Shown: positions 1-33,057, counted from the first letter of the stretch. The stretch: 33,057 nucleotides of DNA from an uncultured Microcaldota archaeon (GCA_903921825.1 CAIXRF010000090.1:1-33057); one strand, 5' to 3'. Translations and numbers: made by a program. The notes: a model not told the origin generated them from the sequence alone.

Positions 1-1167
1 ACTGCACCCACAACTACAGCAACAGCCATCAAATCCGACACTTCAACTTACACCAACAACACCTGGACAAACAGCCCATACGTGAACGTCTCCCTGGGCT
101 GCGATGACGGCCTAGGTTCAGGCTGCAACATAAAGCAATACTGCACCGGCGCCTCCTCATGCACACCAGACACAACCTACTCTGCCACACTCCAGGTCAA
201 CACCGAAAACATATCCTACTTCTGCTACCGCAGCAACGACACAGTAACCAACCTGGAGACCACAAAGTGCCTCATCATAAAGATAGACACCACTGCACCC
301 ACAACTACAGCAACAGCCATCAAATCCGACACTTCAACTTACACCAACAACACCTGGACAAACAGCCCATACGTGAACGTCTCCCTGGGCTGCGATGACG
401 GCCTAGGTTCAGGCTGCAGCATAAAGCAGTACTGCACAGGCCCAACTTCCTGCACCCCAGACACAACCTACTCCACAGTAGTCCCAATCAACACAGAGGA
501 CACGTCGTACTTCTGCTACCGCAGCAACGACACAGTAACCAACCTGGAGACCACAAAGTGCCTCATCATAAAGATAGACACCACCGCACCCACAACTACA
601 GCAACAGCAATCAAGAATGACAGTTCTTCATATACGAACAACACCTGGACAAACAGCTCGTACGTGAACGTTTCCCTATCCTGCGATGACGGCTCAGGTA
701 GCGGCTGCAGCATAAAGCAATACTGCGCAGACACATCTTCATGCACCCCATCTCTAACCTACTCCGCAGCAGTCCAAGTCAACACGGAAGGCCCGTCGTA
801 CTTCTGTTACAGAAGCAACGACACAGTAACCAATCTGGAAACCACAAAGTGCTTCGTCATCAAGATAGACACGACACCCCCCACAACCACTGCAACAGCC
901 ATCAAATCCGACAGCTCAAGCTACACCAACAACACCTGGACCTCCAGCCCATATGTGAATGTCTCCCTCTCCTGCAATGATGGCTCCGGCTCAGGCTGCA
1001 GCATAAAGCAATACTGCACAGACACTAACAACACTTGCACACCCTCATCCACCTATTCCTCTGCTGTGCGGATATCCACCCTGGCCACATCATACATCCG
1101 GTACAGGTCCAATGACACGTTTGGCAACCTGGAGGCCACGAAATCCTTCACGCTAAAGATAGACACG
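1..1167 (+). repeat. Four tandem 291-bp (97-aa) repeats within the surface protein gene
   Basis: Unit starts at 1, 292, 583 and 874 (exact 291-nt period); the fourth unit has one extra codon. Confidence 0.93.
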
Positions 1168-2544
1168 GCCAGCATCATAGCCTGCCCCTATGCGATAAAC
1201 TCAAACGGCTACTACGTCCTCGGCGGCAACATCACCTCGCTGACCACGACGTGCATAGGCATAGGCTCGGGCGCCGCAGGCGCCATTCTGGATTGCCTGG
1301 GCAACTCAATAACGGGCAACGGTACTGCATATGGCATATACCTGAACGGTGCGACCAATATCACGATACAGAACTGCACCGTGAAGAGATTCGAACGCGG
1401 GCTCTACCTCAGCAACTCCAAGAATGACCTCATCCGTGGCAGCACGTTCACGCAGAATAACAACGGCGTGCACGTCTACACGAGCAGCAGCAACAACATC
1501 TTCATGAACAACAACATCTCCCTCAACCTTAACATGGGGGTGCTCGTCCAATCCGCGGTTGGCAACGTCTTCACTGCAAACGAAGTGTGCAGCAACCCGA
1601 ACTATGACGCATACTGCGGCAGCGCGCAGCCTGGTGGGAGCAATACCTGCAACGTATCCAAAATCTCATGCAGCGGGATAACATGCGGCTCGGCCTGCGG
1701 AGTCACGCCAACCCCCACCCCAACACCGACACCCACGCCAACTCCAACCCCGACGCCTACGCCTACTCCAACGCCCACGGTTACGCCTACGCCTACCGTG
1801 ACGCCAACCCCCACGCCAACACCAACTCCGACCGTGACGCCTACTCCAACTCCAACCCCAACGCCTACGCCCACCCCAACTCCAACGCCTACGCCAACCC
1901 CCACGCCAACTCCCACCCCGACCCCAACACCCACCCCCACTCCAACGCCGACACCTACGCCTACACCCACCCCAACCCCATCGCCTGGCGGGACGGTCAT
2001 TACCTCCTGCCCCTACACGATAAACGTGCCGGGCAACTACACCCTCCACTCCAACCTGCAATCAACCAGCGGAACGTGCATAGGTATAAACTCAGGGGGC
2101 AGCGGCGCGAAGCTTGACTGCGCCAGCCACACAATCAACGGCTCAGGGACGGGCTACGGCGTATACATCAACGGCGCGAGCGGCGTGACGGTGCAATACT
2201 GCACGGTGACGCACTTCGACAAGGGCATCTACACGAGCAACGCCAAAAACAACCTCCTCAGCCACGACGTCCTTACAAACAACAACTACGGTGCCTACCT
2301 CTATTCCAGCAGTAACACCAACACAATCAGCCATACGACCATGAACAGCAACACCTACGAGGGGTTGCTCGTGCAGAATTCTCTAACCAACAACGTGACC
2401 GCCAGCCAGATTTGTTTCAATGGCGACTCGCTGCATGACCTTTACTGCTCCGCGGCACAGAGCGGGAACGGTGGCAACACCTGCACTACCTCGAGGGTTT
2501 CCTGCGGCGGAGTGACGTGCAGCGTATCCTGCAGCCCGCCATAA
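1..2544 (+). CDS. Large secreted surface protein, 5'-truncated: four 97-aa Cys-containing tandem repeats, parallel beta-helix (NosD/PbH1-like) region, Pro-Thr linker, second beta-helix region
   Basis: Frame 1 is open to base 1 ([20 protein letters not shown]...), so the real start lies upstream of the ORF-track start at 82. Repeats [13 protein letters not shown]...[51 protein letters not shown] is typical of beta-helix repeats; long (PT)n linker. Confidence 0.85.
1708..1986 (+). repeat. Low-complexity Pro-Thr linker-coding tract
   Basis: Alternating ACN/CCN codons encoding (PT)n between two beta-helix domains. Confidence 0.93.
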
Positions 2545-2640
2545 GACACCAGCTTCTTTTCCTTTTCTTCTTCTCATGCCGAGCCAGCGCTAGGAAGGTT
2601 TAAAACGCAGCCCACCAAAGCCAGTATCGGGTGAGATTGA

Positions 2641-4134
2641 ATGAAGTCGCCACTCTGGCTGCTTATCGCCGCAATGCTGCTGTTCGGCTGCGTACAGCCG
2701 AACCGCGAATACGTGTGCCCGGACGGGAGCGTAGTTGACAATCCGACCCTGTGCGCGACTCCGACCCCCACTCCGACTCCGACGCCTACGCCCGTTCCTA
2801 CGGCGACCGTCACGCCCATTCCCACAGTGACTCCCTCGTCAGCCCCAACAGAAACGCCAACGCCCACCCCGATTCCAACTGCGACGCCAACGCCCACGCC
2901 AGCCCCAACGCCCTCTGAACTGCGTGCCTGCGGCACCATAGACTCCCCTAATAATTACACCCTAGGCAGCAACCTGAGCTCTTCCGGCGACTGCATAGTG
3001 CTCAACCCCGGCGCAAGCGGCTCAACGCTCAACTGCAAAGGCCACAACATCACGGGTCAGGGTGGAAGCAGCACCGGCATCTATCTCAATGGAGTTAGCG
3101 GAGTTACCGTGAAGAACTGCCACGTCAGCAATTTCCATGACGGCATCAGCCTGTCCAATTCGCGCAGCAACACCATAGCGAACAACACCGCCAACTTGAG
3201 CAGCCACGGAATCTACCTGTCGTTTTCGAGCGGCAACAACATAACTGGCAACGCCGCAACCTCAAACCTGGCAGGCATCTACCTGTGGGAGTCGAGCAGC
3301 AACAACACGATAAGCGCCAATACTTTCAGCCTGAACGGCGACGGCATCTTCCTGTCCGGCTCGAGCAACGGCAACACCGTTAGGGGCAACATAGCCAGCG
3401 TGAACTATGACAGGGGCGCCTACGTGCTGGGCACAAGCGGCAACACGTTCAGCAGCAATACGCTCTGCAACAATACGGTTGGCGATTTAAGTTGCGACCA
3501 GCCCCTGAATAACAGCAACGGGAACACGTGCAGCAGCATTAGCAACAACACCTGCGGAATCAACTGCACCAACTGCACGCTTTCGTTCCAGTTGCCTACT
3601 CCGGTGCCAACGCCTGCGCCCAACGTTATCCTCATCTCTTCGTGCCCGCGCACCATCAACACTTCAGGCACCTACATCCTCAACAACAGCATCAATGGCT
3701 CCGGCGCCGCCGCGTGCATAACCATATCCAGTGCAGGGAGCGGCTCAACGCTCAATTGCCATGGCTATCGCATCAACGGCACTTCGCAAAACGGCACCGG
3801 CATCGCCCTCAATGGCTCGAGCGAGGCGACCGTCATGGGCTGCAACGTCATCGGATTCTACTACGGCATTTACCTCAACAACTCGAACGGCAACGTCCTG
3901 ATTAACAACAACGCCAATTCGAACTTCATCGGCGTCTACCTCAGCGGCTCGGGCAGCAACAATTTCATAAGCAACACGGCAACCGACAACACCTATGACT
4001 TCCTTTGCGCCACCCAGAACCCGAATAACGACCTCGGCGGGAACGCATGCAGCAACGAATACCAGTGCGGCACGGCTTCAGGCGGCTGGCTCTGCAGCTG
4101 CCCGGCCAACGCATGCGCGACTCCAACGCCGTGA
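2641..4134 (+). CDS. Predicted lipoprotein: PT-rich linker plus two beta-helix (NosD/PbH1-like) domains
   Basis: N-terminus MKSPLWLLIAAMLLFGCVQP has a lipobox (LFGC); repeated GIYLNGVSGVTVKNCHVSNFHDGISLSNS / GNNITGNAATSNLAGIYLWESSSNNTI motifs; TATA-like ggtttaaaac about 40 nt upstream. Confidence 0.85.
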   Translation: MKSPLWLLIAAMLLFGCVQPNREYVCPDGSVVDNPTLCATPTPTPTPTPTPVPTATVTPIPTVTPSSAPTETPTPTPIPTATPTPTPAPTPSELRACGTIDSPNNYTLGSNLSSSGDCIVLNPGASGSTLNCKGHNITGQGGSSTGIYLNGVSGVTVKNCHVSNFHDGISLSNSRSNTIANNTANLSSHGIYLSFSSGNNITGNAATSNLAGIYLWESSSNNTISANTFSLNGDGIFLSGSSNGNTVRGNIASVNYDRGAYVLGTSGNTFSSNTLCNNTVGDLSCDQPLNNSNGNTCSSISNNTCGINCTNCTLSFQLPTPVPTPAPNVILISSCPRTINTSGTYILNNSINGSGAAACITISSAGSGSTLNCHGYRINGTSQNGTGIALNGSSEATVMGCNVIGFYYGIYLNNSNGNVLINNNANSNFIGVYLSGSGSNNFISNTATDNTYDFLCATQNPNNDLGGNACSNEYQCGTASGGWLCSCPANACATPTP

Positions 4135-4307
4135 GCCACTAGACGCCTTAAACAGTTTCCCCTTCCGGCCTAGCCAGAATCAGGATTTCGGTGGCTCACA
4201 AGCTACTCCGTTTATCATCGCCTTTCGGCTCATCCTGGGACGGTGCGATCACAGCCGAGCGGTTTATATGATTGTCGGGATTAAAAGGCTTATTCAGAGG
4301 TGTGTAA

Positions 4308-5054
4308 ATGGCCGCTAATGCGTTTGAGTCATATCAGAAAGCCTGGGAGCTTTACAAGGCGAACTGGAAGCTGTACGCCCTGGCAGGGTTCCTGGTCCTC
4401 GTGCTGTCGCTCGTGGTTGCGATTCCATTCTCCGCATTCCATATTCTTGTGCTACTTTGGGTGCTGCCGTCGACTGCGATGAACCCGCTCATACCGCCGC
4501 TCGTGATTGCCGCAGACATAGTGCTGCTCCTGGTGACTGTTTTCGTCAGTGGCACCCTCAAGGGCGCCCTCTTCGGCGTGTGCTACGACGTAGTGCAGGG
4601 GGAGAAGATAAGCGCCAGGCGCCTCTTCCACTGGGCGAGGGTGAGATGGCAGACATACGTGGGGATAACGCTCATTCAGCTGATAGCCGTGTTCATAGTG
4701 CTTGCGCCCTTCATGATTGCCGCCGTCTTCATAGCGGGCGCGACGGGCATACACCTTCTCGCAGTTCCCGTCATCCTGCTGAGCATACCCTTCATCCTCC
4801 TAGTTGCAGGAGTAACGGAGCTCGCATTCCCAAAGACGGCAGCAGAATTCACTGGGACTGTGGAGTCGCTTTCGGGCGCAGTGAGGCTCGTTCTCGCAAA
4901 CCCGGCGCAGTTCATCCTGCTCGCCGTAGTGATGATAGTGCTGACCTGCATCGGAATAATCCCGCTTGTCGGCTCGCTCGTGATCACTCCGCTGAACAGC
5001 ACGGCATTCACCATATTTTATATGGCGGAGAAAAAGCCCAAGAGGAAACGCTGA
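4308..5054 (+). CDS. Multi-pass integral membrane protein of unknown function
   Basis: 248 aa with several long hydrophobic segments and a basic C-terminus (EKKPKRKR); gaggtg RBS-like sequence upstream of ATG. Confidence 0.75.
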   Translation: MAANAFESYQKAWELYKANWKLYALAGFLVLVLSLVVAIPFSAFHILVLLWVLPSTAMNPLIPPLVIAADIVLLLVTVFVSGTLKGALFGVCYDVVQGEKISARRLFHWARVRWQTYVGITLIQLIAVFIVLAPFMIAAVFIAGATGIHLLAVPVILLSIPFILLVAGVTELAFPKTAAEFTGTVESLSGAVRLVLANPAQFILLAVVMIVLTCIGIIPLVGSLVITPLNSTAFTIFYMAEKKPKRKR

Positions 5055-5106
5055 GTCACGCCTATGAGAAGGGCGCCGGGCGCGGTCTTCTGCTTGGAAG
5101 CCGGGC

Positions 5107-6093
5107 TCACTCCTTGCTGCCCAGCGCCTTCCTCATTTTTGCGCCGAAGTGCTCAAGGGGGTGGTCCGACCCCTTCCTTCTCAGCTCCTCGAATCTTTTC
5201 ATCCCGGCTTCATATTCACCGAGCCATTCCTCTGCGAAGCTCCCGTCCTTCACTTCATCGAATATCTCCTGCATCGACTTCCTCGCTTTCTCATCCACGA
5301 TGCGGCCGCCCCTGGTCAGCGCCCCGTAGGTTGCGGTGCGCGAGACGCCATAGAGCGTCTTCTTCAGCCCGTCGCGCTCCACCATTTCCATTATAGTCTT
5401 GGCAACGCCAACGCACTCGAAGTAGGCAATCTCCGGCGGGATGCCGTTCCTCACCATCGTTTCGAAGCCGGCTTTCATGAGCGAGAGCTGGCCGCCAATC
5501 GTCACGCACTGCTCCGCGAAAAGGTTGGAGAACGTTTCCTGGTCGAAGGTGCACTCGAACACCCCCTTCCTGGTAAGCCCCAGCCCCTTGGCGATGGCCA
5601 GCGCGCCCCTTTTTGCGTTGCCCGTGTAGTCCTGGTGCACCGCGATTAGGCCCGGCACTCCCTCATCCTGCAGGAACGCTTCGCGCAGCCTGGCGCCGGT
5701 TGACTTTGGCGCGACCATCACCACGTCGACATTTTTCGGCGGTTTTATGAGCCCGTAGGTTATGTTGAAGCCGTGCGCGAAGCACAGCATCTTCCCCTCG
5801 CCGAGGTTCTTCTTGATGTATTTGGAATAGACCTCCCGCTGCACCATGTCGGGCACGAGCATGCAGATGACGTCCGACTCCCGGGCCGCCTCAGCAATCC
5901 CGGCGACTCTCAGCCGGTCCTCCTCCGCGCGCTTCCAGGACGCGCCGCCCTCCCTGACGCCCACCAGGACGTTGAGCCCGGAGTCCCTCAGGCACTTAGC
6001 CTGCGCGCTGCCCTGGTTGCCATAGCCGATTACGCCTATTATCTTTCCCTTCAGCTGCGAGAGGTCCGCGTCCCCGTCCGCGTATAGTACCAA
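5107..6093 (-). CDS. ilvC: Divergent ketol-acid reductoisomerase (KARI) family protein
   Basis: VIGYGNQGSAQAKCLRDSGLNVLVGVREG (Rossmann), CFAHGFNI, VDVVMVAPK, FAEQCVTIGG and PPEIAYFEC are KARI landmarks; TTG start aligned with YADGDADLSQLKGK. Catalytic residues are partly substituted (see findings). Confidence 0.8.
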   Translation of the reverse strand: MVLYADGDADLSQLKGKIIGVIGYGNQGSAQAKCLRDSGLNVLVGVREGGASWKRAEEDRLRVAGIAEAARESDVICMLVPDMVQREVYSKYIKKNLGEGKMLCFAHGFNITYGLIKPPKNVDVVMVAPKSTGARLREAFLQDEGVPGLIAVHQDYTGNAKRGALAIAKGLGLTRKGVFECTFDQETFSNLFAEQCVTIGGQLSLMKAGFETMVRNGIPPEIAYFECVGVAKTIMEMVERDGLKKTLYGVSRTATYGALTRGGRIVDEKARKSMQEIFDEVKDGSFAEEWLGEYEAGMKRFEELRRKGSDHPLEHFGAKMRKALGSKE

Positions 6094-6097
6094 TCAT

Positions 6098-7300
6098 TCA
6101 CCCTACCGAGGTTATCCTTGCCCCCAGGATGCCCAGCTTCACGTAAAGCATCTCGCTGTCCCCAAGCGTGGCGTTCGCGGGCAGCAGCTTCTCGAGCCTC
6201 ATTCCCCCAGGCAGGACATAATCCACGCCCTCAATATCAACAATTGGGCCGAGCGATACGTTGCCGTATTTGGCAATCCGCATCCCCTGCGCCCCAGAGA
6301 ACGTGTTGTTCAGGAACGCCTCATCCGGCTCGCCCGCGGTTATGTTCAGCTCCGCAAAGGAGTCTTCGAACGCGAATGCGCTGCTGTCGTTGAATATTGC
6401 GAGCAGGTCAGCCTCCACCTTGCTCCTGTTGACGTATCCTTCCTCCACGAGCGCGGTCCTGCCCGCGACGAAACTCACGTAGCTCAGGTTCTGCACCTTC
6501 CCCTTCTGCTCTTCGCTCGCGTTGGCCGGGATGGTTATGAAGGGATTCTCGTGGTATGCGAACGTGGCGTTCGGGTATTTGGCGAGCAGCGCTTCCTTCA
6601 GCGTGGTGTCGTTAATCATGCGCCCTTCCCACGGGTAACTTGCGTCGATTACCAACCCGGGCTGGAGGCTTGAGACCGCCGCCTTCACCAGCACAGTCCC
6701 CTCCTTATCCGCGACCTTCGCCTGGAGGTCCGAGACTGCCAGCGAGTCCGGCTCTATCATTGCCCCGACCAGGAGGCTAATATTCCTCCCGACGGCGGCC
6801 AGCGGCTCAATCACGAGCGTGACCCGCTTGGATATGCTCGCGGTGATGTTGCCCGCCTGCGTTATGAAGCTCGCATTCTGCGGGAGCTCCAGCTGCGCCT
6901 TGGCCTTCGTCGTCACGTTCGGGAAGTCCAGCGTCAGGTTGAGGGCTATCTCAGTGATGTTCGCGCCGCCAGTGAGGATGGCATTCACGCTGTCCGCTCC
7001 CGCGGAGTTCACGTAGGCCACCTTCCCCTCGCGCACGAGCCCGTTCAGCCTCCCGGTGAGCGCCGCATCCGTTGCGGCGCCGGGCGCGCTTATGACTAAT
7101 ATATTGTCAGGGTAGGCGAGCACGGTCCCGTCGATGCCCGCAGTCCCGAAAAGCGCAGACGTCGGAGTCTGCTCCGGGGTTGGGGTTTCACCTCCCCCCT
7201 TCGGCAGGTATCTCCCCATGCCCTGGTAGGCAAAGGTCCCAACGATGAACGACACCACGACTACGAAAACGGCAATCTTTATTAAATCGTCCTTGTTCAT
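6098..7300 (-). CDS. N-terminally anchored extracellular protein of unknown function
   Basis: MNKDDLIKIAVFVVVVSFIVGTFAYQ single TM segment, PTPEQTPT linker, many N-glycosylation sequons; start moved to the internal ATG at 7300; ends 4 nt before the KARI start. Confidence 0.75.
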   Translation of the reverse strand: MNKDDLIKIAVFVVVVSFIVGTFAYQGMGRYLPKGGGETPTPEQTPTSALFGTAGIDGTVLAYPDNILVISAPGAATDAALTGRLNGLVREGKVAYVNSAGADSVNAILTGGANITEIALNLTLDFPNVTTKAKAQLELPQNASFITQAGNITASISKRVTLVIEPLAAVGRNISLLVGAMIEPDSLAVSDLQAKVADKEGTVLVKAAVSSLQPGLVIDASYPWEGRMINDTTLKEALLAKYPNATFAYHENPFITIPANASEEQKGKVQNLSYVSFVAGRTALVEEGYVNRSKVEADLLAIFNDSSAFAFEDSFAELNITAGEPDEAFLNNTFSGAQGMRIAKYGNVSLGPIVDIEGVDYVLPGGMRLEKLLPANATLGDSEMLYVKLGILGARITSVG

Positions 7301-7367
7301 AATACGCCCCCGTTGCTGAGTTTTGTCCGACAAGGCTTATAAAACGAGGGATTTTGGGGGTTTTCTG

Positions 7368-8066
7368 ATGACAGAAAAGACAGGCCCTGGCGACTTCGTC
7401 AGGATAGAGTTCACGGGGAAGCGCGCAGCCGACGGCTCGGTCTTCGACACCACGGATGCGGCGAAGGCGAAGGAGGCGGGCATATTCAACGAGCGCTACA
7501 AGTATGGCCCGTCCCTGGTGGTCGTGGGCAAGGGGATGGTCGTGAAGGGGCTAGACGACGCGCTAGCAGGCATGCCGCTGGGCGAAGCCAGGAAGGTGGA
7601 GATTCCCCCGGAGAAGGCATTCGGCCAGCGCAATGCCTCCCTGGTGCGCGTCATCCCGCTCGCCGAGTTCAGGAAGCGCGACCTCGAGCCGAAGCAGGGG
7701 ATGGTCATCGAGCTCGACGACAGGCCTGCGCTCGTCAGGAGCGTCACCTCCGGCCGCGTTATGGTGGACATGAACCACTCGCTCGCGGGCGAGAAGGTAG
7801 TCTACGAGGTCAAAGTGACGGAAAAGGTGGATGGCGCGGAAGGGAAGCTGAAAGCCCTGCTCGATGAGAACGGGCTCTCCGGCGCCACCGTAAAAATGAA
7901 GGGCAGCGAGCCCGTGCTCGGCTTTTCCCACAAGGCAGGCGAGGAGGCTAAGCACCTCGTCGCAAAGGCCGCGTTCCTCCGCTCCGTGAAGGAGCTCATG
8001 CCCGAGCTGGGCAAGGTGAGGTTCGAGGAGGAGTTCATCCTCGCCGAGGAAAAGAAAAAGGAGTAA
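7368..8066 (+). CDS. FKBP-type peptidyl-prolyl cis-trans isomerase (SlyD-like, archaeal long form)
   Basis: GDFVRIEFTGKRAADGSVFDTTD...VVVGKGMVVKGLDDALAGMPLGEARKVEIPPEKAFGQRN; start at MTEKTGPGDF, about 25 nt after TATA-like cttataaaa. Confidence 0.9.
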   Translation: MTEKTGPGDFVRIEFTGKRAADGSVFDTTDAAKAKEAGIFNERYKYGPSLVVVGKGMVVKGLDDALAGMPLGEARKVEIPPEKAFGQRNASLVRVIPLAEFRKRDLEPKQGMVIELDDRPALVRSVTSGRVMVDMNHSLAGEKVVYEVKVTEKVDGAEGKLKALLDENGLSGATVKMKGSEPVLGFSHKAGEEAKHLVAKAAFLRSVKELMPELGKVRFEEEFILAEEKKKE

Positions 8067-8093
8067 TGTTGCGGGCCCCGCGGCAGGACGGGC

Positions 8094-8939
8094 ATGCAGG
8101 GGCATGCGAAGCTTAGGAAGAGGCTAGCAGCGATGTGCAAGCTCTGCGACAGCGCCGGCATCACGGATTTCTCAAAGGCCATGGAGGAGGCTTTCGTTCA
8201 CGACATAGCCCGCGTGCTCCAGACAAAAGCGAATGCCCCGCAGAGCCAGTTCGTCTTCAGCAACCTGAAGATGTGGATGATGCAGAAGTTCGATTTCCCG
8301 CTCTTCGAAACCCTTGCGGCATTCCCGAACCCCCAGAATTACTACCAGCCCATTTTCATCGACGGCGAGAAGCTCAGGACTGACTGGCAGGGGGGATGGA
8401 TGCGCAGCATCGGCTTCACGCCCTCCGGCAGCATCCTGCTCTTCACGAAGGCGCTGCAGCACGAGGCATTCAAGCCGGAGGCGGACTGGTTCCAGTATTT
8501 CCTGCTCGTCGAGTTCTCGCCCGATGAGCTGGAGATAGAGTTCGAGCCGCCGAAAATGATTTTGCGCGCGAATGACGTGAAAAAGGAAGGCGTCAACCTG
8601 CTCACGAACCAGAAGGCGGAGCACACCTTCAAGTTTTCCCTAGTGAACCTCGCCACGCCAAAGAGCGTGCTGCGCGCGGACGCCGTGGAGCAGAGCTCCT
8701 TCTACCGCGAAATCCTCAGGCGGGGCCGGCCCGAGGAGCAGGTGGCGAAGGAAGCGAAGGCGAAGTCGGATTCCGAGCGCTTCGTCGTCACCACCCTGCA
8801 CTATGCGCCCCACCCCTTCATGCTCAGGTTCTTCAAGGAGCTGGGCTACGAGACCAGGTTCGCATTCCAGGCGGACGCCGCCTCCCTGCTCGAGGAACAC
8901 TTCAGGCAGGCGGCCGCGCAGCGCGCCCCCGCGCCCTGA
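8094..8939 (+). CDS. Conserved hypothetical protein
   Basis: 281-aa ORF filling the space between FKBP and the proteasome gene; start uncertain (8094 or a later ATG near 8133). Confidence 0.65.
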   Translation: MQGHAKLRKRLAAMCKLCDSAGITDFSKAMEEAFVHDIARVLQTKANAPQSQFVFSNLKMWMMQKFDFPLFETLAAFPNPQNYYQPIFIDGEKLRTDWQGGWMRSIGFTPSGSILLFTKALQHEAFKPEADWFQYFLLVEFSPDELEIEFEPPKMILRANDVKKEGVNLLTNQKAEHTFKFSLVNLATPKSVLRADAVEQSSFYREILRRGRPEEQVAKEAKAKSDSERFVVTTLHYAPHPFMLRFFKELGYETRFAFQADAASLLEEHFRQAAAQRAPAP

Positions 8940-8971
8940 GGGGCACTTCCGGCGGGCCGTCGGCCAAGCCC

Positions 8972-8990
8972 CGAATACATTTAAATACCT
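8972..8990 (+). promoter_or_regulatory. Archaeal TATA-box region for the proteasome beta gene
   Basis: ccgaatacatttaaatacctt, AT-rich in a GC-rich context, upstream of ATG 9048. Confidence 0.5.
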
Positions 8991-9047
8991 TCACGTACAG
9001 AAGGAATAAGCGACTTTTCTGGGGCTATTACGACCAGGTGGTAAACA

Positions 9048-9689
9048 ATGGAAGAAGCTGAGAAGCTGAAGAAGCTGAAGGGAACGACTACCGTAGGGCT
9101 TATCTGCTCAGACGGCATAGTGATGGCGGCGGACAAGCGCGCCACAATGAACTATTTCATCGCAAACAAGGACGTCCAGAAGATATTCGAGATAGACACC
9201 CATCTAGGCATGACCATCGCTGGCGCGGTCGGCGACGCGCAGGCGCTCGTGCGCCTGCTTCAGGCCGAAGCGCAGCTCTACAAGCTCGACAAGGGCAGGC
9301 CCATGCCGGTGAAGGCGGCGACCACGCTGTTCGCCAACCTCCTGAACCAGTACAAGTTCGCGCCGTTCTTCGTGCAGCTGCTGGTGGGCGGAGTCGACAC
9401 CGCGCCGCGCGTCTACAACCTCGACCCGTTCGGGGGCGTCACGGAAGAGAAGTTCGTTTCAACGGGCTCGGGCTCGCTAACGGCCTACGGCTACCTCGAG
9501 GAAGCATACAAGGAGGAAAGGCCCATAAGGGAAAACCTCCGCGTCGCGGCGAAGGCAATCTCCATCGCGATAAGGAGGGACGCGGGTACGGGCGACGCAA
9601 TCGACCTGGTCTCCATAGGGAAGGACGGCTTCAGGCGCTACTCAAAGGACGAGGTCAAGAGGCTGCTCGAGGCGAAGGAGAAGGAATAA
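9048..9689 (+). CDS. psmB: Proteasome beta subunit (archaeal 20S)
   Basis: Short propeptide MEEAEKLKKLKG then TTTVGLICSDGIVMAADKRAT...GSGSLTAYGYLE; N-terminal Thr nucleophile motif. Confidence 0.95.
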   Translation: MEEAEKLKKLKGTTTVGLICSDGIVMAADKRATMNYFIANKDVQKIFEIDTHLGMTIAGAVGDAQALVRLLQAEAQLYKLDKGRPMPVKAATTLFANLLNQYKFAPFFVQLLVGGVDTAPRVYNLDPFGGVTEEKFVSTGSGSLTAYGYLEEAYKEERPIRENLRVAAKAISIAIRRDAGTGDAIDLVSIGKDGFRRYSKDEVKRLLEAKEKE

Positions 9690-9758
9690 GGCAGGTCAGT
9701 TTTCATTGCTCATATTAGCAAGGCTTCCAGTAGGTGAAGTGCTTACAGAGTTGGTTCT

Positions 9759-11654
9759 TTGGATAACATAGCGGAGATGCAGAAGAGCTTAGAGAACGTG
9801 CTTCCGCCCGAGTCAGGGCTCGCGCGGGTTGAGTTCGAGGGGCCGGACGTCGCCATATACCTGAAGAACATCAAGGCGTTCTATTCCGATGAGAACCTCA
9901 TAAGGAAGATAGCAGGGATTCTGAGGAAGCGCGTCATAATACGCAGCGACCCTTCGGCGCTCATGCCGCCGGACCAGGCTCTCGCAAAGATAAAGGAGAT
10001 AGTGCCCACCGAGGCGGGCGTCACGGACATAAAGTTCTCGCCCGAGTTCTGCGAGGTCTGGATAGACTCGCTCAAGCCCGGGCTCGTGATAGGGAAGGGC
10101 GGCTCCACGCTGAAGCAGATAATACTCGCCACGGGCTGGGCGCCCAAGATACTCCGCACGCCCACCATGCCCTCCGACACGATTAAGGGCATACGTGCAG
10201 CCTCGCTCAAGGACTCGGAGAACAGGAAGAAGTTCCTCACGAGCCTCGGGAAGAAGATTTGCGCGCCCCTAATGAAGAGCGACTGGGTGAAGGTTACCGC
10301 CCTTGGCGGCTTCCGGGAGGTCGGGAGGAGCTGCATGCTCGTCCAGACGCCCAACAACAAGATTTTGATTGACTGCGGTGTGAACCCGGAGACAAGCGAG
10401 GGAACGCGCGCCTTCCCCTACCTGAACGCGATGAACGTGCCGCTCGACGAGCTTGATGCAGTCATCTGCACGCACGCGCACCTCGACCACTGCGGCTTCA
10501 TCCCCTACCTTTATGCTTACGGCTACGACGGCCCGGTCTACTGCACGCCCCCAACGCGCGACCTGATGGCGCTGCTGCAGTTCGACTACCTCGACGTGCT
10601 CGCGAAGACGAGCGCGAACCCGCCCTACCAGGAGAAGGACATACGGAAGGAGCTCTCCCGCGTCGTCGTGCGCGACTACGAAGAGGTAACCGACATCTCG
10701 CCCGAGATAAAATTGACTTTCCACAACGCGGGCCACATCCTCGGCTCCGCGATGGTCCATCTCCACATAGGCGAGGGGTTGCACAACCTCGTCTGCAGCG
10801 GGGACATCAAATACGGATTTACGAAGCTTTTCGAGCCCGCGAACACCATCTTCCCACGCGTGGAAACCATATTCATCGAGTCAACATACGGCGGCCACGC
10901 GGACATAATGCCGCGCAGGCAGGAGACGGACAAGCGCCTGATGGAGCAGATACACCAGATAATCACGAACAAGGGCAAGGTGCTCATCCCAGTCTTTTCC
11001 GTGGGGAGGGCGCAGGAGATAATGCTCGTGCTCGAGGAATATGCGCTCGCCCACGGCGAGACTTTCGAGTGCCCTGTCTACATCGACGGGATGACGCTCG
11101 AGGCGTCCGCCATCCACACCGCCTACCCAGAATATTTGAAGCCATCGCTCCAGCGCAGAATCCTTTCCAACCGCTCGCCTTTCGAGAGCAAGATTTTCGA
11201 AGTTGTGAAGGGCGACCGCAAGGCCATCGTCGAGGGCGACCCGTGCGTGATAGTCGCGCCCTCCGGCATGCTTTCCGGCGGCCCGTCCGTAGAATACCTC
11301 CGCATGATGGCGGAGGAGGCAAAGAACATGCTCGTCTTCGTCGGCTACCAGTCCTCGCTTTCCATGGGCCGCAGGATACAACGGGGCCAGCGCGAAGTCC
11401 CGACGACTTCGCGCGACGGGAAGCTGGAGTCGATGAAGATAAACATGCAGATTGAGACTGTTGAAGGGTTCAGCGGGCACTCGGACAGGAACCAGCTCGT
11501 CAGCTTCCTGCGCAACATCAAGCCCGCGCCCGAGCGCATCTTCACGAACCACGGGGACGAGAACAAGTGCGACGACCTCTCCCGCAGCATAGGGCGCTAC
11601 ACCCGCATCGAGTCCCGTGCGCCAATGAACCTCGACGCTATCAGGCTGAGGTAG
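9759..11654 (+). CDS. KH-domain metallo-beta-lactamase/beta-CASP ribonuclease aCPSF1 (FttA)
   Basis: N-terminal KH region (GLVIGKGGSTLKQI), THAHLDHCGF, GHILGSAM, FIESTYGG, PSGMLSGGPS, GHSDRNQL; C-terminus MNLDAIRLR; TTG start. Confidence 0.95.
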   Translation: MDNIAEMQKSLENVLPPESGLARVEFEGPDVAIYLKNIKAFYSDENLIRKIAGILRKRVIIRSDPSALMPPDQALAKIKEIVPTEAGVTDIKFSPEFCEVWIDSLKPGLVIGKGGSTLKQIILATGWAPKILRTPTMPSDTIKGIRAASLKDSENRKKFLTSLGKKICAPLMKSDWVKVTALGGFREVGRSCMLVQTPNNKILIDCGVNPETSEGTRAFPYLNAMNVPLDELDAVICTHAHLDHCGFIPYLYAYGYDGPVYCTPPTRDLMALLQFDYLDVLAKTSANPPYQEKDIRKELSRVVVRDYEEVTDISPEIKLTFHNAGHILGSAMVHLHIGEGLHNLVCSGDIKYGFTKLFEPANTIFPRVETIFIESTYGGHADIMPRRQETDKRLMEQIHQIITNKGKVLIPVFSVGRAQEIMLVLEEYALAHGETFECPVYIDGMTLEASAIHTAYPEYLKPSLQRRILSNRSPFESKIFEVVKGDRKAIVEGDPCVIVAPSGMLSGGPSVEYLRMMAEEAKNMLVFVGYQSSLSMGRRIQRGQREVPTTSRDGKLESMKINMQIETVEGFSGHSDRNQLVSFLRNIKPAPERIFTNHGDENKCDDLSRSIGRYTRIESRAPMNLDAIRLR

Positions 11655-11655
11655 G
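11630..11655 (+). repeat. Direct repeat copy 1 (aCPSF1 3' end): cctcgacgctatcaggctgaggtagg
   Basis: 25/26 identical to copy 2 at 12442-12467; encodes the C-terminal residues and stop codon of aCPSF1. Confidence 0.9.
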
Positions 11656-11684
11656 AATAAATAGTTCTCCTGAGCGCTATTTGC

Positions 11685-12461
11685 ATGATAACGACCATGG
11701 TAAGACCCACGCCTACTGCGAAAAACGATAAAGCTGAGAAGGCAGACCAAATACAGAAGCTATTCGACGAAGGGAACAAACTTTACAACCAGGGCAAGAT
11801 TAAGGCGGCATTGGACTTCTATGAGGAGGTATTGAAAGCCGACCCCGAGTTCGTCAAGGCATGGAACAACAAGGGAATCTCACTTTATAGGCTGCACAAC
11901 TACGGCGAAGCGCGTAAGGCCCTTGAAACGGCAGTGGCGAAAAGTCCTGGTCTCACAGCGCCATGGCACAACCTGGGAATGGTACTACTCGCTCTAGACC
12001 AGCCACGGGAAGCGCTGAAAGCTTTTGATGTAGCATTGGGAATACGGCCAAAATATCCCGAAGCATTGTGCAACAAGGGAAACGCGCTTTACTTGATCTG
12101 GCAGATGGATAAACACAGAGAATCACCTGGAATCTACGAAGAAATATTGAATACAATGCCGGACTACGGGGCAGAGTATGAAGATGGACTCAAAGAAGCA
12201 CTTGATGCCTACGACGAAGCATTGAAGATAAAACCTGACTATGCAGAAGCGTGCTACGCAAAAGGAGTCGTACTGCTCAACATATGCCACTATAACGAAG
12301 CGTTGGAAGCATACAACGAGGCATTAAGGATAAAACCTGATTTCGAAGATGCATGGCACAATAAAGGGGCCACGCTTTGGCATATGCATGAGCTTGACGA
12401 GGCTGAAAAGTGCTTCAAAAAGGCAAGGGAACTCCACGATGCCTCGACGCCATCAGGCTGA
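11685..12461 (+). CDS. Tetratricopeptide-repeat protein
   Basis: Repeated A..Y.EAL...P....AW.NKG..L motifs (FVKAWNNKGISLYRLHNYGEARKALETAVAKSP; YAEACYAKGVVLLNICHYNEALEAYNEALRIKPDFEDAWHNKG); more AT-rich codons than neighbours. Confidence 0.92.
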   Translation: MITTMVRPTPTAKNDKAEKADQIQKLFDEGNKLYNQGKIKAALDFYEEVLKADPEFVKAWNNKGISLYRLHNYGEARKALETAVAKSPGLTAPWHNLGMVLLALDQPREALKAFDVALGIRPKYPEALCNKGNALYLIWQMDKHRESPGIYEEILNTMPDYGAEYEDGLKEALDAYDEALKIKPDYAEACYAKGVVLLNICHYNEALEAYNEALRIKPDFEDAWHNKGATLWHMHELDEAEKCFKKARELHDASTPSG

Positions 12462-12467
12462 GGTAGG
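12442..12467 (+). repeat. Direct repeat copy 2: cctcgacgccatcaggctgaggtagg
   Basis: Overlaps the end of the TPR CDS in a different reading frame from copy 1. Confidence 0.9.
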
Positions 12468-12475
12468 CAAAGCTT

Positions 12476-12507
12476 TTTATAGCTCGCTATAGCTAACTAT
12501 AGCATGC
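12476..12507 (+). promoter_or_regulatory. Promoter/operator of the toxin-antitoxin pair: TATA box plus three 10-bp-spaced TATAGC elements
   Basis: TATAGCTCGC TATAGCTAAC TATAGCATGC at 12478-12507; includes perfect inverted repeat GCTATAG-CTAA-CTATAGC (12486-12503) abutting ATG 12504. Confidence 0.65.
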
Positions 12508-12743
12508 AAAACACGACGATACAGGTTTCCAGGAAGCTGAAGGGGAAGCTGGACAGCCTCAAGCAGCACCCGCGCGAAACCTACAGCGAAGTGATAGAGA
12601 TGCTTTTTAACCTCGTTCCAAAGGGCGATGAGGAAGGCGAGTACACGGACGAGTTCAGGCTCGCCTGGCTGCGCGGGGAACTGGACCTGCTTGCGGGCAG
12701 GACCGTTTCAATGGCGGAAGCAAAGAAGCGGCTAGGGTTGTGA
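12504..12743 (+). CDS. Type II antitoxin (RelB/VapB-like, probable ribbon-helix-helix)
   Basis: MQNTTIQVSRKLKGKLDSLKQHPRETYSEVIEMLF N-terminus; located 1 nt upstream of a RelE-like toxin. Confidence 0.82.
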   Translation: MQNTTIQVSRKLKGKLDSLKQHPRETYSEVIEMLFNLVPKGDEEGEYTDEFRLAWLRGELDLLAGRTVSMAEAKKRLGL

Positions 12744-12744
12744 G

Positions 12745-13005
12745 ATGCCGTTTTCTGTCGAATTGAGCGAGCTGGCATTGCGCCAGCTGCGTATCCTTGG
12801 GAAGGCGGAAGCGGAGCGAATATTCGCAAAACTTGCCGACGCTGCAGCCGACCCAAACCACTATTTCAAGCGCCTAACGGGCCACGAGGACTTCAAACTG
12901 CGGGTGGGCGATTACCGTGTTGTCGTCCGCATAAACAAGGCTAAAGGACGCATTTTCGTAAGGCTTATCGGCCACCGAAAGCGAGTCTACAAAGACCTCA
13001 GGTAG
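12745..13005 (+). CDS. RelE/ParE-family toxin
   Basis: MPFSVELSELALRQLRILGKAEAERIFAKL...LTGHEDFKLRVGDYRVVVRINKAKGRIFVRLIGHRKRVYKDL, canonical RelE pattern. Confidence 0.92.
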   Translation: MPFSVELSELALRQLRILGKAEAERIFAKLADAAADPNHYFKRLTGHEDFKLRVGDYRVVVRINKAKGRIFVRLIGHRKRVYKDLR

Positions 13006-13023
13006 CCATCAGGCTGAGGTGGG
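13005..13023 (+). repeat. Direct repeat copy 3: gccatcaggctgaggtggg
   Basis: 18/19 identical to copy 2; starts at the last base of the toxin stop codon. Confidence 0.85.
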
Positions 13024-13056
13024 ATTTATATTCTTCACCCAAAATAACATTAGGAG

Positions 13057-14022
13057 ATGAAAAAATTACTACAGCACAACACCCCCGAGGCTACTCCTTG
13101 CGGGAAGCCCGCCGCGCTCATAGGCCGCACGGAAGACATACAGAAAATCGTGATGGGCCTCTACTTCAGGACGAGGGAGCTTGAGAAGGGGGAGGTAGAG
13201 CTGGCGCGCGACGTCCAGCAGGAAACCGACGAGGGGAGGCGCGCGCCAATGCGCGACAACCTGGAGAAGGTCCGCGCCGAACTCAAGACCGTGCGCGAGA
13301 CGATGAACGAGTGGGGCGCGAAGCAGGCGCCGTCGGACTACAAGTCAGCGGCCGTGAAGGGCAGCACAATAGGCTTTGTCACGGCCGGGGCGAGCCTCCT
13401 CATAGAAGGCGCCGTCATCAGTGTGCTTGAGGGCGTCCAGCAACTGCAGTTCCTTGCGCACGGGCTCTACGAGTGGGCGTTCCTCGGGCTGATGGGCCTG
13501 GGGCTTGCAGTCAGCGTCGGCGCAACCATGGACGGGGTGTATTCAGTACGCTCCGGGGTGGACCACTGCGAGAGGATGGTCGACCAGGCGGTGGGCGAAA
13601 TCCTGAAGGCGCAGGGCATGGGCTGCGGGTACTGGGCGCGCAGGAAGGCGCGCTGGATGTTCATGAACAACATCCGCATCACGCCCAGCAGCGTCCTGCT
13701 CCCGAAGAGCGAACTGCTTGACAGCGCGAACGAGGCGCTGAAGGCGGACGAGCCGCGCGACTATTCCCGCGGGGACATATACGTCAAGGTGAACCCCGAC
13801 GCAACAGCCATCTACAAGAAGAACGGCCGCCCCATCGTAGTGAAGTGCGCTGAGGGCTTCGGCGTCTGCGGCGAGGACGGCGAGTTCACCGGATTCGCCA
13901 ACTACTCGTCAAACAACATGAACCTCACCTCGCTCCAGAGGAGGCTCGAGCACATAAAGCACTACCTGATGAAGGAGCCGCAGCTCAGCCAGCAGCCGCA
14001 GGCCGTCGTGCGCGGGTTCTGA
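13057..14022 (+). CDS. Membrane-associated protein of unknown function (helical N-term, TM hairpin, C-terminal domain)
   Basis: Hydrophobic segments STIGFVTAGASLLIEGAVISVL and WAFLGLMGLGLAVSVGATM; TATA-like atttatatt and aggag RBS upstream. Confidence 0.75.
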   Translation: MKKLLQHNTPEATPCGKPAALIGRTEDIQKIVMGLYFRTRELEKGEVELARDVQQETDEGRRAPMRDNLEKVRAELKTVRETMNEWGAKQAPSDYKSAAVKGSTIGFVTAGASLLIEGAVISVLEGVQQLQFLAHGLYEWAFLGLMGLGLAVSVGATMDGVYSVRSGVDHCERMVDQAVGEILKAQGMGCGYWARRKARWMFMNNIRITPSSVLLPKSELLDSANEALKADEPRDYSRGDIYVKVNPDATAIYKKNGRPIVVKCAEGFGVCGEDGEFTGFANYSSNNMNLTSLQRRLEHIKHYLMKEPQLSQQPQAVVRGF

Positions 14023-14062
14023 CCAGCAACGCATTTATACACCCTTTTGCCAACAAATTAGC

Positions 14063-15058
14063 GTGTTTCTCGACCGAACCGATGTCCTCATTATAGAGGA
14101 GCTCTCGCGGAACAGCCGGGTCATGCTTAAGACGATGGCCGAGCACGCCAACGTCTCAATCAAGAAGGTGGGCTACAGGCTGAAGAACCTCGAGAAGAAG
14201 CTCGGCATCCACTACACAATAGAGCCCGAGCTCACGACCACCGGCCTCCCCTACGAGTTCCTCGTGCGGGCGAAGCTGAACGCCAAGCCTGACGTGAAGC
14301 ACCTCAGGGAGCTCCTGCTCCCGATGCCGAACATCCAGTTCGCTGCGCTTGCCGACGGCGACTTCGACCTCTTCATGTGGGGCCTTGCGCCATCCTCCTC
14401 CGCCTATTCCCAGAAGGTGGAGCCCGCAATCCGCGCAGGGCTGGAAGACTACCTCTCCGAGTGGAATGCGCACCCGCTCCTCGCGCGGCGCGCGGGCTTC
14501 TTCCCGGTGGACAACGCGCTCATCAGCACGCTCGCAATCCGCGAGTCACGCAGGAAGGTGCTCCGCATCCTGAATGAGAACTCGCGCATACAGGTGATAA
14601 ACCTAGCGGAGATGCTCGGCGTGGAGGATTCCACCGCGGAATACCACCTCAAGCGCGCCAGGCCATTCATAAGGCGCTTCACCGCCTACTTCGAGGGCAG
14701 GGGCGACTTCCTGCACATCGCCCGCTTCCTCCAGCTGCGCGGCAAGGGGATGGACTTCCAGGTGGATGGCAGGCGCATCTCCGAGCTCTACCTGAAGAAC
14801 GACCCGCGCCTCTTCAACCGCCTCGTCTATGCGGCAACGCCATCTGGCGGCTTCGACACCTTCCTGTTCGAGAACTTCACATCCCTCGAGGACCATGAGG
14901 CGTTCGAGGAGAGCATCAAGTCGCACCACAACATTATAGGCAAGCACGAAAGCGCGAAGATTACGAAGGTGCTCAAGGGCGCAATCCCAATACGCAAGGT
15001 TGACTTGTCCTCGGAATGCAAATACCTGCTCTCCCCCGCGGAAGTGCCGGGAGATTGA
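14063..15058 (+). CDS. Lrp/AsnC-like transcriptional regulator with two HTH regions
   Basis: LDRTDVLIIEELSRNSRVMLKTMAEHANVSIKKVGYRLKNLEKKLGI and second HTH SRRKVLRILNENSRIQVINLAEMLGVEDSTAEYHLKRA; GTG start after gcatttatac TATA. Confidence 0.82.
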   Translation: MFLDRTDVLIIEELSRNSRVMLKTMAEHANVSIKKVGYRLKNLEKKLGIHYTIEPELTTTGLPYEFLVRAKLNAKPDVKHLRELLLPMPNIQFAALADGDFDLFMWGLAPSSSAYSQKVEPAIRAGLEDYLSEWNAHPLLARRAGFFPVDNALISTLAIRESRRKVLRILNENSRIQVINLAEMLGVEDSTAEYHLKRARPFIRRFTAYFEGRGDFLHIARFLQLRGKGMDFQVDGRRISELYLKNDPRLFNRLVYAATPSGGFDTFLFENFTSLEDHEAFEESIKSHHNIIGKHESAKITKVLKGAIPIRKVDLSSECKYLLSPAEVPGD

Positions 15059-15059
15059 C

Positions 15060-15536
15060 ATGCCCCGCCTATCCGCCCGACGGCTCTTCTTCCTCTATGC
15101 ACACCCCTGCGGAGAAGTTTTAATCCGCAAGAAGCGCATGGCGCGCAGCCAGCTCCTTTCCATCCGCCGCTCCCTTCTCAAACATGAGCTCCCGCACCAG
15201 CCTCCCCTGCTTTTCTCCACCGCGATGGGGCAGCTCGCACTCACCGCTTCCCAACTGCATCATTCATCCATCGACTCCGCAGTAATCCGCCAATATTTCT
15301 GGCATGGCCACGACAAGCTCGTAGGCAAGAATGCGCTGTGCCGCATCCTCCCTGCCCGCATAATAAAGGCAAACGGCCGCCGCGCGCTCGTCTCAACCCC
15401 TGCGGGCCTGAGAAACGTTAATATCCCTTTCATCGGCAAAGTTAAGCCCGGGGACACGGTAACCGTGCATTACAGTTATGCCTGCGAGAAAATCCCGCCG
15501 GCTGACTTTAGGCGCCTGTGGAGGATGAAAAGATGA
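15060..15536 (+). CDS. Protein with C-terminal HypC/HupF-like domain and unknown N-terminal domain
   Basis: C-terminus CRILPARIIKANGRRALVSTPAGLRNVNIPFIGKVKPGDTVTVHYSYACEKIPPADF matches the HypC pattern (CxxxPxxV..G..A.V......V......VK.GD.V.VH...A.EK). Confidence 0.7.
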   Translation: MPRLSARRLFFLYAHPCGEVLIRKKRMARSQLLSIRRSLLKHELPHQPPLLFSTAMGQLALTASQLHHSSIDSAVIRQYFWHGHDKLVGKNALCRILPARIIKANGRRALVSTPAGLRNVNIPFIGKVKPGDTVTVHYSYACEKIPPADFRRLWRMKR

Positions 15537-16450
15537 AAATTGGTGAAAGAAGCAAGGGCTTCGCCTTCGTTTTCGCAACTGCAGTAATCTCCGGCGTTTC
15601 CATCTTCCTGAACAAGTTCGCGCTCGCCTCCTTCAACCCCTTCGTCTTCACAACTTTGAAGAACTCCGCCGTATTGCTCTTCCTTTTGGCAGGCCTGCTA
15701 CTCACCCTACGCTACAAGGAGCTCCTCTCCATGAAGCTGCGCGACTGGCGCAACCTGCTCCTCATCGGCATAATTGGCGGCTCCATCCCATTCCTCCTGT
15801 TCTTCTGGGGGCTTTCGCAGACTTCTGCGGCAAATGCCTCCCTTCTCCAAAAATCCGTCTTCCTTCCCGCCTCCGCGCTCGCCTTCCTCGTCCTCAAGGA
15901 GAGGCTCAGCAAGCTGCAGCTCGCAGGCACATGCCTTCTCTTCATCGGCGCAGCACTTTTCGCAGGCTTCAGCTTCACCACGCTCGCAGCCGGCGACCTG
16001 GCGATAATTGCCGCCGTGCTTCTCTGGTCCGCAGAGGACGTAATCTCGAAATACGCCCTGCGCAGCGTCTCCTCAAGCACCGTAGTTTTCGGCAGGATGT
16101 TCTTCGGCTCGCTCGTGATGGTCTGCTTCCTTGGGGCAACCTCCCAGCTGCCCAACCCCGCCGCACTCACGGCGAATCATTATCTCTGGCTCTTGCTCAC
16201 TTCGCTCCTGCTGCTCGGCTACCAGCTCACATTCTATTCGGGCCTGGCAAGGCTGAAGGTCGGCGAGGCGGCTGCAGTCCTCGTCTTCGGCAGCGTCGTG
16301 ACGACGGCGCTCTCGCTCAGCATCGGCATCCTCCCAGGCGTCTACGAGCTTCTTGGCGCGGCGGCAGTAACCATTGGCGTTGCGGCGGTCGCCATATCTC
16401 CGCTTTATAAACTTGGAAAACAGGAAGAAATAGCGCCAATGACGATATGA
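15533..16450 (+). CDS. EamA/DMT-family transporter
   Basis: Ten-TM-like hydrophobic pattern with ATAVISGVSIFLNKFAL, FFWGLSQTSAANASLLQKSVFLPASALAFLVLKERLS; ATGA overlap with the upstream gene. Confidence 0.88.
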   Translation: MKIGERSKGFAFVFATAVISGVSIFLNKFALASFNPFVFTTLKNSAVLLFLLAGLLLTLRYKELLSMKLRDWRNLLLIGIIGGSIPFLLFFWGLSQTSAANASLLQKSVFLPASALAFLVLKERLSKLQLAGTCLLFIGAALFAGFSFTTLAAGDLAIIAAVLLWSAEDVISKYALRSVSSSTVVFGRMFFGSLVMVCFLGATSQLPNPAALTANHYLWLLLTSLLLLGYQLTFYSGLARLKVGEAAAVLVFGSVVTTALSLSIGILPGVYELLGAAAVTIGVAAVAISPLYKLGKQEEIAPMTI

Positions 16451-16563
16451 ACAACCGCTGACCCGCAAGGGAATGACGTCGTCGACAGAAGCGGAGGCGC
16501 ATATTCCTTTTCGGTGCCGCCCCTTCGGGGACGCTCCTCGACTTCGTCTCGTCGCTCGACATC

Positions 16564-16989
16564 CTAAGCTTCTGCTTTTTCTATATTCACCGTAATTTCC
16601 CACACGCTCCAAGGCACGCCGCTTTCGCGGAGCTTCCTCATCGCATGCCCCTTCGTTATCTTGTTGTTAGAACAGTTGGCCAGGCATTCTACCTCGTGAT
16701 ACCGTTTCTCTTCCACCAGCTTGTCTACATCTTTCGGGGCGGCTTCATCATACTTCTCGTGCGCGAAATCCCATAACGCTTCCCTTCCGATGATTTGTGC
16801 GACGCCCCATACGGCAGCATAATTGCCCCTTTCCGCCAGTGTCTTCATTCCGCCTTTGACAACCTCGTCAAAGCCGGCACCTTTCCCTTCGATGAAGTGT
16901 ATTATGTCAAGCGTATTCCCTGTTTTTACTAGCCTGTCCAGTTCCCGCAGCCTAGCTGATTCTATACTATGGAGTTTGGTCGTCTGCAT
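16564..16989 (-). CDS. Small helical protein of unknown function
   Basis: 141 aa; TATA-like caatatatatcc (17012-17023) about 25 nt upstream of ATG 16989 on the minus strand. Confidence 0.65.
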   Translation of the reverse strand: MQTTKLHSIESARLRELDRLVKTGNTLDIIHFIEGKGAGFDEVVKGGMKTLAERGNYAAVWGVAQIIGREALWDFAHEKYDEAAPKDVDKLVEEKRYHEVECLANCSNNKITKGHAMRKLRESGVPWSVWEITVNIEKAEA

Positions 16990-17114
16990 TCCATCACCAA
17001 CTCACTTTTTAGATCTGGAACAATATATATCCGCGCCTGCGACGGCGAGGCGCCGGGGGTTTCTCGGGCGGAACCGCATTATGCTTTTTAAATCAGGGCA
17101 TATGAGAGAATAGC

Positions 17115-17648
17115 ATGGACTTCCTGCGCCAGCTCGAGGGGGCGGCCTTCGGGATGGGCGATGGCGTAATCTGCGCCCTAGGAATGATAGTGGGCACAGC
17201 GGCTGCCACTTCGGATCCCAGGGCCGTAATCATGGTCGGGCTCGTCGGAGGCGTTGCGGACGCATTCGGGAATTCCATCGGCTTCTACATCTCGCAGTCC
17301 GCTGAGCGGGGCGTCCAGAAGAACGAGGTGAGGGGTGGGAAGAGGACGCGCGTTCATACGACGTCCGAGAACATAATGAACGGCGTTGCCTCCTTCATCA
17401 GCACGATAGTAATATTCACGATAATCGTCGCCCCATACCTCATCTTCCCGCTGGGCACAGCAATATGGGTCTCCTTCATAGTGGGGCTTGGGATGCTTGC
17501 CCTGCTTGGCGCTTATGTTGCAGGGCTGAGCAGGGAAAACAGGCTCACCACGGCGCTGGAGTATGCAGTCCTCGGGCTCGTAGGTGCCGTAGTAAGCTAT
17601 CTCGTCGGCTACAGGCTCGGAACGATGCTTGGGCTCCAGCACGCCTGA
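17115..17648 (+). CDS. VIT1/CCC1-family-like membrane protein
   Basis: FGMGDGVICALGMIVGTAAATSDPRAVIMVGLVGGVADAFGNSIGFYISQSAER resembles the VIT1/CCC1 TM1-TM2 signature. Confidence 0.75.
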   Translation: MDFLRQLEGAAFGMGDGVICALGMIVGTAAATSDPRAVIMVGLVGGVADAFGNSIGFYISQSAERGVQKNEVRGGKRTRVHTTSENIMNGVASFISTIVIFTIIVAPYLIFPLGTAIWVSFIVGLGMLALLGAYVAGLSRENRLTTALEYAVLGLVGAVVSYLVGYRLGTMLGLQHA

Positions 17649-17671
17649 ACTCACACTCGAGCTTGCTGAAT

Positions 17672-18598
17672 CTACGCGGGGGCCTTGGAGGGCCTGAGCT
17701 CCTTGAGCGCCTCTTCAACCGACTTGTTGCCGAGCGTTATTGCGGATATGGCGTTGCACATTCCCACAGCTTCCTCAAGGGGCTTTTGGTGGATATTCCG
17801 CCCGGTCGCGTTCCCGGAAGCGCCGCTGACGTGAATCTGTTCGTGCAGCTGCTTGAGGAACTTCGCCGAATCGGTCGAAGAGCCGCCGGCGCACACGACG
17901 CGCGTCCTGCCCGCGGCAACGACCGCTTCCTTGAAGATCTGCGCGGAGTCCGCTCCCGCTTTGCTCGGGTAGTTGACTTTCACGAAATCTGAGCCCAGCG
18001 TCACCGCAGCTCCGGTCGCGCCCGCAATCAGGTGGGGGTCCTTCTCATCCTTGACCGCCTTGCCGCGCGGGTAAATCCAGAGGACCACGAGCAGGCCGTT
18101 CGCGTGAGCGTCGCGGATTATCTCCATCGCCTGCTTGAGCATCTTGTGCTCGTATTCGCTTCCCAAATAGACAGTGTACCCCACCACGAGAACCTTGAGC
18201 CCCGAGTTCCTCTTGAATTCCACAACCTGCCCGACGCTCGTCATCTGCGAGCTGTACGGGTCCTGCTGCTCGGTCTTCACGAGGTGCGTCTTGGAGTTGA
18301 GCTTAATCAGGTATTGGATGCTCGGGTAGTCCGCGCCGTACCGCGCGGCGAGGCCGAGCTGTATGGCGAATACGCCGATGGTGCCCTTGCTCGCAATGCG
18401 GAACATATGCTCCGGGTCGTTATCGTCAGCGGCGATTCCCGCACCACAAAAATCGTCGTTGAGGTGCTCCACTTTCTGGTCCCCCGCGAACAGCATTAGC
18501 CTTCCCGTGCCGCGCGTCGCGGCAATGAAGTTTTTCGCGTACTCCGCCCTCATGTTTGGCGGGACGTCAAGCGGCACTTTCACGTCTTTCACTTCCAT
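17672..18598 (-). CDS. Fructose-bisphosphate aldolase, archaeal class I (DhnA-like)
   Basis: LMLFAGDQKVEHLNDDF, VLWIYPRGK, LGSDFVKVNYPSKAG (Schiff-base Lys region), RVVCAGGSSTDSAKFL, GASGNATGRNIHQ. Confidence 0.9.
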   Translation of the reverse strand: MEVKDVKVPLDVPPNMRAEYAKNFIAATRGTGRLMLFAGDQKVEHLNDDFCGAGIAADDNDPEHMFRIASKGTIGVFAIQLGLAARYGADYPSIQYLIKLNSKTHLVKTEQQDPYSSQMTSVGQVVEFKRNSGLKVLVVGYTVYLGSEYEHKMLKQAMEIIRDAHANGLLVVLWIYPRGKAVKDEKDPHLIAGATGAAVTLGSDFVKVNYPSKAGADSAQIFKEAVVAAGRTRVVCAGGSSTDSAKFLKQLHEQIHVSGASGNATGRNIHQKPLEEAVGMCNAISAITLGNKSVEEALKELRPSKAPA

Positions 18599-18610
18599 GC
18601 AACACACCCC

Positions 18611-19504
18611 TCATGCTTTCAAATACGATTCCACTTTCTTCACGAGCTCCGTGTTCCCGAGGTAAATTGGCGTCCGTTGGTCCGAGTGGGTCGGCTTGAT
18701 TTCAAGCAAGCTCTTCCTGCCGTCGCTGCCATAACCCCCCGCCTGCGCGATGATGAACGCCATCGGGTTAGCCTCGCAGAGCACGCGCAGTTTCCCGTCC
18801 GGCTTGTCCGTCTGCGCAGGGTACGTGAAGATGCCGCCGTACTTTAGCAGCGTGTTCACGTCGCTCACCATGCAGCCGTTGTTGCGCGACTTCATGTCCG
18901 TCTTCTCGATTTCCGCCATGAATCTCGCGAAGCCGGGAAGCCATTTTTCCTTGCGGCCGCCCGGAACGTAAACCGCCGGCTTCTCCGGAAGCCTGATTCC
19001 TTCCGCGCGCAACAGGAACTGCTTGCCGTCGAAAATGAATTCGTTGACCCCCTTGCCCCACGTCGCTACCATCGTCGTCACGGGCCCGAAGAGCAGGTAG
19101 AGCGCCGCCTTCTGCTCTTTTCCCGGGGCAAGCGCGTCGCTTCCGCCGAAAATTGCGACGATGGTCCCCATCGCGAGATTCGTCTTGATGTTGGACGAGC
19201 CGTCCATCGGGTCTATGCACACCGCGTATTTCGCCCCGCCTGCAACCTTGACGATTTCCGGCTGCTCTTCGGTGAATATTGCGCAAACACGCTTGGACGC
19301 CACCAGCTTTTCGAGAATTGTCTTGTCCGCCCACACGTCGAGCTTCATCTGCTCTTCGCCGTAGACATTGGATGTGCCCGCGATTTCGGGTACTTGCGTG
19401 AGGAACCCGCCCCGGAGGGTCGGTGCCAAATCCGCAAAAAATGTGATGATGTCCGCGACGCCTTTCTCCACCTTATCCGCTGCAAGCTTCTGCGTCAGGT
19501 TCAC
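18611..19504 (-). CDS. fbp: Fructose-1,6-bisphosphatase class I
   Basis: AIFTEEQPEIV, AVCIDPMDGSSNIKTNLAMGTIVAIF, KYGGIFTYPAQTDKPDGKLRVLCEANPMAFIIAQAGG; GTG start with G-rich RBS. Confidence 0.92.
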   Translation of the reverse strand: MNLTQKLAADKVEKGVADIITFFADLAPTLRGGFLTQVPEIAGTSNVYGEEQMKLDVWADKTILEKLVASKRVCAIFTEEQPEIVKVAGGAKYAVCIDPMDGSSNIKTNLAMGTIVAIFGGSDALAPGKEQKAALYLLFGPVTTMVATWGKGVNEFIFDGKQFLLRAEGIRLPEKPAVYVPGGRKEKWLPGFARFMAEIEKTDMKSRNNGCMVSDVNTLLKYGGIFTYPAQTDKPDGKLRVLCEANPMAFIIAQAGGYGSDGRKSLLEIKPTHSDQRTPIYLGNTELVKKVESYLKA

Positions 19505-19686
19505 GAAAATCCCCCCCTCGCGGTCTTAATCAGGCTAATAGCAGTCTTTCCTGCGACCATCTATACTCACCAATAGGGATTTGTTCAGAAACTTTAAAAG
19601 CGCTCCCTCACCAATCCGTGCCTGCCCGTTGATCCGGCGACTGCAGAAGACGCATAACTGGGCGTAACTAAGTTGGCGTTTTGCGC

Positions 19687-20241
19687 TCAGCCATGCTGCT
19701 GCTTCACGTTTTCATACAGCTCGCTCAGCATAGTAACGGTTTTGTAAACATCCGAAGTCTTTACTGCCGGCGCGATATCCCTGATTTGCTTTATCGCGTC
19801 AGAGTACATCCCGGGATTGTCGCCGAACGTTTGCGCCATTGTGTCGAGCGACTCCAGCACTCCGCATCTCAGCCAGGTGCTGATGTCCTGAGATGGCTTG
19901 AAGAACGGCCCCAGAACCCCCTCCAGCTTCTCCAGTGTATCTGGCTTCAGCTTTGAAAGCGCGCCTATTTGGTCCTTCCACGCCAAGGGAAATGAAAGGT
20001 GAGGGTCCTTCCAGTCCGCAAGTGCATACATTGCTCCAGCGGACTTGTGCCCGTCCGTCATGCTGTCCTCCAGGCGCTTCACAAGCTCAAACGCCATATC
20101 CCTGCTCACCATCGCATTGAACTTGTTCAGGGATTCTGGGTCATTGCGCTTGAGCAGCTGCTCAGCCGCGTGCTTATCCGCAGGCTCCCTTATCCTTGAA
20201 AGCCAATCGGCACCCGCACCGTGCCTGAATGTAGTAGCCAT
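19687..20241 (-). CDS. Helical protein of unknown function
   Basis: Start shifted to ATG 20241 because TATA-like gatttatattc (minus strand, about 20262-20275) sits inside the longer ORF. Confidence 0.6.
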   Translation of the reverse strand: MATTFRHGAGADWLSRIREPADKHAAEQLLKRNDPESLNKFNAMVSRDMAFELVKRLEDSMTDGHKSAGAMYALADWKDPHLSFPLAWKDQIGALSKLKPDTLEKLEGVLGPFFKPSQDISTWLRCGVLESLDTMAQTFGDNPGMYSDAIKQIRDIAPAVKTSDVYKTVTMLSELYENVKQQHG

Positions 20242-20351
20242 ACATAAAACTGCGCTGTCAGAGAATATAAATCCGCGTTGCATCCGCTTACCGCCAATCC
20301 GGCTCCGCATCACCTTATTAATTCTGACGTCGAAGATATGTCGCTCGGCTT

Positions 20352-21809
20352 GTGACTCGGCCGGCGGTGATTTCTGTGGTTGAACTGAAGCCTTTGGGTC
20401 CTGCGAAGTGGCAGGTTCCCTCCGAGGGGAAGATTCCGGTCTGGCTCTATGCGAACAGGGAGCTGGCGGAGAGCATGGGCCGCGACCGCACGCTCTGGCA
20501 GGCGCAGAACGTCGCGAAGCTGCCCGGAATCATCAAGGCATCGGAAGTGATGCCCGACGGCCACGAGGGCTACGGATTCCCGATTGGCGGTGTGGCTGCG
20601 TTCGACATGGAGGACGGAATTATCTCACCCGGCGGAGTTGGCTATGATATTAACTGCGGCGTCAGGATGATACTCACGAACCTCACTGTTGCTGAAGTCA
20701 AGCCGAAGATTGGGGACCTGATGTCCAAGCTGTTCGCCAACATCCCTTCAGGCGTCGGAAGCAAGGGAAGAATCCGGCTCACGAAGGAGGAGTTGGCTGC
20801 GCCGCTCCGCGAGGGGGCGCAGTGGGCCATCTCGAAAGGTTATGGCTGGAAGGAGGATTCGGAGCGGATTGAGGAGAACGGCAGGATGGAAGGGGCGGAC
20901 CCGTCGAAGTGCAGCGACATGGCGATGAAGCGTGGCGCCCCGCAGTTCGGCACGCTTGGCGCAGGAAACCACTTTTTGGAAGTGCAGAAGGTTGCGGAAA
21001 TCGTGGATGAGAAGACTGCGAAGGCATTCGGAATCGAGGCGAAGGACCAGGTAGTGATAATGCTCCACTGCGGCTCGCGTGGCTTCGGGCACCAGGTCTG
21101 CGACGATTACATCCGCGTCATGCTGCAGGCGTCGCAGAAATACGGAATCAATTTGCCTGACAAGGAATTGTGCTGCGCGCCAATCAACTCAAAGGAGGCG
21201 CAGGATTACGTCGGCGCGATGTATGCGGCAGTAAATTACGCTTTCTGCAACAGGCAGGTTATGACGCACTGGATAAGGGAAACGTTCCAGGATGTCTTCA
21301 AGAAATCGCCTGATGCGCTCAACATGCACATTGTCTACGACGTGTGCCACAACATCGCAAAATTCGAGGAGCACAAGGTGGACGGCGGAGCCAAGCAAGT
21401 CTGCGTGCACAGGAAAGGCGCGACAAGGGCTTTCGCAGCCGGAAGGAAGGAAATTCCGCAAATCTACAGGAGCGTGGGGCAGCCCGTCATCATCCCCGGG
21501 AGCATGGGAACGGCGAGCTACCTGCTCGTGGGAAGCGAGGGCGCGATGAATGAGAGCTGGGGCTCCACCTGCCATGGCGCAGGCAGGACGATGAGCCGCC
21601 ACGAGGCAATCCGGAGGTATCCCGCAGGGATGGTTGAGGGCGAGCTGCAGAAGAAAGGAATCGTCCTGAGGGCGACGGGAAAGGAAATCATCTCCGAGGA
21701 GGCATCGGGCGCTTACAAGGACGTTTCAGCAGTCGTCTCCAGCGTGCAGGAGGCGGGGCTCTCCCGCATCGTGGTCCGGCTCGAGCCCATGGGCGTTGCG
21801 AAAGGATGA
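20352..21809 (+). CDS. rtcB: tRNA-splicing/RNA ligase RtcB
   Basis: MPDGHEGYGFPIGGVAAFDMEDGIISPGGVGYDINCGVRM, LGAGNHFLEVQ, LHCGSRGFGHQVCDDY, GSMGTASYLLVGSEGAMNESWGSTCHGAGR; exact GTG start uncertain. Confidence 0.95.
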   Translation: MTRPAVISVVELKPLGPAKWQVPSEGKIPVWLYANRELAESMGRDRTLWQAQNVAKLPGIIKASEVMPDGHEGYGFPIGGVAAFDMEDGIISPGGVGYDINCGVRMILTNLTVAEVKPKIGDLMSKLFANIPSGVGSKGRIRLTKEELAAPLREGAQWAISKGYGWKEDSERIEENGRMEGADPSKCSDMAMKRGAPQFGTLGAGNHFLEVQKVAEIVDEKTAKAFGIEAKDQVVIMLHCGSRGFGHQVCDDYIRVMLQASQKYGINLPDKELCCAPINSKEAQDYVGAMYAAVNYAFCNRQVMTHWIRETFQDVFKKSPDALNMHIVYDVCHNIAKFEEHKVDGGAKQVCVHRKGATRAFAAGRKEIPQIYRSVGQPVIIPGSMGTASYLLVGSEGAMNESWGSTCHGAGRTMSRHEAIRRYPAGMVEGELQKKGIVLRATGKEIISEEASGAYKDVSAVVSSVQEAGLSRIVVRLEPMGVAKG

Positions 21810-21889
21810 GCCTCCGACGGGGAATAAGGCTTATAAAGCCGAAGAGGGGAATTCTTCTACATCTGTACTAATGACGCGAGGTTGATGCG

Positions 21890-22921
21890 ATGAACTGTAA
21901 GTATCTTTTCGCTTTCGCCGTGCTTCTTACGGCGGGAATTGTGTTTTTCGGATGCTTGCAAATTGGTGCGAAAGCATGCAAGCTGGACTCTGACTGCAAG
22001 GGTTGGCAGACCTGCGACGTGCAGAGCGGCCGCTGCCTTCTGAGCACGGGCTTCTGCGACGCCGACAAGGACTGCAACGACTCGGTTAAGCAGTGCAACA
22101 CGGCGACGCATGCGTGCATTTACAGGGCTGGCTTCTGCGCCTCGGACTACGACTGCCCGGTTTGGGAATCGTGCGACACGTCCGCGGGCGAGTGCGCCGT
22201 GAAGGCGGGCTACTGTGCCAACGACGCGGGCTGCACCCAGTGGATGGCATGCAACCAGAGCACGCACGTCTGCCTCGCAAGGGGAGGCCTGTGCGAGGAT
22301 GATTATGACTGCGGAGCATGGCAGAGCTGCAATTCTACTCTGCACAGGTGCTTTGCCACGGCCAGCGCCTGCGACCTTGACGTGGAGTGCAACAGGTGGG
22401 AAACCTGCAACACGGGCTCCCACACCTGCCAGGTGAAGTCTGGCTTCTGCAACAACGACCTGCAGTGCGACCAGTACCACATGTGCGATTATACCACGCA
22501 CAAGTGCGAGCCGAAGAGCGAATACTGCTTCGGAGACGCACAGTGCAACTCCTGGCAGTACTGCGACACCGACAGCCACCTCTGCCAGGCGAAAGCGACC
22601 TACTGCAACGACAACAGGGACTGCGCGACATGGCAGTACTGCTTCGACGTGACGCACACCTGCGCGACTGCGGTGAGCTACTGCGCCGACGACACCGAGT
22701 GCGGCGGCTGGCAGGCATGCGACCTCAGCACGCACGCATGCAGGCTGAAGACAGGCTTCTGCGGCAGGAACGAGGACTGCACCCAGCCATCGAACATCTG
22801 CGACCTCGCGCCAGGGAGCCCGACGCTATACAAGTGCGTGCCAAGGGGCGCGCCCTGCAGCACCAACAATGACTGCCCGGGAACCGAGTGCGACCTCTAC
22901 AACCACAGGTGCAGGGGCTAG
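21890..22921 (+). CDS. Cysteine-rich repeat lipoprotein
   Basis: Lipobox VFFGC; about 12 units of roughly 26 aa with pattern Cx5Cx5Cx6C (e.g. CADDTECGGWQACDLSTHACRLKTGF). Confidence 0.88.
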   Translation: MNCKYLFAFAVLLTAGIVFFGCLQIGAKACKLDSDCKGWQTCDVQSGRCLLSTGFCDADKDCNDSVKQCNTATHACIYRAGFCASDYDCPVWESCDTSAGECAVKAGYCANDAGCTQWMACNQSTHVCLARGGLCEDDYDCGAWQSCNSTLHRCFATASACDLDVECNRWETCNTGSHTCQVKSGFCNNDLQCDQYHMCDYTTHKCEPKSEYCFGDAQCNSWQYCDTDSHLCQAKATYCNDNRDCATWQYCFDVTHTCATAVSYCADDTECGGWQACDLSTHACRLKTGFCGRNEDCTQPSNICDLAPGSPTLYKCVPRGAPCSTNNDCPGTECDLYNHRCRG

Positions 22922-22931
22922 GCGCAATAGT

Positions 22932-22966
22932 AAAGGGGGCGCAAGCCCCCTTTCTGCTTCTTTTTT
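22932..22966 (+). terminator. Hairpin plus T-tract, intrinsic-terminator-like
   Basis: AAAGGGGGC-GCAA-GCCCCCTTT: perfect 9-bp stem, GCAA loop, then ctgcttcTTTTTT. Confidence 0.7.
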
Positions 22967-22992
22967 AAATTCCCCGCCCTAATTGCTAGCAG

Positions 22993-24240
22993 GTGATTTG
23001 CTTGCCCAAGGCCATTTTCATCGTTTGCGACGGGATGGGCGATTTGCCCGACCCTAAGTTCGGGGGAAAGACGCCGCTCCAGGCGGCGAAGAAGCCGAAC
23101 ATGGATAAGCTGGCAGCGGAGGGGATATGCGGCCTACTGCATTCCGTGGGCGGGGGCAGGGTTCCCGGGAGCGACACCTCTCACCTCGCCATCTTCGGCT
23201 ATCCGCCCGACAGGTATTACACAGGAAGGGGTACGTTCGAGGCGCTGGGCGCAGGGCTGAAGCTCGAGCACGGCGACGTGGCATTCAGGTGCAATTTCGC
23301 CACGGTTGGGAAGGGCATGAAGCTGATTGACAGGAGGGCGGGAAGGATAAGCAGCAGCGAGGCGAAGGAGCTGGCGAAGCTCTTCGACGGCATGGTAATC
23401 GGCGGCGTGAAGGTGATATTCAAGGCTACGGTTGAGCACCGCGCAGCGCTTGTCCTGCGCGGCAAGGGCCTTTCCTGGAAGGTTTCGGACGCAGACCCCC
23501 ACGACGCCGTGGGCGTGCCCGTGCTCACGGTGAGGCCGCTTGACGGCTCGCCTGAGGCAAGGAAGACCGCGGACGTGCTGAACGAATTGGTAGCAAAGTC
23601 GCACGGGCTTCTGAGCAGCCACCCAATCAACAAGGAGAGGGCGAAGAAGGGGGAGCCGCAGGCGAACATCCTCCTGCCGAGGGGGGCGGGCGTGTTCGAG
23701 AAGGTGCCGTCCCTGAAGGAGAGGTTTGGGATAAGGGCGGCGTGCGTCGCAGGCGGCGCGCTCTACAAGGGAGTCGCGAGATACGCTGGGATGGACGTGC
23801 TGGAAGTGAAGGGCGCGACAGGCAACGCGAACACGGACGTGATGGCGAAGGGGAAAGCGGCGCTGGCTGCGCTGAAGGCCGGCTACGACTACGTTTTCAT
23901 CCACGTGAAGGCCACGGACAATTTCGGGCACGACGGTAAGTTCAGGGAGAAGGCAAAGATGATTGAGAAGATAGATTTGATGGTCGGCCTGCTGCTGAAA
24001 GGCGCGCCGAAAGACGCATACATCGCAATCACTGCGGACCACACCACGAGCTGCATGAAGATGAGGCACTCGCACGAGCCCACCCCGTTCGCCCTGCGCG
24101 GGCCCGGAATCCGCGTGGACGGCGTGAAGAAATACGACGAGCTTGAGTGCGCGAAGGGCGGGCTCGGGCACATCGCGGGAATCGACGTGATGCCCATGTT
24201 CGCCGACCTGCTCGGCAAGGCGCACACATACGGGTCCTAG
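22993..24240 (+). CDS. apgM: 2,3-bisphosphoglycerate-independent phosphoglycerate mutase, archaeal type
   Basis: KAIFIVCDGMGDLPDPKFGGKTPLQAAKKPNMDKLA...GICGLLHSV...PGSDTSHLAIFGY...YVFIHVKATDNFGHDGKF...ITADHTTSC. Confidence 0.94.
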   Translation: MICLPKAIFIVCDGMGDLPDPKFGGKTPLQAAKKPNMDKLAAEGICGLLHSVGGGRVPGSDTSHLAIFGYPPDRYYTGRGTFEALGAGLKLEHGDVAFRCNFATVGKGMKLIDRRAGRISSSEAKELAKLFDGMVIGGVKVIFKATVEHRAALVLRGKGLSWKVSDADPHDAVGVPVLTVRPLDGSPEARKTADVLNELVAKSHGLLSSHPINKERAKKGEPQANILLPRGAGVFEKVPSLKERFGIRAACVAGGALYKGVARYAGMDVLEVKGATGNANTDVMAKGKAALAALKAGYDYVFIHVKATDNFGHDGKFREKAKMIEKIDLMVGLLLKGAPKDAYIAITADHTTSCMKMRHSHEPTPFALRGPGIRVDGVKKYDELECAKGGLGHIAGIDVMPMFADLLGKAHTYGS

Positions 24241-24241
24241 G

Positions 24242-24664
24242 ATGAAGAGCCACCGCTTCCTCGAGCACACCGCGGACGTCCTTTTAGAGGCAAGCGGCAG
24301 CTCGTTTGAAGAGGCGGTGGAGGCTGCGGCGGACGCGCTCTTCGAAACCGTTGCTGACGTGAAGAAGCTGGGCGAGGAGAAGAAGGTCGAAATCAGCGAG
24401 GAGGCGCAGGATTTGGGTAGCCTCGTGGTCTTCACGCTCTCCGACCTGCTGAGCGAGATGGATGCGGAAGAAATATTCCTGAAGCGGCTGAAGGTGGAGA
24501 AGTTCGAAAAGGCGGAGGGCAATTTCATCCTGGAAGGGACGGCCTACGGCTCACCGCAGAAGAGGGAGCTTGGGAACACGTCGGTGAAGGCGGTTACGCA
24601 CCACCTGCTGCAGGTTGAGGAGAAAAACGGGAAGTGGAAAATCCGGCTTCTGCTCGACATCTAG
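24242..24664 (+). CDS. Archease (RtcB cofactor)
   Basis: FLEHTADVLLEASGSSFEEAVEAAADALFETVAD; HHLLQVEEKNGKWKIRLLLDI. Confidence 0.93.
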   Translation: MKSHRFLEHTADVLLEASGSSFEEAVEAAADALFETVADVKKLGEEKKVEISEEAQDLGSLVVFTLSDLLSEMDAEEIFLKRLKVEKFEKAEGNFILEGTAYGSPQKRELGNTSVKAVTHHLLQVEEKNGKWKIRLLLDI

Positions 24665-25584
24665 GGAGCGCCTATCCTGTCAAGCTCCGCCTTCACAGCG
24701 CGCAATTCCTCGCCAGTCGTCACCACACTGATGTAAGAGGAATTCCCGCTCGAAGTCACTTGTATTTTCGCTAGGAACGGCCCAAGCCTGCCTCCGGCCG
24801 GTGCCATCGCATTGAGCAGGCTTATTGCCGTGACTGCCTTTTCCCTGAGCAAAACTGCATTCTCCGGCGTGTCCACGCGCAACAGCGCCTTCACGGCAAC
24901 GCCCGAGGCGTTCTCCTTCATCTGGAGCCCGGCGGAATCGAGGCTTGCGAAGGCATCCGAGCCCAGCGGCCCTACTGCGGAGGCGAGTCCGCTGCGCACC
25001 GTAGGAGTAATAGCCGAGGCAACAAGGATTTCGGAGCTCGAATCCATCTCATTGAGAACCCCCATTATCTTCGCGTTCTGCGCAGCATTTCCCCGCGTCC
25101 CGGCCTTCACGTCAATCGCCGCCTTCACCGCTGGGGCATCGCCCGCGACAACGCAGCCGGAAACGAACGCAAGGTTCGTCCCTCCCCTCTGGAAAACCGT
25201 CGTGTCCCGGTAGGAGGACGCCAGCCAGGATGAGTTCGCCCTCACCGCTGCCTCGCCCGCAGCCATGTCCGCCGGGTTCTGGAGGATGAACGCCGAATAG
25301 CTTCCGTTCGCCTCGATTGTGAAGAATGCCGCCTTCTGCACCGTCCGCGGGTCCAGGCCTGTGCCTTCCAGCAGCCTGCCCAGCCTACCGCTTAGGCTGT
25401 CCCATCCGCTTGCCGCAGCATAGGCCTGGCTTAGGTCGTCGCCAGTTAGGACCGTGTCCAGCTTGAACACCGCAACCACCGTTGCATCCGACGGCACGAG
25501 GCTGAATGCGTCCGGGCTGAAGGGCAGCGAGCAGCAGCCCGAAATGAGCAGGGCAAGCGCCGCGAGCAGCAGTAACCGCCTCAT
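24661..25584 (-). CDS. Predicted lipoprotein of unknown function
   Basis: MRRLLLLAALALLISGCCSLP lipobox; ATG 25584 sits about 22 nt after TATTTAAATA. Confidence 0.75.
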   Translation of the reverse strand: MRRLLLLAALALLISGCCSLPFSPDAFSLVPSDATVVAVFKLDTVLTGDDLSQAYAAASGWDSLSGRLGRLLEGTGLDPRTVQKAAFFTIEANGSYSAFILQNPADMAAGEAAVRANSSWLASSYRDTTVFQRGGTNLAFVSGCVVAGDAPAVKAAIDVKAGTRGNAAQNAKIMGVLNEMDSSSEILVASAITPTVRSGLASAVGPLGSDAFASLDSAGLQMKENASGVAVKALLRVDTPENAVLLREKAVTAISLLNAMAPAGGRLGPFLAKIQVTSSGNSSYISVVTTGEELRAVKAELDRIGAP

Positions 25585-25605
25585 GGGGGCAATTTTGCGC
25601 AACTT

Positions 25606-25615
25606 TATTTAAATA
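25606..25615. promoter_or_regulatory. Palindromic TATA box TATTTAAATA between divergent lipoprotein and tRNA-Gln genes
   Basis: Perfect palindrome, 22 nt from ATG 25584 (minus) and 25 nt from the tRNA start 25640 (plus). Confidence 0.65.
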
Positions 25616-25639
25616 GGGCGACGAAACTATCTGCTCGCT

Positions 25640-25712
25640 AGCCCCGTCATCTAGTGGTCAAGGATGGCAGGCTCTGAACCTGCACACATCGGTTCGAATC
25701 CGGTCGGGGCTA
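25640..25712 (+). tRNA. tRNA-Gln (anticodon CTG), no encoded CCA, no intron
   Basis: AGCCCCG / CGGGGCT acceptor, AUCU...GGAU D-stem, GCAGG-CTCTGAA-CCTGC anticodon arm, ATCGG-TTCGAAT-CCGGT T-arm; discriminator A at 25712. Confidence 0.95.
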
Positions 25713-26461
25713 TGATGATAGACGAAGAGCTTCTTGGCGTGAAGATTAGGCGCGCGGGGAAGAATTTCAGGGTCAGCCTTTTGGGCGGCCCTTCGCAGGG
25801 CCTGGTTGCCTGGAAGCGGACGCTCGCGAAGCTCATTGACGACAAGGTATTGCTCGAGCCCGAGGCGGGGAAGGCGCTCATGCAGAGGGACGGCGACGTT
25901 ACCGTTTATGAGGTGATGAACCTCTCCAAATCCCTGCCGGCGCTCAAGGCGATAGACTCGAAGGTGAAGGTCGCGTGCGACATAACCCTCCTGAACTACG
26001 GCATAATCTCGGCAACTGACACAGGCGAGCTCTTCATGACCTATGGCCATGACCACGAGAAGCCGTTCGGAGAGGTTTATTCCGTGCTCGCGGGCAGCGG
26101 CTTCCTCATGCTCTACCAGCCGGGGACGAACGTTTCGCGTGCCGTGAGCATGCGGAAAGGCGACGAGTATTACATCCCGCCGGGATGGGTGCACAGGTCG
26201 TATTGCGGCGACGAGGGCATGGTGCTGGTCGGCTTCGTGCCGCATGAAGCGGGGCACAACTACGATGCCGTGAAAGGAAAGGGGTTCCCCTACCACATAT
26301 TCTATGATGAGGCCAAGCAGGAGGCTTTCTTCAGGCACAACCCCGGCTTCGGGAAATCGGAGCTGCAGGTGCTACGGGCGAAAAAAAGGCCGATAGGTGC
26401 CATGGAAAAATACCTCGTGGCGCCCGAAGAGCTGCGCAGGCTGCTCGAAATGAGAGTCTAG
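25712..26461 (+). CDS. Cupin-type glucose-6-phosphate isomerase, archaeal
   Basis: MTYGHDHEKPFGEVYSVLAGSGFLML...YYIPPGWVHRSYCGDEGMVLVGFVPHEAGHNYDAV; metal-binding HxH...E...H present. Confidence 0.9.
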   Translation: MMIDEELLGVKIRRAGKNFRVSLLGGPSQGLVAWKRTLAKLIDDKVLLEPEAGKALMQRDGDVTVYEVMNLSKSLPALKAIDSKVKVACDITLLNYGIISATDTGELFMTYGHDHEKPFGEVYSVLAGSGFLMLYQPGTNVSRAVSMRKGDEYYIPPGWVHRSYCGDEGMVLVGFVPHEAGHNYDAVKGKGFPYHIFYDEAKQEAFFRHNPGFGKSELQVLRAKKRPIGAMEKYLVAPEELRRLLEMRV

Positions 26462-27678
26462 CTCTGCAGCGGAATCTCGCCCTTCGCTATCTTCCCGTCC
26501 AGTTCGTCCTTTCTCTCCTTCAGCTTAACGAGGCGGGCGTTCATCATGTCCTCGAACTTCGAGCGCTTTGTCTCCAGCTCGGCGAGGCCCTTTGGCCACT
26601 GCTTGTTCCTGAACTGCGCCACGCCCGTGTTGCCATCCCCGTAGTAGACGATGAAGCCCTTGTTTTCCGCTATGTTCTTCTCCTTGTTCCTGTTTATCCA
26701 CATCTGCGCGACCAGGACGTCGCCTCTCGAGTTGAAATACGCGCATGTCCCTTCCTTTGGCTCCCAAAGCACGCTCACCTTCTTGTTTGTGATGTGGTGG
26801 AACTCGCGCTTCTCCTTCCTGTCATCCTTCACCCTTTCGAGCAGGTCCTTCTTGTCCCTGCCCAGGTTGTGCTCCGTTATCGGGATGCCGTTATCGAGGC
26901 ACCATGCCGCCTTCACCATCTTGGCGGGTATTTCTATAATCTCCTGTGACTTCGAGATTTTGCCAAACGCATGTATCTCCTTCTGCGCCCGCTCCGCGCC
27001 CTCGTTCAGCTTGGACGCAGTCTTCCCGCCAACAGTGCCACCGACGCCGATGCCTATAAGCGCCGCAGCGGCGAGCGCGGGAAGCGTGATTGGCAGGCCG
27101 AGCGCAATTACGACAGCAGTTAGCGATACTTCTCCGGCGACGCCAGCGACGGAGCCGGCCGACCAGCCCCTGCCGAATATCTGCCGCCAGGTGTAGGGCC
27201 TTATCTCCTTCTCGCCGTATTCGTCCAGCGCCCGCGTAACGGTCTGCAGCTCGTTTTCCCGCTTTTCCCTCTCGGCTGCGGGGCTTGGCAGTACCGCCTG
27301 AATCGTGCTGAGCTCGGCCCTCCACGTCAGCTGGTCTGCCTCGGTTTTCGCCTCGCCCAGCTTCTTGACTACGGCCTTCTGATAAGCATCGAGAGTCTTA
27401 ATAGCCTCCAATTCCGCGACGAGAAGCTCACGCTTCAGCGAGAGCGCCTCGGCCCTCCCGGTTATCTCCTTGGCCTTGCCGAAGAATGGGAGTTTCTTCT
27501 TGTCCAGTGCGCGCTTTAAGGAATCCTTCTGATTTTCGGAAAGGCTCAGCCCAGTCCTGCTGATGAGCGCCTCCTGCTCCTTCGAGAGCGGCCTTCCCTC
27601 TTCCATCGCCTCGAACGCGCGCTTCAGCACTTCCTGCTTAACCGTGAGCGGCTTAAGTCTTTCCACAGAACCGGGCAT
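26458..27678 (-). CDS. Membrane-associated protein of unknown function (coiled-coil, Gly-rich TM hairpin, C-terminal domain)
   Basis: Hydrophobic AVVIALGLPITLPALAAAALIGIGVGGTVGG; start moved to MPGSVERL (27678) because TATA-like ctatttatag (27711-27720) is too close to ATG 27705. Confidence 0.72.
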   Translation of the reverse strand: MPGSVERLKPLTVKQEVLKRAFEAMEEGRPLSKEQEALISRTGLSLSENQKDSLKRALDKKKLPFFGKAKEITGRAEALSLKRELLVAELEAIKTLDAYQKAVVKKLGEAKTEADQLTWRAELSTIQAVLPSPAAEREKRENELQTVTRALDEYGEKEIRPYTWRQIFGRGWSAGSVAGVAGEVSLTAVVIALGLPITLPALAAAALIGIGVGGTVGGKTASKLNEGAERAQKEIHAFGKISKSQEIIEIPAKMVKAAWCLDNGIPITEHNLGRDKKDLLERVKDDRKEKREFHHITNKKVSVLWEPKEGTCAYFNSRGDVLVAQMWINRNKEKNIAENKGFIVYYGDGNTGVAQFRNKQWPKGLAELETKRSKFEDMMNARLVKLKERKDELDGKIAKGEIPLQS

Positions 27679-27720
27679 CCAAGACCACCGCCTAAAAATG
27701 CTCATCCGCTCTATAAATAG

Positions 27721-30417
27721 CTAACCCTTTGCCGCAGAGGGCAGCGTTTCCCTGAAGAACTTCGCCCTGGCCCCCTTTGCGAACTCCGCGAGGAGGAAGG
27801 CGGAAAGCGACACGACAGTTATCACCACCCAGTCGTTCAGGCTCAGCGGCACTGTCCTGAACACGGCCTGCAGCGGCGGAAGGTAAATTACGGCGAACTG
27901 CCCCACGAGCGTGGAAACGAAGGCGAGGTTCATCCAGCTATTCGAGAAGAGGCCTATCCTACTCAGCGTCGCCTCCTCCGAGCGCATGCTCAGCACGAAC
28001 CAGTGCTCAAACATCACGAGCGTGGTGAACGCCATGGTGCGGGCGTAGGCTTCCCCGCCTCCGAAGGAGAGCAGGTAAAGCCCGAGCGTCCCAAGGGTGA
28101 TGACGATGGAGATGGTGGTGATGAAGATGAAGTTCCTGCGCGTGAGAACCTGCTCCTTGGGGTTGCGCGGCGGGCGCAGCATCAGGCCCGGCGATGCGGG
28201 CTCAACGGCAAGGGCGAGCGCGGGCAGGCCGTCCGTGACCAGGTTCAGCCACAATAGCTGGAGCGGGAGAAGCGGCAGCGGCAGGTTTGCCACCGTCGCG
28301 AAGAACATCACCATTACCTCGCCGATGTTGCAGGAGAGCAGGTAGACGACTGCCTTCTTTATGTTGTCGTATATGACGCGGCCCTCCTCCACCGCATGGA
28401 CGATGGTCGCGAAATTGTCGTCCAGCAGTATCATGTCGCCCGCTTCCTTCGCCACGTCCGTCCCGGTTATGCCCATCGCCACGCCAATGTCCGCCAGCTT
28501 GAGCGCGGGCGCGTCGTTCACCCCGTCGCCCGTCATCGCAATCACGAGCCTCTCCGCGCGCAGCGCCTTCACGATGCGCTGCTTGTGCGCCGGAGAAACG
28601 CGGGCGTATGCGGCTATCCTCGTGGCCTCTTTCGCGAGCTGCGCGTCGCTCATCGCGTCAAGCTCCTCTCCGGTAATTACTGTGGAGCCCGGCAGCAGGA
28701 TGCCAAGCTCCTTCGCGACCGCAACTGCCGTGTCCTTGTGGTCGCCCGTTATCATCACTGTGCGGATTCCCGCCTGCTTGCAGAGGCGCACCGCGGCCTT
28801 CGCCTCCGCCCTCGGCGGGTCAATCATGCCGACGAGACTGACAAAGACGAGGCCGGATTCCAGCCTCTCGACTGCGACGCGCTCTGCCCTGCCCGGAATC
28901 CGCCTGTATGCCACCGCGAGGACGCGCAGCGCGTCCGTTGCCATCCTCCGCGTCTCCGCATGGATGCGCTTCCTGTCTTCTCCAGTGAGCCGCACCTCCT
29001 CCCCATCCTTCATGATGTGCGTGCATTTCGCAAGCAGCGTCTCAGTTGCGCCTTTCGAATACACCTCGAGCCCGTCAGCCGAGCGGTTCGCTGTGCTCAT
29101 CATCTTGCGCTCTGAGTCGAACGGCAGCTCGGCAACGCGCCTGCGCTCCTTCGCCAGCTTCCCGAGGTCGAAGCCGGCCTTCGCCGCAGCTACGAGCAGC
29201 GCGCCCTCGGTCGGGTCCCCGAACACATGCCAGCTTCCCCCGTTCTCTAGCTTCGCGTTGCTGCAAAGCGCGCCAGCGCGCAGGGCCAGTTCGAGGTCTG
29301 GCTCGCGCCTCAGGTCAATGCGCTTGCCCGCGCGGTAGAAGTCGCCGCTCGGCGCATAGCCCTCCCCGCTGACCGAATACTCCTTCCCGTAGCACCATAT
29401 CCTCCGCACCGTCATCTCGTTCCGCGTGAGCGTCCCGGTCTTGTCCGAGCAGATTACTGAAGTGGAGCCCAGAGTTTCAACCGCAGTCAGCCGCCTGACT
29501 ATCGAGTTCTTCGCAGCCATCCTGCCCAGCCCCACTGCAAGGGAGATGGTGACTATCGCAGGCAGGCCCTCTGGGATGGCAGCGACCGCAAGCGCAACGG
29601 AGGTCAGGAACATGTCGAACCAGGGCAGGGAGCGCAGCACGCCTGCGATGAAGACTATCGCAGTCACTGCAAGGAAGACGATGCCTATCTGCTTCCCGAG
29701 GCGGTCCAACTTCTTCTGCAGCGGAGTTTCCTCCTCGGGCGTTTCCTGCAGCATCTCTGCTATCTTGCCCATCTCCGTCTTCATGCCGGTCGCTGCGACG
29801 GCCGCGGAGCCCCTGCCGCCCGTTATGACCGTGCCCATGTAGAGCATGTTCTTCCTGTCCGCGAGGTAAGGGCTGCCCTTCAGGCTCGCGGTGTGCTTCG
29901 AAACTGGCCTCGACTCGCCCGTGAGCATGCTCTCGTCCGCCTGCAGGCTCACGGATTCCAGGATGCGGCAGTCAGCGGGTATGCGGTCGCCGGTCTCGAG
30001 CAGCACCACGTCGCCGGGCACGAGCTCGCGGACCGGGACGAGCATCTCCTCGCCGTTCCTCCTCACCCTCGCCTTGGGCGCCGCGAGCTTCTTCAGCGCC
30101 CGGACCGCCCTCTCCGCCTTGTATTCCTGCGCGAAGCCGAATGCGGCATTAAGAATAACGACGACCATTATTGCGCTCGCGTCAAGCCACTCGCCAAGCA
30201 GCCAGGCCACGACTGCCGCGACAATCAGGATTACTATGAGGAACTGCTTCAGCTGGTCCAGGAACATTGAAACTGGCGACTTCCCGGGCTTCTCCCTCAG
30301 CTCGTTGGGCCCGTGCCTCTCCATGCGGGAGGCCGCCTCCCGGCTCGTGAGCCCTTCCAGCGAGGTGCCGAGCTTTTTCAGCGCCTCCTCGGGCGAGAGG
30401 TTGTGCCATTCCTCCAT
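27721..30417 (-). CDS. P-type ATPase, P2A (SERCA/PMR-like) calcium/cation transporter
   Basis: ICSDKTGTLTRNEMTV, LTGESRPVSKH, AIPEGLPAIVTISLAVG, MTGDGVNDAPALKLADIGVAMG, NLVTDGLPALALAVEP. Confidence 0.95.
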   Translation of the reverse strand: MEEWHNLSPEEALKKLGTSLEGLTSREAASRMERHGPNELREKPGKSPVSMFLDQLKQFLIVILIVAAVVAWLLGEWLDASAIMVVVILNAAFGFAQEYKAERAVRALKKLAAPKARVRRNGEEMLVPVRELVPGDVVLLETGDRIPADCRILESVSLQADESMLTGESRPVSKHTASLKGSPYLADRKNMLYMGTVITGGRGSAAVAATGMKTEMGKIAEMLQETPEEETPLQKKLDRLGKQIGIVFLAVTAIVFIAGVLRSLPWFDMFLTSVALAVAAIPEGLPAIVTISLAVGLGRMAAKNSIVRRLTAVETLGSTSVICSDKTGTLTRNEMTVRRIWCYGKEYSVSGEGYAPSGDFYRAGKRIDLRREPDLELALRAGALCSNAKLENGGSWHVFGDPTEGALLVAAAKAGFDLGKLAKERRRVAELPFDSERKMMSTANRSADGLEVYSKGATETLLAKCTHIMKDGEEVRLTGEDRKRIHAETRRMATDALRVLAVAYRRIPGRAERVAVERLESGLVFVSLVGMIDPPRAEAKAAVRLCKQAGIRTVMITGDHKDTAVAVAKELGILLPGSTVITGEELDAMSDAQLAKEATRIAAYARVSPAHKQRIVKALRAERLVIAMTGDGVNDAPALKLADIGVAMGITGTDVAKEAGDMILLDDNFATIVHAVEEGRVIYDNIKKAVVYLLSCNIGEVMVMFFATVANLPLPLLPLQLLWLNLVTDGLPALALAVEPASPGLMLRPPRNPKEQVLTRRNFIFITTISIVITLGTLGLYLLSFGGGEAYARTMAFTTLVMFEHWFVLSMRSEEATLSRIGLFSNSWMNLAFVSTLVGQFAVIYLPPLQAVFRTVPLSLNDWVVITVVSLSAFLLAEFAKGARAKFFRETLPSAAKG

Positions 30418-30441
30418 AGCGGGCTTTTGGCTCGGTGGATT

Positions 30442-31068
30442 TTAAAGCAGTATCGAAACCGAGTAGCCCGCGAGCACCACGAAGGCAATCAGGAGCATCA
30501 GCGAGAGCAGGAGCACCGCGAAGCGGAGCGAGCCGAACGAGCCTCCGACCTTCGCCTGCGCGGCGGCAAGGGAAGTGCGCGAGTTGGCCACGTCCGCCCT
30601 CACCGCGCTCATGTTCTGCTTCAGCTGTGCGGCGTTTGCGGCCAAGCCCCCGAAAGATGAGGACGCGTTGCCAAAGTAGAACGAGGCGTTGCGCAAATCC
30701 CGCGCGGACGCGCTCAGCCCATCCGCGGTCCCGGCAGGGATGAGCGGCACTGCGCCGACGGAGGCCGCAAGGTTGTCGAACGACCCTGCCGCGCCTCCGG
30801 CTGCGGACGAGAGCGATGAGACTGCCGCGCTCATGTTGCCCGATGCGTCGCCCATCGAGCCCGAGGCCTGCTCCGCGGAGGCGAGCGAGCCGTCCAGGTC
30901 CGAAAGCGTCTGCGTCACGGAGGTAATCTCCAGGTCGAATGCGGACTGCACGCTGTTGATTGCGGAAAGCGCAGTGAAGTAGAAGAATATGCTGAGGACC
31001 ACGCCCGATAAGCCTAGCACCGTCCCTGCCAGCGCGAAAAGCGCCTTGAGCACGGAGCGCAGGTGCAT
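30442..31068 (-). CDS. Membrane-anchored helical protein with N- and C-terminal TM segments
   Basis: ALFALAGTVLGLSGVVLSIFFYFTAL near the N-term and FAVLLLSLMLLIAFVVLAGYSVSILL at the C-term, Ala/Ser-rich helical middle; start set at MHLRSV (31068). Confidence 0.72.
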   Translation of the reverse strand: MHLRSVLKALFALAGTVLGLSGVVLSIFFYFTALSAINSVQSAFDLEITSVTQTLSDLDGSLASAEQASGSMGDASGNMSAAVSSLSSAAGGAAGSFDNLAASVGAVPLIPAGTADGLSASARDLRNASFYFGNASSSFGGLAANAAQLKQNMSAVRADVANSRTSLAAAQAKVGGSFGSLRFAVLLLSLMLLIAFVVLAGYSVSILL

Positions 31069-31108
31069 CCCTTCCACTGGGGCTGGCGCCTCCTGCGGCG
31101 CCGCGGGC

Positions 31109-33057
31109 TCACTTTCCGTCCTTTCCTTTCTTGCCAAGTAGCCCCTCCTCCGCAGCGATGATGCGCTCTTCCGCCTCCTTCTCAATCTTCTTTGCCCTTC
31201 TGCGCACGTAGCGCACGATTGCAAGCGCACCCGCGCCCAGCCCGGTGATGCCGAGCAGGATGATAACCAGCGCAGCAGCCACAACGGCGAGCCCGCCAAG
31301 CGCCCAGGGCCTTCTGGACCTTTCGCGGTTATATTCCGCCACCGCCGCGTTGCTCGCCTCGATGGCTTTCGACTTCGCGTCCTGCGGGTCGGTGCGCAGC
31401 TCGGACTGCGCCTGCGCGAGATTCGCCTTCGCCTCTGCGAGGTTCGCGCCGACCAGCGGCAGCGGTAGGGACTCCGCCTCTGCGCGGCGAATGTCGGCCT
31501 GCGCCTGCTGGATTGCGAGCGTCGCGTTGTCCACGCTTCCCCTGAATTCCATCAGCCCCGCCTCGTCCGAATCCAGGAGCGTGGCTGCCAGCGAGAGCGA
31601 GGCGTTCGCATCGGCAAGCCTGTCCAGCGTGAGGTTGTCCTCCGCCTGCCTGAGCAGGCCGTCTGGCCTGGAGGAGTCGAAGGCCTGCGAGTAGTTCGCG
31701 GCAAGCGCCGAGAGCTCCTCTATCCTCGCGCGCTGGTGCGCCAGCTCGGAGCGGAGTGCATCCCTCCTCTGCTGCACCCCGACCTGGTATTCCGAGATGC
31801 GGGATTCGAGGGCGGTGAGGTTCGTGCGGATTCTTGCGAGCTTCTCAAGGGCCGCGGTGTAGTTCGAGTCCAGTATGAGCGTGTTCGCGTAGGAGAGCTC
31901 CATCTCCAGCGGCGTCGCGTCAAGCGGGAGGTCGTAAAGGGTTATGTTGGACTTGGCGAGCGTGAACTCGTCGCGCAGGCTAGTGTATGCGGGTATGACC
32001 GCGATGTTTATCTGCTGCCTCACCGCCCCCAGCGCGTCCGTCGCGTTGCCCTTCGCCTTGCGCGCCTCGTCGGCAGCATCGGAATACCTTGCCGAGGCGC
32101 ACATCGCCTTCGCGTTTTCGTACGAAAGGAGCGCCAGGTCCAGCGAGCCCACCGGCTGGATGGTGACGTTGAGCTCATGCGCCGTCTCGTTGAGCGCGGC
32201 TACCTCATCCAGCGTGCTGTTCAGCGAGGACATCTGCGCCACAGCGTCCCCGGTCAGGGAGACGAAAGCGTCAGCCATGCTTGCGGAGGATGCCGCGGCC
32301 TCCTTGGCGTCGCCCACGAACTGCGAGGCGGTGTCCGATTCCGTTGAAGCATCCGAATATTTCTCCTGCGAGAAGAACGTTTCCGCGCTGGCGAGCGATG
32401 AGTTCGCAAGCGCAAGCCGCGCCGTCGCGAAGTCCAGCCTCGCGCTGGCGTTCTCAGCAGTCGTGCACCCGCTGCGCACGATGGCGCCTATCTTATCCTG
32501 CGCCGCAGCGAACAGGGGCAGCGTGGCGTTGTAGTCCGCGCGCACCGAGTCTATCTTGTTGCGTGTATATTCCTTCTCAAGCGCCACATCCACACTTTGG
32601 AACACGAGGACTCGGTCATTGTCATCATCCGAAACGAACAGCCTGCCCGAGGAGTCGACCGCGACGCTGCGCGGGCTGCCGAAGCCCGAGTCCGCCGGCC
32701 CGCTCGCGTTCCCTGCGAGCGAGGTGATGAAGGAGAAGTTTTTGGCAAACACCTGGACGCGGTTGTTGCCCGTGTCCGCCACGTATATCCTCCCCAAGCC
32801 ATCCGACACGGCCGCGCCCGGCTGCGAGAACCCTTCGTTCCCCTCCCCCCAGCCGAGCCTGGCGATGAAGGTGTAATTCAGGTCGTATATCTGGACGCGG
32901 TTGTTGCCCGTGTCCGCCACGAGTATCCAGCCATTGCGCTCGTCGACGAACACGCCACCGGGCCTGTCGAACACGTAATCCCCGAACTGCTCGGAGCTGT
33001 ATATGGAGTTTTCATAGACTCCCCCGGTCGTGAAAAGCTCGATGCGGTCGTTGAACG
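31109..33057 (-). CDS. NHL-repeat beta-propeller protein with helical stalk and C-terminal TM, 5'-truncated at window edge
   Basis: GWILVADTGNNRVQIYDLNYTFIARLG, GRIYVADTGNNRVQVFAKNF, GRLFVSDDDNDRVLVFQS; open to the window edge (FNDRIELFTTGGVYENSIYSSEQFGDYVFDRPGG); C-terminal TM LAVVAAALVIILLGITGLGAGALAIV then basic tail. Confidence 0.85.
   Translation of the reverse strand, partial: FNDRIELFTTGGVYENSIYSSEQFGDYVFDRPGGVFVDERNGWILVADTGNNRVQIYDLNYTFIARLGWGEGNEGFSQPGAAVSDGLGRIYVADTGNNRVQVFAKNFSFITSLAGNASGPADSGFGSPRSVAVDSSGRLFVSDDDNDRVLVFQSVDVALEKEYTRNKIDSVRADYNATLPLFAAAQDKIGAIVRSGCTTAENASARLDFATARLALANSSLASAETFFSQEKYSDASTESDTASQFVGDAKEAAASSASMADAFVSLTGDAVAQMSSLNSTLDEVAALNETAHELNVTIQPVGSLDLALLSYENAKAMCASARYSDAADEARKAKGNATDALGAVRQQINIAVIPAYTSLRDEFTLAKSNITLYDLPLDATPLEMELSYANTLILDSNYTAALEKLARIRTNLTALESRISEYQVGVQQRRDALRSELAHQRARIEELSALAANYSQAFDSSRPDGLLRQAEDNLTLDRLADANASLSLAATLLDSDEAGLMEFRGSVDNATLAIQQAQADIRRAEAESLPLPLVGANLAEAKANLAQAQSELRTDPQDAKSKAIEASNAAVAEYNRERSRRPWALGGLAVVAAALVIILLGITGLGAGALAIVRYVRRRAKKIEKEAEERIIAAEEGLLGKKGKDGK

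Follow-up and report, generated by a model that had tools for sequence, protein, structure and literature searches.

Copies of the aCPSF1 3′ end bound apparently mobile gene modules in two archaeal genera

The 3′ end of a tRNA is the classical target of integrases, and in the icd prophages of E. coli (phage 21 and e14) the incoming DNA exchanges the terminal bases of an essential gene for a functional copy of its own. Among thaumarchaeal elements, 14 of 68 were mapped in the 3′-distal parts of protein genes, and casposons occur in tandem in ef-2 (PMC6563490). The pdif (Xer) modules of Acinetobacter are small, often carry toxin-antitoxin genes and lie between short recombination sites, at which a recombinase supplied in trans shuffles them (PMC6449649, PMC13141974). 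Integrons and integrase-less cassette arrays (CALINs) have been reported in archaeal MAGs (PMC9668308). In our literature search, the aCPSF1 end was nowhere described as an integration site. To our knowledge, little is known of how DPANN archaea with small genomes acquire genes, among them those for toxin-antitoxin systems and defence. The aCPSF1 locus offers a concrete and testable case in which two genera have common modules in permuted order, with empty and filled sites.

The window is the whole stretch of DNA that was analysed, 33,057 nucleotides in length. Its sequence places the host among the DPANN archaea, in the Diapherotrites/Iainarchaeota, and among the named contigs of the species collection the nearest comes from a Ca. 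Iainarchaeum MAG (aCPSF1 identity 81%). The order of the array in this genome is aCPSF1-TPR-copy-TA-copy-membrane protein, where TA is a toxin-antitoxin module and each copy repeats the 3′ end, or tail, of aCPSF1. Its features are as follows.

9759..11654, + strand: aCPSF1 (FttA), the target gene; ORF with Pfam KH_TffA, Beta-Casp and RMMBL; C-terminus NLDAIRLR.
11630..11655, + strand: tail copy 1, the aCPSF1 coding end and stop (LDAIRLR-stop).
11656..12441, + strand: TPR module, comprising a promoter/leader of its own (aataaatag) and the greater part of the TPR gene; GC 48%.
11685..12461, + strand: TPR-repeat protein, 258 aa; ORF; Pfam TPR_1, 1.2e-36.
12442..12467, + strand: tail copy 2, 25/26 with copy 1; the aCPSF1 frame still gives LDAIRLR-stop.
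12468..13004, + strand: toxin-antitoxin module, with promoter, operator-like palindrome, antitoxin and toxin.
12486..12503, no strand: perfect palindrome GCTATAG-CTAA-CTATAGC, directly before the antitoxin start, found in the sequence.
12504..12743, + strand: antitoxin-like protein, 79 aa (DUF7557); Pfam PF24434, 8.9e-07.
12745..13005, + strand: ParE/RelE-type toxin, 86 aa; Pfam ParE_toxin, 1.5e-07.
13005..13023, + strand: tail copy 3 (GCCATCAGGCTGAGGTGGG), starting within the toxin stop codon, on its final base (13005).
13057..15058, + strand: right backbone, a membrane protein (321 aa) and an Lrp/AsnC-like regulator (331 aa), orthologous to and in the same order as in the relative G003; dS about 1.

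The small antitoxin and the ParE/RelE toxin share an operon, as in a type II toxin-antitoxin system, and would be predicted to act as one. The palindrome before them, kept in G003 with one mismatch, is likely a putative operator for autoregulation. The TPR gene takes its final codons and stop from tail copy 2 and is AT-richer than its surroundings, with a GC content of 48%, whereas aCPSF1 has 60% and the downstream gene 63%. At the far left, window positions 1-4134 encode two large proteins in which Cys-containing and Thr-Pro stretches recur; they are probably surface proteins.

A reading made from the sequence alone had proposed that the aCPSF1 end occurs three times, the copies lying 812 and then 556 bp apart, as the result of repeated site-specific insertion or duplication. 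A motif search bore out the copies, all of them on the + strand, and their spacings. With up to 3 mismatches allowed, CCATCAGGCTGAGGTRGG gave 3 matches in the window, where shuffled sequences gave an expectation of 0.08, and 3 matches in the whole 1.25-Mb genome, all of them at the aCPSF1 array. Chance recurrence and a common promoter element distributed over the genome are thereby ruled out. Copies 1 and 2 are identical in 25 of 26 bases, and copy 3 has 18-19 bases in common with the others. The ORFs agree with the proposed overlaps, in that copy 1 is coding, copy 2 covers the end and stop of the TPR gene in a frame other than that of aCPSF1, and copy 3 shares its first base with the end of the toxin stop. 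Because only copy 1 is read in the frame of aCPSF1, conservation of the protein does not explain all three. The first bases of copy 3, GCCATC, are the native 3′ flank of the toxin gene as seen in G003. A TATA-like stretch does lie 3′ of each copy, as had been noticed, and is no more than the promoter of whichever gene follows.

We compared the locus with that of the nearest sequenced relative, G003, which belongs to another genus of the same family (aCPSF1 identity 85%). Its order is aCPSF1-RidA-TA-small TPR-copy-TPR-copy-membrane protein, followed by Lrp and the backbone as in the present genome. G003 likewise has two additional tail copies, arranged differently: that between the small TPR and TPR genes is a remnant of 34-37 bases of the aCPSF1 end, and the later one is tail-like. 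Since a similar structure is found in this independent assembly, an error of assembly does not account for the array described here. Both genera have the TPR and TA modules, in reversed order, and as a result two places are filled in one genome and vacant in the other, the TA site being vacant in G003 and the RidA-TA site in the present genome. The empty sites for which the sequence-only reading had suggested a search in sister genomes were thus found.

Divergence between the two genera is low within the modules and high around them. DNA identity is about 92% for TPR and 91.6% for the TA block (antitoxin included); aCPSF1 reaches 80% and the right flank about 67%. As expected of horizontally acquired modules, dS is 0.16-0.20 within them (toxin 0.16, TPR 0.20) and 1.00-1.13 in the flanks (Lrp 1.00, aCPSF1 1.03, membrane protein 1.13). 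In a DNA search of 301 genomes of the phylum, both modules were found only in the present genome and G003, at the aCPSF1 locus, the remaining matches being short fragments. Low module dS, together with the restriction to one locus, indicates that one lineage or both received the modules recently, and the occurrence of the same modules at the same place in reverse order in a related genus indicates that they moved recently. Judged by this divergence, the TPR and TA modules were acquired horizontally, later than the separation of the two genera, and arrived at one shared gene end, that of aCPSF1. The phylum-wide tail screen found no tail copies in other members of the family of the two genomes, and the array is not conserved across the phylum.

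The joints themselves show where identity changes. Over its final 61 bp, the TPR module shows one difference between the genera. Tail copy 2 then has 7 differences, with 19 of 26 bases identical (binomial P = 0.004 against the module average, with boundaries picked after the data had been seen). These differences are mostly synonymous in the aCPSF1 frame, which fits host-derived tails to the right of an insert. The G003 remnant leads into the TPR leader that in the present genome stands behind the aCPSF1 tail. As GCCATC also follows the toxin gene in G003, copy 3 may be read as the end of the TA module joined to a tail by means of those six bases.

We favour, as a tentative but quite possible explanation, integration of a circular element bearing the aCPSF1 tail by recombination at that tail. 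The circle would carry the modules together with its own tail copies and would recombine with the chromosomal tail; aCPSF1 would still have a full end, now of foreign origin, and its former end would survive as a remnant beyond the modules. If a circle with two modules (TPR-tail-TA-tail) opened at one tail or the other, the result would be TPR-TA in the present genome and TA-TPR in G003; the order in G003, reversed and with tail copies at the matching joints, agrees with this prediction. A microhomology deletion at GCCATC may have trimmed copy 3 and taken with it the small-TPR segment that G003 retains, and RidA may have been lost in the present genome or gained in G003. The recombinase would have been provided in trans or lost since. 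Against this explanation, RidA and the small TPR gene require separate loss or gain, similar terminal duplications occur at unrelated sequences in G003, and neither array contains a recombinase.

The search for an enzyme or carrier extended beyond the arrays. The sequence-only reading had seen no recombinase in the window, and we agree, since neither the window nor the inserts of the two genomes contain an integrase or other mobility gene. It had also suggested a tyrosine recombinase in trans; the present genome, a MAG that is 89% complete, gave no match to PF00589 (tyrosine integrase), and no match to PF00239 (serine resolvase) was obtained in four genomes including this one. An integrase within the element or in the same genome, as would mark a tyrosine-integrase element, was therefore not found. 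G003 has three tyrosine recombinases, none of which adjoins its aCPSF1 array. The full-length one, of 408 aa (G003:C36, L104:5800-7201), lies beside a 31-bp duplication of a tRNA 3′ end, which was read by eye, ARAGORN calling no tRNA at the site. We rejected it as the enzyme of the array because of this position and because no counterpart was detected in the present genome. An identical 31-bp tRNA 3′-end duplication stands at the end of contig C5 of the present genome (L115:3792-3905), and a tRNA element there may therefore be cut off by the assembly. Viral contigs and plasmids searched for the tail or the modules yielded no carrier.

In order to place the array within the phylum, we screened 301 genomes for the aCPSF1 tail, which was recognisable in 140. 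Linked repeats were found in three, and the present genome, whose second copy falls just outside the pattern of the screen, is the fourth. In G235 a perfect 166-bp repeat flanks an insert of 4762 bp that has genes for Fic, radical SAM and methyltransferase proteins, and in G075 a 39-bp repeat (39/39) has a 37-bp spacer; these duplications are independent events. In the present genome, G003 and G235, inserts have a direct repeat of the gene 3′ end on either side, as do tyrosine-integrase elements integrated at such an end. The apparent second tail copy in G055 proved to be a contig overlap, and matches in G249 and G175 and a second rtcB match in G243 lie on separate contigs and were not counted. 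A control screen with rtcB gave linked repeats in none of 77 genomes, so that the frequency at aCPSF1 (4/140 versus 0/77, p = 0.30) is not significantly higher and a statistical hotspot relative to the rtcB end is suggestive only. The G235 insert (G235:C1, L085) includes a short ORF that by eye resembles an IS1 InsA-type zinc ribbon, without a Pfam match. In G015 (G015:C13, L042:598-795), another ParE-type toxin, 52% identical across the matched part, lies directly behind and convergent with aCPSF1, without a tail copy.

Duplications of the same kind were also seen at other genes in a terminal-duplication screen based on samples, namely about 0.78 Mb of G003, 188 kb of the present genome and other relatives. 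At the 5′ end of rtcB in G003, an AbiEi-AbiEii toxin-antitoxin pair is accompanied by a perfect 32-bp duplication (G003:C30, L106:6645-8210); the same site, at 20352 in the present window, is vacant. Behind the archaeal histone gene (G003:C30, L141:11763-13169), a 457-aa gene with weak likeness to DIT1/PvcA is bounded by a perfect copy of the histone 3′ end (25/25 bp), and both ORFs end in EFEN-stop. A hairpin-rich insert of 152 bp at the junction of a fused pyrEF with pyrC duplicates the pyrEF end (25/25; G003:C15, L034:8800-8976), and short terminal duplications occur at cbiO/cbiQ and YjbQ. Their lengths in G003 are 24-37 bp, and mid-gene controls gave no duplications. In the sampled part of the present genome aCPSF1 was the only case, and the samples of other relatives had few or none. 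Three loci of G003 (L095, L135, L140) also have short repeated intergenic palindromic elements with GGTTCAGGAACC or CCATTGGTTCT, possibly a REP/MITE-like family.

These cases raise the alternative of a general insertion process with target duplication, in which fragments are captured genome-wide at staggered breaks or by some form of transposition, a filled-in overhang leaves a duplication of 20-40 bp, and aCPSF1 is one case among several. Only at a gene end would such a duplication leave the gene intact, which would be why events are noticed there. The unrelated sequences of the G003 duplications, among which common insert ends were not seen, speak for it. It leaves unexplained, however, why two modules are confined to one locus in both genera, permuted and with matching joints; the spread of duplication lengths, 19-37 bp and up to 166 bp, is unlike a transposase of fixed stagger; and no Cas1 (PF01867) or casposase was detected in the present genome, G003, G235 or G075. 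We consider this alternative somewhat unlikely. From the G003 cases, the array may be one outcome of a broader insertion process in the family, and the wider gene-end-duplicating insertions of G003, including the AbiE pair at rtcB, may share its mechanism.

The proposal of repeated site-specific insertion at the aCPSF1 end is thus partly supported. Its core is right: copies of an essential gene's end bound mobile modules, as seen from dS, permuted order, empty sites and independent duplications in other genomes. An exclusive, att-like specificity for aCPSF1 is not supported, given the G003 duplications at other gene ends, one of them a 5′ end, repeat lengths that vary between about 19 and 37 bp and reach 166 in G235, the p value of the hotspot comparison and the lack of an assigned recombinase; dedicated site-specific integration is unproven.

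Ordinary homologous or microhomology recombination, in which DNA of relatives is anchored in the conserved aCPSF1 and joined illegitimately downstream, with the repeated tails arising from tandem duplication and deletion, is in our view unlikely. The perfect 166-bp repeat of G235 is long enough for homologous recombination and copy 3 resembles a microhomology junction at GCCATC, but tails of 19-37 bp are short for the normal homologous process, and the high identity between genera stops short of the aCPSF1 body and the right flank, with its edges in the tails. Coincidence, or a recurring promoter or other regulatory sequence without a link to mobility, would suit the TATA-like stretch after every copy but is extremely improbable in view of the motif counts given above and the demonstrably recent arrival (by dS) of the modules between the copies.

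The favoured circular-element explanation can be set beside the known systems. As in the icd prophages, the gene end is replaced, and the 166-bp repeat of G235 is similar in length to theirs; unlike them, the aCPSF1 inserts have no integrase, and the tails in the present genome and G003 measure only 19-37 bp. As with archaeal 3′-distal elements, the 3′ end of an essential gene is entered, its end is kept and direct repeats flank the insert, and as with the ef-2 casposons one site is used repeatedly to give arrays; the aCPSF1 inserts differ from the thaumarchaeal elements in being gene-sized and without integrase, casposase or other mobility gene (PMC6563490). The variable rather than fixed repeat lengths and the lack of a Cas1 homologue also set the array apart from casposons.

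Like pdif modules, the modules here are small, one is a toxin-antitoxin pair and short repeated sites bound them (PMC6449649, PMC13141974). In contrast, the aCPSF1 site is the coding end of a gene and not a 28-bp dif site of dyad-symmetric 11-6-11 structure, the array is not on plasmids and its repeat length varies. The tails have only imperfect short arms where a dif/Xer site has two inverted arms of 11 bp and a 6-bp spacer, and convincing dyad symmetry was not found in the copies (folding z -0.6 to -2.8), which form weak hairpins at most. In common with integrons and CALINs, small modules in the same orientation each have a repeat at the 3′ end with no integrase nearby (PMC9668308). The aCPSF1 repeats differ in being 19-26-bp copies of a gene end that, copy 3 excepted (z -2.8), fold no better than shuffled sequences and so lack attC-like folding, the modules have their own promoters, and the present genome lacks a PF00589 match. 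It is conceivable, though rather doubtful, that the aCPSF1 coding end is the capture site of a recombinase-less cassette system of Diapherotrites, in which circles with a replacement gene end would carry gene-sized modules (toxin-antitoxin, TPR, RidA) between genera, with insertion, permutation and loss at this site through a recombinase in trans. The array lacks features that define each of the known classes, yet it works like the known 3′-end elements and the integrase-less cassette arrays.
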